A DNA stretch of 64,000 nt from a bacterium (lineage in GTDB: Bacteria; ARS69). Positions 1-64,000 of this stretch are shown here, piece by piece. The stretch covers positions 1 through 64,000 of the forward strand of contig JALGZR010000025.1 in assembly GCA_025774805.1 (NCBI GenBank). The letters are read 5' to 3'. The translations under genes were made by a program, and so were the position numbers. Position 1 is the first letter of the stretch. Each line of letters begins with the position of its first letter. The notes under the pieces were generated by a model that was not told the origin of the DNA, searched no databases, and saw nothing but the letters and a program-made list of their open reading frames with translations.

Positions 1-1
1 G

Positions 2-970
2 CGGGCCGACTACGAAGGGGCGCGGCTTTCCCTCGCGGCCCAGACGCTCAAGGCGTGGTTCACCTGTATGGAGGCGGAGCGCCAGATGCGCCTCGCGGAG
101 GAGACCCTGGAGAGCTACCGGCGGACCGTGGACCGGGTGGGGGCGCGGTACCGAGCCGGTGTGCGTCCGGCGCTCGATCTCCGCCTGGCCCGCGTCGACC
201 GGGCGGGGGCACAGGTGACGCTCGAAGTGCGGCGCGCCGCCCTCGATCGGGCGCGACGCCAGCTCGAGCTCCTGCTCGGCCGCTACCCTTCCGCGTCGAT
301 CCGCGTCGATGGAGATCTCGATCCGCCCGCCGGCGAAGTCCCCGCCGGTCTCCCTCTCGACCTGCTCCGCCGGCGTCCCGATCTCGTGGCCGCGGAACGC
401 CGCCTGGCCGCCGCCGGAAGCCGGACGTGGGAGGCGAAAGCGAATCTCCTGCCGCGCCTCACCCTCACCGGGTCCGGGGGACGCACGAGCTCGGAGCTCT
501 CGGATCTCCTCGACGGCGACTTCACCGTCTGGAGCCTCGCAGCGAACCTCTTCCAGCCCGTGTTCCAGGGAGGTCGACTTCGCGCCCGGGTCGCGAACGC
601 CTCTGCGCGCGAGGACGCGGCCCTCGCCGACTGGGCGGACCGCGTGCTGACCGCCTGTGCCGAGGTCGAACGCGCGCTCGCCGCCGAGCGCTTCCTCGCC
701 GACCAGGAGGCCGCGGCGAGGACCGCTCACCAGGAGGCCCGGGGCGCCTACGAGCTCGCGCTCTCCCGCTACGTATCGGGCCTCGACGACATCGTCACAC
801 TGCTCGCGGCCCAGCGTGCGGCCGTTCGAGCCGAGAGCGGACTGCTCGAGATCCGCCGCCGCCGGCTCGACTCCCGGGTCGATCTGCATCTCGCCCTCGG
901 CGGCGGGTTCGTCCTGGAAGAGAACCCCACTCTCCGTTCCGCGAACGGGTCCGAAGAGGAGTCCTCATGA
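2..970 (+). CDS. Outer-membrane efflux factor (TolC/NodT family), 5' truncated by the window edge
   Basis: Frame open from base 2 (RADYEGARLSLAAQTLKAWF...); coiled-coil OMF pattern and 'RRRPDLVAAERRLAAA'; followed by MFP and RND genes with ATGA overlap. Confidence 0.88.
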   Translation, partial: RADYEGARLSLAAQTLKAWFTCMEAERQMRLAEETLESYRRTVDRVGARYRAGVRPALDLRLARVDRAGAQVTLEVRRAALDRARRQLELLLGRYPSASIRVDGDLDPPAGEVPAGLPLDLLRRRPDLVAAERRLAAAGSRTWEAKANLLPRLTLTGSGGRTSSELSDLLDGDFTVWSLAANLFQPVFQGGRLRARVANASAREDAALADWADRVLTACAEVERALAAERFLADQEAAARTAHQEARGAYELALSRYVSGLDDIVTLLAAQRAAVRAESGLLEIRRRRLDSRVDLHLALGGGFVLEENPTLRSANGSEEESS

Positions 971-2199
971 TCGACCGCATCCCGAGACCGAAGATCGTCC
1001 TGCCGCTGCTCGCCCTGGCGCTCGGCGTCGTCGGCCTCCTCGGTCTCGGTCGGGCGAAGCGCACTCCCGAACGGCGCCCTCCCGAGATTCCTCCGCCCCT
1101 CGTGCGCGTGCTGGAGGTCTCGGCCCAGACGATCCGCCTCGACGTGAAGTCGCAGGGGCAGGTCGCCCCGGTCACCGCGAGCGACCTGGTCGCGGAGGTG
1201 CCGGGCCGCGTCGTGGAGGTGTCTCCGAAGCTCGCCGCCGGCGCGTTTTTCGAGGCGGGGGAGATCCTCGCGGTGATCGACCGACGCGACCACGAAATCG
1301 CGGTCACCCGCGCCGAGGCGGCGGTGGCGCGGGCCGAAGTCCGGCTCGCCCGCGAGGAGGGGGAGGCTCGCATCGCGCGGCGCGACTGGGAGACGCTCGG
1401 CGAGGGAGATCCCGATCCGCTCGTTCTCCGGGAGCCCCAGCTCGCCGAGGCGCGCGCCGACCTCGCCGCCGCCCGGGCCGATCTCGCGAAGGCCGGACTC
1501 GATCTCGAGCGCACCCGCATTCGAGCTCCTTACGACGGAAGGGTGCGGGCGAAGACGGTCGATCTCGGGCAGTACGTCCTTCCCGGAACCCCGATCGCCC
1601 GGGTCTACGGCATCGAGGGTGCCGAGATCCGCCTCCTGATTACGACCGAAGAGCTCGCGTTTCTCGACCTGCCTCTCGATCCTGCCGGCCAACCCGCCGG
1701 CCCTCCGGGGGGAAGAGGTCCGGAGGTCACCCTCGAGGCCCAGCTCGGGGGGGAGAGGGCGCGATGGGTCGGCCGGATCGTCCGAACCGAGGGCGAGATC
1801 GACCCCGTCACCCGGATGCTTCCGCTCGTCGCGCGGGTCGACGATCCCTACGGTCGCGACTCCGACCGGGACGGTCCTCCCCTGACCGTCGGGCTCTTCG
1901 TCGAGGCGCGCATCGCCGGCCGCGTCGTCGAAGACGTGTTCCGTGTCCCGCGCTCCGCGCTGCGGGGCCCGCGCCGTCTCCTCGTTCTCGACGACGGGGA
2001 TCGCCTCCGGTTCCGGCACGTGGAGGTTCTTCGGCTCGACGGTGAGACCGCGATCCTCGAGGCGGGCCTCGAGGAGGGCGAGCGCATCTGTCTCTCCCCG
2101 ATCGAGGTCCCCGTGGACGGCATGTCGGTCCGCGTCGAGCGGCCGGATCCGGAGAGCACCGACCGACGCCTCGACGCCGCGGAGGAAGACGCCTCGTGA
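967..2199 (+). CDS. RND efflux periplasmic adaptor (HlyD/AcrA family)
   Basis: ATG at 967 overlaps the upstream TGA; signal anchor, 'GRVVEVSPKLAAGAFFEAGEILAVID' lipoyl/biotinyl-like motif, 'TRIRAPYDGRVRAKTVDLGQYV'. Confidence 0.9.
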   Translation: MIDRIPRPKIVLPLLALALGVVGLLGLGRAKRTPERRPPEIPPPLVRVLEVSAQTIRLDVKSQGQVAPVTASDLVAEVPGRVVEVSPKLAAGAFFEAGEILAVIDRRDHEIAVTRAEAAVARAEVRLAREEGEARIARRDWETLGEGDPDPLVLREPQLAEARADLAAARADLAKAGLDLERTRIRAPYDGRVRAKTVDLGQYVLPGTPIARVYGIEGAEIRLLITTEELAFLDLPLDPAGQPAGPPGGRGPEVTLEAQLGGERARWVGRIVRTEGEIDPVTRMLPLVARVDDPYGRDSDRDGPPLTVGLFVEARIAGRVVEDVFRVPRSALRGPRRLLVLDDGDRLRFRHVEVLRLDGETAILEAGLEEGERICLSPIEVPVDGMSVRVERPDPESTDRRLDAAEEDAS

Positions 2200-5100
2200 A
2201 CCGCCCGATTCGATGGTTCGCCGGCCACCACGTCGCCGCGAACCTCCTGATGTTCCTGATCGTGGTCGGCGGATTGATGGCCACGACCACGATCAAGCGT
2301 GAGTTCTTTCCGGAGATCCGACCCGATCTGATCACCGTGACGGTGATCTATCCCGGCGCCGCGCCCGAGGAGGTCGAGACCGGGATCTGCATCAAAATCG
2401 AAGAGGAGGTGCAGTCGGTCGAGGGGGTGGATCGGATCACCTCGTCCTCGGCCGAGGGCGCGGGGGCGGTGACGATCGAGCTGCTCCGGGGCACGGACGT
2501 CTCCCGGGCTCTCGACGAGGTCAAGAATCTCGTCGACGGGGTCACCACGTTTCCCGACGAGGCGGAGGAGCCGATCGTCCAGGAGGTCGTCAACCGACGA
2601 CAGGTGATCGACGTGGTCATCGCCGGGGACGCCGACGAGCGGGCGCTCCGGTCTCTGGGCGAGCGGGTCCGCGACGACATCACCGCTCTCCCGGGAATCA
2701 CCCACGTCGATCTCGTGATCGCCCGACCCTACGAGGTCTCGATCGAGGTCTCGGAGACCGCGCTCCGGGAGTACGGGGTCACGTTCGACGAGGTCGCGAA
2801 CGCGGTCCGACGCTCCTCGCTCGACCTCCCCGGGGGCTCGGTCAAGACGCGCGGAGGGGAGATCCTTCTCCGCTCGATCGGTCAGGCCTACGACGGGGTC
2901 GACTTCGAGAGGCTCGTGCTGCGCTCCCGCCCCGACGGAACCCGCCTCGTCCTCGGGGGCGTCGCGACGGTCATCGACGGGTTCGAGGAGACGGGACAGG
3001 AGTCCTACTTCGACGCGAAGCCGGCGGTCATGGTCCAGGTCTTCCGGGTCGGAGATCAGAACGTCAACGACGTCTCCCGGAAAGTCCACGAGTACATCGA
3101 GCGCACGAACCGCGGGCTGCCCGAGGGCGTGTCGCTCACCGCCTGGAACGACGACGCCCGGATCCTGAAGAGCCGACTGAACCTCCTGGTCCGGAACGGG
3201 ACCGCCGGATTCTTCCTCGTCTTCGTGATCCTGGCGCTCTTCCTGAAGCTCCGGCTGGCGTTCTGGGTGTCGCTCGGCATCCCGATCTCCTTTCTCGGCG
3301 GAATCTGGATGATGCCGGTGCTCGGAGTCTCGGTGAACATGATCTCGCTCTTCGCGTTCATCGTGGTTCTCGGTCTCGCCGTCGACGACGCGATCGTCGT
3401 GGGAGAGAGCATCTACTGGAAAATGGAGCGCGGGAAGCGCAAGACCGAGGCGGCGGCGGAGGGAACGCTGCGGGTGCTCACTCCGGTCGTCTTCGCCGTG
3501 CTGACGACGGTCACGGCGTTCACGCCGCTCCTCTTCATTCCCGGAACCATGGGCCAGGTCTGGCGGCAGATCCCGCTCATCGTCATCCCGGTCATTCTCT
3601 TCTCCCTGATCGAGTGTCTGTTCGTTCTCCCGGCCCACATCTCCCGGATCGACCCCGGCAAGCAGGCGCGGGGTGGGGTGCGGGCGGCCTGGCAGGGGTT
3701 CCAGACGCGGTTCGACGAGGGCTTCAAGGGGTTTCTCCGCAGGGCCTACGAGCCGAGCCTCGACTTCGCGCTTCGGTGGCGCTACCTCACGATCGCAGTC
3801 GGCGTCGCGACGTTCCTGCTGACGGTGGGTCTCGTGAGAGGAGGGTGGATCAAGTTCACGTTCTTCCCCCAGGTGCAGGCCGAGAGCGTCGTCGCCGCCC
3901 TCACCATGCCCCTGGGCACGCCGCGCGAGGTGACCGCGTCGTCGGTTCTGCGAATCCAGAACGCCGCGGTCGCCCTGCGCGAGGAGGTCGAGGAGGAATA
4001 CGGCGCGGGAGCGGTCCGGCACGTCCTGACCTCGGTCGGCGAGCAGCCCTTCGGCGCCCGGCAGGCCCATGGGCCCCGGGGTCAGGGCGGCACGTTCGTC
4101 GGAGAGCACCTCGGTGAGGTGCACCTCGAGCTCGCGCGCGGCGAGGAGATCGAGATCGATGCGCGAGCCGTCGCCCGCCGCTGGCGGGAGCTCGCGGGAC
4201 CGATTCCCGACGCCGTCGAGCTCACCTACTCCTCCTCGCTCTTCCGGTCGGGGGATCCCCTGCACTTCGATCTGGCGTCGAACGATCTCGGCGCGCTCCG
4301 TTCGGCAACGGAACGTCTCAAGGCGGTGCTGGCCGACTTTCCCGGCGTCTTCGACATTCGCGACTCGTTCCGAAGCGGGAAGTCGCAGGTCGAGCTCAAG
4401 GTGAAGCCGGAGGCCGAGGCGCTCGGCATCGGGCAGATCGACCTGGCCCGGCAGGTGCGACAGGCGTTCTACGGAGAGGAGGCGCAGCGAATCCAACGGG
4501 GCCGGGACGACGTCAAGGTCATGGTCCGCTATCCGGAGGCGGAGCGCCGTTCACTCGGGAATCTGGAGGGGCTGCGAATCCGGGGTCCCGGCGGCGTGGA
4601 GGTTCCGTTCGCCACGGTGGCGTCGGTGGAGATGGGGCGCGGATTCTCGACGATCCGCCGGGTCGACCGGCAGCGCGTGATCAGCGTGACGGCCGACCTC
4701 GACACCGACGTCGCGAACGCGAACGAGATCATCGCCCAGGTCCGGGCCAACGAGCTGCCCGGGATCCTCGCCGATCACCCGGGGGTGTCCTACTCGCTCG
4801 AGGGAGAGCAGCGCCAGCAGACCGAGGCGATGTCGGCGATGCGGCGCGGATTCCTGGTGGCCCTGTTCGTCATCTTCGCCCTCCTCGCCGTCCCGCTTCG
4901 GTCCTACGCCCAGCCCCTCATCATCATGGGCTCGATCCCGCTCGGTTTCGTGGGGGCGGTCTGGGGACACATGCTCATCGGGATGGATCTCACGATGCTC
5001 TCGGCCGCGGGCTTCGTCGCGCTCTCGGGAGTCGTCGTGAACGACAGCCTCGTGATGGTCGACTTCATCAACCGGTCCCGGCGGAAGGGAATGGCGGTGC

Positions 5101-5402
5101 TGGAGGCGGCGCGCACCGCCGGCGTCGTGCGCTTCCGGGCGATCCTCCTGACCTCGGTGTCCACGTTCGCGGGGGTGACGCCCCTGCTGCTGGAGCGCAG
5201 CCTCCAGGCGCAGTTCCTGAAGCCGCTCGCGGTTTCGCTCGGATTCGGGGTCTTGTTCGCCACCTTCCTCATCCTCGTGATCCTCCCGAGCTCGTACCTG
5301 GTGCTCCACGATCTGCAGAGCCGGATCGGGCGCCGTCCGGCGACGGATGAAGGCGGCCCGGAGCCGGTTCCCCTCGGTGCGGTTCCGGAGTCGGAGCCGT
5401 AA
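2196..5402 (+). CDS. RND efflux permease (AcrB/MdtC-like), 1068 aa
   Basis: GTG start overlaps the upstream TGA; 'IYPGAAPEEVETGICIKIEEEVQSVEGV', 'VVLGLAVDDAIVVGE', typical RND length. Confidence 0.95.
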   Translation: MNRPIRWFAGHHVAANLLMFLIVVGGLMATTTIKREFFPEIRPDLITVTVIYPGAAPEEVETGICIKIEEEVQSVEGVDRITSSSAEGAGAVTIELLRGTDVSRALDEVKNLVDGVTTFPDEAEEPIVQEVVNRRQVIDVVIAGDADERALRSLGERVRDDITALPGITHVDLVIARPYEVSIEVSETALREYGVTFDEVANAVRRSSLDLPGGSVKTRGGEILLRSIGQAYDGVDFERLVLRSRPDGTRLVLGGVATVIDGFEETGQESYFDAKPAVMVQVFRVGDQNVNDVSRKVHEYIERTNRGLPEGVSLTAWNDDARILKSRLNLLVRNGTAGFFLVFVILALFLKLRLAFWVSLGIPISFLGGIWMMPVLGVSVNMISLFAFIVVLGLAVDDAIVVGESIYWKMERGKRKTEAAAEGTLRVLTPVVFAVLTTVTAFTPLLFIPGTMGQVWRQIPLIVIPVILFSLIECLFVLPAHISRIDPGKQARGGVRAAWQGFQTRFDEGFKGFLRRAYEPSLDFALRWRYLTIAVGVATFLLTVGLVRGGWIKFTFFPQVQAESVVAALTMPLGTPREVTASSVLRIQNAAVALREEVEEEYGAGAVRHVLTSVGEQPFGARQAHGPRGQGGTFVGEHLGEVHLELARGEEIEIDARAVARRWRELAGPIPDAVELTYSSSLFRSGDPLHFDLASNDLGALRSATERLKAVLADFPGVFDIRDSFRSGKSQVELKVKPEAEALGIGQIDLARQVRQAFYGEEAQRIQRGRDDVKVMVRYPEAERRSLGNLEGLRIRGPGGVEVPFATVASVEMGRGFSTIRRVDRQRVISVTADLDTDVANANEIIAQVRANELPGILADHPGVSYSLEGEQRQQTEAMSAMRRGFLVALFVIFALLAVPLRSYAQPLIIMGSIPLGFVGAVWGHMLIGMDLTMLSAAGFVALSGVVVNDSLVMVDFINRSRRKGMAVLEAARTAGVVRFRAILLTSVSTFAGVTPLLLERSLQAQFLKPLAVSLGFGVLFATFLILVILPSSYLVLHDLQSRIGRRPATDEGGPEPVPLGAVPESEP

Positions 5403-5429
5403 ACCCTCGACCCGTTTCCGATTCGGGAG

Positions 5430-6035
5430 GTGCCCGTGAGAATCCGAGAACTCGCCCCGACCGCGGCCCCCGACCCGTCGAACGGCCGGATCGCGGCGAC
5501 CACGACGATCGCCGCCGCCCTCGTGGGCGTGCTGCTTCCGTTGGCATTCCCCCGAGGAGTCGGCGCCGTCGAGCCGCTCGATCTCGGCGGCTTCACGTTC
5601 GAAGTCGAGACGACCGTTCCCGGGGATCCCGTCGAGATCTTCGACGCGTTCACCGGAGACGTCTCCGGATGGTGGGATCACCACCACTCCGAGAGCCCGA
5701 AGGAGTTGAGGATCGAGGCCCGGCCCGGGGGGGGCTTCTGGGAGATCTTCGATGACGAGGGGAACGGCGCGAAGCTCGCCGACGTGATCTACTCCCATCG
5801 CGGCGAGCTGCTCATCCTGCGCGGGCCCCTCGGCCTCGTCGGAAACGCCACGGACTTCGTCTACCGACTGGCGTTCGAAGCGTCGGAGGGGGACTCCGCG
5901 CGCGTCCACCTCACCGCCCGGGCCGCCGGTCAGATCGAGGAGGGCTGGGGCCCGACCGTCGAGAGAGTCTGGAACCACTTCCTCGTCGAGCAGTTCCGGG
6001 AGTGGGTGGTCGCGGGAAAGCACCGCGAGGAGTAG
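5430..6035 (+). CDS. Exported SRPBCC/AHSA1-like domain protein
   Basis: N-terminal hydrophobic segment, then 'VETTVPGDPVEIFDAFTGDVSGWWDHHHSESPKELRIEARPGGGFWEIFDDEGNGAKLADVIYSHRGELLILRGPLG'. Confidence 0.65.
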   Translation: MPVRIRELAPTAAPDPSNGRIAATTTIAAALVGVLLPLAFPRGVGAVEPLDLGGFTFEVETTVPGDPVEIFDAFTGDVSGWWDHHHSESPKELRIEARPGGGFWEIFDDEGNGAKLADVIYSHRGELLILRGPLGLVGNATDFVYRLAFEASEGDSARVHLTARAAGQIEEGWGPTVERVWNHFLVEQFREWVVAGKHREE

Positions 6036-6075
6036 CCCGCCCATCTCACCGGCCTCTGCTGCGGCAGAGGCAGGC
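6033..6075 (+). repeat. Copy A: diverged left-end copy of the dispersed repeat
   Basis: TAGCCCGCCCATCTCACCGGCCTCTGCTGCGGCAGAGG; hairpin CCTCTGC-TGCG-GCAGAGG; TAG is the stop of the upstream SRPBCC gene. Confidence 0.6.
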
Positions 6076-6116
6076 CGCGCCCGGGCCGGTCACGGTAGTG
6101 CCGTGCCGGCGCTCTC

Positions 6117-6881
6117 TCACCCGCCCAGCAGATCGGGCAGATCGCGAATCGAGTCGATCACGTGATGGGGGGCGCGCTCCGGCGGGGTCGCGGCGAGACG
6201 GTCCGCGTCGAACTTCCCGGTGCGGACGAGAACGGTCGTGAGGGCGGCATCGAGACCGCCGCCGACGTCGGCCTCGAGGTCGTCCCCGACCATGACGAGG
6301 GATCCCGCCTCCTCGCCGAGAAGGTGCGCGGCCATTCGGAAGAAGCCGGGCGAGGGCTTTCCGATGACCTCGGCCTCGACCTCCGCAGCGAATTCGAGCG
6401 CCACGACGAACGCGCCCGCGTCGAGACACCAGCCGTCCGCCGTCCTCCACCGGCGGCCCTTCTGCGTCGCGATCAGGCGCGCTCCCCCGCGCAGACTTCG
6501 AAACGCCGCATTCAGGACGCTCCACGTGAACTCCTCGCCCATGTCGCCGACCACCACCGCCTCCGGGCTCTCGTCGACGATGTCGAACCTGGTGAAATCG
6601 GTGATCGCTCTCGGGGAGAGGAGAAGCTGGGCCCGCTCGACTCCCTCCTCCCGGAGACGGGCGGCGGCCGCGAAAGCCGCGCTCAGGATCTCGTGATCCT
6701 CAACGGAGAGGCCGGCGACCCGAAGCGATTCCGCGATATCGCGCCGGGACTTGCGGCTCGTGTTCGTGGCGAACAGAAGGCGGGCACCCCGCGCACGCAG
6801 CGACTAGATGGCCTCCACCGCTCCGTCGATGAGGCGGCCGCCGGTGAGAACGGTCCCGTCGATGTCGAGGAGCACGCCCAC
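6117..6881 (-). pseudogene. HAD-superfamily hydrolase (NagD/HDHD2-like) interrupted by one in-frame TAG
   Basis: Same frame reads VGVLLDIDGTVLTGGRLIDGAVEAI*SLRARGARLLFATNTSRKSRRDIAESLRVAG...EVIGKPSPGFFRMAAHLLGEEAGSLVMVGDDLEADVGGGLDAALTTVLVRTGK; TAG at 6804-6806. Confidence 0.8.
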
Positions 6882-7042
6882 GCGGGAATTCCGTTTTGCC
6901 GAAGGACATGGAGAGGACGTTGATCCGTGCGGGCGCGAGGGTGCGGCCGAGATCCCGCCCTGTCAAGACGGCCGCGAATCCGGGATAATCCGGAGCGATC
7001 CGCGCGGGGCCGACCTGTCCGAATCCCCGGGAGAAGCTCACG

Positions 7043-8113
7043 ATGCCGTCGCCGACCGACCCACGCTCGACCCGTTCGCGCCACCGGCCCGACGCCCCGA
7101 ATCCGGTCGGGTTTCCCCAAGACGACCGGCGCATCTACGACTACTACATCGCCGGCCGACAGAGTGCAGCCCTTGCCGTCGCGGTCCGGGCCGGTCTGTT
7201 CGATCTCCTCGACGTCTCCCCGCGCCCCGAAACCGAGATCCGAGAGCACCTCGGTTGCGCGGCCCGGCCGCTGCGGGCGCTCCTCGCGGCTCTGATCGCG
7301 ATGGACATCGTGCGCCGGGACGGGGATCGGTACGAGCTCACCCCCGACGCCTCGAGCTATCTCGTGGAGGGGAAGCCGGGATGGCTGGGGGGACTCATCG
7401 ACCTCGAGGTGGAGCACTTCCTGAGTCCCCGGGCCCTGCTCGATGCGCTCCAGCGCGACGAGTCCTCGGTCTACCGGGGCCAGGATCCGTGGGAGGCGCA
7501 CGCCGAGGACCCGGAGAAGGCCCGGCGCTTCACGCGCGCGATGCACAGCATCAGCGAGCGACCGGCCGCCGGACTGGCGGAGGTCGTCGACTTCTCCGGA
7601 GTCACGAATCTGCTCGACGTCGGCGGGGGATCGGGGGCGATCTCGCTCGCGATCGCCCGCGTCTGGCCGAACGTCCGGTGCACGGTTTGGGATCTGGAGG
7701 TCGTCTGTGCCGTGGCGCGCGAGTACGCCGATGCCGCCGGTCTGGCGGAACGCGTGATCGCGAGGCCGGGCGACATGTTCGCCGAGCCCTTTCCGCTCCG
7801 CCACGACGCCGTTCTACTCTCGCAGATCCTCCACGACTGGCCGCCCGAGAAGGGCGCGCTTCTTCTCGAAAAGGCGCACGCCGCGCTTCCCGACGGGGGG
7901 ATCGTCCTGATCCACGAGAAGCTCGTCGCCGACGACGGGCGGGGTCCCCTCGCGAACGCCCTCGTGAACCTCGACATGCTCGTGTGGACGGAGGGCCAGC
8001 AGTACGACGAGAGGACGCTCGCCGCCATGCTCGCGAACGCGGGCTTCGCCGCGGCGGAGACCCGCCGCACGGCCGGCTACTGGAGCGTCGTCACGGCCCG
8101 GAAGGGGGGGTGA
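7043..8113 (+). CDS. SAM-dependent O-methyltransferase (family 2, hydroxyneurosporene methyltransferase-like)
   Basis: Winged-helix dimerization N-term, 'LLDVGGGSGAISLAIARVWPNVRCTVWDLE', 'ILHDWPPEKGALLLEKAHAAL'. Confidence 0.85.
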   Translation: MPSPTDPRSTRSRHRPDAPNPVGFPQDDRRIYDYYIAGRQSAALAVAVRAGLFDLLDVSPRPETEIREHLGCAARPLRALLAALIAMDIVRRDGDRYELTPDASSYLVEGKPGWLGGLIDLEVEHFLSPRALLDALQRDESSVYRGQDPWEAHAEDPEKARRFTRAMHSISERPAAGLAEVVDFSGVTNLLDVGGGSGAISLAIARVWPNVRCTVWDLEVVCAVAREYADAAGLAERVIARPGDMFAEPFPLRHDAVLLSQILHDWPPEKGALLLEKAHAALPDGGIVLIHEKLVADDGRGPLANALVNLDMLVWTEGQQYDERTLAAMLANAGFAAAETRRTAGYWSVVTARKGG

Positions 8114-8196
8114 AGGGTTCGTTCTGCCCGCTCGATCGCCGGCCCGCGCGTCAATCCGGGAGACGTCGAGGGACCGGTCCGACGAAACCGCTCGAG

Positions 8197-9726
8197 CTAT
8201 CTCAACAGCACCGCACGTCCGCCTCGGACTCCGGCGTTCGTCTGCAGTCGATAGAAGTAGACTCCCGCGGGGACGGGTCGCCCGGCCTCGTCCGTGCCGT
8301 CCCAGGGGAGGCTCCGGTAGCCGGTCCCCACCCGGCCGGTGAACAGCTCCCGGACCCGATGCCCCCGGACGTCGAAGATGCCCAGCCTGACGTTCGCCCA
8401 TTCGGGGGCGGAGAATCCGATCGTGGTCCCTTCCCGAAACGGATTCGGGAACGCCGGATGCAGCGCGATCTTCCGTGACGACGCGCTCGGGTCGAAGAGA
8501 GGCACGTCGACGACCGGCGTCCGCTTCGTGACCGAGTCGATCACGGTGCCGTTCGGCTCCACCGCGGCCAGGGTGAGCCATGTACCGTCGATCTCCACCC
8601 TGCAGAAGTCGATCACGGTGCCGTCCGGCGTCACTGCGGTCAGTGTGAGCCAATCCCCGTCGATGTCCACCTTGCAGAAATGGTGCGCCGCAGCGGCGGC
8701 CCGGACCCGGGGGGCATTCGGATTCGGGGTGTAGAGAGGGGCGCCGCCCCCGCCGGTCGTGACGTGCTGCACGTGGTTGCTGACCGCACGCGCGTAGTAG
8801 TGATTGTGGCCCGCGAACACGAACCTGACGCCGTACTGCACGCACAGCGGCTGGATGTAGTTCTGGACGTCGGCATTGTTGGCGTGACCGCCCGCGGACC
8901 ATCCCGGCTCGTGCAGGTAGATGAACCGCCAGGGCTTGCTCGTGGCCGCCAGGTCGGCCTCGATCCACTCGAGTTGGGCGGATCCCGGCCCGTAGGGCAC
9001 GTACTGATCGACGACCACGAAGTGCGCGGGCCCGTAGTCGAAGGACCAGTATCGACCGCCCACGTGGGGGTAGGGGAAGTACTTCTGGAACAGGATGCCG
9101 TTTCCTTCGTGATTCCCCATGCAGGCCTGGTAGGGAAGGCCCCCGAGCATGGTCCGGATGTTCGTGTAGAAGGGATCGAAGAACTGATTGTGCCAATCGA
9201 GCTCGCTGTTGCCGTTGTTGACGAGATCTCCCACGGAGATGATCAGCGACTGGAATCCCTCGTCGGCGGTGTACGTGGCGATGATGCCCTCGGCGACGCT
9301 GTCGTGCACGGCGGGGAACGACCGCGTGTCGCCGTAGGCGAGAAACTTGACCGCGGTGGCGTCGGCGGCCGGCGCCGTGCGGAACGATCCGGCGGCGGTG
9401 TCTTCCGACGCGATGACCCGGTAGTAGTACCTCGTCACGGGGGCCAGATCCGCGATGGTGTGCGTGTGCTGATGGTCGGTTCCGTACTCGACCGTCCGGG
9501 TGCTTCCCAGGGAATACGACGTGTGCTCGCCCCACTCGATCGTGCAGGTCTCGGGCTGATCGAGCTGCCACAGCACCTGCATTTCCGTGTGGACGCCCGG
9601 GTAGATCAGGTAGGGGCCCTTGATGAGGGGATTGGACGCTCGCGCGGGCTCGGACCCGATGCTCAGAACGGCGAGAGAGAGGGAGAGAAAGACAGTAGCG
9701 GAAGGGGCCGAAGGAGATCGATGCAT
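8197..9726 (-). CDS. Secreted metallophosphoesterase (purple acid phosphatase-like) with FlgD-like C-terminal domain
   Basis: ATG at 9726, signal peptide; 'YGDTRSF', 'VGDLVNNG', 'GNHE', 'FAGHNHYYAR'; C-term 'PNPFREGTTIGFSAPE...WDGTDEAGRPVPAGVYFYRLQ'. Confidence 0.88.
   Translation of the reverse strand: MHRSPSAPSATVFLSLSLAVLSIGSEPARASNPLIKGPYLIYPGVHTEMQVLWQLDQPETCTIEWGEHTSYSLGSTRTVEYGTDHQHTHTIADLAPVTRYYYRVIASEDTAAGSFRTAPAADATAVKFLAYGDTRSFPAVHDSVAEGIIATYTADEGFQSLIISVGDLVNNGNSELDWHNQFFDPFYTNIRTMLGGLPYQACMGNHEGNGILFQKYFPYPHVGGRYWSFDYGPAHFVVVDQYVPYGPGSAQLEWIEADLAATSKPWRFIYLHEPGWSAGGHANNADVQNYIQPLCVQYGVRFVFAGHNHYYARAVSNHVQHVTTGGGGAPLYTPNPNAPRVRAAAAAHHFCKVDIDGDWLTLTAVTPDGTVIDFCRVEIDGTWLTLAAVEPNGTVIDSVTKRTPVVDVPLFDPSASSRKIALHPAFPNPFREGTTIGFSAPEWANVRLGIFDVRGHRVRELFTGRVGTGYRSLPWDGTDEAGRPVPAGVYFYRLQTNAGVRGGRAVLLR
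8536..8679 (-). repeat. In-gene tandem duplication, 2 x 72 bp
   Basis: Units starting GTCGATCACGGTGCCGT at 8536 and 8608; protein FCKVDIDGDWLTLTAVTPDGTVID / FCRVEIDGTWLTLAAVEPNGTVID. Confidence 0.88.
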
Positions 9727-10210
9727 GGTCGGTGTCTCCCGTCGATGTGCGTTCGTACCCGTTCGCTCCGGCCGGAAAGTCCCGCGAGGAATCCGGGGGT
9801 CGGGCGCGTCGCGCCAGGTCGCGAATGGGGGGGCCGTCCGGCGGTCTCCTGCACCCATTATACCCAGGCGAGTGGGGCGGCGCCCGGAGTACGCGCCGCA
9901 GGCGCGAGCGAGGTGCCGGGCGGGCCGGCGGCCGTCCTGCCCGTCGACCGCACCCGCCCGGGAGCACACCCATTCCGGGGGGACCGGGGTCGAGGGCCCC
10001 TCGCCCGGCTCTCGGATGCGCTGTCTCGAAACCGGACACTCTCACCCGGGGCAGCGCCCGCGCCGGCCGGAGACCGAGGTGGATTCAAGGGTGATATAGG
10101 GATAAAATGGGAAGGTCTGTCCCCCCCAACCCGAAGGTCGACCAACTGGGCTTGCCGGGCGGGATATACCCTTGTCCCGGTTCTCCCACAGCGAACTCCC
10201 GGAGCCAGAG

Positions 10211-13186
10211 ATGCGTATTCGTCTTTGTCACTACCTACTGACCGCAGGGATCCTGATGCTGGCGGCGGGCTCGGCTCATGCCTTCGCCCCCGATCCGCAG
10301 GTGGAGACCCTCGAATTCCCGCTGGCCTTCGAGGCCAACACCCCGGTACTCGAGACGCAGCCGCTCGAGACCCTCGGAATGGGCCGATCGGGATTCCTCG
10401 GATCCGGATGGCTGGCCCAGCTTGATCGTCGCACCGGCTACGTGCACATGGCGTACGGCGGCGACCTCTCCCTGCCGTCGGGCGTCGCGGATCAGGAAGC
10501 CGCGGCAACGGCGGTGCGTGACTTCCTGCTGATGAACGAGGACCTGCTCGGCACCCGTCCCGACAACATCGAGCTGCGAAACGTGGCGTTTCACCGCGGC
10601 AAGTACGCGGTCCACTACCGGCAGGTCGTCGGGGGCGTCCCCGTGTACCGTTCGAGCTCGTTCGCGGTGCTCGGCGAGAACGGCCGGTTCATGGCGTTCG
10701 GCTCGAGCTTCTTCCCCGATCATCACGAAATGCCGTCGAGCCCGGGGCTGTCCGAGTCCGACGCGATCGCCACCGCGGCGAGTGCTCTCGGCGCGGCGCC
10801 GCGCACCGACCGCCCGATCGCGACGGATCTCTACCTCGTCCCGGCGGAGTCCGGCGAGCTGATGACTCTCCAGTCGGCGTACCGTGTGGTCTTCGAGGCG
10901 GAGGAGCCCCTCGGCAAGTGGGAGAGCTTCGTTCACGCGTCGACCGGAGAGATCCTCTCCCGGCAGAATCTCTACCGGATGGTCAACGTGACCGGCAACG
11001 TCTCGGCCGACGTTCAATTCTACGGATACTGCGACGGGCACAGCGACCTTCCGATGGAGCACCTCCAGGTGAACGTCTCGGGCGGCAACAGCGACCTCAC
11101 CGACGAGAACGGGGACTACGACATCCCCCACGGCGGCACCTCGCCCGTGACCGTGACGGCGGAGCTGCGGGGACCGTACTTCAACGTGAACCGGGCCGCG
11201 GGCCTCGGACCCGATGCGAACTACAGCAACACGGCCACTCCCGGCACGCCACACGACATCTACTGGAGCGGCGTGAACTCCCGGCAGGACGAACGGGACT
11301 GCTTCTACAACGGGAACTACATCCACGACCTCCTGCTGGCGGTCGATCCCACGTTCACCCAGCTCGACTACTCGATGCCCACCGTGGTCGGGCGCACCGA
11401 CTTCTACTGCCCCGGCAACGCCTGGTGGGACGGAGTCGCCATCAACTTCTGCGCGGCGGGGGGGGCTTACGCCAACACCGGCGAGATCGGCAACGTGGTC
11501 TACCACGAGTGGGGTCACGGAGTGACCCAGGAGCTCTACGGGCGGAACGGCGCTCCCGAGCCGCCGAGCGGGCTCCACGAGGGGAACTCCGACGTCATGT
11601 CGAACTTCGGCGAGCGGGTCTCCGTGATCGGGTACGGGTTCTACCAGGGCAACTGCTCGTCCGGAATCCGCAACTCGGACAACGGCATGCAGTATCCGGC
11701 CTACGACGAGAACGGCGGCCACACCGCCGGCCAGGTGATCGCCGGATTCCACTGGGACGCCTGGCAGTCGATGCTCGCGAGCATGCCGCAGGAGGAAGCC
11801 GACGCGGCGGCGCTGAACGCGTGGCACTTCGGCCGGGACATGGGCACGCCGCAGACGTTCGTGGACCAGGTGCTCTGGACGTTCATCGCGGACGATGACG
11901 ACGCCAACCTGGACAACGGGACGCCGAACCACGTGCACTTCTGCCTCGGCGCCACGAATCACGGGTTCACGTGTCCCGAGATCGTCGTGGGCGTGAACAT
12001 CACGCACGAGAAGCTGCCTCACACGACCGAAGGGCTCGACGGCTTCGACGTGGCCGCCACGATCGTCTCGACCGAGGGCGCGGTCGATCCGACGCAGCTC
12101 AAGGTCCACTACCGGATGAACGGCGGCCCGTTCTTTACCCGTCTCATGACCGCGACCGCGAATCCGGACGAGTACAGCGCCCACCTCCCGTCCATCCTCG
12201 GCAATGCGTCGGAGGTCGAGTACTACATCTACGCCAAGGACATGCTCGGCAACGAGCGCACCCATCCCACGAACGCGCCGGCCGATCTGCACGGGTTCGA
12301 CGTCTGTCAATGGTACGATGATCTCGAGAGCGGGATCGCCGGATGGACCGTGGGTCTTCCCAGCGACAACGCGACCACCGGGGAGTGGGAGCTGATCGAT
12401 CCGATCGGGACCGCAGCTCAACCCGATGACGACTCCACGCCGGCTCCCGGGGTCCTGGCGTTCATCACCGGTCAGTGCGGGGGCCCGAATTGTTCCGGCG
12501 GGTGCACCCTCGGGTGCAACGATGTCGACGGCGGTACGACGACCCTGGTGAGCCCGGTGTACGATCTCAGGAACATCGCCGGGGCGCGTCTCAAGTACGA
12601 TCGCTGGTACTCCAATAACACCGGCTCCGATCCGAACAACGACGACTGGGTGGTCGACGTATCGAACGACGGCGGGACGAACTGGACGAACGTGGAGAAC
12701 ACGACGGACTCCGACGCCCGCTGGGTCTCCCACACGATCGACCTGGATGCGCTCTTCGGAGAGGCCGGTCAGGTCCAGGTGCGGTTCATCGCGAGCGATC
12801 TCGGCAGCGGTTCTCTCGTGGAAGCGGGGGTCGACGAGATCCGGGTGCTCGGCACGTTCGCTCCGCCGGATCCGACGGACGCTCCGTCCGTCGACGCGCG
12901 GGTCCCGATCTCTTTCGCGCTCGAGCAGAACCAGCCCAACCCGTTCGAGCCGCAGACGAGGATCGCCTACTCGGTCCCCGAGCAGTCCGAGGTCGAGCTG
13001 GTCGTCTTCAACGTCCACGGTCAGACGGTTCGCACCCTCGCGAACGGAATCCGCGAAGCGGGCCGCTACGAGGTCGACTGGAACGGCCGGGACGCGTCCG
13101 GACAGCGCGTCTCCGCGGGCGTCTACTTCTACCGGCTCACGGCCGGGGAGCGGGTGCTCACGAAGAAGATGACCGTGATGAAATGA
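10211..13186 (+). CDS. Secreted M36/fungalysin-type metallopeptidase with FlgD-like C-terminal domain
   Basis: ATG 10211, signal peptide, FTP-like propeptide, 'VVYHEWGHGVTQELYG' (HExxH), 'LHEGNSDVMSNFG'; C-term 'QPNPFEPQTRIAYSVPE...GVYFYRLTAGERVLTKKMTVMK'. Confidence 0.88.
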   Translation: MRIRLCHYLLTAGILMLAAGSAHAFAPDPQVETLEFPLAFEANTPVLETQPLETLGMGRSGFLGSGWLAQLDRRTGYVHMAYGGDLSLPSGVADQEAAATAVRDFLLMNEDLLGTRPDNIELRNVAFHRGKYAVHYRQVVGGVPVYRSSSFAVLGENGRFMAFGSSFFPDHHEMPSSPGLSESDAIATAASALGAAPRTDRPIATDLYLVPAESGELMTLQSAYRVVFEAEEPLGKWESFVHASTGEILSRQNLYRMVNVTGNVSADVQFYGYCDGHSDLPMEHLQVNVSGGNSDLTDENGDYDIPHGGTSPVTVTAELRGPYFNVNRAAGLGPDANYSNTATPGTPHDIYWSGVNSRQDERDCFYNGNYIHDLLLAVDPTFTQLDYSMPTVVGRTDFYCPGNAWWDGVAINFCAAGGAYANTGEIGNVVYHEWGHGVTQELYGRNGAPEPPSGLHEGNSDVMSNFGERVSVIGYGFYQGNCSSGIRNSDNGMQYPAYDENGGHTAGQVIAGFHWDAWQSMLASMPQEEADAAALNAWHFGRDMGTPQTFVDQVLWTFIADDDDANLDNGTPNHVHFCLGATNHGFTCPEIVVGVNITHEKLPHTTEGLDGFDVAATIVSTEGAVDPTQLKVHYRMNGGPFFTRLMTATANPDEYSAHLPSILGNASEVEYYIYAKDMLGNERTHPTNAPADLHGFDVCQWYDDLESGIAGWTVGLPSDNATTGEWELIDPIGTAAQPDDDSTPAPGVLAFITGQCGGPNCSGGCTLGCNDVDGGTTTLVSPVYDLRNIAGARLKYDRWYSNNTGSDPNNDDWVVDVSNDGGTNWTNVENTTDSDARWVSHTIDLDALFGEAGQVQVRFIASDLGSGSLVEAGVDEIRVLGTFAPPDPTDAPSVDARVPISFALEQNQPNPFEPQTRIAYSVPEQSEVELVVFNVHGQTVRTLANGIREAGRYEVDWNGRDASGQRVSAGVYFYRLTAGERVLTKKMTVMK

Positions 13187-13248
13187 CGGCGGCGGAGTGA
13201 GCGGCGGCGGAGCTCTTCCCGCCGCACTCCCGTCGCGGAGATGCGACG

Positions 13249-13279
13249 ACGCCCGGGGCCGGGAGGCTCCGGGCGTTTT
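13249..13279 (+). terminator. Rho-independent-like terminator after the fungalysin gene
   Basis: ACGCCCGG ... CCGGGCGT stem followed by TTTTC. Confidence 0.55.
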
Positions 13280-13404
13280 CGTGGGGCGGATTCGCCGTCG
13301 CCGACGGCTCCGCCGCGGTCCGTCCGCACGCCGCCGTCGAGAACGGCGTCCCCGGCCGTGCTTTCCCTGGAGACGGACGAGGAGAGGGTCCCTATTCTCG
13401 TCCT

Positions 13405-13463
13405 CTAGCCTGCGTTTCTCACCAGGCTCGTCGCGAGGCTGCGGACAGTCGTGTCTGGCGAGG
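13405..13463 (-). repeat. Copy B: truncated end of the dispersed palindromic repeat
   Basis: CTAGCCTGCGTTTCTCACCAGGCTCGTCGCGAGGCTGCGGACAGTCGTGTCTGGCGAGG matches the reverse complement of the right arm of the full copy at 56169-56349. Confidence 0.8.
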
Positions 13464-13470
13464 GGGCCCC

Positions 13471-14625
13471 ATGGTGATCTCGCTTCTCTGTTCCGATGTC
13501 GGACGGGGACATCCGTTCTACCTCGACGGAGTCCGGCGGGCGCTCGAGGGAGGGGGCCGCGGAGGACTGATCGCGCGCGAGGCGACGGTCTTCGAGGTCT
13601 CGCGGGGGACCTCGCTCCTTGCCTGGCGGGCCGTCCGATGGTCGTACCGGATCGCAGGTCGCGGCGGCCCGATCGGCGCCCTCTACCAGCGATTCCGAAG
13701 CGAGATGGACTACGATCGGGACTCCGCGGTCCTGAGGATCCTCGGCCGGGATCTGCGATCGTGGGCGGGCGACGAGGGACTCCTTCTCGTGGACCATCCC
13801 GCGATCGTGGGAGCGCTGGGAGGCCGACCCCGGGTGTGGTACGTCCACGGGGAGATGGTGGCGCCCCCGGAGGCGATCGTGCGCGGTGCAGCCGGGATCC
13901 TCGTTCCGACTCCGAAGGTGGCGGATCGATTCGCGGACGGCGGCGTTCCCCGGGAGCGGATCCACATCACGGGGATCTGCGTCGAGAACGAGCTTCTGCC
14001 GATCGCCCAGGCCGCGCTCGAGGAGCGTCGCCGCCGACTCGCGGCGGGAGGGCCGCTGACGCTTGGCTTCTACAGCTCGGGGGCCGAGCCGGGGGCCCAC
14101 GTCGCGTCCCTGGCCGCCGGGGTCGCCGCGGCGATTCGCGGGGGGCACGCGGCGATCGTCGTGGCCCGGAGGGGAGGAAGGCTGGACCGCAGCGTGGGCT
14201 CCTCGCGGCTCGACCTCGGAGGAAAGGGACCGGAGATCGTCCGGTTCTCGACTCGGCGGGAGCTCGATCAGCGGACGGCCGAGATCTTTCCCCGTCTCGA
14301 TGTCGTCGTCTCGCCTCCCCACGAGCGATCGAACTGGGCGGTCGGACTGGGCCTGCCCTTTCTCCTGGTCGGGCCCGACTTCGGGCCCTTCGCGCCCCGG
14401 AACCGCGATCTGTTGCTGCGGGCGGGGGTGGCGATCGAGATCCACACTCCGACCGACGCCGAACGCCTGGCGGAGATCCTCGGTGAGCTGCAGTCGCGTC
14501 ACCTGCTCGAGAGGATGTGTGAGAGCGGTACGGGACGGCCGATCGACGGGTTCGCGCAGGCGGCGAGGATTCTGGTGGAGGAGATCGAGGGACGCGGGGA
14601 CCTCACGCGAGGGCGGACCGCGTGA
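13471..14625 (+). CDS. Putative glycosyltransferase (GT-B-like)
   Basis: 384 aa, 'MVISLLCSDVGRGHPFYLDGVRRAL', C-terminal 'SPPHERSNWAVGLGLPFLLVGPDFGPFAPRN'. Confidence 0.5.
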   Translation: MVISLLCSDVGRGHPFYLDGVRRALEGGGRGGLIAREATVFEVSRGTSLLAWRAVRWSYRIAGRGGPIGALYQRFRSEMDYDRDSAVLRILGRDLRSWAGDEGLLLVDHPAIVGALGGRPRVWYVHGEMVAPPEAIVRGAAGILVPTPKVADRFADGGVPRERIHITGICVENELLPIAQAALEERRRRLAAGGPLTLGFYSSGAEPGAHVASLAAGVAAAIRGGHAAIVVARRGGRLDRSVGSSRLDLGGKGPEIVRFSTRRELDQRTAEIFPRLDVVVSPPHERSNWAVGLGLPFLLVGPDFGPFAPRNRDLLLRAGVAIEIHTPTDAERLAEILGELQSRHLLERMCESGTGRPIDGFAQAARILVEEIEGRGDLTRGRTA

Positions 14626-14634
14626 ACGGCGACG

Positions 14635-14704
14635 CTAGCCTGCATTTCTCACCAGGCTCGGCGAGCTGCTGCCGTAGCAGAGTCCGGTGATATATGCAGG
14701 CTAG
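14635..14704 (+). repeat. Copy C: 70-bp miniature palindromic copy of the dispersed repeat
   Basis: CTAGCCTGCATTTCTCACCAGGCTC ... GAGTCCGGTGATATATGCAGGCTAG with inner CTGCTGCCGTAGCAG hairpin. Confidence 0.85.
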
Positions 14705-15929
14705 GCCTCTCCTCGAAATCGCCTCCCGCTTCGCCTTTCCCCGCTTCCCGGGCACCCCGGAGGAGGGGCAGGCTGCGGACTCGATGACCCGGCACTTCGA
14801 GGAGAGCGGTCTCGAGGTCGAGGTCGAGCCGTTCGAGGCGAATCCCGACGTCGTCCCCCGCCTGCGCCGGCGCATCCACGGGGCGGTTTCGTTCGCGATT
14901 CTCCTGATGGGCGCGCTCGGATGCGTCGCGCCCCCCGGCGCGGCCGTCGTGGGGCTCGCGATCCTCGCCTTCGTCGTGACCACGGCGCGATGGTCGGTCC
15001 GTGTCGAGCGCGAGTACGATCGCGCGCCGAGGATCACGAGTCGGAACGTCTCTGGACGCCGGTCGGCCGCCGACGGCGGGGCGCCCCAGCTCGTCTTCCT
15101 GGCCCACCTGGACAGCAAGTCGGCGCGCTTTCCCACCGCGGTTCCGGTCGGACTCATCCTGTTCGCAGTGGCGGTCGTCGTCGGGATCACGCTGTGGGCG
15201 ACGGGCACGGTGATCCGCGGGGGCGACCCGGGTCCCGCCGGGGTGCTGCTTCCGCTGTCGATCGCGGGGGCGGCCGGCCTCGTCGCCGCCCTCTTCAATC
15301 CGGCGGGCAACGAGTCCCCCGGCGCCATGGACAACGCCTCCGGCCTCGCGATCCTCCACGAGGCCGCGCGGGTGTTTCCCTCCGACCCGACGCTCGCCGG
15401 GGCGGAGCTCGTCTTCCTCGCGACGGGCGCCGAGGAGATCGGACTGGCCGGCGCGGTCCGGTGGATCCAGGCCCACGCCGATGCGTACGACCGGGATCGA
15501 GCCGTGTTCGTCAACGTCGACTCGGTGGGCGTCGGAACGGGAATGGTGGGCGTGGACGTCCGCGGCGTAGCACCCGGCGGTCGCCCGATGGATCGGGTCG
15601 TCCGGGCGGCGGCGCGGGCCGCGGGAGTCCGGCTCCGCCTGCTGCCGTTTCTCCCCGGGGTGGGGGTCGACACGATGCCGATCGGCGCCCGTGGCTTCTC
15701 GACCGTCTCGCTTCTCGGAGACGTGCTGGGAGCTCCCGGGGCGCGCATTCACTCACCCGCCGACGAGATGCTGTACCTGACGGAAGAGGCCCTCGAATCG
15801 GCGATGGCCCTCGTCACCGAGGTCGCCCGGGACGTGGCGCGGGCTAGGCCCGAGGCGCGGGCGTCGCCTCCGGAGGAGCGCACCGATCGTCGGGGGCGGG
15901 GGAGAGCAGCGCCCCCAACTCGGGCATGA
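14694..15929 (+). CDS. Membrane M28-family metallopeptidase
   Basis: Start ATG lies inside repeat copy C; 'VFLAHLDSKS', 'GAMDNASGLAILHEAARVF', 'VFLATGAEEIGLAGA', TM segments between. Confidence 0.82.
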   Translation: MQARPLLEIASRFAFPRFPGTPEEGQAADSMTRHFEESGLEVEVEPFEANPDVVPRLRRRIHGAVSFAILLMGALGCVAPPGAAVVGLAILAFVVTTARWSVRVEREYDRAPRITSRNVSGRRSAADGGAPQLVFLAHLDSKSARFPTAVPVGLILFAVAVVVGITLWATGTVIRGGDPGPAGVLLPLSIAGAAGLVAALFNPAGNESPGAMDNASGLAILHEAARVFPSDPTLAGAELVFLATGAEEIGLAGAVRWIQAHADAYDRDRAVFVNVDSVGVGTGMVGVDVRGVAPGGRPMDRVVRAAARAAGVRLRLLPFLPGVGVDTMPIGARGFSTVSLLGDVLGAPGARIHSPADEMLYLTEEALESAMALVTEVARDVARARPEARASPPEERTDRRGRGRAAPPTRA

Positions 15930-16080
15930 GCACCACGGTTCCGTAGCAGGGTCCGGCCCCGCCCGTCGAGTCGGCCGGGGCGGGCCGATCCTCGTCCGAG
16001 GACGGCGTCACGAGAGCCACGAACGCCAGAATCGCGACCTTCAGCAGCTTTGCGACCGCGATCAGGATCCACTCGAGCAC
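15844..16080 (-). CDS. Small hypothetical membrane protein
   Basis: 78 aa, 'MLEWILIAVAKLLKVAILAFVALVTPS'; overlaps the convergent M28 gene end. Confidence 0.35.
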   Translation of the reverse strand: MLEWILIAVAKLLKVAILAFVALVTPSSDEDRPAPADSTGGAGPCYGTVVLMPELGALLSPAPDDRCAPPEATPAPRA

Positions 16081-16131
16081 GGCGTCCCTCCTGCAGCTGA
16101 GACGGACGAGCGGCTCGAAACGTTCAAACGC

Positions 16132-16962
16132 TCACCAGGCGCTCTCGTCCTCGACGGCCTCCCCGACCCACCGGAGATGCCACGGCTCGTGGGCGACGTC
16201 CCGGCCCGCGCACCGCTCCCGGGAGAAGGGGACCACGATTCCGTGCTCCTCTCCGTGCTCCGCGATCCAGATCCCGGCCGGGTCGCTCGCGAGGGCCTCG
16301 GAGAGGGTGGGGACTCCGGAGACCGCCACGTCGACCGCGGTTCCGAGCCGGTGATCGCTGCGGCCCGGGGCCGCGGAGTGGATCTGACCGGGATCCCGGG
16401 CGATCGCCCGCAGATAGAGGCGCCTCTGATAGGCCGCGCTCCGGTGCGCGGAGAAGATGCGGATCTCGTGACCCTTCGTGGCCGCGGCCTCGATCAGCGA
16501 CCGGAAGGCCGCGACCGCCCCCGCCCGGAGCCGCATTCTCCGCCCCTCGTAGCCGGGGGCCCGGAACGCGACGGGGACCCTGACGAGATCTCCGGGAACA
16601 TACTCCTCGGGAAGGACCCGGCCGGCGGCGAGCCCCTCCCGGCCGACCGGCAGATCGCCCGAGACCGGCTCGGGAGGACGATCGAGCCGGCAGGCCTCCA
16701 CGTATCCACCGCTCGAGATCTCGATCCATTCGCGCCCTTCCGTGGTCAGGAGGCGCGCCGCCGTGACCTCGTCTCCGGTCCGGTGGCGGGCCCGAATCAC
16801 CGCTTCGGGGCTCGGCTCCGTCCGGACGACCCCGTCCACGACGAATCGGAGGGTCTCGCCCTCGCGCAACGGCTCCGGATGGAGCGTTCGGGCCCCGCCG
16901 TCCGGTCCGAGGACGAGCAGCAGGAGGGTCGCTCCGAGGAATCGAAGGGATCGCCGGTTCAC
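16132..16962 (-). CDS. D-alanyl-D-alanine carboxypeptidase / VanY-like M15B peptidase, exported
   Basis: 'RIFSAHRSAAYQRRLYLRAI', 'GRSDHRLGTAVDVAV', 'AHEPWHLRWVGEA'. Confidence 0.85.
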   Translation of the reverse strand: MNRRSLRFLGATLLLLVLGPDGGARTLHPEPLREGETLRFVVDGVVRTEPSPEAVIRARHRTGDEVTAARLLTTEGREWIEISSGGYVEACRLDRPPEPVSGDLPVGREGLAAGRVLPEEYVPGDLVRVPVAFRAPGYEGRRMRLRAGAVAAFRSLIEAAATKGHEIRIFSAHRSAAYQRRLYLRAIARDPGQIHSAAPGRSDHRLGTAVDVAVSGVPTLSEALASDPAGIWIAEHGEEHGIVVPFSRERCAGRDVAHEPWHLRWVGEAVEDESAW

Positions 16963-17002
16963 GGAACCGTTGTACCGCGGGACGGCGGGCGGACGCGAGG
17001 GT

Positions 17003-17184
17003 CTAGCCTACATATCTCACCAGGCTCTGCTGCGGCAGCGGCGAAGCCGCGTCTGGCTTCGTCGTCGTGGCACTTCCGCCCTGCGACGGGGCTACGGCCC
17101 CGCCTCGGGCGAAAGCACCCCATCTCCTTGCCAGCCACGACTATCCGCAGCCTCACGACGAGCCTGGTGAGAAATGCAGGCTAG
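17003..17184 (+). repeat. Copy D: full-length (~182 bp) dispersed palindromic repeat
   Basis: CTAGCCTACATATCTCACCAGGCTC...GAGCCTGGTGAGAAATGCAGGCTAG; strongly similar throughout to 56169-56349; inner hairpins CGAAGCC-GCGTCT-GGCTTCG and CGGGGC-TACG-GCCCCG. Confidence 0.95.
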
Positions 17185-18995
17185 CGGATTCGGACGATGC
17201 GGGCCGTCGCCTTCCCGCGCCCCCCCTCCAGGCGGGCGAAGTAGAGGCCGGAGGGAACACGCCTCCCCGCATCGTCCCGGCCGTCCCAGGCGAGCTCGCC
17301 CTTGCCGTCGGCCCGGACCCGGCCCAGGTCTCGCACGAGCCGGCCGCCGACGTCGTAGATGGCAAGCCGGGCTCGCCCCTCCGCTCCCGCCGCGAGGGAG
17401 TACCGAAGGACGGCGGCTCCCGTCGAGGGGTTCGGGGAGACCCGCATCGCCGTCTCGCTCGGGGACGGCGGCCCGAAGGAGGGGGCCGTCGTCGAGTAGC
17501 CGGCGGCATCCGCGGCCCGGATCACGCCCCAGCCGTAGTCGTTGTCGGGGCTGGCGGCGTGCGTTGCCGTGCTTCGCAGTGCCTCGCGCACGTGCATCGG
17601 CGTCCACGTCGGGTGGACCTCGAGGAGAAGCGCCCCGACCCCGGCCGTGATCGGACAGGAGAACGACGTGCCGTCCGCGCGCACGTACCCATGATCGTCC
17701 CACGCGACGCCGACCAGGACGTCCTCGCCCATCGCGCAGACGTCGGGCTTGATGCGACCGTCGGCGGTGGGGCCGGGTGAGCTGAACCACGTCACGACGC
17801 CCGTCGAGTCGACCGCTCCGACGGTGATGACGCTGTCCCCGTCCGCCGGCGCGGCGATATGGCCCCATTCATTGGCCCGGTAGTTTCCCGCCGAGTTGAA
17901 CACCGCGATTCCATTCGCGACGGCAAGGTCGGCGGCAATCGTGATCGTTGCCGTGTTTCCGTCCATGTCCGCGAAGTCGTACCAATCATAGTAGGTCAGC
18001 GAGGTCGAGAAGACGTCCGCCCCGAGGCTGTCGCCCCACTCGGCCGCCGCGACCCAGTAGTCCTCTTCGACCGGGGTCTCGCTCGTGATGTCCTCCGTCT
18101 TCGCGAGAAGGTACGTCGCCCCGTAGGCCGGACCGATCAGGGTGCCGGGATCCCATCCCCCGATCGACGAGAGAACCATCGTTCCGTGATTGTGCTGATT
18201 CGGGTCGTCGCTCCCCTCGTTCGCCGTGTTTCCGTCTCCGTTGACGAAGTCCCGTTCCGCCATCACGTCGACCCCGACCAGCGCGTCGTGGGTTCGGAGG
18301 AACCCGGTGTCCATCAAGGTGACGAGCACTCCCGCCCCCGAGTAACCCTGATCGTGGAGTTGATCGACCTGGATCGGCACGATCTGGGACGCGCACTCTC
18401 CGTAGTCCAGCACGGAGCGGGCTGGGGGCGGCGACGGCCGGGGGGACGGCGTCACGGGCGCGACCTCCACCGGATCCCTCCGAGTGCGGGCCACCGGCCG
18501 CACCGCCGCGACGAACGGCAGCGCCTCGACGGCCTCCGCCCGCTCGGGAGTCGCGTCCACCGAGATCGCGTTGAGCCACCGGGATCGCGTGCGGAGCTCG
18601 ACCCCCGCGGCGAGAACCCGCGTCACGTAGGGCTCGTGGACGGGCACGTCGAGGAGATCCACGGTCGCCGTTCCCCGCGCCTTCGCCCGGCGCTCGAGAC
18701 AGCGCGGGGTGAGCGCATCGCGAGCGCGCTCGATCGCAACCCGCTCGGTCTCCCGCGAATCGAGGCCCTTGTCGACGAAGTGGATCCAGTAGGGAGCGGT
18801 GGCCTCGGCCTCCGGGTTCTCCGAGGCGGGGGCGGTCGCCGGAGCCGCGACGACGAGAACCCCGAGGAGGATCCCGAGCGCGACCCCGCCCCGGCGGGCG
18901 CGGCTCGGGAGCCGGCGGGCGCGACCGGCGGCACGACGAGGGCCCCGGAGGGGGGAGGAGGGACTCGGGGCCGGGGACGCCAGGGAGGCGGGCAT
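17181..18995 (-). CDS. Secreted subtilisin-like S8 serine peptidase with FlgD-like C-terminal domain
   Basis: 'VLVTLMDTGFLRTHDALVG', 'NQHNHGTMVLSSIGG', 'GTSFSCPITAGVGALLLEVHP'; C-term 'SPNPSTGAAVLRYSL...WDGRDDAGRRVPSGLYFARLEGG'; stop codon lies in repeat D. Confidence 0.92.
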   Translation of the reverse strand: MPASLASPAPSPSSPLRGPRRAAGRARRLPSRARRGGVALGILLGVLVVAAPATAPASENPEAEATAPYWIHFVDKGLDSRETERVAIERARDALTPRCLERRAKARGTATVDLLDVPVHEPYVTRVLAAGVELRTRSRWLNAISVDATPERAEAVEALPFVAAVRPVARTRRDPVEVAPVTPSPRPSPPPARSVLDYGECASQIVPIQVDQLHDQGYSGAGVLVTLMDTGFLRTHDALVGVDVMAERDFVNGDGNTANEGSDDPNQHNHGTMVLSSIGGWDPGTLIGPAYGATYLLAKTEDITSETPVEEDYWVAAAEWGDSLGADVFSTSLTYYDWYDFADMDGNTATITIAADLAVANGIAVFNSAGNYRANEWGHIAAPADGDSVITVGAVDSTGVVTWFSSPGPTADGRIKPDVCAMGEDVLVGVAWDDHGYVRADGTSFSCPITAGVGALLLEVHPTWTPMHVREALRSTATHAASPDNDYGWGVIRAADAAGYSTTAPSFGPPSPSETAMRVSPNPSTGAAVLRYSLAAGAEGRARLAIYDVGGRLVRDLGRVRADGKGELAWDGRDDAGRRVPSGLYFARLEGGRGKATARIVRIR

Positions 18996-19366
18996 GGGGG
19001 ACTCCTTCCGACGCGACCCGGGCGTCGAGCGAGATGCGGTTTCGGGGGGCGACGGCCGAACCGATCCGGGAGGACCGGGCCCCGGGACGAGTCCATTCTA
19101 CCACCGCCGTCCCGGGCTCTCCGCCGCCCCCACCCGGGGTGCCGGTGCGCCGCCGCTCCGCGGACCCTCCGCCCGCCGGGCCTCGGTGGGCCCACGGCCC
19201 CATCGGATTGCCGTTCGCCGGGTCACGAATCCCGCTCCGGCCCGTAGTCCCCGGAAACGGGCCCGTTCCCGGGCCATCGGGGACGCCGGAGCCGGAGGAG
19301 GGTGGGTCGGAGCGCGTCGTGTACACTGGCGGCCGATTTGACCTGTCCGTAACCCGGGGTGTATCC

Positions 19367-19702
19367 ATGGCTGAGACCTACTACGATCCCGCCGACCTCT
19401 CGCGCTTCGCCGAGATGGCGGAGGGAAGTCCGGAGCTTTGGAAGAAGTTCATCGCGTACTACGGTGCGGTTTTCGAGGAGGGCGAGCTCTCCGAGCGGGA
19501 GAAGGCCCTCATCGCGCTCGCCGTAGCGTCCGCCGTTCAGTGTCCCTACTGCATCGATGCCTACACCCAGGCCGCCCTGGAGAAGGGCTCCAGTCTCGAA
19601 CAGATGACCGAGGCCATTCACGTCGCCAACGCGATCCGGGGCGGGGCCTCCCTCGTCCACGGTGTCCAGATGAAGAACGTGGCCGCGAAGGTATCCATGT
19701 AG
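19367..19702 (+). CDS. Arsenosugar biosynthesis-associated peroxidase-like (AhpD/CMD family) protein
   Basis: 'AETYYDPADLSRFAEMAEGSPELWKKFIAYYGAVFEEGELSEREKALIALAVASAVQCPYCIDAYTQAALEKG' (CxxC AhpD motif); next to ArsS. Confidence 0.88.
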   Translation: MAETYYDPADLSRFAEMAEGSPELWKKFIAYYGAVFEEGELSEREKALIALAVASAVQCPYCIDAYTQAALEKGSSLEQMTEAIHVANAIRGGASLVHGVQMKNVAAKVSM

Positions 19703-19787
19703 GCCGCGATTCGAGGGCGCCTCCCGCCGCCGTCTCGAGGAGGGAGCGCGCATTCGCAGCCCGGGTCCACCGCATCACGAGGATTCC

Positions 19788-20831
19788 ATGACCGTCACGA
19801 CATCGACACTGCTGCGACGGGGAGACCCGCTGGCCTCCTCGGAGCATCAACGCGACATCCTGGAGCGGGAGGACGGGCTGGCCCGCTTCGAGGAGAAGCT
19901 CCGCGAATCGAATCTCCATCCGATGAGCGCTACGGAGATCAAGGTGCTCCAGATCAACGTCGGTAAGCTCTGCAACCAGACGTGCCGGCACTGTCACGTC
20001 GACGCGGGTCCCGATCGGACGGAGGTCATGACTCGAAGGACGGCGGACGCGTGCCTGCGGGCCCTGGAAAGCTACTCGGTGGAGATCGTGGACATCACGG
20101 GGGGGGCCCCCGAGATCCACCCCGTGTTCCGACACCTCGTCACCGGGGCCCGAGGACTCGGCCGGCACGTGATCGACCGGTGCAATCTCACCGTGCTCAA
20201 TCTCCGGTCGCAGGAGGATCTGGTCGACTTTCTCGCGGAGCACCAAGTCGAGGTCGTCGCGAGTCTCCCGTACTACCGCGCGCGACAGACCGACGCGCAG
20301 CGGGGCAACGGCGTCTTCGACGCGTCGCTTCGAGCCCTCCGGAAGCTGAACCGGGCGGGCTACGGGAAGGGCACCGGGCGCCGGCTCTCCCTCGTCTACA
20401 ACCCCGTGGGCGCGTTTTTGCCTCCGAGCCAGGCGGCGATCCAGCGTGACTTCAAGACCGAGCTGAAGCGACGCCACGACGTCGACGTCGATTCGGTCTT
20501 CACGATCACGAACATGCCGATCAGCCGATTCCTCGAGTTTCTTCTCGCCAGCGGCAACTACGAGAGCTATCTCTGCAAGCTCATCGAGGCATACAACCCG
20601 ATGGCCGTGGAGGGGGCGATGTGCCGGTCGATGGTGTCCGTAGGATGGGACGGAACGCTGTACGACTGCGACTTCAATCAGATGCTCTCCCTTCCGGTCG
20701 AGGAGCGGGTCGGCCGGAACATCCGTGACGTGGACCTCGCCCGACACGAAGGGCGCCGCATCGTGACCGGTCGCCACTGCTTCGGCTGCGCGGCGGGAGC
20801 CGGATCGAGCTGCGGGGGCGAGACCGTTTGA
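19788..20831 (+). CDS. arsS: Arsenosugar biosynthesis radical SAM protein ArsS
   Basis: 'GKLCNQTCRHCHVDAGPDRTEVM' radical SAM Cx3Cx2C; 'VDITGGAPE'; C-term 'HCFGCAAGAGSSCGGETV'. Confidence 0.92.
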   Translation: MTVTTSTLLRRGDPLASSEHQRDILEREDGLARFEEKLRESNLHPMSATEIKVLQINVGKLCNQTCRHCHVDAGPDRTEVMTRRTADACLRALESYSVEIVDITGGAPEIHPVFRHLVTGARGLGRHVIDRCNLTVLNLRSQEDLVDFLAEHQVEVVASLPYYRARQTDAQRGNGVFDASLRALRKLNRAGYGKGTGRRLSLVYNPVGAFLPPSQAAIQRDFKTELKRRHDVDVDSVFTITNMPISRFLEFLLASGNYESYLCKLIEAYNPMAVEGAMCRSMVSVGWDGTLYDCDFNQMLSLPVEERVGRNIRDVDLARHEGRRIVTGRHCFGCAAGAGSSCGGETV

Positions 20832-21901
20832 TCCTCGTCGACGGGCACCTCGACATCGCGTTCAATGCGCTCTGCTTCGACCGCGACCCCCGGGTGTCGG
20901 CGCTCGAGACGCGCGCGCGGGAGGGGGATCGAGCGGAGGAGCCCCTGCGGGGCCGCTGCATGGTGGGGCTTCCCGAATTGCGCGGGGGACGGGTCGCCGT
21001 GGCCTTCGGGACGCTGTTTCTCGGGCCTCGCGACCGCTGGAGCGGTTCCGGAAACTCCGAGCGCGTCACGTACGCGAGCGCGGAGGAAGCGGAACGGGGC
21101 GCGCTCGCGCAGCTCGACTTCTACCGTGAGCTGACGAACGAGGAGGGAAGCGGCTTTCGTCTCGTGGAGAGCCGGTCCGACCTCGAGGCGGTACTCGAGG
21201 GCTGGGAGGACGGCGCGACGGGCGACGTCGGAATCGTGCCGCTCATGGAGGGGGCGGATCCGATCCGGGATCCCGCCGACGCTCCCGGGTGGTTCGATCG
21301 CGGGGTGCGGATCGTCGGACTTGCCTGGGGTCGGACGCGGTACGCCGGCGGCACGGGAGCCCCCGGTCCGCTGTCGGCGGGCGGTCGGAAGCTGGTGCCG
21401 GCGCTCGAGCGGGCCGGGCTGGGGCTCGACCTCTCCCACGCGAGCGAGGAATCCTTCCACGAGGCCCTCGATCTCTTCGACGGGCCGGCGATCGCCTCAC
21501 ACTCGAATCCGCGGAGAATCTGTCCCGGGGACCGCCAGATCTCCGGCGCCATGATCCGGAGGATCGCCGAGCGGGGAGGGGTCGTCGGCACCGCTCTCTG
21601 CAGCAGAATGCTCCGGAAGGGATGGCTCGAGGAGGGAAAGCCGGAAATTCCGCTGCGGCGCGTCGCGGAATCGGTCCACCACGTCGCGCAGGTGGCGGGG
21701 ACCCACCGGGCCGCCGGGGTGGGGAGCGACTTCGACGGTGGTTTCGGGGCGGAGGCGGCGCCCCGGGGACTCGACACGATCGCGGATCTCCCCCACCTGG
21801 CGGACGCGCTGAGCGATCTCGACTTCTCGGATGAGGCGATCGAGGACGTTCTCGGGAAGAACTGGCTGCGCTATCTCGAGGGACTTCTGCCCGCGGCGTA
21901 G
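20828..21901 (+). CDS. Membrane dipeptidase (M19 renal dipeptidase-like)
   Basis: 'LVDGHLDIAFNAL', 'GLGLDLSHASEESFHEALDL', 'ASHSNPRRICPGDRQIS', 'VGSDFDGGFG'; TTG start overlaps the arsS stop. Confidence 0.88.
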   Translation: MILVDGHLDIAFNALCFDRDPRVSALETRAREGDRAEEPLRGRCMVGLPELRGGRVAVAFGTLFLGPRDRWSGSGNSERVTYASAEEAERGALAQLDFYRELTNEEGSGFRLVESRSDLEAVLEGWEDGATGDVGIVPLMEGADPIRDPADAPGWFDRGVRIVGLAWGRTRYAGGTGAPGPLSAGGRKLVPALERAGLGLDLSHASEESFHEALDLFDGPAIASHSNPRRICPGDRQISGAMIRRIAERGGVVGTALCSRMLRKGWLEEGKPEIPLRRVAESVHHVAQVAGTHRAAGVGSDFDGGFGAEAAPRGLDTIADLPHLADALSDLDFSDEAIEDVLGKNWLRYLEGLLPAA

Positions 21902-21924
21902 CCCGCACGTCCCGCCAGGCCCGT
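21899..21924 (+). repeat. Copy K: possible highly diverged left-end copy of the dispersed repeat
   Basis: TAGCCCGCACGTCCCGCCAGGCCCG; TAG is the stop of the M19 dipeptidase. Confidence 0.25.
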
Positions 21925-21950
21925 TCCGAGACCGTGGCTCACCGCGCCCG

Positions 21951-22517
21951 TCACGCCCTCCCCTTCGACTCCCCCATCACCAGGGCCGCCCCGATGAGAT
22001 GGGCGATGCGCAGCGGCTCGGGCAGGCGCGCGCGTCCGATCGACGCCCGGAGAATCGCGTCGGCGTCCTCGTCGTCCGTGCCCGCCGACGCGAGCCAGAT
22101 CCCCTCACCCCACCGTCGGGCGGGCGGGAGGCGATCGAGGAGGGGAACCCGCTCGGGCACTCCGGCCGTCCGCAGGGCGTGCGCCAGAGCGTCCGGGCGG
22201 GGCTCGCGCCGGGTCACGGCGAGCACGGGGAATCCGAGTCGCGTGGTCAGGTCTTCGAGGTCCACGAGTCCGAGCCCGGCGATCGAGACGCCGCCCAGCA
22301 GGAGCGCCTGCAGGACCTCGCTCCAGCGAAGAGCCCCGATCCAGTCCGCGAGGAAGCCCGTGGCGCCGTCGCCGTCCACCGGGAACGTCCGGATCGTGAC
22401 GCCTTCGACCTGGGTCGTTCCCGCCATCACGACGCCGACGAGGGGGACCTCGCCGTCCTGTCCCTTCCGGAAGGGCGCATCGTCGATGCCGAGCACGTGC
22501 GGATGGCGGCGCCTCAC
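21951..22517 (-). CDS. DUF99 (endonuclease dU-like) family protein
   Basis: 'HVLGIDDAPFRKG...VPLVGVVMAGTTQVEGVTIRTFPVDGDGATGFLADWIG...ALLLGGVSIAGLGLVDLEDL'. Confidence 0.8.
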   Translation of the reverse strand: MRRRHPHVLGIDDAPFRKGQDGEVPLVGVVMAGTTQVEGVTIRTFPVDGDGATGFLADWIGALRWSEVLQALLLGGVSIAGLGLVDLEDLTTRLGFPVLAVTRREPRPDALAHALRTAGVPERVPLLDRLPPARRWGEGIWLASAGTDDEDADAILRASIGRARLPEPLRIAHLIGAALVMGESKGRA

Positions 22518-22586
22518 GGCATTTCTCCCCGTGTGGGTTGCCTCGTACGGCGGCCACCGCGAAGCGGACGCGTCACCGCCCGTCTC

Positions 22587-24326
22587 TCACGGCGCGGATT
22601 CGCGGGGGCGGACCTCGTCGTACGGGAGCACTCTGCACCGCGCGGCCCACTCTTCGTATGCGCCGGCCATCGCCCGCACGCGTTCCGGGTGCCGGTACGC
22701 GACGTCGAGCTGCTCGGTGCGGTCGGTCTCGAGGTCGTAGAGCTCCCAGCCCCCTCCGTCGGGACCGACCGCCTTCCACCGTCCCTCCCGGGCGGCGCGG
22801 TTCCCCTGGTGCTCCCAGAACAGGGTCTCCCTCTCTCGCGACTCTCCCCGGAAGACGGGGACGAGACTCTCTCCCTCGAGCGGGAGGACGCGCCGTCCTC
22901 CGAAGGTCTCGCCGAAGTCGATCCCGGCCAGTTCCAGACAGGTCGGCATCACGTCCATCACGTGGCCGGGACGGGACTCCCACTCCCCACTCCTCCGGAT
23001 TCCCTCCGGCCAATATGCGATGAGGGGCGTCGCGATTCCCCCTTCGTAGACCGAGCCCTTCGTCCCCCGAAACGGAGTGTTCGAGACGATCGCCCAGCCC
23101 TCGCCGTAGCTCGCCCAGGAATCGGCGGTGCCGGTCCGGGCTCCAGGTTCCCCCTCCGTGAATCCGAGCGCTCCCCCCTCCGCCGTGCCGCCGTTGTCCG
23201 AAAGGAAGAGAACGAGCGTGTTCCGCTCTCGACCGAGGTCCGTGATCTTCTCGAGAAGGCGGCCGATCTCGCGATCCATCGCCTCGACCTGGGCCGCGTA
23301 GACGGTCATGCGCAGCTCCATCTCCTCCCGGTTTGCGAGCTCCGCCCAGATCTCCCTCTGGCGCTCGCTCGAGCCGGGGGACCAGCGCGGATCGGCGATT
23401 CCGAGCCCGATCGCGCGGCGGTGTCGCTCCTCCCGGACCGCGGCCCATCCCTCCGCGTACCGCCCGCGGCAGCGGTCGATGTCCGCATCGCGGGCCTGGA
23501 GCGGCCAGTGCGGGGCGATGTGCGGCACGTAGAGGAAGAACGGCCGATCATCGTCGCGCATCGTCTCGAGGAGCTCGAGCGCGTGATCGGTGATGAGCTC
23601 GGTGATGTACCAGTTGTCCGGTGGATCGTAGGGCTCGGTGCCCATCACCAGCGTGCGGTTCTCTCGCGTCCGGAAGTAGAAGCCTCCGCCCTGGGGACAT
23701 CCGAAGAAGTCCTGGAAGCCGCGGTCCGTGGGCCAGAACGGACGGACCTTCCCCAGGTGCCACTTTCCGGACATCAGCGTGCGGTAGCCGGCGCTCGCCA
23801 GCGCCTCCGCGATCGTCACGCACCGATCGTTGAGACGACCACGGTAGCCGTCGAATCCGTCGTCCTGGGCCATGTTCCCGACCCCCGCCTGGTGGGGGTA
23901 GAGACCGGTGAGAAGGGACGCCCGGGTCGGCGGGCAGCGGGTCACGTTGTAGAAATCGGTGAACCGCAGCCCCCGCCGCGCCAGGTCGTCCAGCACCGGA
24001 GTGCGGATCTCGCCCCCGTAGCATCCCAGGTCGCTGAAGCCGAGGTCGTCGGCCAGGATGAGGAGGATGTTCGGGCGCGGATCCGACCCCGCCGTTCGGG
24101 GGGAAGCCGAGTCCCTCTCCGCCGTGCATCCGTTCGCGCCGGGCCCGAGAGGGAGAAGGGCGGCGGTGACGATCAGCGGCCGCGCGAAACCCCGGAAACC
24201 GGACAGCGGATCACCTCGCGGGAGTCGGGAAGCGGGGACCGGAAAGCGCCAGAATACCGCGGCCGAAAACAGAGGGGAAAGCGGGAAACCGGCTCGGGAA
24301 ACCCTTTCCCGGGAACGCGCATCCAA
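22587..24326 (-). CDS. Sulfatase (Cys-type, formylglycine-dependent)
   Basis: 'NILLILADDLGFSDLGCYGG', C-x-P-x-R motif 'CPPTRASLLTGLYPHQAG', 'GKWHLG'. Confidence 0.92.
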   Translation of the reverse strand: MDARSRERVSRAGFPLSPLFSAAVFWRFPVPASRLPRGDPLSGFRGFARPLIVTAALLPLGPGANGCTAERDSASPRTAGSDPRPNILLILADDLGFSDLGCYGGEIRTPVLDDLARRGLRFTDFYNVTRCPPTRASLLTGLYPHQAGVGNMAQDDGFDGYRGRLNDRCVTIAEALASAGYRTLMSGKWHLGKVRPFWPTDRGFQDFFGCPQGGGFYFRTRENRTLVMGTEPYDPPDNWYITELITDHALELLETMRDDDRPFFLYVPHIAPHWPLQARDADIDRCRGRYAEGWAAVREERHRRAIGLGIADPRWSPGSSERQREIWAELANREEMELRMTVYAAQVEAMDREIGRLLEKITDLGRERNTLVLFLSDNGGTAEGGALGFTEGEPGARTGTADSWASYGEGWAIVSNTPFRGTKGSVYEGGIATPLIAYWPEGIRRSGEWESRPGHVMDVMPTCLELAGIDFGETFGGRRVLPLEGESLVPVFRGESRERETLFWEHQGNRAAREGRWKAVGPDGGGWELYDLETDRTEQLDVAYRHPERVRAMAGAYEEWAARCRVLPYDEVRPRESAP

Positions 24327-24352
24327 CGAGAATCGAGGAGGGATTCCTCAAC

Positions 24353-24381
24353 CCCGCGACGAGCCTGGTGAGAGATGCAGG
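24353..24381 (+). repeat. Copy E: right-terminal fragment of the dispersed repeat
   Basis: CCCGCGACGAGCCTGGTGAGAGATGCAGG compared with GCCTCGCGACGAGCCTGGTGAGAAATGCAGG in the full copy at 56169-56349. Confidence 0.8.
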
Positions 24382-26711
24382 CGAAGGCCCGACTGATCGT
24401 CCTCGGAATGCACTGCGCGAGCTGTGTCCACAACGTCGAGCGGGCTCTGCGAGCCGTCGACGGCGTCACGTCGGCGAGCGTCGATCTCATGGGCGGGCGG
24501 GCGGAGGTCGAGTTCGACGACGCTCGCGGCGACGTGTCCCAACTGATCGAAGCGGTGAAGTCGGCCGGTTTCGAGGCCCGCGTGCATGAGCGCGCCGCCC
24601 CGGGCGCGGTCCCCGACGACGGGGCCGACTCCACGGCGCGACTCGGTCTCCGCTTCGCCTACTCGTTCGTCACCGCGTGGGCGGCGATGTTCCTCTCGAT
24701 GCCGCTGATGCACGCCACTCTCGGAGCCTCTCCGGCGGAGGGCGGGGCGCCGGCGTCCACCGGCCTCCCCGGCGCGTTCGGCTTCCTCACCGAGCCGATC
24801 CATCGTGGGACCGATCTGCTCTTTCCCGGACTCGCCTCCGTTCCCGCGCCGACGCTCCACTGGATCCTGTTCGCGATCACCGTCCCGATTCTCCTCTGGT
24901 CGGGGAGCCATTTCTACGTCCGCACCCTCCGGGGGATTCGACGTCGCGTCCTCGACATGGACACCCTCGTCGCCGTCGGAACGGGGACCGCCTTTCTCTG
25001 GTCCGCCGCCGTGACGATCACCCCGAGTCGGATCGCCGCCCTCGGGCTTCCGACGCACGTCTACTACGAGGCGATTCCATGGGTGATCTCACTCGTCACC
25101 CTCGGAAGACTCCTCGAGGAGCGGGCGAAACGGCGCGCGACCGAGGCCGTCCGGCGCCTGGCCGAGCGGGCGCCGCAGTCGGCCTGCGTGATCCGAAACG
25201 GCCGCGACGTGAGCGTGCGGGTCGAGAATGTGGTCGTCGGAGACGTGCTCCGGCTGCGAGCGGGGGAGCGGGTGCCGGTCGACGGAGAGGTGCTCACCGG
25301 AGACACGGCGATCGACGAATCGATGCTGACCGGAGAGTCGATGCCGGTGGAAAAGACTCTCGGTGATCGTGTTGCCGCGGGGACGGTCAACGGAACCGGG
25401 ACGATCACGTTTCGGACGACGGGCGTCGGTGAGGACACGGCGTTCGGGCGCATCCTCCGGCTGCTGGAGGACGCGATGGCCGCGAAGCCGCGCATCCAGC
25501 GCATCGCCGATCGGGTGGCCGCGGTGTTCGTTCCGACGGTGCTGGGGATCGCCCTCCTCTCGCTCCTCGCCTGGACCTTCCTCGGGCGGGGCTTCGCGTT
25601 CGGGCTCCACACCTTCGTCACGGTCCTGATCATCGCGTGTCCCTGCGCGATGGGTCTGGCGGTGCCCGCCGCGGTCGCCGTCGCCACCGGCCGGGCGGCC
25701 CGACTCGGCATCCTCATCCGCAACGGGGTCGTTCTCGAGACCGCGCACCGGGTCGATCGCGTCGTGCTCGACAAGACGGGCACGGTGACAGCGGGCATGC
25801 CGGCGGTGGAGTCCCTCGAGATCACGGCCGGGGCTCTTCCCGAGGAGGAGCTGCTACGGCTCGTCGCCTCCGTCGAGGTCGGATCGGATCATCCCCTCGC
25901 GGGAGCGATTCTCGAGTTCGCGCGCGATCGGGGAATCGAGCCGGAGGAGGCCGATCGCTCGGTGACGCGCCCGGGGCGCGGTGTCCTCGGCCGCGTGGCC
26001 GACCGGCCCGTCCACTGCGGAACCGCGATGTTCCTCGAAGAGCGGGGGATCGATCCGTCGCCTCTGGCGGAGTTCGCCTCCCGCCTCGAGGAGGACGGAG
26101 CGACGCCGGTTCTCGTCGCGGTCGACGAGCGGGCGGTCGCCGCGTTCGGCGTCCGCGATCCCGCAGTCCCCGGGGTCGAGCGCGTCCTCGCCGCGCTCCG
26201 GGATCTGGGACTGACGGTCGAGGTTCTCACCGGGGATCGGACCCGACCCGCCGCCGCGCTCGGGCGAAGGATCGGAGTCGATCGGATCGTGGCCGAGGCC
26301 CTTCCCGAAGACAAGGTCCACCACGTCGTCACGATGCGTGAAGCCGGGCACGTCGTCGCGATGGTGGGAGACGGAATCAACGACGCCCCCGCGCTCTCCG
26401 CGGCCGATCTGGGAATCGCGATGGGTGGAGGCACCGACGTCGCCCGGGAGGCGGCGGACATGATCCTCGTGGGCGGCCGACTCGAATCGCTGCCGTCCGC
26501 GATCCGCCTGTCGCGCCGCGCCATCCGGATCATTCGACAGAATCTCGCGTGGGCCTTCGGTTACAATGTGATCGGAATCCCCCTGGCGGCGGGCGTTCTC
26601 TACCCCTGGACCGGGTGGCTTCTCTCCCCGGTCTTCGCCAGCGCGGCGATGGCAATGAGCTCCGTCTCGGTCGTGACGAACTCCCTCCGGTTGAGGCGGT
26701 TCTCGGGCTAG
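24375..26711 (+). CDS. copA: Heavy-metal translocating P1B-type ATPase (Cu(+), CopA-like)
   Basis: HMA 'GMHCASCVHNVERAL', 'CPCAMGLAVPAAVAVATG', 'DKTGTVTAG', 'MVGDGINDAPALSAADLGIAMG'. Confidence 0.93.
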   Translation: MQAKARLIVLGMHCASCVHNVERALRAVDGVTSASVDLMGGRAEVEFDDARGDVSQLIEAVKSAGFEARVHERAAPGAVPDDGADSTARLGLRFAYSFVTAWAAMFLSMPLMHATLGASPAEGGAPASTGLPGAFGFLTEPIHRGTDLLFPGLASVPAPTLHWILFAITVPILLWSGSHFYVRTLRGIRRRVLDMDTLVAVGTGTAFLWSAAVTITPSRIAALGLPTHVYYEAIPWVISLVTLGRLLEERAKRRATEAVRRLAERAPQSACVIRNGRDVSVRVENVVVGDVLRLRAGERVPVDGEVLTGDTAIDESMLTGESMPVEKTLGDRVAAGTVNGTGTITFRTTGVGEDTAFGRILRLLEDAMAAKPRIQRIADRVAAVFVPTVLGIALLSLLAWTFLGRGFAFGLHTFVTVLIIACPCAMGLAVPAAVAVATGRAARLGILIRNGVVLETAHRVDRVVLDKTGTVTAGMPAVESLEITAGALPEEELLRLVASVEVGSDHPLAGAILEFARDRGIEPEEADRSVTRPGRGVLGRVADRPVHCGTAMFLEERGIDPSPLAEFASRLEEDGATPVLVAVDERAVAAFGVRDPAVPGVERVLAALRDLGLTVEVLTGDRTRPAAALGRRIGVDRIVAEALPEDKVHHVVTMREAGHVVAMVGDGINDAPALSAADLGIAMGGGTDVAREAADMILVGGRLESLPSAIRLSRRAIRIIRQNLAWAFGYNVIGIPLAAGVLYPWTGWLLSPVFASAAMAMSSVSVVTNSLRLRRFSG

Positions 26712-26752
26712 CCTGCATTCCTCACCGGCCTCTGCTGCGGCAGGAGCTCGGG
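26708..26752 (+). repeat. Copy F: left-terminal fragment of the dispersed repeat
   Basis: CTAGCCTGCATTCCTCACCGGCCTCTGCTGCGGCAGGAGCTC; its TAG is the copA stop codon. Confidence 0.8.
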
Positions 26753-26929
26753 ATCGTGGGCCGGGGACGTCATCGGAGGCGGCCACCGGAGGCCGCGGCG
26801 GGAGGCCGGAGGCAGCCGCCGGAAGCCCGCTCGCCCCGGACCCGTCCCGAGGCCCGGCCGGCCCTCGCGCGCCGCGATCCGGCCCGCCCCCCTTCCCCGC
26901 GCGGGATCGATGGGGCTATCGTGAGGGGG

Positions 26930-26983
26930 CTGGCCTGCGTCTCGCGCCGGGTCCGTCGCGGACCTCTGCCGCAGGAGAGGCGG
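26930..26983 (+). repeat. Copy G: diverged left-end copy of the dispersed repeat
   Basis: CTGGCCTGCGTCTCGCGCCGGGTCCGTCGCGGACCTCTGCCGCAGGAGAGG resembles the family left end. Confidence 0.45.
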
Positions 26984-27027
26984 GGGAGACGCGGCGGCCA
27001 GGACGCCCGCCGAGGAGAGCGACCCGC

Positions 27028-28182
27028 ATGTCCGGTTCCCCCGCTCCGACACCGAACCTCTCGGTCCGATCCCCCCTCGGGCGTCGCCTGGTTCCCGTGA
27101 TCGTCGGTTGGACGCTGGTCTGGCTCTTCTTCTCCCAGCGCCTGTACTACGCGTACCAGATGTCGGAGCACCCGATCACCTGGGGGCAGGCGCTGACGTG
27201 GTCGTTTCTCGACTGGTCCCTCTGGGCGGCACTGAGCCCTCTCATCTTCCGGTGGTCGCGGCGCTGGGGACTCGTGCGGGCCAACCGGGTGCGCAACTTT
27301 CTCCGTCACTTCGGTCTCAGCGTCCTGTTGGCCACGCTGCACACGCTCGTCTACGGAACCGCCGTCTGGATCGCGAAACCTGTTCCCCAGGAGAACCTCT
27401 CGATACCCACGTTCGCCAAGCTCCTCCTGATGGGGAAGTTCCACATCGGGGTGATCACGTACTGGGTGCTCGTCCTCCTGCGCTACTCCCTGGACTACTA
27501 CCGCCGGTACCGGAGGGAAGAGCTGCGCGTCTCCCGCATCGAGACGCAGCTCGCGCAGGCCGAGCTCCAGGCCCTTCGCATGCAGGTCCATCCCCACTTC
27601 CTTTTCAACACGTTGAACGCGATCTCGGCGCTCATGCACCGCGACGTCGAGGCGGCCGAGCGAATGCTGGCCCGCCTGAGCGACTTCCTCCGGCTCACCC
27701 TCGAGACGAACGGTCTGCAGGAGGTCTCGCTCCGGCAGGAGCTCGACTTCCTCCGGCGCTACCTGGAGATCGAGCAGACCCGCTTTGCCGACCGGCTGCG
27801 GGTGGAGATGAACATCGATCCGGGCACCCTCGATGCGCGGGTGCCGAACCTCATCCTCCAACCGCTGGTGGAGAACGCGATCCGACACGGGATCGCCCCG
27901 TCGTCCTCGGCGGGGACGGTCGCGATCGCCGCGCACCGGGAGAACGGAACGCTCCGCCTCGAGGTGCGCGACGACGGGCCCGGACTGCCGGAGGGGAGCC
28001 CGGTTCCGCACCGGGAGGGAGTGGGTCTCTCCAACACGCGGGCGCGACTGCATCAGCTCTACGGAAACGCGAGCCGTCTCGACTTGACGAATGCGCGATC
28101 CGGGGGATTGATCGTGAGCGTGGACATTCCGTTTCGGAGCGCTGCGTCCGGGACGGACGCCGGGGAAGGTCGAGGAGCATGA
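27028..28182 (+). CDS. LytS-type sensor histidine kinase
   Basis: N-terminal TM segments, 'LRMQVHPHFLFNTLNAISALMHRD', 'LVENAIRHG', 'GVGLSNTRARL'. Confidence 0.9.
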   Translation: MSGSPAPTPNLSVRSPLGRRLVPVIVGWTLVWLFFSQRLYYAYQMSEHPITWGQALTWSFLDWSLWAALSPLIFRWSRRWGLVRANRVRNFLRHFGLSVLLATLHTLVYGTAVWIAKPVPQENLSIPTFAKLLLMGKFHIGVITYWVLVLLRYSLDYYRRYRREELRVSRIETQLAQAELQALRMQVHPHFLFNTLNAISALMHRDVEAAERMLARLSDFLRLTLETNGLQEVSLRQELDFLRRYLEIEQTRFADRLRVEMNIDPGTLDARVPNLILQPLVENAIRHGIAPSSSAGTVAIAAHRENGTLRLEVRDDGPGLPEGSPVPHREGVGLSNTRARLHQLYGNASRLDLTNARSGGLIVSVDIPFRSAASGTDAGEGRGA

Positions 28183-28933
28183 ATTCCCTTCGGGTCCTGA
28201 TCGTCGACGACGAGCCGCTGGCCCGGGAACGGATCCGTGATCTGCTCTCCTCCCGACCGGAGATCGAGATCGTCGGGGAGTGCTCGAACGGAAAGGAGGC
28301 GGTGACCGCCCTCCGACGCGACCGGCCCGATCTCGTCTTTCTCGACGTCCAGATGCCGGATCTCGACGGATTCGGCGTGCTGGAGGAGATCGATCCCGAC
28401 ACGATGCCGGCGGTGATCTTCGTGACCGCCTACGACGAATACGCCGTCCGGGCGTTCGAGGTGCACGCTTCGATCGGGACCGGTTCCGGGCCGCTCTCGA
28501 CCGCGCGAGAAGCCAGCTGGATCGGGAGGACCGTGACCCCGATCGTCGGGATCTCGATCAGCGGATTCTCTCCCTGCTCGAGGACCTGCAGCGGCGCAAA
28601 GAAAGGCTCGGCCGCATCGTCGTGAAGTCGGGGGGTCGGGTTTCCTTTCTGCGGACGCAGGACGTGGACTGGATCGAGGCCGCCGGCAACTATGTAGAAA
28701 TCCACGTCGGCAAGGAGTCCCATCTGCTGCGGGAGACGATGAACAACCTCGAGAGCCGGCTCGACCCGAATCGGTTCTTGAGGATCCACCGCCGGATCAT
28801 CGTGAACCTCGAGCGGATCAAGCGGCTCGAGGGGATCTCCCACGGCGAATACGTCGTCGTACTGAAGGACGGAACCCGTCTCAGCTCGAGTCGCGGTTTC
28901 CGCGAGGGGCTCCAAAAGCTGCTGGAGACCTGA
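28179..28933 (+). pseudogene. LytTR response regulator with internal deletion/frameshift at the end of the receiver domain
   Basis: ATG 28179 'MNSLRVLIVDDEPLARERIRDLL...VIFVTAYDEYAVRAFEVHA' then frame changes to 'FDRDRFRAALDRARSQ...IVVKSGGRVSFLRTQDVDWIEAAGNYVEIHVG...FLRIHRRIIVNLERIKRL'. Confidence 0.82.
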
Positions 28934-29122
28934 TCTCTCGTCGGGTTCCCGCCCTCCCGTCTCTCCTGGGCGATGGCGCCCTCCGCTGCTATGCTCCGTC
29001 CGCCGGACGACGACACACCGGTCTCGCTCCGTCCCGTGAAACGGATGGACTCGATTTCGATGACACGTGCGAGTGGGGTTTGCTTCCGATCGCGCATCCT
29101 CGCCCAGAGAGAGGAGAGCGAA

Positions 29123-29308
29123 ATGTCGATGACCTCGAAGATCCTCATCGGACTGGCCGGTCTGGCGTTCCTGTTGGCGGTGTTCTCGGCCAAGTTCTGG
29201 CCGGTTCTCAACGTTCCGGCCGAAGGCTACTCGCGCGCGGCCAACAACCTGGCCCTGATTGCCATCGCACTGACCGTCTGTTCAAATCCGGGATCGAAGG
29301 GAAGCTGA
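29123..29308 (+). CDS. Small single-TM hypothetical protein, 61 aa
   Basis: SD-like GAGGAGAG upstream of ATG; 'MSMTSKILIGLAGLAFLLAVFSAKFWPVLNVPAEGYSRAANNLALIAIALTV'. Confidence 0.5.
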   Translation: MSMTSKILIGLAGLAFLLAVFSAKFWPVLNVPAEGYSRAANNLALIAIALTVCSNPGSKGS

Positions 29309-29349
29309 CGCATCTCTCATCAGGCGGGGCGACCCGCTGCCGCAGAGGA
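29306..29349 (+). repeat. Copy H: diverged left-end copy of the dispersed repeat
   Basis: TGACGCATCTCTCATCAGGCGGGGCGACCCGCTGCCGCAG. Confidence 0.35.
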
Positions 29350-29357
29350 CCCGATCC

Positions 29358-30799
29358 TCAGCCCGCCCTCTTCACCGACTCTTCTTTCTGGGTCGGGATC
29401 GGCTCGGGTGTCCCGGGTGCGTTCTCGCCCGTCATGTAGCGGTGCATGCTGCGGGCGGCGATCTTGGCCTGGCCCATCGCGCTGATCACCGTCGCCGCGC
29501 CCGAGACGACGTCGCCTCCCGCGAAGACGCCGGGGATCGACGTCTCGAGGGACCGATGGCGACGACCACCGTGTCGGCGTCGATGACGAAGTTGCTGCCC
29601 TCGACCGGAACCGGACGGCGCCGGCCCGAGTCGTCGGGCTCGCCGAGCTCCATGCGAATGCACTCCACCGCGGTGACCCGATTGTCCCCGTCGGTGAGAA
29701 CGCGCACCGGATTCGTGAGCAGGTTCATCACCACGCCCTCCTCCTCGGCGTGGTGGATCTCCTCCGCGCGGGCGGGCATCTGCTCCCGGGCCCGTCGGTA
29801 GACGATCGTCGACTCGGAGCCCAGGCGGAGGGCACAGCGGGCGGAGTCCATGGCCACGTTTCCCCCGCCGACCGTGATCACGTGGCGCGCCGCCGGCGGC
29901 GAGGTCGGATTGCGCGGGAAGTCGTACGCCTTCATCAGGTTGATTCGCGTCAGGTACTCGTTGGCCGAGTAGACGCCGATGGCGTTCTCGCCCGGAACCC
30001 CCATGAACGTGGGCAGCCCGGCCCCCGTTCCGACGAACACGGAGTCGAAACCGCCGTCGTTCAGGAGCTGCTCGATGTTCTCCGTCTTGCCGATCACGTA
30101 GTCGGTGTGGAGCTCCACGCCCATCCTCTTCAGCGCGTCGATCTCGTACTGCACGATCTCCTTGGGCAGCCGGAACTCGGGGATGCCGTACATTAACACC
30201 CCGCCCGGCTGGTGCAGCGCCTCGTACATCACCACGTCGTGGCCCCAGCGCGCCAGATCGCCGGCGACGGTGATCCCCGCCGGTCCCGACCCGATGATCG
30301 CCACCCGCTTGCCCGTGGGTGGAGCGATATCGGGCGGAGGCTCGCCGCCGCGGACCCGCACGTAGTCGGCGACAAAGCGCTCCAGCCGGCCGATGGCCAC
30401 CGGGTCGTGCTTCTTGCCCAGGACGCACCTCTCCTCGCACTGCGTCTCCTGCGGGCAGACGCGGCCGCACACGGCCGGCAGGGCGGTCTGGGTCTTGAGG
30501 CTCTTCGCCGCGGCCTTGAAGTCGCCGTCGGCGATCAGGCCGACGAACGAGGGGATGTCGATCTCCACCGGGCAGCCCTTCATGCAGAGCGGCTTCTTGC
30601 AGTGCAAACAGCGCGAGGCCTCGAGCATCGCCGTCTCCGGCGAGTAGCCCTTGGGCACCTCCTCGAAGTTCTGCGCCCGTCGCCGCGGGGCCTGCTCGGG
30701 CATGGGCTGTCGCGGAAGCACGGGTCTCTTCGGTCTCTTCTTGGCCGTTTTTCTCTTGGGGCTCACGGGATCGCCCGACACCGGCTTCTCCTCCTTCAT
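29358..30799 (-). pseudogene. NfnB / GltD / SudA-like NADPH-binding flavoprotein, frame-disrupted near the 3' end
   Basis: 'CLHCKKPLCMKGCPVEIDIPSFVGLI', 'VAIIGSGPAGITVAGDLA', 'VITVGGGNVAMDSARCALRLG', then frame change after 'DADTVVVAIG' to 'SLETSIPGVFAGGDVVSGAATVISAMGQAKIAA'. Confidence 0.85.
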
Positions 30800-33342
30800 T
30801 TGCACTTCAGCGTCGCGAGGGCGCCGTGCGAGTCGACATCCTCGAGAGCCTCCTGGGGCATGGCCTGAACCTCCAGCCGGACGAAGGCGCGCCGGCGGGC
30901 GAAGAGCTCGTCCCAGTCGACGGCGTGGCCGTCGAAGAACGGTCCGTCCACACATGCAAACTGGGTCTCACCGTCGACGGAGACCCGGCACGCGCCGCAC
31001 ATGCCCGTGCCGTCGATCATGATCGGGTTCAGCGCGACCTGCAGCGGGACTCCGAGCTCCTTTGTCTTCTCCGAGACCATGCGCATCATGAACGTGCAGC
31101 CGATGGCCACGAACAGATCCGGTTTCGGTCCCGCGCGGTCGAGCTCGACGAAGATCTCCTGCACACCTCCTTTGGTCCCGGCGCTGCCGTCCTTGGTGGC
31201 GAGCCGCAGATCGTCGCACACGGCGCGGAGCTCGTCCTCCATGTGGAGAAGGTAGCTGCTGCACGCCTCGATCACGGCGATCACCCGGTTGCCCGCCTCC
31301 TTCATCGCCCGGGCGAGGGGATAGATCGCGCCGACGCCGTAACACCCGCCCCCGAGCACGACCGTGCCGTACTTCTCGATCGGAAGCGGCAGTCCCAAGG
31401 GACCCGTGACGTGGGCCACGGAGTCGCCCTCGTCCAGGTCGGCGAGCTCGCGGGTCGTTCGGCCGAGCTCCTCGATCAGCAGGGTGATCGTCTCCTCCTC
31501 GGCGCTCCAGTCGACCAAGGTGAACGGCGTGCGCTCGGAGGATTCGTTCGGCATGAGGATGATGAACTGTCCCGGCTTGGCGTGTCTCGCGATGGCGGGC
31601 GCCTTGATCTTGAAGCGGTGGAAGTTGGGCACGACCTCGGACTTCTCGACGATGGCGAAGCCGTCCTTGGGCCGGACGCGCGGCGGCTTCGGGGTCGCCG
31701 GGAGTCCCATCGCCTCCAACGCGGGAACGGTGTCGGCGAGAGGGTGGCCCCGGAAGCGCGCCGGCAGCTCGCGCAGCGAGTCGCGCGGGCTTCCTCGGAA
31801 CGGTCTTGCCGGGCCGTCCCCGTTCAATCCGGCGGTGATCTCGCCCACGGAACCGTCCGCGAAGCTCTCGTCGGCTCCCATGGCGAGAGCCAGATCCCCG
31901 ATGATCGACCACTCGGAACGCGCCAGGCCGGGCGGTCCGCTGACCGGGACCGTTCGCCTCACCTCTCCGTCGCTCGCGCGGAACGTGCCCTCGACCTCGG
32001 AGAGCACCGACACGGGAAAGACCGCGTCGGCGATCTCGCCCGCCGCGGGCGACAGGAAGTCGGCGAGCACCAGGTACTCGATCTTCTCGGCGGTCTCCCG
32101 GTCGAGATAGTCCCCGGTCACGAGCGCCGCGCGGACCCGACCTTCGGCGAAGTCGCGGCGCAGCCGCGGGGGGCGCAGGTCGTCGAAGCCGCCTCCGGCG
32201 GGCACCCAGGCGATACGCCCCTTCATCACCTCCTTGACGAAGCGCTCGTAGACGGCACGCGTCTCTCGCGACTCCGCCTCGTTGGCCACGAGCACGAACC
32301 GCCGGCGCACGTAGCGGCACAGGCGCTCGGCGACGGCCGGAATCGCCTCGTCCCAGTCGGCGGGGACGAGCTCGTCCTCGCTGCGCACCATCGGCCGTTG
32401 CAGTCGGTGGGTCGCGTTGACGAGTTGCGGATAGGCGAAGCGACCGAGAGCGCAGAGGCGCGCGTCCCGCTCGTTGCTCACCATGCGGGTGGAGACCAGG
32501 CGCCCGTCGTTGACTCTGGTCCGGAACGTGCAGCCCTCGGGGCAGAGGGTGCAGGCGGAGATCGGACCGTCCACGGAGTGCCCGTACCAGCGCGCGTATC
32601 GGTCGGTGAGCGTGCCGGTGGGGCAGATGTCGACGCAGGCCCCGCAGAACGTGCACCCCGAGTTCACGTAGCTCCGGCCGAACGCGGGACCGATCTTGGC
32701 CCAGCGGCCGCGGCGCACCGCGCTGATCGCCGGGGCGCCGTGGATCTTCTCGCAGATGCGCCAGCACAGGCCGCAGAGGATGCAGAGGTTGTGATCCCGA
32801 TCCATGAACGGATCGTCCCGCTCCAAGTTGTGGTGCGAGTAGAGGGTGGGCAGGTTGAGGCGGTCGGTGGCCGCGCGAAGCGCGATCTCCCGCACCCCGC
32901 ACCCGTCGCGGTTGCTGCAGAAGCCGCAGCGCGTGGTCGCGCCGGCCTTGGAGGAGCGGGGCCGGTACTTCTCGCAGTCGACTCGGTGGTCGCAGACCAG
33001 GCAGGCGTTCGGGTGACCGCTCATCATCAGCTCCATCACCCGGTCGCGCTGCTTTTGCAGCTCCGGAGTCTTCGTCTGCACGCGCATGTTCTCGCGGGCC
33101 GGCGTCGTGCACGACGTGGGGTAGCCGCGCACGCCGTCGATTTCCACGATGCACATGCGGCACGCGCCGTAGTCGGGCAGATCGGGGTGGGCGCAGACGG
33201 TGGGGATGTCGATGCCCGCTCCGCGAGCCGCTTCGAGCACCGTGCTGCCTTCCGCCGCGGTGACCTTGAGTCCGTCGATGGTCAGCGTGATCGTCTTCAC
33301 GGCCGCTTCCTCTACTCCACCAGCACGGCATCGAACTTGCAC
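30796..33342 (-). CDS. Fusion: NuoG/HydA-type 2Fe-2S + 4Fe-4S N-terminus, reduced molybdopterin-like domain, C-terminal NfnA/SudB-like FAD/NAD(P) reductase
   Basis: 'CAHPDLPDYGACRMCIVEIDGVRGYPTSCTTPA', 'CILCGLCWRICEKIHG', 'CTFCGACVDICPTGTLTD', 'SEVEGTFRASDGEVRR', then 'KPGQFIILMPNESSERTPFTLVDWSAEEETITLLIEELGRTTREL...GPLGLPLPIEKYGTVVLGGGCYGVGAIYPLARAMK...CGACRVSVDGETQFACVDGPFFDGHAVDW'. Confidence 0.85.
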   Translation of the reverse strand: MQVRCRAGGVEEAAVKTITLTIDGLKVTAAEGSTVLEAARGAGIDIPTVCAHPDLPDYGACRMCIVEIDGVRGYPTSCTTPARENMRVQTKTPELQKQRDRVMELMMSGHPNACLVCDHRVDCEKYRPRSSKAGATTRCGFCSNRDGCGVREIALRAATDRLNLPTLYSHHNLERDDPFMDRDHNLCILCGLCWRICEKIHGAPAISAVRRGRWAKIGPAFGRSYVNSGCTFCGACVDICPTGTLTDRYARWYGHSVDGPISACTLCPEGCTFRTRVNDGRLVSTRMVSNERDARLCALGRFAYPQLVNATHRLQRPMVRSEDELVPADWDEAIPAVAERLCRYVRRRFVLVANEAESRETRAVYERFVKEVMKGRIAWVPAGGGFDDLRPPRLRRDFAEGRVRAALVTGDYLDRETAEKIEYLVLADFLSPAAGEIADAVFPVSVLSEVEGTFRASDGEVRRTVPVSGPPGLARSEWSIIGDLALAMGADESFADGSVGEITAGLNGDGPARPFRGSPRDSLRELPARFRGHPLADTVPALEAMGLPATPKPPRVRPKDGFAIVEKSEVVPNFHRFKIKAPAIARHAKPGQFIILMPNESSERTPFTLVDWSAEEETITLLIEELGRTTRELADLDEGDSVAHVTGPLGLPLPIEKYGTVVLGGGCYGVGAIYPLARAMKEAGNRVIAVIEACSSYLLHMEDELRAVCDDLRLATKDGSAGTKGGVQEIFVELDRAGPKPDLFVAIGCTFMMRMVSEKTKELGVPLQVALNPIMIDGTGMCGACRVSVDGETQFACVDGPFFDGHAVDWDELFARRRAFVRLEVQAMPQEALEDVDSHGALATLKCK

Positions 33343-35735
33343 GCGTCACGGCACGATCCGCAGCGAATGCAGTTGTCGACGTCGATCCGGTGGGGTTGTT
33401 TCTTCTCTCCGGCGATGGCGTCGACGGGACATGCGCGCACGCACATGGCGCAGCCCTCGCAGGCCTCCCCGTCGATGCAGAACGTGACCAGCTCGCGGCA
33501 GACGCCGGCCGGGCACTCATGGTCCTCGATGTGCGCCCGGTACTCCTCGGCGAAGTAGCGCAGGGTGGTGACCACCGGGTTCGGAGCGGTCTGGCCCAGG
33601 CCGCAGAGTGAGCCCTTGAACATCGCGTCGGCAATGCCCTGAAGCCGGTCCAGATCCTCCTGCCGCCCGCGGCCTTCGCAGATCTCGGTCAGCGTGCTCA
33701 GCAGGTGCTGGGTTCCGATCCGGCAGGGCACGCACTTGCCGCACGACTCGCTCTCCGTGAACTCCAGGAAGTAGCGCGCCACGTCGACCATGCACGAGCG
33801 CTCGTCCATGACGACCATGCCGCCCGAGCCCATGATCGAGCCGAGCTCCTGCAGGTGCTCGAAGTCCACCGGGACGTCCAGGTGCGGGCCGGGGATGCAG
33901 CCCCCCGAAGGGCCGCCGGTCTGCACGGCCTTGAACTCGCGGCCGTCGGGGCAGCCGCCGCCGATCTCCTCGACGATCGTGCGCAGCGGCGTGCCCATCG
34001 GCACCTCGATCAGGCCCGAGTTGTTGATCTTGCCCACCAGGCTGAACACCTTGGTGCCCTTGCTCTTCTCCGTGCCGATGCCGGCGTACCAATCGGCGCC
34101 GCCGAGGATGATCCGCGGGACGCTGGCCCAGGTCTCGACGTTGTTGATGTTGGTCGGCTTTCCGAACAGCCCCTGCTCGGCGGGGAACGGAGGCCGGGGC
34201 ATCGGCATCCCGCGGCGCCCCTCGATGCTGGACATCAACGCCGTCTCCTCGCCGCAGACGAAGGCGCCGGCACCCTGCTTGATCTTGACGCGGAAGCCGA
34301 ATCCGGAGCCCAGGATGTCGTCGCCGAGCAATCCCAGCTCCTCGGCCTGCTGGATCGCGGTACGCAGCGTGCGGACGGCCAGCGGATACTCGGAGCGGAT
34401 GTAGACATAGCCTTCGATCGGGCTGACCCCGCCGGCGATGGCGTAGGCGCCGATGATCATTCCCTCCAGCACCGAATGCGGATCGCCCTCGACGATCGAG
34501 CGATCCATGTAGGCGCCGGGGTCGCCCTCGTCGCTGTTGCAGATGAGGTAGCGCATCGTGCGGTCGGCCGCTTCACGACAGAAGCGCCACTTGCGACCCG
34601 TCGTGAAGCCCGCCCCGCCGCGGCCCCTCAGCCCCGAGCGCTCGATCGTGTCCACGATGTCCTCGGGATCCCGGCCCAGCACCTTCCCCAGCGCGGCGTA
34701 GCCGTCCACATCGAGGTAGTCCTCGATCCGCGTCGGGTCGATCTTGCCGTTGTTGCGCAGCACGATGCGGTTCTGCCGGGAGTAGAACGGGATGTCCTCG
34801 TACTTGACGATCTTCTCCTTGGTCCGCGGATCCTTGTACAGCAACCGAGCCACGGGCTCACCCGCCAGCACCGACTGCTCGACGATCTCCTTCGCGTCCC
34901 GTTGCGGGTACCTGCGTCCGACCTCGCGGTAGAAGATCCCGTGGGGCTCGACCGCGACCACCGGCGCCTTCTGGCAGAAGCCGTGGCAACCGCTGATCGT
35001 CAGATCGACCTCGTCGGTCAGATCGCGCTCCCTCAGCTCCTCTCCCAGCGCGTGGGCGGCCTCCATGCTGCCCGCGGCACGGCAACCGGTTCCGCCGCAG
35101 ACGATGATCCGGGGACGGTCGGGATGCCGCGCGGCCATCACCTTCGTTCGCAGGTCGTCGAGCTCCGCGACCGAGGAGAGGTGGCGGTCGCCGTTGCGGG
35201 CCACCCGGACGACCTCGTCGGCGCCGAGATCCTCCAGTCCGGTGGGGGCGGCGACCCCGCCGACCTCGAGCTGGTCCTTCTCCTGGATGAGCCCCTCCGC
35301 CTTCCGCGGAGTCATGCGGTCGTAGACCTTGTCGTTGATCACGATGACCGGGGCGAGGGCGCAGGAGCCGAAGCAGGCCACCCGCTCCAGGCTGAACTCC
35401 CGGTCGGAGGTCGTCTGCCCCGGCGCGATGTTCAGATCGCGCGAGAGCTGATCCAGGATCAGGCCGGCGCCGCGCACGTGACAGGCGGTGCCCTGGCACA
35501 CCTTGATGCTGTGCTTGGCCGGCTCGTCGAACCGGAACTGGGCGTAGAACGTGGCGACGCCGTAGACGTCGTTCTCGGACACCCTCAGGTAGTCGGCGAT
35601 CTCGCCCACCGCTTGCTCGGACAGGTAGTGAAAGCGGGTCTGGGCTTCCTGCAGTATGGGAATCAGGTTCTGCCGCGCCCGGTCGTACCCGGAGAGCAGA
35701 CGCTTGAGCTCGACAGCAGGGTGGGGAACGGCCAT
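33312..35735 (-). CDS. NuoE-NuoF fusion (HydC-HydB / HndA-HndC-like NAD(H)-dependent flavoprotein)
   Basis: NuoE part 'VYGVATFYAQFRFDEPAKHSIKVCQGTACHVRGA...ACFGSCALAPVIVIND'; NuoF part 'GRGGAGFTTGRKWRF...SDEGDPGAYMDRSIVEGDPHSVLEGMIIGAYA...ESCGKCVPCRIGT'; C-terminal 2[4Fe-4S] ferredoxin. Confidence 0.92.
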   Translation of the reverse strand: MAVPHPAVELKRLLSGYDRARQNLIPILQEAQTRFHYLSEQAVGEIADYLRVSENDVYGVATFYAQFRFDEPAKHSIKVCQGTACHVRGAGLILDQLSRDLNIAPGQTTSDREFSLERVACFGSCALAPVIVINDKVYDRMTPRKAEGLIQEKDQLEVGGVAAPTGLEDLGADEVVRVARNGDRHLSSVAELDDLRTKVMAARHPDRPRIIVCGGTGCRAAGSMEAAHALGEELRERDLTDEVDLTISGCHGFCQKAPVVAVEPHGIFYREVGRRYPQRDAKEIVEQSVLAGEPVARLLYKDPRTKEKIVKYEDIPFYSRQNRIVLRNNGKIDPTRIEDYLDVDGYAALGKVLGRDPEDIVDTIERSGLRGRGGAGFTTGRKWRFCREAADRTMRYLICNSDEGDPGAYMDRSIVEGDPHSVLEGMIIGAYAIAGGVSPIEGYVYIRSEYPLAVRTLRTAIQQAEELGLLGDDILGSGFGFRVKIKQGAGAFVCGEETALMSSIEGRRGMPMPRPPFPAEQGLFGKPTNINNVETWASVPRIILGGADWYAGIGTEKSKGTKVFSLVGKINNSGLIEVPMGTPLRTIVEEIGGGCPDGREFKAVQTGGPSGGCIPGPHLDVPVDFEHLQELGSIMGSGGMVVMDERSCMVDVARYFLEFTESESCGKCVPCRIGTQHLLSTLTEICEGRGRQEDLDRLQGIADAMFKGSLCGLGQTAPNPVVTTLRYFAEEYRAHIEDHECPAGVCRELVTFCIDGEACEGCAMCVRACPVDAIAGEKKQPHRIDVDNCIRCGSCRDACKFDAVLVE

Positions 35736-36045
35736 CCGAACACCTCAGCGTTGCGCGACGTGATCGACGCGCCGAAGAGGCGGGACGAAGCCGGAGCGGG
35801 CTTCCCCCCGCCAACGGGGACGCCGCCTACGGAACCGGTCTCCCGGTCGGGGTCCGGATCGTCGCTCTCCGCCGGCCGGCTTCCGCCGGGGTAGAGGCCG
35901 AGGTCGGGGCTCCGCCGGGGCACTTCCTCAAATATAGGGGGACGGGGCGACGAGACCACCGTCGCCGCAAGCGAATGCCGGGAGAGGGATTCACCGCGCC
36001 GGACGGGGAGTGATCCCAGCCTCGGGAGATCGGGACCGCGCCCCC

Positions 36046-37305
36046 TCAGCGGGGGGGCGACCCGGCGGAAAGCCGCAGCCACTCGAGCCCCTCGGAGGCG
36101 CCGCGGTGACGGGGGAGGAACTCGAGGGTCCTCTCATACGCCCGCCGCGCTCCCGGCGCGTCTCCGCTCCGCCACCGGGCGTCGCCGGCCAGACCCCACA
36201 GGAGCGCCGAGTCGGGCGCTCGTTCGATCGCCCAGTCGAGCAAGCGCCGGGCATCGTCGACCCGGCCGCGGCCCAACCACCTCTCGGCCAGGACGGCCAC
36301 CTCGTCCGCCGACACGTCGTACCGGTCCGGCCGGCGGCGCATCGCGGTCTCGAGGCGATTTGCCGCCCCCACCCACCCGACGCTCTCCGCGTGATCCGAC
36401 AGGAAACGGGCGGCCGACTTTTCGGGACGGACGCCTTCGAATCGCTCCCGCGCGAGGCCGCGGAGCCGAACGAGATCGACACGGGTCAGAAAGTCCCCGT
36501 GTCCGGGCACGACGAGGATGTCCTCCGATCCGGTTTCCAGGATCTCGTCGAGCACCGACACGAGACGGGGAGCGTCCGCGAGCGCATGGTGAGAGAAGCA
36601 GAAGCCGTGGCCGGAGCAGAAGACGTCGCCGGTGAACAGGACCCGCTCCTCCGGGACCCACACGAATACGTCGTGGTCGGTGTGCCCCTCCCCGCAGTAG
36701 ATCACCTGGACCGTCACGCCATGCCCGGCGATCTCGGTCCGTTCGGCGAACGTTCGGGTCGGAGGGGTCGGCAGGTAGACTCCGTCCAGATCGGCCACGA
36801 CCGCGCGCTCGATCTCCCGATCGACGCGGATTCTCTCGGCGTCGGGGGAGGTGGGGTCCGAATCCGCGAGCCGCTGCGAAAGACGGGACAGTCGCCGTTC
36901 ATGGCTCCATCGACTGCGGGGCGAACCGAGCGTGCTCGCGGCGACGTACTCCCGGCACCGTACGTGCCCGATCCGGATCGCCTCCGGGAACACCTGATTG
37001 CCGGAGGCGTGGTCCCAGTGTCCGTGCGAGTTCACGACCCAGCGGAAGTCGTCGCGTCCGAGATCGGTCGCGATTCTCTCGGCGAGAGCTCGCATGAGGC
37101 TCGGCGAGCGGTGCGTGTCGACGACGATCAATCCGGCGGCGGTGGCGATGACCCCGACGTTGTTGTTCCCGCAGCGAACCGCGATCACGCGATCCCGGAG
37201 GCGGTGCAATTCCGCGGAGAACTCACCGGCCGCGCCGGCGGCCGGAGGGGCGGCGGACGTCGGCGACCCGACCTGCGCCGTCGTGCCGGACAGGGTGGTG
37301 AGCAC
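36046..37305 (-). CDS. Metallo-beta-lactamase-fold hydrolase with C-terminal TPR-like region
   Basis: 'VVNSHGHWDHASGN', 'VIYCGEGHTDHDVFVWVPEERVLFTGDVF', 'VVPGHGDFL'. Confidence 0.85.
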   Translation of the reverse strand: MLTTLSGTTAQVGSPTSAAPPAAGAAGEFSAELHRLRDRVIAVRCGNNNVGVIATAAGLIVVDTHRSPSLMRALAERIATDLGRDDFRWVVNSHGHWDHASGNQVFPEAIRIGHVRCREYVAASTLGSPRSRWSHERRLSRLSQRLADSDPTSPDAERIRVDREIERAVVADLDGVYLPTPPTRTFAERTEIAGHGVTVQVIYCGEGHTDHDVFVWVPEERVLFTGDVFCSGHGFCFSHHALADAPRLVSVLDEILETGSEDILVVPGHGDFLTRVDLVRLRGLARERFEGVRPEKSAARFLSDHAESVGWVGAANRLETAMRRRPDRYDVSADEVAVLAERWLGRGRVDDARRLLDWAIERAPDSALLWGLAGDARWRSGDAPGARRAYERTLEFLPRHRGASEGLEWLRLSAGSPPR

Positions 37306-37404
37306 TGTGATCGCGAGCGCGAACGCCCCGACTCTCAGGGTCGCTGCCCCGATGCGGCGTTCCCCCGGCTTCTCCTCTCGATCCGTCGAGATGGCGGCTC
37401 CCCC

Positions 37405-39609
37405 TCAGCGCCGATACGGCTCCCCTCGCCGGTAGAGCGCGAGTCGCGCTCCGATCGCCTCGGCGTCTCCTTCGTCACCCGCCGTGAGATCCAGGGCCCT
37501 CTCGGCAATCCCGATCGCCTCGGAAAACCGCCCCGCCTCCGCGTAGGCCGCCGCCAGCGTGTCCAGGAACCTCGCGCTTCGGTGCCCGGTCGCCTCGCAG
37601 ACCGCCTCCGCGAGCTCCGCCGCCCGGGCTCCGTCTCGGATCTCTCCGGACGGACTCGTGGCGAGAAGCCAGGCGAGGTTGTTCATCGACCGGATGTCCG
37701 CCGGGTCGATCTCGATCGCCTTCTCGAACAGATCGGCCGCCTCTTCCGACTGCCCCTCCCCGAGAAGCAGAATGCCGAGATTGCAGTAGGCCATCGGATC
37801 CGGCCCTCCTCGAATGGCCTCACGGTAGTGGTGAATGGCCTCCTCGGTTCTCCCCTGCCGCTCCAGCAGATTGGCCAGCCCGAATCGGGCCCGGGGAAGG
37901 GTCGGGTCCAGTTCGACGGCGCGGGAAAGCTCCTCGATCGCATCCTCGAACCGGCCCATTCGGGCCAGGACCCTGGCCAGGTTGTTGTGGGCCTCCGGGA
38001 AGTGCGGGTTCTCCCGAATGGCATGCCGGTACTCGGTCACCGCGTTCGCGGACTGGCGGTCCAGAGCATGGGCGAGACCTCGATCGAACCGCCATTTGGC
38101 ATGCTCCGGCTCGTACTCGATCAGAGGAATCCGCAGCAGGACGTACAGGACGACACCGGCCAGCACCCCGACACCGACGGGTCGAAAGGCGCGTTCCCTC
38201 AGGCGACGACCCAGGCGCCATAGGGCGTGGGCGGCGAAGAGGAGAAGGAACGGGATGACCGGTGCGCGGTAGACGGCGGTCACGAAGAAGGGAAGGAACG
38301 ACAGGCACGAGGCGAGGACAAAGAGGAGAATCGCGATGGAGCCCTCGTGTGCGGCGTCGGGCGGGATCGAACGGGAGCGACCGGCGGGCGATGTCCTCCA
38401 CCCGGTCCTGAACACCAGGATGGCCCCCAGTATCGCGAGCGCGAGAACCATGGAGAAGTCACCCGGAAGACGGCGCAGAGTCGGCGAGGACTCCCGGTCG
38501 AGCTGGACGACCCGGTTCAGGGTGATCTCGTGCGGACCCCAGAAGAGATAGAGCTTTCGAATCACCCTCCGCAGGAGCTCCCCCGGGTGCTCCACCACGT
38601 AGGCGAGCGCCTCGTTCCGGTAGAACTCCGAGACCTCCGCGTAACGAATCGTCCGGCCCAGACGGTCCTCGAGCTCCGAGACGATTCTCGGGTACTCGAA
38701 GCAGTTCACGAAGCGATGGAGGTACGGGGCCGAGGCGACGAACGTTCCGTCGGAGTGGCGGTTGTTCCCGATGTAGAGGTTGATTCCTCCATTGGAGGAG
38801 ACCGGGATGAAATCGCCGGACACCAGGAAGTTCCGGACGGTCACCGGCGCGATCACGATCACCAGGCCGGCGAGCAGGCCCGCGGCGAATCCCCCGAACC
38901 GGCGGACGGCGGAGGCCCGTCGCGTCAGCCACCATCCCCACCCGAGGGCGAAGGGCACGAAGAGAAGCAGGTTCACGCGCACCAACGCACACGCCCCGAG
39001 AAGGACTCCGGCCGCGATCGACCGCGAGTACGTCCATCGACGTGTGAGCATGACGAGGTTCGAGACCGAAGCGAGGCTGAGGAAGATCAAGAGCGCCGGT
39101 TCGAGAAGCTGTCCCTCGAAGTAGATGAGAATCCAGTAGACGCTCATCAGGGCGGCGGAGACGAGACCCGTTCCCGGTCCGAAGAGAGCGCGTCCGAGAA
39201 GAAACGCCAGCAGAGCGTTCACCAGGCCGAGGCCCATGTGGACGACGCGCGGCGCCAAATAGCCGGGTCCGAAGACCTTGTAGATGGCGGCAAGAAAGAA
39301 AGGGTATCCGGGAGGCCGGAAGTAGGCATGTTTTCCGATATCCAGGGGGGCGTCGTAGGCCTGTTCGATCTGCGGAGAAGTCCACACGCCGCTGGCAAGG
39401 CCTCGCGCCCAGTAGTCGTTGAAGAGGGCATCCACGGTCGGGAAACGGAACTCCGGCGAGCCCGTGACCTCGTGGAGATAGGACCACCGCAGGAGAACCC
39501 CGACGGCAGCGATGAGGACGAGCCACCCGAGCTCGGTCCGGGAAAGCCCGCCGGCGGCACGTCGGTTCGTTGCAGTCGGAGAAGGATCTCGGGTGGCGGT
39601 TTCTTCCAT
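37405..39609 (-). CDS. Membrane glycosyltransferase (GT39/PMT-like) with C-terminal TPR repeats
   Basis: Multi-TM 'YFRPPGYPFFLAAIYKVFGPGYLAPRVVHMGLG...', then 'NPHFPEAHNNLARVLARMGRFEDAIEELSRAVELDPTLPRARFGLANLLERQGRTEEAIHHY'. Confidence 0.85.
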   Translation of the reverse strand: MEETATRDPSPTATNRRAAGGLSRTELGWLVLIAAVGVLLRWSYLHEVTGSPEFRFPTVDALFNDYWARGLASGVWTSPQIEQAYDAPLDIGKHAYFRPPGYPFFLAAIYKVFGPGYLAPRVVHMGLGLVNALLAFLLGRALFGPGTGLVSAALMSVYWILIYFEGQLLEPALLIFLSLASVSNLVMLTRRWTYSRSIAAGVLLGACALVRVNLLLFVPFALGWGWWLTRRASAVRRFGGFAAGLLAGLVIVIAPVTVRNFLVSGDFIPVSSNGGINLYIGNNRHSDGTFVASAPYLHRFVNCFEYPRIVSELEDRLGRTIRYAEVSEFYRNEALAYVVEHPGELLRRVIRKLYLFWGPHEITLNRVVQLDRESSPTLRRLPGDFSMVLALAILGAILVFRTGWRTSPAGRSRSIPPDAAHEGSIAILLFVLASCLSFLPFFVTAVYRAPVIPFLLLFAAHALWRLGRRLRERAFRPVGVGVLAGVVLYVLLRIPLIEYEPEHAKWRFDRGLAHALDRQSANAVTEYRHAIRENPHFPEAHNNLARVLARMGRFEDAIEELSRAVELDPTLPRARFGLANLLERQGRTEEAIHHYREAIRGGPDPMAYCNLGILLLGEGQSEEAADLFEKAIEIDPADIRSMNNLAWLLATSPSGEIRDGARAAELAEAVCEATGHRSARFLDTLAAAYAEAGRFSEAIGIAERALDLTAGDEGDAEAIGARLALYRRGEPYRR

Positions 39610-39844
39610 TCGCGAAGCATCGGTGGGGGGGGAGTGGCGGTGGCGTCCAGTGTCATCGTATCCGGGGCGAAATGGGGGTTCAACCCAGAAGGGAGCACAT
39701 CTCTCCGTGATGCCGATGACGGAGCGGGAAGCGTCGCGGGCCGCCGCGCCTTCCTCCCCCTTGACATCCGCGGCGGTCGTCCGATAGGGTCCAGCCCCTT
39801 CCGGAGATCTCGAGAATCCCAGTCGGACTCCCAGGAGGCGCGAC

Positions 39845-40300
39845 ATGATCGGCAAGAAGCCAGGGCCGGCACCGGAGAGTGGCCAGGCCGCCTCGGTGAT
39901 CGGAGAGGGATCGGTGCTCGAGGGAACCTTCGAGGTCCAAGGCAATCTGCGGGTCGACGGCCGGTTTCAGGGGAAGATCGACGTGAGCGGGACGCTCGTG
40001 ATCGGAAAGAGCGGTCTCGTCGACGCCGATGTAAACGCGAGAAGTGCCGTCGTCGCGGGAACGATCCGGGGAGACGTTCACACGTCCGAGAAGATCACCC
40101 TGCAGAGCGGGTCCCGCCTCGAAGGCGACATGATCACGTCGAAGCTCGTGATCGAGGAGGGCGTCACGTTTCAGGGGAGCTGCAGCACCGCGCGGGGGCC
40201 CGAAGCGGGGAAGGCTCCGGCGTCCGCCTCGGCGTCGAAAAAGGACGACGCGGCGGGACCTCGTGACATGAAAGAGGTCATCGAGAAGATCGCGAAGTAG
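39845..40300 (+). CDS. Bactofilin
   Basis: 'SVIGEGSVLEGTFEVQGNLRVDGRFQGKIDVSGTLVIGKSGLVDADVNARSAVVAGTIRGDVHTSEKITLQSGSRLEGDMITSKLVIEEGVTFQGSC'. Confidence 0.93.
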   Translation: MIGKKPGPAPESGQAASVIGEGSVLEGTFEVQGNLRVDGRFQGKIDVSGTLVIGKSGLVDADVNARSAVVAGTIRGDVHTSEKITLQSGSRLEGDMITSKLVIEEGVTFQGSCSTARGPEAGKAPASASASKKDDAAGPRDMKEVIEKIAK

Positions 40301-40525
40301 GGCCGTCGCGCCCGTCTCTCTCCGGATCGGCCCCGGGCAACCGTCTCCGAGGGCGCGAAGCCGGGGGTCCGCCCTCCCGGGATCCTCCTGCGGCACCTTC
40401 CGAATCCACGTTTCCACCCGTCGAGAATCGCGATACATTGGGGTCCCGGACCCGATTCGATCGATTCCGCGCGGCCCGAGGGGTCGCGGGATTCGACTTC
40501 TGCGCCACCGCGGAAGGGGGCATGA

Positions 40526-42433
40526 ATGGCCATCAAGCACCTGAGCGAGGAGCAGGTCCGCACCTGGTCTCTGGAAGAGAAGGACAAGTGGTGGGCCCGG
40601 GAGGTCTTTCGGGGCGACATGCCCCAGCTCACCATTCGCTCCGCGATCACCGGGATGATGCTGGGCGGAATCCTCTCTCTCACGAATCTCTACGTCGGGG
40701 TCCGGACGGGCTGGACGCTGGGGGTGGGGATCACGTCGGTGATCCTCGCGTTCTCCATGTACAAGATTCTCGCGAAGGCCGGGCTGGGGAAGGAGTTCTT
40801 CATCCTGGAGAACGTGCAGATGCAGTCCATCGCGACCTCGGCCGGCTACATGACCGCCCCTCTGATCTCGAGCCTGCCCGCCTACATGATGGTCACGGGG
40901 AAGGTCATCCCCCTCATGCACACGTTGCCGTGGATCATCGTACTCGGAGTCCTCGGCGTGCTCTTCGCGTTCCCACTGAAACGGCGTTTCATCAACGACG
41001 AGCAGTATCCCTTTCCCGAGGGGAGGGCGGCCGGGGTCGTCATGGACGCGCTGCACACGAGCAGCGGAGCGAAGGGACTCCTCCAGGGCAAGCTGCTGGC
41101 CGGCTGGGCGGGGATCTCCGCCGCCATCAACTTCGTGCGCGACGGCGAGCTGCTGACGTTCCTGCGACTGCCTCAGATCGGCGCGTTCATGAACACGTAC
41201 TGGCAGCACTGGGACGATTTCCTCTACCGGATCGTGACGCCGAGAATCCTCGGCACCCCTCTAAGCGATCTCACCATTCGCTTCGACACTGAAATCGTGA
41301 TGATCGGCGCGGGGGGCCTCATGGGAATCCGCACCGGCCTCTCGCTGATCGTGGGGGCCGTGATCAACTACTTCATCCTCGCTCCGATCCTGATCCAGAA
41401 GGGGATCATCACCGAGGTCGGATTTCGGGGCATCACGATGTGGTCGCTCTGGGGCGGCGTGGCGATGATGACGACGTCTTCGCTCTTCGCCTTCTTCTCC
41501 AAGCCGCGGGCCATCTTGAGCGCCTTCACGAGCCTGCGCCCCTCCCGGGACGCCGAGGGGAAGCTCACCGAGGACCCCCTGCGCGACGTCGAGCTTCCCA
41601 TGAAGGTGTTCGTGATCGGGATCCCCATCGTCGGGGCGCTCGTCGTCTGGATGGCGAGCGCGTTCTTCGACGTGGCGATCTGGCTCGGCATCATCGCGAT
41701 TCCGCTGGTCTTCGTCTTCACGCTCATCGCGGCTCACTCCACGGCGCTGACCGCAATCACGCCGACGGGGGCCCTCGGCAAGCTCACGCAGCTCACCTAC
41801 GCCGCGCTCGCTCCCGGGAACACCCCGACGAACCTCATGACGGCGGGGATCACGGGCGAGGTGGCGTCGAACGCGTCGAACCTCCTGATGGACATCAAAC
41901 CGGGCTACATGCTCGGGGCGAAGCCGCGCCAGCAGGCGTTCGGTCACTGTCTGGGAATCCTCGCGGGAGGGCTCGTCTGCACGCCGATCTTCTACTTCGC
42001 GCTCTTTCGCGGGAACATCGACATGTTCGGCACCGACCGCCTCCCCATGATCGCGTCGATGATCTGGAAGGCGGTGGCCGAGGTCCTCACGGAGGGCTTC
42101 GGGATCCTCGATCCGACGGCGTTGACCGCGGTCGTGATCGGGGCGTTCCTCGGCATCATCTTCGAAGTGCTGAAGATCACGACCGGGAACCGGTGGCCGC
42201 TGTCCGGCGTCGGCATGGGACTCGCGTTCGTGCTCCGTTTCTCCGACGCGTGGGCGATGTTCCTCGGCGCGTTTCTGTTCTGGGTGGCGAGCAAGCGCTA
42301 TCGAGATCCCGCTTCGCGCGGACATCAGATCTACGTCCAGAACCAGGAGACGATCTGCGCCGGGGTGATCGCCGGTGGGGCCCTCATGGGCATCATCATC
42401 ATGATCTTGAAGGTCGGGGTCTTCGGCGCGTAG
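40526..42433 (+). CDS. OPT family oligopeptide transporter
   Basis: 635 aa multi-TM, 'LTIRSAITGMMLGGILSLTNLYVGVRTGWTLGVGITSVILAFSMYKIL', 'PEGRAAGVVMDALH'. Confidence 0.9.
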   Translation: MAIKHLSEEQVRTWSLEEKDKWWAREVFRGDMPQLTIRSAITGMMLGGILSLTNLYVGVRTGWTLGVGITSVILAFSMYKILAKAGLGKEFFILENVQMQSIATSAGYMTAPLISSLPAYMMVTGKVIPLMHTLPWIIVLGVLGVLFAFPLKRRFINDEQYPFPEGRAAGVVMDALHTSSGAKGLLQGKLLAGWAGISAAINFVRDGELLTFLRLPQIGAFMNTYWQHWDDFLYRIVTPRILGTPLSDLTIRFDTEIVMIGAGGLMGIRTGLSLIVGAVINYFILAPILIQKGIITEVGFRGITMWSLWGGVAMMTTSSLFAFFSKPRAILSAFTSLRPSRDAEGKLTEDPLRDVELPMKVFVIGIPIVGALVVWMASAFFDVAIWLGIIAIPLVFVFTLIAAHSTALTAITPTGALGKLTQLTYAALAPGNTPTNLMTAGITGEVASNASNLLMDIKPGYMLGAKPRQQAFGHCLGILAGGLVCTPIFYFALFRGNIDMFGTDRLPMIASMIWKAVAEVLTEGFGILDPTALTAVVIGAFLGIIFEVLKITTGNRWPLSGVGMGLAFVLRFSDAWAMFLGAFLFWVASKRYRDPASRGHQIYVQNQETICAGVIAGGALMGIIIMILKVGVFGA

Positions 42434-42452
42434 ACGCCCGACGACCGAGCGG

Positions 42453-42483
42453 GCCGGCGGGAGCGGTCGGCGCTCCCGCCGGC
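42453..42483. terminator. Perfect 12-bp inverted repeat between convergent genes (candidate bidirectional terminator)
   Basis: GCCGGCGGGAGC-GGTCGGC-GCTCCCGCCGGC between the OPT and MES 3' ends; no T-tract. Confidence 0.5.
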
Positions 42484-45400
42484 TAGCGGCAGCCGACGAA
42501 TCGGACCGCGTTCAGGGACTCCCGCACGACGCTCGCCATCGCGTCCAGCGTGTAGTCGATGTCGTCGTCGGTGGTCGAGCTCCCCAGAGAGAAGCGCACG
42601 GCGCAGTGTGCCTGCTCCTCGCTGAGCCCCATCGCCAGGAGGGCGTGGGAGGGATCGGGGTTGCCCGCCTTGCACGCGGAGCCGGACGACAGGCAGACCC
42701 CGTGGCGATCGAGGAAGAGCACCATCGACTCGCCGCGGATGGCGGGCAGACTCACGTTGAGCGTGTTCGGCAGCCGTCGCTCGACCGGGCCGTTCCGCCG
42801 CGCGTCCGGAAGCAGTTCGAGGATGCCCGCCTCGAGACGGTCGCGCAGCGCGGCCAGCCGCGGGCCCTCCCCCGCCAGGAGCCGTTGCTCGGCCAGCTCG
42901 CAGGCGGCTCCGAAGCCCACGATGCCCGCGACGTTCTCCGTGCCGGCGCGCAGGCCGCCCTCCTGATCGCCGCCGTGCACCAACGGCGTGAGCTCGACCC
43001 CCTTTCGAACGTAGAGCGCGCCGACGCCTTTGGGGCCGCCCAGCTTGTGGGCGGAAACGGTGAGCAGGTCCACGTCGAGCGCGCCGACGTCGAGCGGGAC
43101 CTTGCCGAGCGCCTGAACGGCGTCGCAGTGGAACCGCGCGCCGTGGTCCCGGACGAGGGCGGCGAGCTCTTCGATCGGCTGCAGCGCCCCGACCTCGTTG
43201 TTGGCGGCCATGATGCTGACGAGGCGCGTGTCTACGCGCAGCACCGCCCGGAGATTCGCCGGCGAGACCAGGCCCTCGCCGTTCACCGGGAGCACCGTCA
43301 GGTCGAATCCTCTCCTCTCGAGCGCCCGGCACGTGGCGAGCACCGCGGGGTGCTCGACGGCCGAGCAGACGATGTGACCGCCGGGATCGGAGAGGCTGCC
43401 CTTGAGGGCCAGGTTGTTGGCCTCGGACCCGCTGCCCGTGAAGACCACACGTCGGGCGGTGCAGCCGAGCAGGTGCGCGACCTGCCGCCGGGCGGCCTCG
43501 ACCGCGGCGCGCGCCCGACTCCCCGGCTCGTGAATGCTCGAAGGGTTGGCGCAGGCCCCCTCGAGCCAGGGACGCATGGCCTCGAAGACCGCCGGGTCGA
43601 GGGGCGCGGTCGCGTTGTTGTCGAGGTAGACCGCGCGCGAGACGACGGGGCCCGCGATCGCGTCCTCTGCCGCGGCGTCCCGAACGTCCGGCCGGTCCAC
43701 GGCGTGTCCTTCGGCCCTCCGGACCTCGCACAACAGCGCCTTGTAGACCGGGAAGCCCGAGACCGGATCGAAACGGGCGGGATCGGTGAGAGTGTTCACG
43801 TTGCACTGCCGCCAGGTCTCGGGGCCGTTGGGACCCCCGCCGCCCATCTGCGGATCCACGCAACCGCGAACGATGTCATCGGTGAGTCGGGCGTGGTAGC
43901 GGACGCGCCCGCGCGCGGTCTCGACCCACACGGGATCGCCGTCCCCGATCCCCCGGGCCTCCGCATCGGCGACGTGCATGAGCACGGTGGGGCTCGGCTG
44001 GGACTCGCGCAGACCCTCGACGTTGTGGTGCTGGGAACGGAAGTCGTACGCGGTGCGGGTGCCCGACGTGAGCACCAGGGGGTACCGATTGGCGAGACCC
44101 GGTCGCGCCAGAGGTCCCTCGCCCGGCTCCGTGTAGACGGGAAGCGCATCGTAGCCGTGCTCCGCGAGGGTGCTCGACGCGATCTCGAGCCGTCCGGAGG
44201 GCGTGTCGAAGCCGGGACGCCCGTCGGGCCGAAGCCGGCCCTTCTCCCATTTGCGGTACTCCATGGCGACCGCCGGGATCTGCACGGAACCGCCCGCCGC
44301 CCGAACCTGCTCCAGCGTGAACCCGCTGCCCTCGAGAGCGAAGCGCAGAATCTCCTCCTCGCTCTGCGGAAAGAGCTCACCGTATCCCAGCCTCCGGGCC
44401 AGCTCGCCCAGGATGAGGAAATCGCCGCGCGCCTCGCCCTGAGGCTCGATCATGCGCTCGCGGATCTTGAACATCCCCCCGTAGCGCATGTAGGAGACGT
44501 TCTCGTAGTAGGTGGTCGCGGGGAGCACGATGTCGGCGTAGGCGGAGTCGGCGGTGTGGTAGCGATCGATACAGACGAGGAACTCCAGCGCTCCCAGCGT
44601 TCGTCGCCAGAGACCGGGATCGGGCCACGCGGTGATGAGCGAGCCGCCGAGCACGAGGAGCGCGGTGATGGGGTAGGGGCGTCCCTCGAGCACCGCCTCG
44701 GGCAGCGCGATGGCGTGCGACTCGCCGCGGTACGCGCTGTACACGGGGAAGCGGTCGCGGCCCAGAGCCCGTGCCGGGTTCGGGTTCGCGATCAAGCCGG
44801 AGCGATTCTGCGGGAAGGCGTTTTCGCGCATCCGGATCACGAGCCCGCCCGGAACGTCGAGCTGACCGGCCAGGGCCCAGAGCACCAAGACCGCGCGGAT
44901 GGCCTGGACACCGCTGTCCGAATACTCGAGGCCGCTGTACATGACGGGGCAGGCGCCCCGCGCGGTGGCGATGCGCCGCGCCCACTCCCGGATCCGCTCG
45001 GCCGGGACGCCCGTGATGCCCTCGGCCACCTCGGGTCGGTAGTGCTGCGTCAGTTGCGCGAGCTCGTCGAAGCCCACCGTCCACTCGCGGACGAAGGCCT
45101 CGTCGTAGAGCTCCTCCTCGATGAGGACGTCGATCATGGAGAGCGCCAGGGCGCCGTCGGTGCCCGGCCGAACTCCGAGCCATTCGGCCCCGGCCTGACG
45201 GGCCGTGCCGTTGCGGCGCGGGTCGATGGAGACGACCTCGGCGCCGCGGGCGCGAGCCTCGAGGATCTTGCGGTGCAGGAGCGGAGGAGAGTCGGTGGCG
45301 GGATTCGCGCCCCAGAGAACCACGAGCTCGGACTGCTCGATGTCCACGTCCATCGTGATGTAGAGCTCTCCGAGTGTGGTGTGCGGGGCGATCATGGCGA

Positions 45401-45863
45401 ACGAGACGTAACAGAGCGCCCCGACCCCCAGCGTGTTGGGTGACCCGAACGGGAAGAGGACGCTGGAAGCCGAGGAGACCGCGGTGTCCGCCGGCTGGAA
45501 CAGGTCGCAGAGCGCCATGTCGAATGCGCCTCGTCCCGTGTAGATGGCCGTGGCCTCGGCCCCTCGCTCGGCCTTCGTGCGCTCGAGCTCGGCGACGATG
45601 ATCTCGAACGCGTCGTCCCAGGAGATTGCCTCGAAATCGTGGGTTCCCTTGGATCCCCTGCGCCGCAGGGGCGTCTTCAGCCGATCGGGGTCGTGGACCA
45701 CCCGGGGCGAGTGGCGACCGATCGTGCAGATCATGCCGAGGGGGTGGTCGGGCAGAGGCTCCACGCGGGCCATGCGGCCGTTCTCCGAGCCCACGCGGAC
45801 CCAGCAGCCCGCCGGGCAGATCCCGCAGAGGCCTTCGCGCCACGACAGCTGGCCAACGGTCAC
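42483..45863 (-). CDS. Molybdopterin oxidoreductase / cysteine desulfurase fusion; likely metallopterin-dependent ergothioneine synthase (MES)
   Basis: GTG at 45863 overlaps the egtD stop; N-term 'LCGICPAGCWVRVGSENGRMARVEPLPDHPLGMICTIGRHSP' (MopB Fe-S); C-term NifS/IscS 'VYLDNNATAPLDPAVFEAMRPWLEGACANPSSIH', 'FTGSGSEANNLALKG', 'SAHKLGGPKGVGALYVRKG', 'SSGSACKAG'. Confidence 0.82.
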   Translation of the reverse strand: MTVGQLSWREGLCGICPAGCWVRVGSENGRMARVEPLPDHPLGMICTIGRHSPRVVHDPDRLKTPLRRRGSKGTHDFEAISWDDAFEIIVAELERTKAERGAEATAIYTGRGAFDMALCDLFQPADTAVSSASSVLFPFGSPNTLGVGALCYVSFAMIAPHTTLGELYITMDVDIEQSELVVLWGANPATDSPPLLHRKILEARARGAEVVSIDPRRNGTARQAGAEWLGVRPGTDGALALSMIDVLIEEELYDEAFVREWTVGFDELAQLTQHYRPEVAEGITGVPAERIREWARRIATARGACPVMYSGLEYSDSGVQAIRAVLVLWALAGQLDVPGGLVIRMRENAFPQNRSGLIANPNPARALGRDRFPVYSAYRGESHAIALPEAVLEGRPYPITALLVLGGSLITAWPDPGLWRRTLGALEFLVCIDRYHTADSAYADIVLPATTYYENVSYMRYGGMFKIRERMIEPQGEARGDFLILGELARRLGYGELFPQSEEEILRFALEGSGFTLEQVRAAGGSVQIPAVAMEYRKWEKGRLRPDGRPGFDTPSGRLEIASSTLAEHGYDALPVYTEPGEGPLARPGLANRYPLVLTSGTRTAYDFRSQHHNVEGLRESQPSPTVLMHVADAEARGIGDGDPVWVETARGRVRYHARLTDDIVRGCVDPQMGGGGPNGPETWRQCNVNTLTDPARFDPVSGFPVYKALLCEVRRAEGHAVDRPDVRDAAAEDAIAGPVVSRAVYLDNNATAPLDPAVFEAMRPWLEGACANPSSIHEPGSRARAAVEAARRQVAHLLGCTARRVVFTGSGSEANNLALKGSLSDPGGHIVCSAVEHPAVLATCRALERRGFDLTVLPVNGEGLVSPANLRAVLRVDTRLVSIMAANNEVGALQPIEELAALVRDHGARFHCDAVQALGKVPLDVGALDVDLLTVSAHKLGGPKGVGALYVRKGVELTPLVHGGDQEGGLRAGTENVAGIVGFGAACELAEQRLLAGEGPRLAALRDRLEAGILELLPDARRNGPVERRLPNTLNVSLPAIRGESMVLFLDRHGVCLSSGSACKAGNPDPSHALLAMGLSEEQAHCAVRFSLGSSTTDDDIDYTLDAMASVVRESLNAVRFVGCR

Positions 45864-46861
45864 CGGGCAATCTTCCAGAGAGCATCGCAGAACCAGCGTC
45901 GCTTGTCGTAGAAACGGCCCTCCTCGACGAAGTTCGCGTGGGCACAGAGGTCGTCGATATCGCTGTCGAAGTACTTGTAGCTGTACTCGGTGTGAAGGGC
46001 CTCCCACGCCTCGAAGTGGAATTCGTCGCGAAGCTGATCGATGCGCACCCTCTGGTCCCGAACACTCACCAGGTAGCTCTTCATGGCGCTGGTGTGGACG
46101 TCGTAGGCGGCGAAGTGGCGGAAGGAAGAGACGTCGAAGTGGCCGCCCAACTCCCGGTTGATCCGTTCGAGGAGATTCAAGTTGAAGCGCGCGGTCACGC
46201 CCTTCGGGTCGTTGTAGGCGCGCATCAGGATCTCGATGTCCTTCTTGAGATCGAAGCCCACGAGAACCCGGTCGCCGGGAGACAGGGCATTGTGAAGGCG
46301 CCGCAGAAACGCCCGCACTCTCGGGCGCGTGAAGTTGCCGATGTTCGAGCCGAGAAAGAGGACCAGCTTGTGTCGCCGGCTCTGCTCGCCGAGCCGACGA
46401 AGGCTGTCGAAGTACTCCCCGACGAGACCCGCGATGGTCAGGGTCTCGTAGCGGCGACCCATCGCTCTGACCAAGCGTTCCATGCTCTTCTCGGAGATGT
46501 CGATGGGCACATAGCGGACGTCGTTGCCGGCGGCCACCAGAGGTTCGAGCAGGATCGCGGTCTTGTTTCCGTCGCCGGAGCCGAGATCCACCACGTCGAC
46601 CGGGCCGCTGCGCACCGAGGCCAGCATGCGTTCACCGTGGCTCTCGAAGATCTGGCGCTCCGAGGCCGTCAGGTAGTACACATCCTGCTCGGTGATTTGC
46701 TCGAAGAGGCGGCTGCCGGTGTCGTCGTAAAACCACTGAGAGGCGATGTGCTTGGGTCGCTCCGACAGGCCGATCAGCACATCGTCGGCGAACGCCTGCA
46801 GTGACGCCGCCTCATCGGACCGTCCGTCGACCGAGAGAGCTCGGTAGCCTTGGTGGGACAC
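45860..46861 (-). CDS. egtD: L-histidine N-alpha-methyltransferase EgtD
   Basis: 'KHIASQWFYDDTGSRLFEQITEQDVYYLTASERQIFESH', 'VVDLGSGDGNKTAILLE', 'LFLGSNIGNF', 'LVGFDLKKDIEILMRAYNDPKGVTARFNLNLLERINRELGGHFD'. Confidence 0.92.
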   Translation of the reverse strand: MSHQGYRALSVDGRSDEAASLQAFADDVLIGLSERPKHIASQWFYDDTGSRLFEQITEQDVYYLTASERQIFESHGERMLASVRSGPVDVVDLGSGDGNKTAILLEPLVAAGNDVRYVPIDISEKSMERLVRAMGRRYETLTIAGLVGEYFDSLRRLGEQSRRHKLVLFLGSNIGNFTRPRVRAFLRRLHNALSPGDRVLVGFDLKKDIEILMRAYNDPKGVTARFNLNLLERINRELGGHFDVSSFRHFAAYDVHTSAMKSYLVSVRDQRVRIDQLRDEFHFEAWEALHTEYSYKYFDSDIDDLCAHANFVEEGRFYDKRRWFCDALWKIAR

Positions 46862-46944
46862 GACGGGGCATCATAGCACCTTTGCGGGGGACCGAGACGT
46901 TCGATCCGCCGAGGGCCTCTCGATTCAGGGGACTCCGGGCTCAC

Positions 46945-47109
46945 CTTGAAGCGGCCGCCGCCACGGTCGTCACCATGAAACGCGAGGCGGTGTCCCGATC
47001 GGCCCTCTTCCGAGCCGACCACCCCTTCCTCTTCCTGATCCGCGACCGGGAGACGGGCAGTCTCCTGTTCCTGGGGCGAGTGATGGATCCGGGGATCGGG
47101 GAGGCGTGA
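46945..47109 (+). pseudogene. Serpin C-terminal remnant (reactive-centre-loop hinge plus C-terminal signature)
   Basis: 'LEAAAATVVTMKREAVSRSALFRADHPFLFLIRDRETGSLLFLGRVMDPGIGEA*' matches serpin hinge EAAAAT and the FxADHPFLFLIRxxxTGxxLFxGRVxxP signature; no serpin body upstream. Confidence 0.75.
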
Positions 47110-47141
47110 GAGGAGGGGCATCGCCCGCGCGGCCGACGAAG

Positions 47142-47174
47142 ACGGGGCGGGAGCTCGGTCCCGCCCCGTTCTCG
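47142..47174. terminator. Perfect 11-bp inverted repeat terminator-like hairpin
   Basis: ACGGGGCGGGA-GCTCGG-TCCCGCCCCGT followed by TTCTC, between convergent 3' ends. Confidence 0.5.
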
Positions 47175-47216
47175 ATCATCGGTCGATCTCTCGAGGTCTT
47201 CCCCTTGCGGCCGGGG

Positions 47217-47810
47217 TCAGCCGGAGGAGGCGGTCCCGGCCTTCGGCTCGGGCGCGGGAGCCTTCGTCCCTCCATCGAGGGCAAAGGCCGAGGTTCCGAT
47301 CACGTCCCCCTCTTCCGTCACGATCTCGACGCGGCAGTCCCCGCTCCATCCGGGCCAGATCGTCTTTTGACTCCAGCACCTCCAACGGGGTCCCTTCACG
47401 GTGATCGGGATCTCGTTGACCAGGGTGTCCCCGACGTACCAGCGGTGAAAGATTTGGGTGGGGGTCCGGGCGTTCCGCACGTCCGTGAAGCAGAACAGCA
47501 TACCGACGTCCGTCGTGAAGGAGGTCCCGCCCCCGACGGGCTGACGGTCCTCGACGTCCTTGCAGACGGCGACCGCGGCAAGCTCGAGCACGGGCGCGAT
47601 CTCCGCCTTCCGGGCCGTGATCTCCTTGGCTTCCGCCGGCGACTCCACGCCCTCCACCTCTCGCACCGGCTCCGGAGCCGCCTTGCGGGCGGGGGTGGCC
47701 TTCGCGTCCTCTTCGGCGGCGGGTTGCGCGCTGTCGTCCGCGAGCACGGTGAAGACCGACCCGACGGCGACGATCAACGCGAGCAACAGAAACGGCTTCA
47801 GAGCTCTCAT
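47217..47810 (-). CDS. DUF2914-family exported protein
   Basis: N-terminal signal; 'CKDVEDRQPVGGGTSFTTDVGMLFCFTDVRNARTPTQIFHRWYVGDTLVNEIPITVKGPRWRCWSQKTIWPGWSGDCRVEIV'. Confidence 0.78.
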   Translation of the reverse strand: MRALKPFLLLALIVAVGSVFTVLADDSAQPAAEEDAKATPARKAAPEPVREVEGVESPAEAKEITARKAEIAPVLELAAVAVCKDVEDRQPVGGGTSFTTDVGMLFCFTDVRNARTPTQIFHRWYVGDTLVNEIPITVKGPRWRCWSQKTIWPGWSGDCRVEIVTEEGDVIGTSAFALDGGTKAPAPEPKAGTASSG

Positions 47811-48175
47811 GTTCCCTTCTCCCAGATTGGTGATCTTCCCGGCCTCACGACCCCTTCCGAGGAGATCCCCCGGGAAGGAGGCCGATCATACGACCCATCG
47901 GCGGCCAGGAAGGTCGAATCAAGGCAAAAGTCGGCCAAGGAAGGCCCGAATCCCCCGGACGATCGGCGAACGCCGTCGCCCGATCCGGGGGTGGGGGGGG
48001 TCCGCGCCCGAGAGACCCCGCCGGAGCGGTGACGGGCCGATCTCCCGTGTGGAACGCCCCCGCCCCGCCCTCTATACTCCCCGCGTCGTGTCACCGCGTT
48101 CAGGAGCCCCTCGGCCAGTCCGGGCACCACCGGAGCGGTCCGCCGAGGGCCGGACCGGGACGGGAGGGATCGACC

Positions 48176-49414
48176 GTGTCGGACTCGTTCGAAACGAAAC
48201 TGGAGAAGTATGCCGATCTGGCGGTCCGCGTGGGAGTCGGTCTTCAGAGCGGCCAGCGGCTCATTGTCCGGGCTCCCGTCGAAACGGCCCCCTTCGCACG
48301 TCTCCTGGTCAAGAAGGCGTACCAGGCGGGGGCGCGTTTGGTCGAGGTGCTCTGGGTGGACGACGCGACCAACCTCGCTCGCTTCCAGCACGCCCCGGCG
48401 GACTCCTTCGATGAGCTGCCCACGTCCTTGGCCGACGCCCTGTTGAGATGCGGAGAGCGAGGGGACGCCGTCATCACGGTCTATGCGACCGATCCGTCCC
48501 TCCTGAAGGATCAGGACCCCGAGCTCGTCGCGAAGACTCAGAAGGACTTGCAGGCCTATCTTCTGCCCTTCTCGAAGCGGATCGTCAGCAAGAAGCTCAA
48601 CTGGTGCGTGGTCTCCGCTCCGATCCCGAGCTGGGCCGCCCACGTCTTTCCCGATGCGGCTCCCGAAGAGGGGACCGATCGGCTCTGGGACCGGATCTTC
48701 CGGATCTGTCGCATCGATCAGGCGGACCCGTTCCGGGCGTGGAAGGATCACATTGCCGGGCTGGCCCGCCGCCGGGAGTATCTCGATCAGAGGCAGTTCT
48801 CGGCCCTGCGGTTTCGGGGACCGGGAACGGATCTGACGGTCGGTCTTCCCGAACGTCACCTGTGGCTGGGGGGAGAGAGCAAGACCGCCGGGAAGAAGAT
48901 CCCCTTCGTCGCGAACCTGCCGACGGAAGAGGTCTTCACGGCTCCTCACAGGGATCGCGTGGACGGAGTCGTACGATCCACGAAACCTCTCAGCTATGCG
49001 GGAGCGGTGATCGAAGGTTTCGAGTTCCGATTCGAGAACGGACGCGTCGTCCACGTCGAGGCGGAACGGAACGCCGCCGTTCTCCGGCAGCTGATCGACA
49101 CCGATGACGGCGCGGCGCGCCTCGGCGAGGTCGCGCTCGTTCCTCACAGCTCCCCGATCTCCCAATCCGGCATTCTCTTCTACAACACGCTCCTCGACGA
49201 GAACGCCTCGTGCCATCTCGCCGTCGGGAAGTCGTACCGCGTCTGCATCGCGGGGGGAGGCGAGATGTCCGACCAGGACTACGCGCGCGCGGGAGGGAAC
49301 GAGAGCTTGGTCCACGTCGACTTCATGATCGGATCGGGGGAAATGGACGTCGACGGCGCGGGCTCCGACGGATCGACGCAGGCCCTGATGCGGAGCGGCG
49401 AGTGGGTCGACTAG
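48176..49414 (+). CDS. M29-family aminopeptidase
   Basis: 'KLEKYADLAVRVGVGLQSGQRLIVRAPVETAPFARLLVKKAYQAGARLVEVLWVDD', 'NLPTEEVFTAPHRDRVDGVV', 'GILFYNTLLDENASCHLAVGKSY'. Confidence 0.92.
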   Translation: MSDSFETKLEKYADLAVRVGVGLQSGQRLIVRAPVETAPFARLLVKKAYQAGARLVEVLWVDDATNLARFQHAPADSFDELPTSLADALLRCGERGDAVITVYATDPSLLKDQDPELVAKTQKDLQAYLLPFSKRIVSKKLNWCVVSAPIPSWAAHVFPDAAPEEGTDRLWDRIFRICRIDQADPFRAWKDHIAGLARRREYLDQRQFSALRFRGPGTDLTVGLPERHLWLGGESKTAGKKIPFVANLPTEEVFTAPHRDRVDGVVRSTKPLSYAGAVIEGFEFRFENGRVVHVEAERNAAVLRQLIDTDDGAARLGEVALVPHSSPISQSGILFYNTLLDENASCHLAVGKSYRVCIAGGGEMSDQDYARAGGNESLVHVDFMIGSGEMDVDGAGSDGSTQALMRSGEWVD

Positions 49415-49428
49415 GTTCCGCCGCCACG

Positions 49429-50223
49429 ATGAGCGTGGCCACCTACCACAACCACACGAGCTGGAGCGACGGATCGGTGTCCGTCGCGGAGCTCGTGGAG
49501 CGCGCGGGCCGTCTCGGTGTCGACGAGCTGGGGATCTCAGATCACTACGTGCTGCACCCGTCCGGGCGGACGCCGCCCTGGGGAATGCCCGTGGATCGTC
49601 TCGCCGACTACGTCGAGGACGTGCGCACTCACGCGGGCGGGACGTCGCCGGTCGTCCGCCTCGGGCTCGAGGTCGATTGGTTTCCGGGCCAGGAGGAGGC
49701 AATTCGCGACGGCCTGGACGGTTTTCCATTCGACTTCGTCATCGGGTCGGTGCACGAAGTGGACGGGTTCCGGGTCGACGCGTCGGCACTCGACTGGGAC
49801 GAGCTTCGACCTGAAGAGCGGAACGAGCGGTTTCGGCTCTATTGGGTGAAGGTCCGCGCGATGGCGGAGAGTCGTCTCTTCGACATCGTCGGTCATGCCG
49901 ATCTGCCGAAGAAGTTCGGCCATCATCCCACGACCGATCTCGGCGCGGTCATCGACGAGGCGCTGGACGCGGTCGGCCGGGCGGGAATGATCGTCGAGCT
50001 GAACACGGCCGGATGGCACAAGCCGTGCGCGGACGGCTACCCGGCGCTCGAGCTCCTGAGGGAATGTCATCGACGGAAGATCGGCGTGACCCTCGCGGCG
50101 GACGCCCACGATCCCGCTCACCTTCTGCGCGATTTCCCCCGAGGCATCGAGCGGATTCGCCGGGCCGGCTACTCACGGATCGCGCGATTCCGTTGCCGAG
50201 AGATCGTTTACGAGAGCTTCTGA
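49429..50223 (+). CDS. PHP-domain histidinol-phosphatase-like protein (HisJ family)
   Basis: 'YHNHTSWSDGSVSVAELVERAGRLGVDELGISDHY', 'LGLEVDWFPGQEEAI', 'VIGSVHEVDGF', 'DIVGHADLPKKFG'. Confidence 0.87.
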   Translation: MSVATYHNHTSWSDGSVSVAELVERAGRLGVDELGISDHYVLHPSGRTPPWGMPVDRLADYVEDVRTHAGGTSPVVRLGLEVDWFPGQEEAIRDGLDGFPFDFVIGSVHEVDGFRVDASALDWDELRPEERNERFRLYWVKVRAMAESRLFDIVGHADLPKKFGHHPTTDLGAVIDEALDAVGRAGMIVELNTAGWHKPCADGYPALELLRECHRRKIGVTLAADAHDPAHLLRDFPRGIERIRRAGYSRIARFRCREIVYESF

Positions 50224-50361
50224 CCCGGGCGGCGGACCGCCCACGGGCGGCCGTCTTCGGGGCCTGGGAGGTCGGCTCTCATTGTGGTATTCTGAGGAAG
50301 AACGGTCGAGGTTCATTCCCCTCCCTCCGAACCTGCCTCACTCACATCCCGGAGTCGCATC

Positions 50362-51813
50362 ATGAGGTGGATAGGTCTCGTCGTGGGGGTGCTCACGGGG
50401 CTCTGGCCGCGGGGCGGCACCGCGGATCCGGCTCTTCGCGCCGATCCCGACACCATACCGCCCACGATCGCTTCGGCTCGCGTCGTCTACGATCCGGCGA
50501 ATCCCGAGGAGACCGCCCTCCTGGAATTCGTCTACAGCGAGCCCGTCGACTGGTTCGCGGCGGTCCACTTCACCAGCTACATCGACGTGAACACGGGTCA
50601 AAACCCGATTCAGGGTTTCTGGTATCCGCCGAACCGCACGGAGATCCGGTTCCCGAGCGGGTTCTACGGCTTCGGAACCTGCGAGCAGGTCAAGGTGATC
50701 AACGTTCAGGACCTCGCGGGAAACGTGATCGTCGACGACGGTGTCGGAAACGTCTTCACGTTTCACCTCGAGCAGCTGCTCGTGAAGGGACGGATGAGCG
50801 AGCGCATGAAGAGCCACGACACCCCTCCTCACACCTTTGCGCTCGAGGGGAGCATGGAGCCGCTCACGTGGTCCCCCCTCTGCGACGTCCAGCTCGAGGA
50901 CGCGGACGGGGACTCGACCTGGGCCCAGAAGGTCTTCTTCTGCGTGCCCTGCACGAGTGCGACCGGCGGCCCCGAGACCGCGGACGTCGAGTTCCGGTTC
51001 TCCCACCAGTGCAGCGATCTCGAGACGCTGCCCGGGAATCGCATGGTTACGCTCGATTCCGCGGCTCATCCCGATGGCCGGGACACGCTCGATCTCTGGT
51101 GGGAGGACGCGGCGCCGGTGAACCATACGAGCCACGACATCGACGTGATCTTCCGGGTCCAGGCCGCACCGATGGACCCCCCCTTCGGCCCGGGCGACTC
51201 GCTCGGCCTCGGCGGCAGCGAGCTTCCGCTGGCCTGGGACGTGCCGCCCGGGACACGCCTTCTGGATGACGGGGTCCCGCCGGACGGGATCGCGGGCGAC
51301 GGTATCTACGCGACCCGGTTGACGTTTCCGACCGGCACGTTCCGCAATCTGCAGTTCCGCTTCTTCCGGCGAGCGGCGGCGGAAACGGCATTCGCGCCCG
51401 AGTGTCCGGGAGATCCCAACCGATCGGCCTTCCTCGACGACTCCCTCTACTCGACGTCGGTTCCGCTCGAGCTGGACCTCCTCTTCGACGACTGCCCCTC
51501 CGCGACGGGTGCGGGCGAGCTTCCGCAAGGCGCGACGCGATCCCTGCTCGGCTCCATCTTCCCGAACCCGGCCCGGTCGGAGGCGACGGTTCCCTTCGCC
51601 GTTCCCTCTCGAACCCGCATCTCCCTCGAAGTGGTCGATGTGCGGGGCCGCCTCGTGCGCCGTCTCCTGAGCGAGGATCGGCCTGCGGGGAGCCATCGAG
51701 TGACCTGGGACGGCCGCACGGAGCGCGGACGAAACGCGCCCTCCGGGGTCTACTTCGTGAGGCTCGTCGCCGGAGACCGGGCGGAGAGCCGCCGGTTCGT
51801 GCTCACCCGCTGA
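50362..51813 (+). CDS. Secreted protein with FlgD-like C-terminal domain
   Basis: Signal peptide; C-term 'IFPNPARSEATVPFAVPSRTRISLEVVDVRGRLVRRLL...WDGRTERGRNAPSGVYFVRLVAGDRAESRRFVLTR'. Confidence 0.75.
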   Translation: MRWIGLVVGVLTGLWPRGGTADPALRADPDTIPPTIASARVVYDPANPEETALLEFVYSEPVDWFAAVHFTSYIDVNTGQNPIQGFWYPPNRTEIRFPSGFYGFGTCEQVKVINVQDLAGNVIVDDGVGNVFTFHLEQLLVKGRMSERMKSHDTPPHTFALEGSMEPLTWSPLCDVQLEDADGDSTWAQKVFFCVPCTSATGGPETADVEFRFSHQCSDLETLPGNRMVTLDSAAHPDGRDTLDLWWEDAAPVNHTSHDIDVIFRVQAAPMDPPFGPGDSLGLGGSELPLAWDVPPGTRLLDDGVPPDGIAGDGIYATRLTFPTGTFRNLQFRFFRRAAAETAFAPECPGDPNRSAFLDDSLYSTSVPLELDLLFDDCPSATGAGELPQGATRSLLGSIFPNPARSEATVPFAVPSRTRISLEVVDVRGRLVRRLLSEDRPAGSHRVTWDGRTERGRNAPSGVYFVRLVAGDRAESRRFVLTR

Positions 51814-51870
51814 AACAGCGACGGGCCTCGATCGGGAGAGGACCCCGGACCGGAGTCCCCGGCCCGACGC

Positions 51871-54168
51871 CTACCTCAGAAGGACCATGCTCCGGGAGAC
51901 GGTGCGCTCACCGGCCTGGAGACGGAAGAAGTAGATCCCCGAGGGACACTCCGCTCCTTCCCGATTCCGGCCGTCCCAGGGGACACTCTTTGAGCCGACC
52001 TTCTGGTGCTCGTTCACGAGCTCCGCGACGGTCCTCCCGTGAACGTCGAAGATCTCCAGACGGACCCGGCCGTCCGCCGCCAGGTCGTACTCGATTCGCG
52101 TACCGGGACCGAAGGGATTCGGGAAGTTGGCGGGCGAGGTCCCCCGCTCGACGAACGTGTCCAGCGACGAAACGTCGACCGCGCTCGAAACTCCCTCCCA
52201 CACCAGGGCCGGATCTCCGTACAGGTTGTAGTCGTACAGGTTCCAGTACTCGAAGTAGTGGTCCCACCCGTAGTTCACGTGGCAATAGTGCTTGGCGTCG
52301 TACAGGGCATCGCCGACCCTCCCGGCGCCGGACGGACCCGCGATCAGGTACCGGTTGAACTCGCAGCAGATCGACTCGGCTCCCCCTGGAGACGTGGGCC
52401 AATCTGCGGAGACCGCCGCGACTCGGGAGGAGCTGACCACCCCCGCGGAGGCGCCGAAGGAGGGAAGGGTCAACAGGTCGACCCCGAGACGTCCCTGGGC
52501 GTTCGGCTCCGGGTAGCCGACGTTGCAGGAGACGGCGAACACGATCGAGGGGTGATCGTCTTCCAGACTGACCCAATCCGCGACGAAAGCCTCGTGGCTG
52601 AAACCGTCCGAGCCGTCCGTCTCGGGCACGCCGTCCCCGTCGTCCCAATCCCAGATCACTCGCCACGCGCCGTTCGGCGATCCGTGGCCCGCCCAGTTCA
52701 CGATTCCGTACTTGCCGTTGCGCCACTCGCTCGTGAATGAGGCCTGGGTCAGGGCCAACCAGGGATAGGTCGACGGGCTCAGACCCTCGTGCTCACAGTA
52801 CCGGGCCATGGGCCATCCTCTCATGAAGCCGGTCTCGATCAGGTTCAGGCAGTCGGCCCCGTCGCGAAACGGAATGCCCATGTAATCCTGGTTCTCGTAG
52901 AACAGGATCGCCGCGCCGTGGAGCGCACAGTTCTTCCAGGCGCCGGTGTCCTGCTCGAACTGGACCAGCTTGTCGAGGGCGTACGTGATCTTGGTCAGGT
53001 TGTTCGTCGGAATCCGGCCGACGGAGATCTCCGCCAGGAAGTCGGGCGTGTCCTGACCGTACTCTCCGTAGTAGCCGTCCCCATCGGAGTCCCAGGACAC
53101 GTCGTCCGGAAACGACAGGTCCGCATAGTAGTAGTCGGTCGGAACGGATCCACCCGGGTTGGACGGGTTGGACGGGTTGTGCGCGTGATTCGTCGGATCG
53201 GCGAAGCAGTAGCGCATGGGGACGCGGGCGTAGTTGCCGATCAGCAGGACGTACTCGATGCCCCAAGGGCCGTAGGAGGCGCGAAGGAAGTTCCGGATCC
53301 TCTCGGCGAAGTCACCGCCGGGCTGATCGCCGATCTCGGGTCCGTTGCTCAGAACGATCCGGACATCGTGCCCGAGACCCGTCTTCCAGCTCACGAAATC
53401 GGAGGAGGTCACGGCGCTCACCATGTCGTCCCGCGCGATGATCACGTAGTCGTGGGTGTCGGGATTCGGCGGGGAGGGCGAGCCGCTCGGTTCGTACAGA
53501 GACGCCATCTGCGCGTAGTTCACGAACAGCCCCTCCGCCCGGTCGTCGGCGACGGTGTCCCGGAGAAGCCGGGCGACGGCCTGCCCTTCGGGGCCGGCGG
53601 GATCCGGAAGCGCGAATCGAATCCGAGCCCGCACCGATTCGTGGTGCGTCAGACGGCCCGAGGCGGCGCGATAGGTGAACGGACAGAACGAGATCGAGAC
53701 GTAGGAGTACTTCCGCAGCGTGCCCGATCCCGTGATCCGCGCGACCACCGGCGGATAGGCTCGATTCGAGCCGAAGACCTCGTCGTGGTTGCGGTTCCAC
53801 TCCCGCCGCATCTCCTCCATGACTTCCGGAGAATGCGTCAGGGGCACCAGGAGGGGAGTCGCGACGATCCGGTGGGTTCCCGGTACGTCGCGGGCACCGG
53901 TCTCCTGCACGTCCAGAGACAGGACGCGCGCGCCGGGGGGCAGGAGAACCGAGAAGTTCCGCGCCGGGAGCATGGGTCTCCCCGGCGCCATGAGGTGGCC
54001 GAATCCATCCATCTCGATCCGGGTGCCGCAGGGCTCGGTCACGAGACGGAATTCACCGGACGTGAGATCGATCGTCTGCACTTCGATTCGCTCCTCGGCG
54101 GTCGAGACCGACGCGAGGCCCGAGCAGGCCAGGCCCACGACCGCGGCGAGCAGGGCGGGTCTTTTCAC
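51871..54168 (-). CDS. C25 (gingipain-like) cysteine peptidase with FlgD-like C-terminal domain
   Basis: 'HDYVIIARDDMVSAVTSSDFVSWKTGLGHDVRIV', 'EYVLLIGNYARVPMRY', 'IVNWAGHGSPNGAWRV', 'SIVFAVSCNVGYPEP'; C-term 'FPNPFGPGTRIEYDLA...SGIYFFRLQAGERTVSRSMVLLR'. Confidence 0.88.
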   Translation of the reverse strand: MKRPALLAAVVGLACSGLASVSTAEERIEVQTIDLTSGEFRLVTEPCGTRIEMDGFGHLMAPGRPMLPARNFSVLLPPGARVLSLDVQETGARDVPGTHRIVATPLLVPLTHSPEVMEEMRREWNRNHDEVFGSNRAYPPVVARITGSGTLRKYSYVSISFCPFTYRAASGRLTHHESVRARIRFALPDPAGPEGQAVARLLRDTVADDRAEGLFVNYAQMASLYEPSGSPSPPNPDTHDYVIIARDDMVSAVTSSDFVSWKTGLGHDVRIVLSNGPEIGDQPGGDFAERIRNFLRASYGPWGIEYVLLIGNYARVPMRYCFADPTNHAHNPSNPSNPGGSVPTDYYYADLSFPDDVSWDSDGDGYYGEYGQDTPDFLAEISVGRIPTNNLTKITYALDKLVQFEQDTGAWKNCALHGAAILFYENQDYMGIPFRDGADCLNLIETGFMRGWPMARYCEHEGLSPSTYPWLALTQASFTSEWRNGKYGIVNWAGHGSPNGAWRVIWDWDDGDGVPETDGSDGFSHEAFVADWVSLEDDHPSIVFAVSCNVGYPEPNAQGRLGVDLLTLPSFGASAGVVSSSRVAAVSADWPTSPGGAESICCEFNRYLIAGPSGAGRVGDALYDAKHYCHVNYGWDHYFEYWNLYDYNLYGDPALVWEGVSSAVDVSSLDTFVERGTSPANFPNPFGPGTRIEYDLAADGRVRLEIFDVHGRTVAELVNEHQKVGSKSVPWDGRNREGAECPSGIYFFRLQAGERTVSRSMVLLR

Positions 54169-54515
54169 GATCCTCTCCTCGTGTTGATCGACCCGGCGGC
54201 GCCGCGGGGTCCGGGCAACCGGTCCGGCCTCTCGTGCTCGCCGCGGGGGAGTGCGGATCCGCGAAAGGCGGGACGGGTGCCGGCACCGGGATCCACGGGT
54301 CGTGTCATCACCTTACGAACCGGCCGAGCGACCGCCCGGCGATCCCGACTCGATTCTTGCACGAGGCGGGGCTCGGCCGACATGACCTTCGTCGTGCAAA
54401 GAACTGATATATGTCAGTTTTGGTGCCTCCGGCGCCGCGGCATTCGGTGGACCCGGAGACGGAGGCGGGAACGCCTTTCAGCGCCCCCGCCAAGGCCTTT
54501 CCTCGCGACCGGAGT

Positions 54516-55172
54516 CTACGGGCAGGACACGGTCGAGCAGTCTACGGTCAGACCGCTGGCCCAGAAGCCCAGATCGTACACGTCCACCGTGCCGTCGCAC
54601 GTGTAGTCCATGTAAACGTCGTAGCCCGGCGGAAGGCCACCGGCCCACAGGGCGAGGCTGAACACGTTCGTGACGCCGCTGGGATCCCCGCGGAGGTTCG
54701 TGCTCGTGAACGGGATCCAGGTCTCTCCGCCAATGGGGATGTCGTACGGGCACCGGGCGGTAACGGAGTAGCTCAGGTGCCCCCGGCCCTGGACGAAGGG
54801 AAAGTAGAACTCGACGCGGCCGTTCGCGTCCGTGGTGCCCGTCCCGCGGAAAGCACAGCAGTCCCAGAACGCCTTGCCGCCCAGGCCGTATCCCGAGATC
54901 GTGTCGTCATACTGGAGGTGAGCCGTGGTCAGACATCCGGCGACCGGGTTCGCAAACTCGTCTCGAAGGGTCACGTAGACGATCAGCGTATCTCCGAGGG
55001 ACCCGGGAGAATCGTGATTGGTGAACTTGTGATGACAAGGAGTGCTTCCGACGTTGTTTCCGACGCCGCAGAGAGGCGGGAGGGGGAGGACCGCGAGGGC
55101 AATCGAGCTGCAAGCGAAGAGGATCAGGGGGGAGAGGGCCAAGGATCTGCGCATCAGACACCTCCAATGCAA
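54516..55172 (-). CDS. Secreted hypothetical protein with dockerin-like tail
   Basis: Signal peptide; C-term 'GVTNVFSLALWAGGLPPGYDVYMDYTCDGTVDVYDLGFWASGLTVDCSTVSCP'. Confidence 0.6.
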   Translation of the reverse strand: MHWRCLMRRSLALSPLILFACSSIALAVLPLPPLCGVGNNVGSTPCHHKFTNHDSPGSLGDTLIVYVTLRDEFANPVAGCLTTAHLQYDDTISGYGLGGKAFWDCCAFRGTGTTDANGRVEFYFPFVQGRGHLSYSVTARCPYDIPIGGETWIPFTSTNLRGDPSGVTNVFSLALWAGGLPPGYDVYMDYTCDGTVDVYDLGFWASGLTVDCSTVSCP

Positions 55173-55776
55173 AAGCGCTCGGCCGGGTGAGGCTCGAACA
55201 CGGACGGCCGCTCACTGAGGGAAGCGAGCTCACTGCAACGGAGTCTGACGATCGTTTCGGTACGCTCCTCCCTTCCTGGCCTGGTCAAGGACAATCCTAC
55301 TATCATCGCCACGGCGGGGTCAATTCGACGCGCCTCCCGGCCCTTCGAGCCATCGTGGGTAGACCGTTCATCCGCATCCGCCGAACCCGGCTTCCAGATG
55401 CCGATCGACCGGATGCGGTCCTTCACGCGCCGGGCGTTACGCTCGTTGGCGGCACGCTTGGTGCACGCACTCGACACCGCCGGTGCGGCCGGACGGCAGT
55501 GAACTCTCGAGCGCCGACTGGAACCGTGGGGAGCGACGATTCACCGAACGGGGAGGCAGGACCCGAGCGGCCGGCTCTGCCCCGCGATTCTCGCCGGTCT
55601 CTGCTGCGGCCGTCCCCGCCCACCGTTCCGAGACGTCGGCCTCGGTATCGTTCCTGCTTGAGGTCCCCTTCCTGACGGGATCAAGCCACCCAGCGGCGGT
55701 GCGCTCTCGCCCGATTGCCCGCCGACCTCGGTTCCGTTGCCAGAAGACCCGCTCCCCCGTGGAGACCGTGAACATC

Positions 55777-56034
55777 ATGACCCGACACGCGAAGCTCTCT
55801 CCTCTCCCCGTACGGTATGCCGTCACCGCCCTGCTGGCCGCACTCCTCCTCTCGGCCGCGCTCCTTCCCCCGACCGGTTCTCCGGGAGCGGCGCCGGAGT
55901 CGGTGCCCGAAGAGGCGACCGGAGCGGGGTGGAAGCTCTGCGCGATGGGAATCGCGATGGCCGTTCTGGGATTCGCGAGCAACAACGGGGCGATGGGAAG
56001 CGCGGGATGCGCGATCGCGTCCACCGGCTGCTGA
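55777..56034 (+). CDS. Small exported peptide (85 aa), Gly/Ala/Cys-rich C-terminus
   Basis: 'MTRHAKLSPLPVRYAVTALLAALLLSAALLPPTGSPGAAPESVPEEATGAGWKLCAMGIAMAVLGFASNNGAMGSAGCAIASTGC*'. Confidence 0.45.
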   Translation: MTRHAKLSPLPVRYAVTALLAALLLSAALLPPTGSPGAAPESVPEEATGAGWKLCAMGIAMAVLGFASNNGAMGSAGCAIASTGC

Positions 56035-56168
56035 GGGCGGCGTTCATCCGGGGCCGGGAGTCGGTGGGGCGCGCCGACTCCCTCCTCGGCGCTCCCCGCG
56101 AAGTCTCCGCGACCGGGACACGCCCGCGCTCGGCCGGGGCGAGAAAGCCGGCCTCCGAGGCCACGACC

Positions 56169-56349
56169 TGACCTGCATTTCTCACCCGGCTCTGCTGCGG
56201 CAGCGGCGAAGCCGCGCCTGGCTTCGTCGTTGGGGCACTTCCGTCCTGCGACGGGGCTACGGCCCCGCCTCGGGCGAAAGCACCCCATCTCCTCGCCAGA
56301 CACGGCCATCCGCAGCCTCGCGACGAGCCTGGTGAGAAATGCAGGCTAA
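56169..56349 (+). repeat. Copy I: full-length (~181 bp) dispersed palindromic repeat
   Basis: CTGACCTGCATTTCTCACCCGGCTC...GAGCCTGGTGAGAAATGCAGGCTAA; strongly similar throughout to copy D. Confidence 0.95.
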
Positions 56350-57446
56350 CGATAGAGATTCTTGATGGCGGACCACGACGCCGAGGGGATTCTCGCCGAC
56401 GTGGAGACCGAGGTCGCGTCTCCCGTGAAGCCGGTAACGGTCAGCACGTAAAGCCGTCCACAGGGGATCCCGGTGAAGACGGAGGGCCCCACCCAGAACC
56501 AGTAGACTCCGGGAGGGAAGGTGTACGAGATCGTCGCGACGTCCGGAAAGACGCCGGCTTCGGCCGACCCCAGGACCTCCGGGGGACCCTCGCAGCCCGC
56601 GTTGGCATCCATCACGACGATCAAGACGGGGAACTGAGCCGTGCACTTGAACGTGATCGTGTTCTCTTCGACCACTTGGAGCTCGTACCAATCCGAGTCC
56701 CGGAAGCTGCTTCCCTCGAAGAGGAAGGTCCCGCTCGTGCCGCAGACGGCGAAAGAGCGGCCGTTCGCTGTTCCATGGAGGGTGCTGAACGCGGGTTGGG
56801 GATACGCCTTGCAGCCGCTGTTGAACTGGTCCTCGTACCCGTCGTAACAGTCCGGCTCCCCCTCGGCGATCGCATCCGCCGGACACTCGAGGGTTTCGAA
56901 GACAACCTCGTCGATCTGCAGGAAGAAGTCGCCGCAGAGCTCGCCGTATCCGTCGACGACGATGTAGTACGTGTTGCCGGCGATCACGGGCAGCGAGAAG
57001 ATCTCGGAGCGATAGCCGTCCGGTCCACATGCGTCGTCGTTGCAGGCGACGAGGTTCGGCCACGCGTTCTCGTAGACGTAGACCTTCGTGTCGTAGGCCG
57101 ACTCGCACAGACTGACGCCGATGTGGGAGTCGTGACCGGGCGTATACGCGTAGACGACATCCGGCGCCGTCGAGCCGTCGAAGGGACAGACTTCGTCATA
57201 GTCGTCGAGGAAACCGCACGTGGTCCCGAAGTCGGCATACGGAAGAACGGCGATGGGGAGAGCGGTGGCGATGTCCTCCCCGGCCACGACCGGCCGGGGG
57301 ACGTCCCGGCCGTGAAGTGCTGCACCGTTCGCGGGGGAGGGTCTCTCGGATTCGACAGGCCGTCGCGCGGTCAGGTCCGAAGCGGACGCTCCGGCGAGTG
57401 AGGTCAGGAGAACGGCCAGCAGTGGAGCGATGAGCGCGTTTCTCAT
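56346..57446 (-). CDS. Secreted hypothetical protein with pre-peptidase (PPC)-like domains
   Basis: ATG 57446 signal peptide 'MRNALIAPLLAVLLTSLAGASA'; 'DVVYAYTPGHDSHIGVSLCESAYDTKVYVYENAW...GNTYYIVVDGYGELCGDFFLQIDE'; stop codon lies in repeat I. Confidence 0.7.
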   Translation of the reverse strand: MRNALIAPLLAVLLTSLAGASASDLTARRPVESERPSPANGAALHGRDVPRPVVAGEDIATALPIAVLPYADFGTTCGFLDDYDEVCPFDGSTAPDVVYAYTPGHDSHIGVSLCESAYDTKVYVYENAWPNLVACNDDACGPDGYRSEIFSLPVIAGNTYYIVVDGYGELCGDFFLQIDEVVFETLECPADAIAEGEPDCYDGYEDQFNSGCKAYPQPAFSTLHGTANGRSFAVCGTSGTFLFEGSSFRDSDWYELQVVEENTITFKCTAQFPVLIVVMDANAGCEGPPEVLGSAEAGVFPDVATISYTFPPGVYWFWVGPSVFTGIPCGRLYVLTVTGFTGDATSVSTSARIPSASWSAIKNLYR

Positions 57447-57562
57447 CAGGGTCCTCGCACGTCCATCGTGGCGTCGGGGACCGGAACGCCTCCTACGATT
57501 TCCGACGATACACACACCGGCGTGATGAATGCAAGCGAAGCCGGGCGCGATTTGCCGTTACC

Positions 57563-57592
57563 GCGGCGGAGGCTCGTGAAAAACGCAGGTCA
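57563..57592 (+). repeat. Copy J: diverged right-terminal fragment of the dispersed repeat
   Basis: GCGGAGGCTCGTGAAAAACGCAGGTCA; abuts the hdrCB stop codon. Confidence 0.6.
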
Positions 57593-59086
57593 GGCCGACT
57601 TTTCGAACCGCCGCAGGCACTCCGGCTTGAAACGATGCCGCTCCAGCCCGAGCTCGTCGTAGGGAACTCCCTGGGCGAAGGCGAGGAGCTGCATGTAGTA
57701 GATCGAGGGGATGTGGAAGTCCTCCTCGAACCGCTGCGCGATCTTCATCTGCCCGTGATCGAACTGGCCGAAGCAGGTGGGGCAGATGAGGCAGAGAAGC
57801 TCGGCGTCCTCCTCCCGGACGGAGGTGAGCAGGTCGCGCATCATGTTCGCAGGGAGGTCCTCTTCCTGGCAGGCCTTTCCGCAGCAGAGGTGCCAGTTGT
57901 GATGGCGCACGGGCTCGGCGCCGAGGGCACCGACGAGGTCCTCCATCATTCTCGGGTCGTTGGGATCGTCGACGCGCATCACCGCGCTCGGCTTGAGAAG
58001 ATGGCAGCCGTAGTGGATGGCGATCTGGAGACCCTCCAGAGGGCGCACCACCGAATCCCGAATCCGTCCGATTCCGATGCAGTCGCGGAGAACCGTGGCC
58101 ACGTGGCGAACCCGGGTGGTCCCGTGGTACCGGCGTCCGATGCGGCGAAGCCGCCGGTCCACCTTCTCCAGGAGCTCGGAGTCATGCAGCAGGTGCCAGG
58201 CCTCGGAAAGGGTCGCGGTGCAACCCGAGCAGTTCGTTACGACGTCGAGCCCCAGCTCCTCGGCGAGTGAGAGGTTGCGGGCCGCCACGGTCAGCCAGCT
58301 CAGCTTGTCCTTCGACTTGAAGTAGATCGGATCGGGGCAGCACGAGGCCCCCTCCATGTCCACGAGCTTCACGCCGAGGGTCTCGAGGGTGCGGCGGATC
58401 GCCTTCTCCATCGCGGGATAGCGCGCCGGAATCAGGCAGCCGGGGAAGAATGCGAAGCGGTCGGTTCTCGTCACCGGGTGCGGAGAGATCTCCTTCTCCA
58501 CCACCGGGTCCGGCCCGTCCTCCGGCGGCTCCTCCAGGAGCGTACGGATCTCGTCGACCGGGACGGCCGGCATCGGGGAGAGCCCGAACTTCTCGCGCTG
58601 CCGGTCGACCGCGGTGGAGGCCGGCACCGTCCGGCCCGTGGTCTCGAAGGTCTTGATGACCCGCTCCACCCCGGCGGAGATCAACCCCCGATCGGCCAGC
58701 ATGTTCTTGAGGGAGAGGATCACCTCGACCGGTTTGACTTCCTGCGGACAGCGCTCGTGGCAGTTGTAGCAGTTCGTGCAGAGCCAGAGGACGGACTCCT
58801 CGCCCAAGAGCTCCGGCTCCAGCCCGTACAGGACCTGCAACATGATCTCGCGCGGGTTGAACTTGTCGCTGTAAATGGCCGCGGGGCAATCGCCGACGCA
58901 GGCGCCGCACTGGTAGCAGAAGTTGGCGAGGTTTCCCTCCACCTTCTTCGCCAGCTCCCGCCGGAACTCGAAGTCGACGTGGACGACATCGCCCTCGGGT
59001 CTCGCCCCGTCCTCCGACTTCGGCGTGTCCTCGGTCTTCGGTGCGGGCTCGGGTTTCGATGCGGGCTCAGGCTTCGGTGCGGGCAT
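57590..59086 (-). CDS. HdrC-HdrB fusion (heterodisulfide reductase-like Fe-S protein with CCG domains)
   Basis: 'NFCYQCGACVGDCPAAIYSDKFNPREIMLQVLYGLEPELLGEESVLWLCTNCYNCHERCPQEV'; 'FFPGCLIPARYPAMEKAIRRTLETLGVKLVDMEGASCCPDP'; 'HYGCHLLKP', 'HLCCGKACQ'. Confidence 0.9.
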   Translation of the reverse strand: MPAPKPEPASKPEPAPKTEDTPKSEDGARPEGDVVHVDFEFRRELAKKVEGNLANFCYQCGACVGDCPAAIYSDKFNPREIMLQVLYGLEPELLGEESVLWLCTNCYNCHERCPQEVKPVEVILSLKNMLADRGLISAGVERVIKTFETTGRTVPASTAVDRQREKFGLSPMPAVPVDEIRTLLEEPPEDGPDPVVEKEISPHPVTRTDRFAFFPGCLIPARYPAMEKAIRRTLETLGVKLVDMEGASCCPDPIYFKSKDKLSWLTVAARNLSLAEELGLDVVTNCSGCTATLSEAWHLLHDSELLEKVDRRLRRIGRRYHGTTRVRHVATVLRDCIGIGRIRDSVVRPLEGLQIAIHYGCHLLKPSAVMRVDDPNDPRMMEDLVGALGAEPVRHHNWHLCCGKACQEEDLPANMMRDLLTSVREEDAELLCLICPTCFGQFDHGQMKIAQRFEEDFHIPSIYYMQLLAFAQGVPYDELGLERHRFKPECLRRFEKSA

Positions 59087-59243
59087 CGGACTCTCCCTTC
59101 GCCGCCGGCTTTCGCTTCAGTTGACGGATGCTGTTCGATCGGCAGTCGGGGCAGGACCGCTCCTTGTCCTCGTCTTTGCGCACCTCGTTCTCGTACTCGT
59201 GGCCGCACGCCATGCACCGGAACAGCCAGATCGTGGCATCCAT
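59067..59243 (-). CDS. Small zinc-ribbon protein (58 aa, missing from the ORF track)
   Basis: MDATIWLFRCMACGHEYENEVRKDEDKERSCPDCRSNSIRQLKRKPAAKGESDARTEA*; two CxxC pairs; lies between hdrA-mvhD and hdrCB. Confidence 0.75.
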   Translation of the reverse strand: MDATIWLFRCMACGHEYENEVRKDEDKERSCPDCRSNSIRQLKRKPAAKGESDARTEA

Positions 59244-59261
59244 CGCTTGTCCTCTGTTCGC

Positions 59262-62200
59262 TCAGGACGGGGTCGCCGTCTTCGTCTTCGCCTTTGCCCT
59301 CGTCTTCCGAACTTTGGGTTTCAGCGCCTCCATCGAGTGCTCGATCTCCTCGGGCGCGACGGTCTTCCGGAGCTCTTCCATTCGCCGCATGACCTCCGCG
59401 AACTTCTGGCCCTCGGCCGCGCTGATCCACTCGAGCTGGAGTCGCTCGGGCCGAACACCGGCCCTCTCCAGCTTGCCCCAGAGCTTCTGGACCCGCTTCA
59501 CCGTCTGGCGGTTCGCGTTGATGTAGTGGCAGTCCGAATAGTGGCACCCGGACACCAGCACGACCGGCGCGCCGCACCGGAAGGCCTCCAAGACCATCTC
59601 CTCGGAGACGCGCCCGGAGCACATCGTCCGGATCAGGTGGGCGGTCGCCGGGTACTGGAGACGCGAGATGCCGGCCATGTCGGCGCCGGCGTACGAGCAC
59701 CAGTTGCACGCGAACACCACGACCTTTTCCGCGGGCCGGGACTCCAGCATCGCCCGGACCTGAGCCAGCAGCTGATCGTCGCTGAAGTGCAGCATGGTGA
59801 TCGCGCCGAACTGACACGCGGCCCCGCAGGTGCCGCAGCCGGCGCAGAGGGCCTCCACGATCTCGGGCGTGGTCTTCTTCTCCCATTGGATCGCGCTGTA
59901 GGGGCAGACGCCCGCGCAGATGCCGCACATCTGACACGGATCGGGGTCGAGGCGGGCGATCGCCGGATGTTGTTTCGCCTTTTCGTGGGACAGGAATACC
60001 GCGGCCTTGGCCGCCGCCGCCGACGCCTGCGCGACGGAGTCCACGATGTCCTTCGGTCCCTGGGCCGTTCCGGCGACGAACACGCCTTCGACGGTCGTCT
60101 CCACCGGAGCGAGCTCGGGGTGGCGCTCCATGAAGAAGCCGTCCAGACCCACGCTCGCCTTGAGCATGACGTGGAGTCGATCCGTATCGGGTTGGAGCGG
60201 CCTCATTCCCACGCTCAGGACGACGAGATCGGTTTGGACCTCGATGCGGCGCCGGAGCAGGTCGTCGAAGCAGCGCACCGCGCCGACCCGATCCTCGCCG
60301 ATGATCTCGGGCTTCTCGCCGTCCGGGATCCGCACGAAGAGCACGCCCATGCCGCGGGCCCGGCGGTACATCTCCTCGGCGCCGGAGGAGATCGTCCGGA
60401 TGCCCCGGTGGAAGACGGTGACGTCCACCCCCTGCTCCCGCAGCTGGATGGCCTGCTTGATCGCGGTCGGGCAGCAGTAGCGCGAACAGCCCCGATGGCT
60501 TTCGAGATCGCGCGACCCGACGCAGAGAATGAAGGACGCGCTCTGCGGGCCCTGGCCGTCGGCGTGCGGCAGCTTCTTGTCGAAGAGTGCTTTCTCGAGC
60601 TCCGCGCTCGTGACGACGTTGGGAAGCTCCCCGTAGCCGTACTCACCGGTGGGGTCGTGGAGGTCGGCTCCCAGGGCGAGCACGATCGCTCCCACGCGCA
60701 GCGAGTCGGCCTTTCCGTTCGTCAGGGTGACGTCGAAGTTGCCGACGTATCCGCTGACGTCATCGACCTCGGTTCCCAACAGGATCTTCGCTCCGCTCGC
60801 CTTCAGGCGCTCGATCTTCTCCGCCAGAACCTCGGCTGCGGGGCGCATCGTGGGGTACAGGAGCATCAGGCTCTCTCCCGCCAGCCGCCCGCCGAGCCGG
60901 TCCGTCTTCTCGACGAGCGTCACGGGGAAGCCCTGCTCCGCCAGGTCGGTCGCGGCCTGGATGCCGGCGATGCCGCCGCCGATGACGAGGGCCTCACGGG
61001 TCATGGGAACCTCACGCTCCTCGAGCGGATCGAGACGCGCGGCCCGGGCCACGCCCATGCGCAGCAGGGACTTCGCCTTCTCCTGGGCCTCGGCCGCCTC
61101 CTTGACGTGGACCCACGAGCACTGGTCGCGGATGTTCACCATCTCGAGGAGATAGGGATTCATCCCGATTCGACTCAGCGTCTCGCGGAAGACCGGTTCG
61201 TGGGTGCGGGGGGTGCACGCCGCGACGACCAGACGGTTGAGTCGGTGCTCCCGGACGATCTCCGCGATCTGATCCTGCCCGGTGGACGAGCAGGAGAAGA
61301 GATCCGTGTCGGCGACCACGACGTCGGGAAGTGACTCCGCGTAGGTCGCGAGCTCCTTGACGTCCAGGAGGCCGGCGATGTTCACCCCGCAGTGGCAGAC
61401 CACCACGCCCACCCGGGGCGGGCCCGACACGTCGATCGGCTCGACGGGCTCCGTCTCCTCGGGAGCGCGGTGTCCCGTCAGGTACAGGGCCGCCCGGGAC
61501 GCTGCAGCGGAAGCCTGGGCGACGGCATCGGGAATCACCTGCGGACCCACGGCGCTGCCGCACACGTACACGCCTTCGCGGGAGGTCTCCACGGCCGACA
61601 GGGCCGGATCACTCGGCTGAATGAACCCGTAGGTGTCGGTCTCGATGCCCAGGATCTCCGCGAGGGCGACGGCCTGGTCGCTGGGTGCGGCGGCCACCGA
61701 GAGCACCACGAGATCGGCCGGGATCCGCCTCAGCTCGTGACCGAGCGTGTCCTCCACAAAGACCTCGAGCGTATCGGTCTCGATGTCGCACTCGACCTTC
61801 GCGGGACGGCCGCGGACGTACTGGGCGCTCTTCTCGTCGCGGGAGCGCTGGACGAACTGGTCGAACCCCTTCCCGAACGCGCGGAGATCCGTGTAGAGGA
61901 TCGTCACGTCCTCCACGTCGGGATCGTGCTCACGCAGGAGGAGGGAGTCCTTCACCGCGTTCATGCAGCAGAATCGGCTGCAGTAGGGCCGGCCGCCCTC
62001 TCCCCGGGCGCCCACGCACTGGACGAACACGACGCGTCGTGGCGTGCGCTGATCCGAGGGGCGCACGACGTGACCGCCCGTCGAGCCGGCCGGACTCAAC
62101 ATACGCTCCAGCTCCAGACTGGTCACCACGTTGGGGAAGCGGCCGTAGCCGTAGTTGCCCAGCTTGCGGGCGTCGAACTCCTGGAAGCCGACGGCGACGA

Positions 62201-62822
62201 GAACGGACCCGACGGTCCGTTCCGTCTCCTCACCGGGATCGTCGAAGTCGATCGCGTCGATGTCGCAGACCGCCATGCATCGGTCGCAGACCAGGATCTT
62301 GTCGTTGAGACACAGGTCCCGATCGATGGCGTAGGTGGCGGGAACCGACTGAGGGAAGGGGCGGTAGATCGCTTTCCGGGCTTTGAGCCCGAGATCGAAC
62401 TCGTTTCCCGACACCTGGGGACATGCGTCGACGCAGAGACCACACCCGGTACAGAGGTCTTCCCGCACGTAGCGCGGGTGCCGGCGTACGCGAACCCGAA
62501 AACGTCCGGGCTCTCCTTCGCAGCCCACGACCTCGGCGTTGCTCAGGACCTCGATCAACGGATGCCGACCGGCATCCAGGGCCTTGGGCCCCAGGATTCA
62601 GATCGAACAGTCCATGGTGGGGAACGTCTTGTCGAGCTGGGCCATGCGCCCGCCCAACGACGGAGACTTCTCCACCAGAGTCACCGGGATACGGGCGTTC
62701 GCCAGATCCAGAGCCGCCTGGATGCCCGCGATTCCGCCCCCGATGACGAGGGCCCTGGTCTCGCTCGCCGGATGGGTCGAGCTCTCCCCTCCTTTTCCGG
62801 CGACCATGTCACCCTCCTCCAA
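59262..62822 (-). CDS. hdrA: HdrA (tandem HdrA-like modules) fused to MvhD; likely selenoprotein with in-frame UGA at 62598-62600
   Basis: '[75 protein letters not shown]...[13 protein letters not shown]'; C-term MvhD '[39 protein letters not shown]...GCHYSDCHY'. Confidence 0.88.
62560..62577 (-). promoter_or_regulatory. Candidate bacterial SECIS hairpin downstream of the hdrA UGA
   Basis: Minus strand GGATGCC-GGTC-GGCATCC, perfect 7-bp stem; apical loop starts 28 nt after UGA; loop begins GG. Confidence 0.72.
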
Positions 62823-63432
62823 GGGTGCGGCCGGCCGCGGACCGGGCGGGTTCCCGCCCGTCCGACAACCATGGCCGCGTCCACGGTTCTCGGTCTCGTT
62901 GCTCCTGCTGATAGTGATCCCAGCCGGCGTCGAAGGCCTTCCGATTCAACTCCACCGTTCCGGCCGGAACGGAGGCTTCCACCGCCGCGCGCATCTGTCC
63001 ACGCGTGACGAATCCCGTGACCGCCGCGAAGAACCCCAGCATCACGATGTTCTGTACGATGGTGCGCCCGAGGTTCTCGGCGATGCGCGTGGACGGGACC
63101 CCGAACTTCGTGCGCGTCTCTCCCGCCGGATCTACGAGGTCCTGCTCGTAGACCAGGATTCCGTCCGAGCGGAGCTCGTGCCGGTACTTGTCGTACCCCT
63201 CCGCCGACATGGCCACGAGCACGTGGGGACGACGCGCGTACGGGTACAGGATCTCGTCCTCGCTCAGGACCAGCGTGGCGCTGCACGAGGACCCCCGGGC
63301 CTCGGGACCGAAGCTCTGGATCATCGTGGCCTGGTGCCCGGCCTCGATCGCGTAGGCGCGCCCGACGACGTAGCCGCACATGACGACGCCCTGTCCGCCG
63401 AAGCCGGTGATCCGAATCTCAGTCCGGGGCAC
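62809..63432 (-). CDS. 2-oxoacid:ferredoxin oxidoreductase gamma subunit (KorC-like)
   Basis: '[57 protein letters not shown]'. Confidence 0.88.
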
Positions 63433-64000
63433 GGATCCATCCTCCCTCTTCGGACATGGGAACGTACTTGTCTCCGAGAACGCGTCCGTAGTGATCGTGC
63501 ATCATGTCGAGGAACGTGGGCCGCTCCTCGTCCACGAACTTGCCGCAGACGATCGGACCCTGGAAGTCGATGTCCATGTTCCGTGTGTCGGCGCCGTGTC
63601 GGATCTCCGAGTTCTCGTAGTAGTACTGCAGCAGGTCGTACCCCGAGCCCAGCTTGTTGAGCCGCGCGTAGAGGGTGGAGCAGGGGGCGATGACCTCGAC
63701 GAAGCGGAAACCCTTGCGTTGGATGGCCTCCTGGAACGACTTCGTGAGTCGTCGCACGTGGAGACAGGTCCAGCGCGCCACGTACGTGGCCCCCGAGCTC
63801 GCGGCGAGATAAGGCAGGCTGAACGGCCGCTCGAAGTTTCCGAACGGCATCGTGGACGAGCGGGCGTTCACCGGCGTCGTCGGCGCGTTCTGTCCGCCCG
63901 TCATTCCGTAGATGAAGTTGTTCACCAGGACGATCAGGAGATCCATGTTGCGGCGCGCGGCGTGAATGAAGTGGTTGCCGCCGATACCGACCAGATCGCC
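63419..64000 (-). CDS. 2-oxoacid:ferredoxin oxidoreductase beta subunit (KorB-like), 5' truncated by the window edge
   Basis: 'DLVGIGGNHFIHAARRNMDLLIVLVNNFIYGMTGGQNAPTTP', 'ARWTCLHVRRLTKSFQEAIQRKGFRFVEVIAPCSTLY'. Confidence 0.9.
   Translation of the reverse strand, partial: GDLVGIGGNHFIHAARRNMDLLIVLVNNFIYGMTGGQNAPTTPVNARSSTMPFGNFERPFSLPYLAASSGATYVARWTCLHVRRLTKSFQEAIQRKGFRFVEVIAPCSTLYARLNKLGSGYDLLQYYYENSEIRHGADTRNMDIDFQGPIVCGKFVDEERPTFLDMMHDHYGRVLGDKYVPMSEEGGWIRAPD

Follow-up and report, generated by a model that had tools for sequence, protein, structure and literature searches.

The window analysed here (64,000 nucleotides, one contig of a 5.1-Mb draft bacterial genome) carries at positions 17003-17184 of the plus strand a 182-bp palindromic element, further copies of which lie scattered along the same DNA. 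What kind of element is this, and what could have dispersed it? The original prediction had proposed a non-autonomous mobile or structured-RNA element without a transposase gene, in about 10 full or partial copies in the 64 kb. We find that the element indeed encodes no protein and that the repeat family is real, and that across the genome it is far larger than the window suggests.

Extent and anatomy of the repeat family

Counting copies genome-wide, a check proposed at the outset, gave 510 matches to the end motif GCCTGCATNTCTCACC in the whole 5.1-Mb draft genome when up to two mismatches were allowed, against 5 for the reversed motif used as a control. Extraction and annotation of 1.64 Mb of this genome yielded 265 ends (5 for the control), which resolve into 184 elements: 37 full copies of about 180 bp, 44 miniatures of 41-108 bp that retain two ends and have lost most of the interior, and 103 single ends. 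Extrapolating from this sample, we infer some 570 elements per genome. With the 182-bp copy as BLAST query and 40 of 334 candidates scored, there are at least 40 matches of 88-100% identity that cover 174-182 bp on the query strand. Among 36 full copies the mean pairwise identity is 89% and the mean identity to the consensus 93%, with 97.8% for the best pair; the sample holds no identical copies, and the expansion of this family, termed family A, lies in the past. Family A is short (within the 30-300 bp of a miniature inverted-repeat element, or MITE), multicopy and devoid of coding capacity, and its terminal inverted repeats match those of autonomous insertion sequences (ISs), as described below. 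Thus, we conclude that the copies are a non-autonomous transposon (MITE) family.

The consensus reads CTAG, CC[T/C]GCATNTCTCACC, an interior of about 140 bp, GGTGAGANATGC[A/G]GG and again CTAG. The copy at 17003-17184, identified by sequence, BLAST and fold, has all of these parts: a left CTAG (17003-17006), which is a putative target-site duplicate by comparison with the ISs of the same ends; a left 15-bp terminal inverted repeat, CCTACATATCTCACC (plus strand, 17007-17021), recognised by comparison with IS1380 ends; a conserved structured core (plus strand, 17028-17161), scoring 144.7 bits with covariance model R1; a right terminal repeat found by motif search, CCTGCATTTCTCACC on the minus strand (17166-17180); and a right CTAG (17181-17184), of which the CTA at 17181-17183 is the TAG stop of a minus-strand gene at 17181-18995. 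The second full-length copy (56168-56349, plus strand) is present as predicted; the description of the two as near-identical was slightly generous, BLAST giving 93% identity. It is flanked by CTGA on the left and CTAA on the right, and its right end forms the TAG stop of the minus-strand gene 56346-57446.

The remaining copies in the window are shorter. Motif search recovers the predicted 70-bp miniature on the minus strand at 14635-14704, with both ends kept and most of the core deleted, and motif matches identify a truncated copy consisting of one end and part of the core (13405-13465, minus strand) and a single end that still has the core box CGACGAGCCTGG beside it (24353-24385, minus strand). 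Three further single ends on the plus strand each supply the TAG stop of a plus-strand gene: 6032-6056 (gene 5430-6035), 26708-26732 (gene 24375-26711) and the diverged end at 21898-21922 (gene 20828-21901). All five of these end fragments (those predicted at 6033, 13405, 24353, 26708 and 21899) fit the motif with at most 3 mismatches. The others fared less well: those predicted at 57563 (here 57570-57593, minus strand) and 26930 (26930-26955, plus strand) are diverged and need 5 mismatches, and that at 29306 shows a partial motif, so that each of these three is doubtful taken alone.

Over the first 0.76 Mb, 35 of the 40 ends of full copies have C before TAG, and of 34 two-ended copies 13 have CTAG at each side, most of the remainder being 1-2 changes off. 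Position 3 and the central N of the ends differ between copies, as would be expected of old ones. In some places (L003, L004 and L006) elements lie back to back with one common CTAG, an arrangement that is expected if the CTAG at an element's end is itself a target.

Base pairing of the two terminal repeats closes off nested helices, capped by CGGGGC(TACG)GCCCCG; both this apical hairpin and the CGAAGCC..GGCTTCG helix had been predicted and are borne out. The element folds far better than shuffled sequences (z of -8.5 as RNA and -7.7 as DNA). The apical hairpin region is duplicated internally in two full copies, one of family A (L082:13009-13168, 206 bp) and one of a second family, B, described below (L186:1560-1805, 246 bp, containing a run of N). 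Strict and permissive Rfam searches with the element matched no family, and plasmid and phage sequences searched by blastn with the 182-bp element gave no match.

Terminal repeats and the search for a mobiliser

The terminus CTAG|CC[T/C]GCATNTCTCACC agrees at 18 of 19 positions with the ends CTAG|CCCGCATTTCTCACA of intact IS1380-family ISs from Pseudomonas, Stutzerimonas and Bradyrhizobium. A first 33-nt end query against plasmids had returned chance E. coli matches only. A plasmid search with two end variants then found the exact 18-nt CTAGCCCGCATTTCTCAC in four records, namely P. putida pKF715A, Stutzerimonas zhaodongensis and two Bradyrhizobium, while a fifth, Rhizobium T1473, was retrieved using the end from a phage contig as query. 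All five are IS1380: the P. putida, Stutzerimonas and Bradyrhizobium CB82 records carry annotated transposases (WP_034018616.1 in the first two), and tblastn reveals interrupted IS1380 genes in Bradyrhizobium 62B and the Rhizobium. The encoded proteins are PF13701 transposases, and the transposase of IS1380A of Acetobacter is 55% identical to the WP_034018616.1/CB82 type. It is important to note that the short end match taken by itself has a BLAST E value of about 5, that is, no significance. It carries weight because every match falls on an IS terminus that is paired with a second one: in all four complete ISs the other end, for which we had not selected, lies inverted some 1.64 kb away with the same repeat and CTAG.

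For two of these ISs we joined the flanks by a single CTAG and matched the result to related plasmids. Both proved to have an empty site, in S. stutzeri pZDHY95 at 94% identity and in B. guangxiense p53363 at 96%, and in each case a single CTAG takes the place of the two that flank the IS. We therefore conclude that these ISs duplicate the 4-bp CTAG. By the family rule of ISfinder, IS1380 ends start with CC(t/c)G and the duplication is of 4-5 bp. The CC[T/C]G ends of family A agree with this rule, as does the 4-bp CTAG duplication of the ISs that share them. Extended by analogy, the same duplication would apply to the family A element itself.

From these results we put at about 0.87 the probability that family A is a MITE mobilised in trans by a transposase of the IS1380 family, with insertion at CTAG and a 4-bp duplication. 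Such an enzyme would recognise the 15-bp terminal inverted repeat CC[T/C]GCATNTCTCACC, and miniatures and single ends would be internal deletions and decayed remnants. The prediction of a non-autonomous mobile element is thereby supported and its type named. Its ends, together with the CTAG target of the ISs related to it, mark the MITE family as a new one of a known kind, IS1380, with a putative mobiliser.

The original prediction had also proposed a TA-targeting transposase. No IS630-type transposase gene (PF13358) was found in the host genome; the TA lies within CTAG, to which the target is refined by the duplication seen in the two empty sites. A reading of the family as an IS630/Tc1-mariner-type MITE, with TA within CTAG as target, a 2-bp duplication and ends that start with GCC, would draw on the preference of IS630 for TA in CTAG (Tenzen and Ohtsubo 1991, as reported where PMC2170065 cites it) and on the single copy in genome G004, TTA|GCC...GGC|TAA, whose TTAG..CTAA fits duplication of TA equally well. 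However, the PF13358 gene that G004 does have is not bounded by such ends, and the ISs with exactly these ends encode IS1380 transposases, which makes this alternative very unlikely.

If an IS1380-family transposase moved family A, where is it now? The proposed search for a transposase with the same terminal inverted repeats revealed none that is cognate in the host draft genome. The one IS1380 trace, on contig C17, is a distant remnant, a 131-aa fragment of 26% identity with no such ends nearby, and was rejected. No IS4/IS5-type DDE_Tnp_1 candidate was found in the host genome either. An autonomous copy was also sought, in the form of two ends 0.3-3.5 kb from each other, and the pairs detected appeared to belong to separate elements. 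Nor did we find an IS with exactly ...CTCACC ends together with a transposase. A cognate transposase in the same genome is usual for a MITE and is not required. There are two possible explanations for its absence: the enzyme that would have moved family A has since been lost, or it lies in sequence missing from the fragmented assembly, as a draft assembly may miss multicopy ISs.

The CTAG-bounded end also occurs outside ISs, at three flanks of a palindromic element, unlike family A, in two soil phage contigs (L127 and L128). These contigs start or finish in a long inverted repeat with a CTAGCCCGCATTTCTCACC terminus (L127:1-124, L128:1-124 and 4670-4768), which in one case continues in frame into the terminase gene. 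Most of the other places in viral contigs that match the 16-nt motif resemble unrelated coding DNA and were set aside.

CTAG sites and stop codons

In the 1.64-Mb sample, with genes called by a purpose-written hexamer-based finder rather than taken from a published annotation, 75 of the 184 elements (41%) coincide exactly with the stop codon of the adjacent gene. Genes that abut an element end have a TAG stop in 78 of 82 cases, whereas among other genes the count is 312 of 1185. Very few CTAGs are present in this genome, with 267 occurrences outside elements in the 1.64 Mb, and 86 of the 198 non-coding sites (43%) are at stop codons, compared with 13% for TA dinucleotide sites. That 41% of the copies stand at stop codons thus follows from 43% of non-coding CTAGs being stop codons, and the CTAG target is the simplest explanation of this placement. 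Only 8 of the 184 elements lie inside genes, whereas 26% of unoccupied CTAGs are coding, a scarcity consistent with purging. We considered whether insertion at gene ends merely creates stops, and rejected this, since read-through in the other two frames would then be expected about twice as often, which is not what is seen.

CTAG is depleted in coding DNA and about two-fifths of the non-coding CTAGs are TAG stops, so that under the IS1380 mechanism many copies would land exactly on a stop codon; if CTAG is duplicated here as it is in the related ISs, the stop would be restored after insertion and the gene left intact. A rare 4-bp target would in this way make stop codons safe landing sites at which the gene pays nothing. 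With 184 elements and 198 remaining non-coding CTAGs in the sample, the family seems to have occupied about half of its safe targets.

Palindromic, extragenic repeats that are frequent at stop codons also recall REP/BIME-type repeats moved by RAYT, a Y1 tyrosine transposase; the termini of GTAG REPs often provide TAG stops (PMC3733652). We find this origin for family A hardly credible, as the host genome has no Y1 transposase (0 candidates for PF01797), CTAG stands on both sides in place of a one-sided GTAG or CGTC tag, and the ends match those of the DDE-type IS1380.

The structured core and its likeness to known systems

A covariance model was built for the ~134-nt core. Applied to the host and to relatives, as the original prediction had advised, it recovered the core in a second host family and in a sister genus, with weak matches in other phyla. 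The second family, B, has ends CTAG|CCCGGACTATTCATGAA, a length of 184 bp, core boxes in common with family A and about 14 elements in the 1.64-Mb sample (for example L145:17524-17707, L085:13906-14089 and L167:10832-11015, all outside the window). Two other families in the host, C (CTAG|CCTCGATCCGTCAGAA) and D (CTAG|CCTTGATCTTCCGGAA), are CTAG-bounded palindromes of 195-200 bp with different self-complementary arms (L094:4458-4652, L149:3210-3404, L181:14266-14465 and L191:6437), and share an interior that differs from the A/B core.

In the sister genus, G001, the core is present in five clear copies and a sixth, weak one. The four that are fully readable (L061, L063, L064 and L065) have copy-specific, self-complementary arms of 21-25 nt directly after a TAG stop, and these arms do not recur elsewhere in G001. 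Ordinary terminator hairpins are rejected as an account of the arms, such a hairpin being found at the stop of only 1 of 313 G001 genes. When A, B and G001 copies are aligned, 19 of 36 predicted pairs show double-sided changes that keep the pairing. Weaker matches to the core occur in an Anaerolineae contig (E 1.6e-7 in a 78-kb search) and as repeats, multicopy there, in the Deltaproteobacteria MAG VGRX01 (E 0.002), whose copies end CCGGACCACCA..TGGTGGTCCGG; the loci in these two sources are L114:201-324, L111:6994-7113 and L122:5241-5357. Two viral contigs carry a palindromic repeat, TGCGTTGC..GTACGCCTC..GCCTTGC (L199:7517-7590 and L200:10533-10606), which is possibly of the core's broad class.

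Conservation of this kind raises the alternative that selection maintains the element chiefly as a functional structure of RNA or DNA, such as a 3'-end hairpin, a terminator or a protein-binding cruciform, and that its mobility is secondary. The interior boxes conserved over two families and two genera, the covarying stems, the fold and the G001 arms directly after stops all speak for it. However, CTAG targeting alone accounts for the placement at stops, many copies lie in tandem or divergent gaps, the core is lost from many copies and Rfam holds no match, and we consider a primarily structural role unlikely.

The occurrence of the core in family B, in G001 and, weakly, in other phyla implies that it is older and wider than the family A ends. 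We entertain, as a tentative and somewhat doubtful proposal, that the ~134-nt core is a conserved module that outlives its ends, present in A and B, within the G001 arms and, as weaker matches, in Chloroflexi and Deltaproteobacteria. Selection on structure could have kept it, as could template-switch repair of the hairpin arms. If the proposal is true, MITE lineages retain a functional structured core and swap terminal repeats to follow different transposases, and the core might serve, for example, as a hairpin for transposition, in protection of 3' gene ends or in host tolerance. A common core with exchanged ends would then offer a testable case of terminal-repeat switching in bacterial MITEs.

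For the IS1380 mechanism itself, what matters is that a large gene-less repeat population is tied, through its ends and its target, to a specific type of transposase. A full-text search of the open literature, outside which many journals lie, found no paper describing MITEs of IS1380. The closest relatives of family A are the WP_034018616.1 and Bradyrhizobium CB82-type IS1380 elements, with which it shares a CTAG on both sides, duplicated in the ISs, and a terminal repeat compatible with their CCCGCATTTCTCACA at 14 of 15 positions; these ISs, however, are autonomous, about 1.66 kb long and encode PF13701, whereas the element here is 182 bp, non-coding and has no interior sequence in common with them. 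The ends of family B similarly resemble those of ISPa33 and ISMaq4 (IS1380), CCCGGATTTCTCATGA beside TAG or CTAG, again autonomous elements where family B is gene-less. MITEPsy1 of Pseudomonas syringae is likewise small and without genes and duplicates CTAG or YTAA, but differs in its ends, its length of 100 bp and its few copies, and was assigned tentatively to the IS5 family (PMC3189936). GTAG- and CGTC-tagged REP/BIME repeats likewise form hundreds of extragenic palindromes, some giving TAG stops, but are mobilised by RAYT, which is absent from the host genome here, and carry their tag on one side (PMC3733652).
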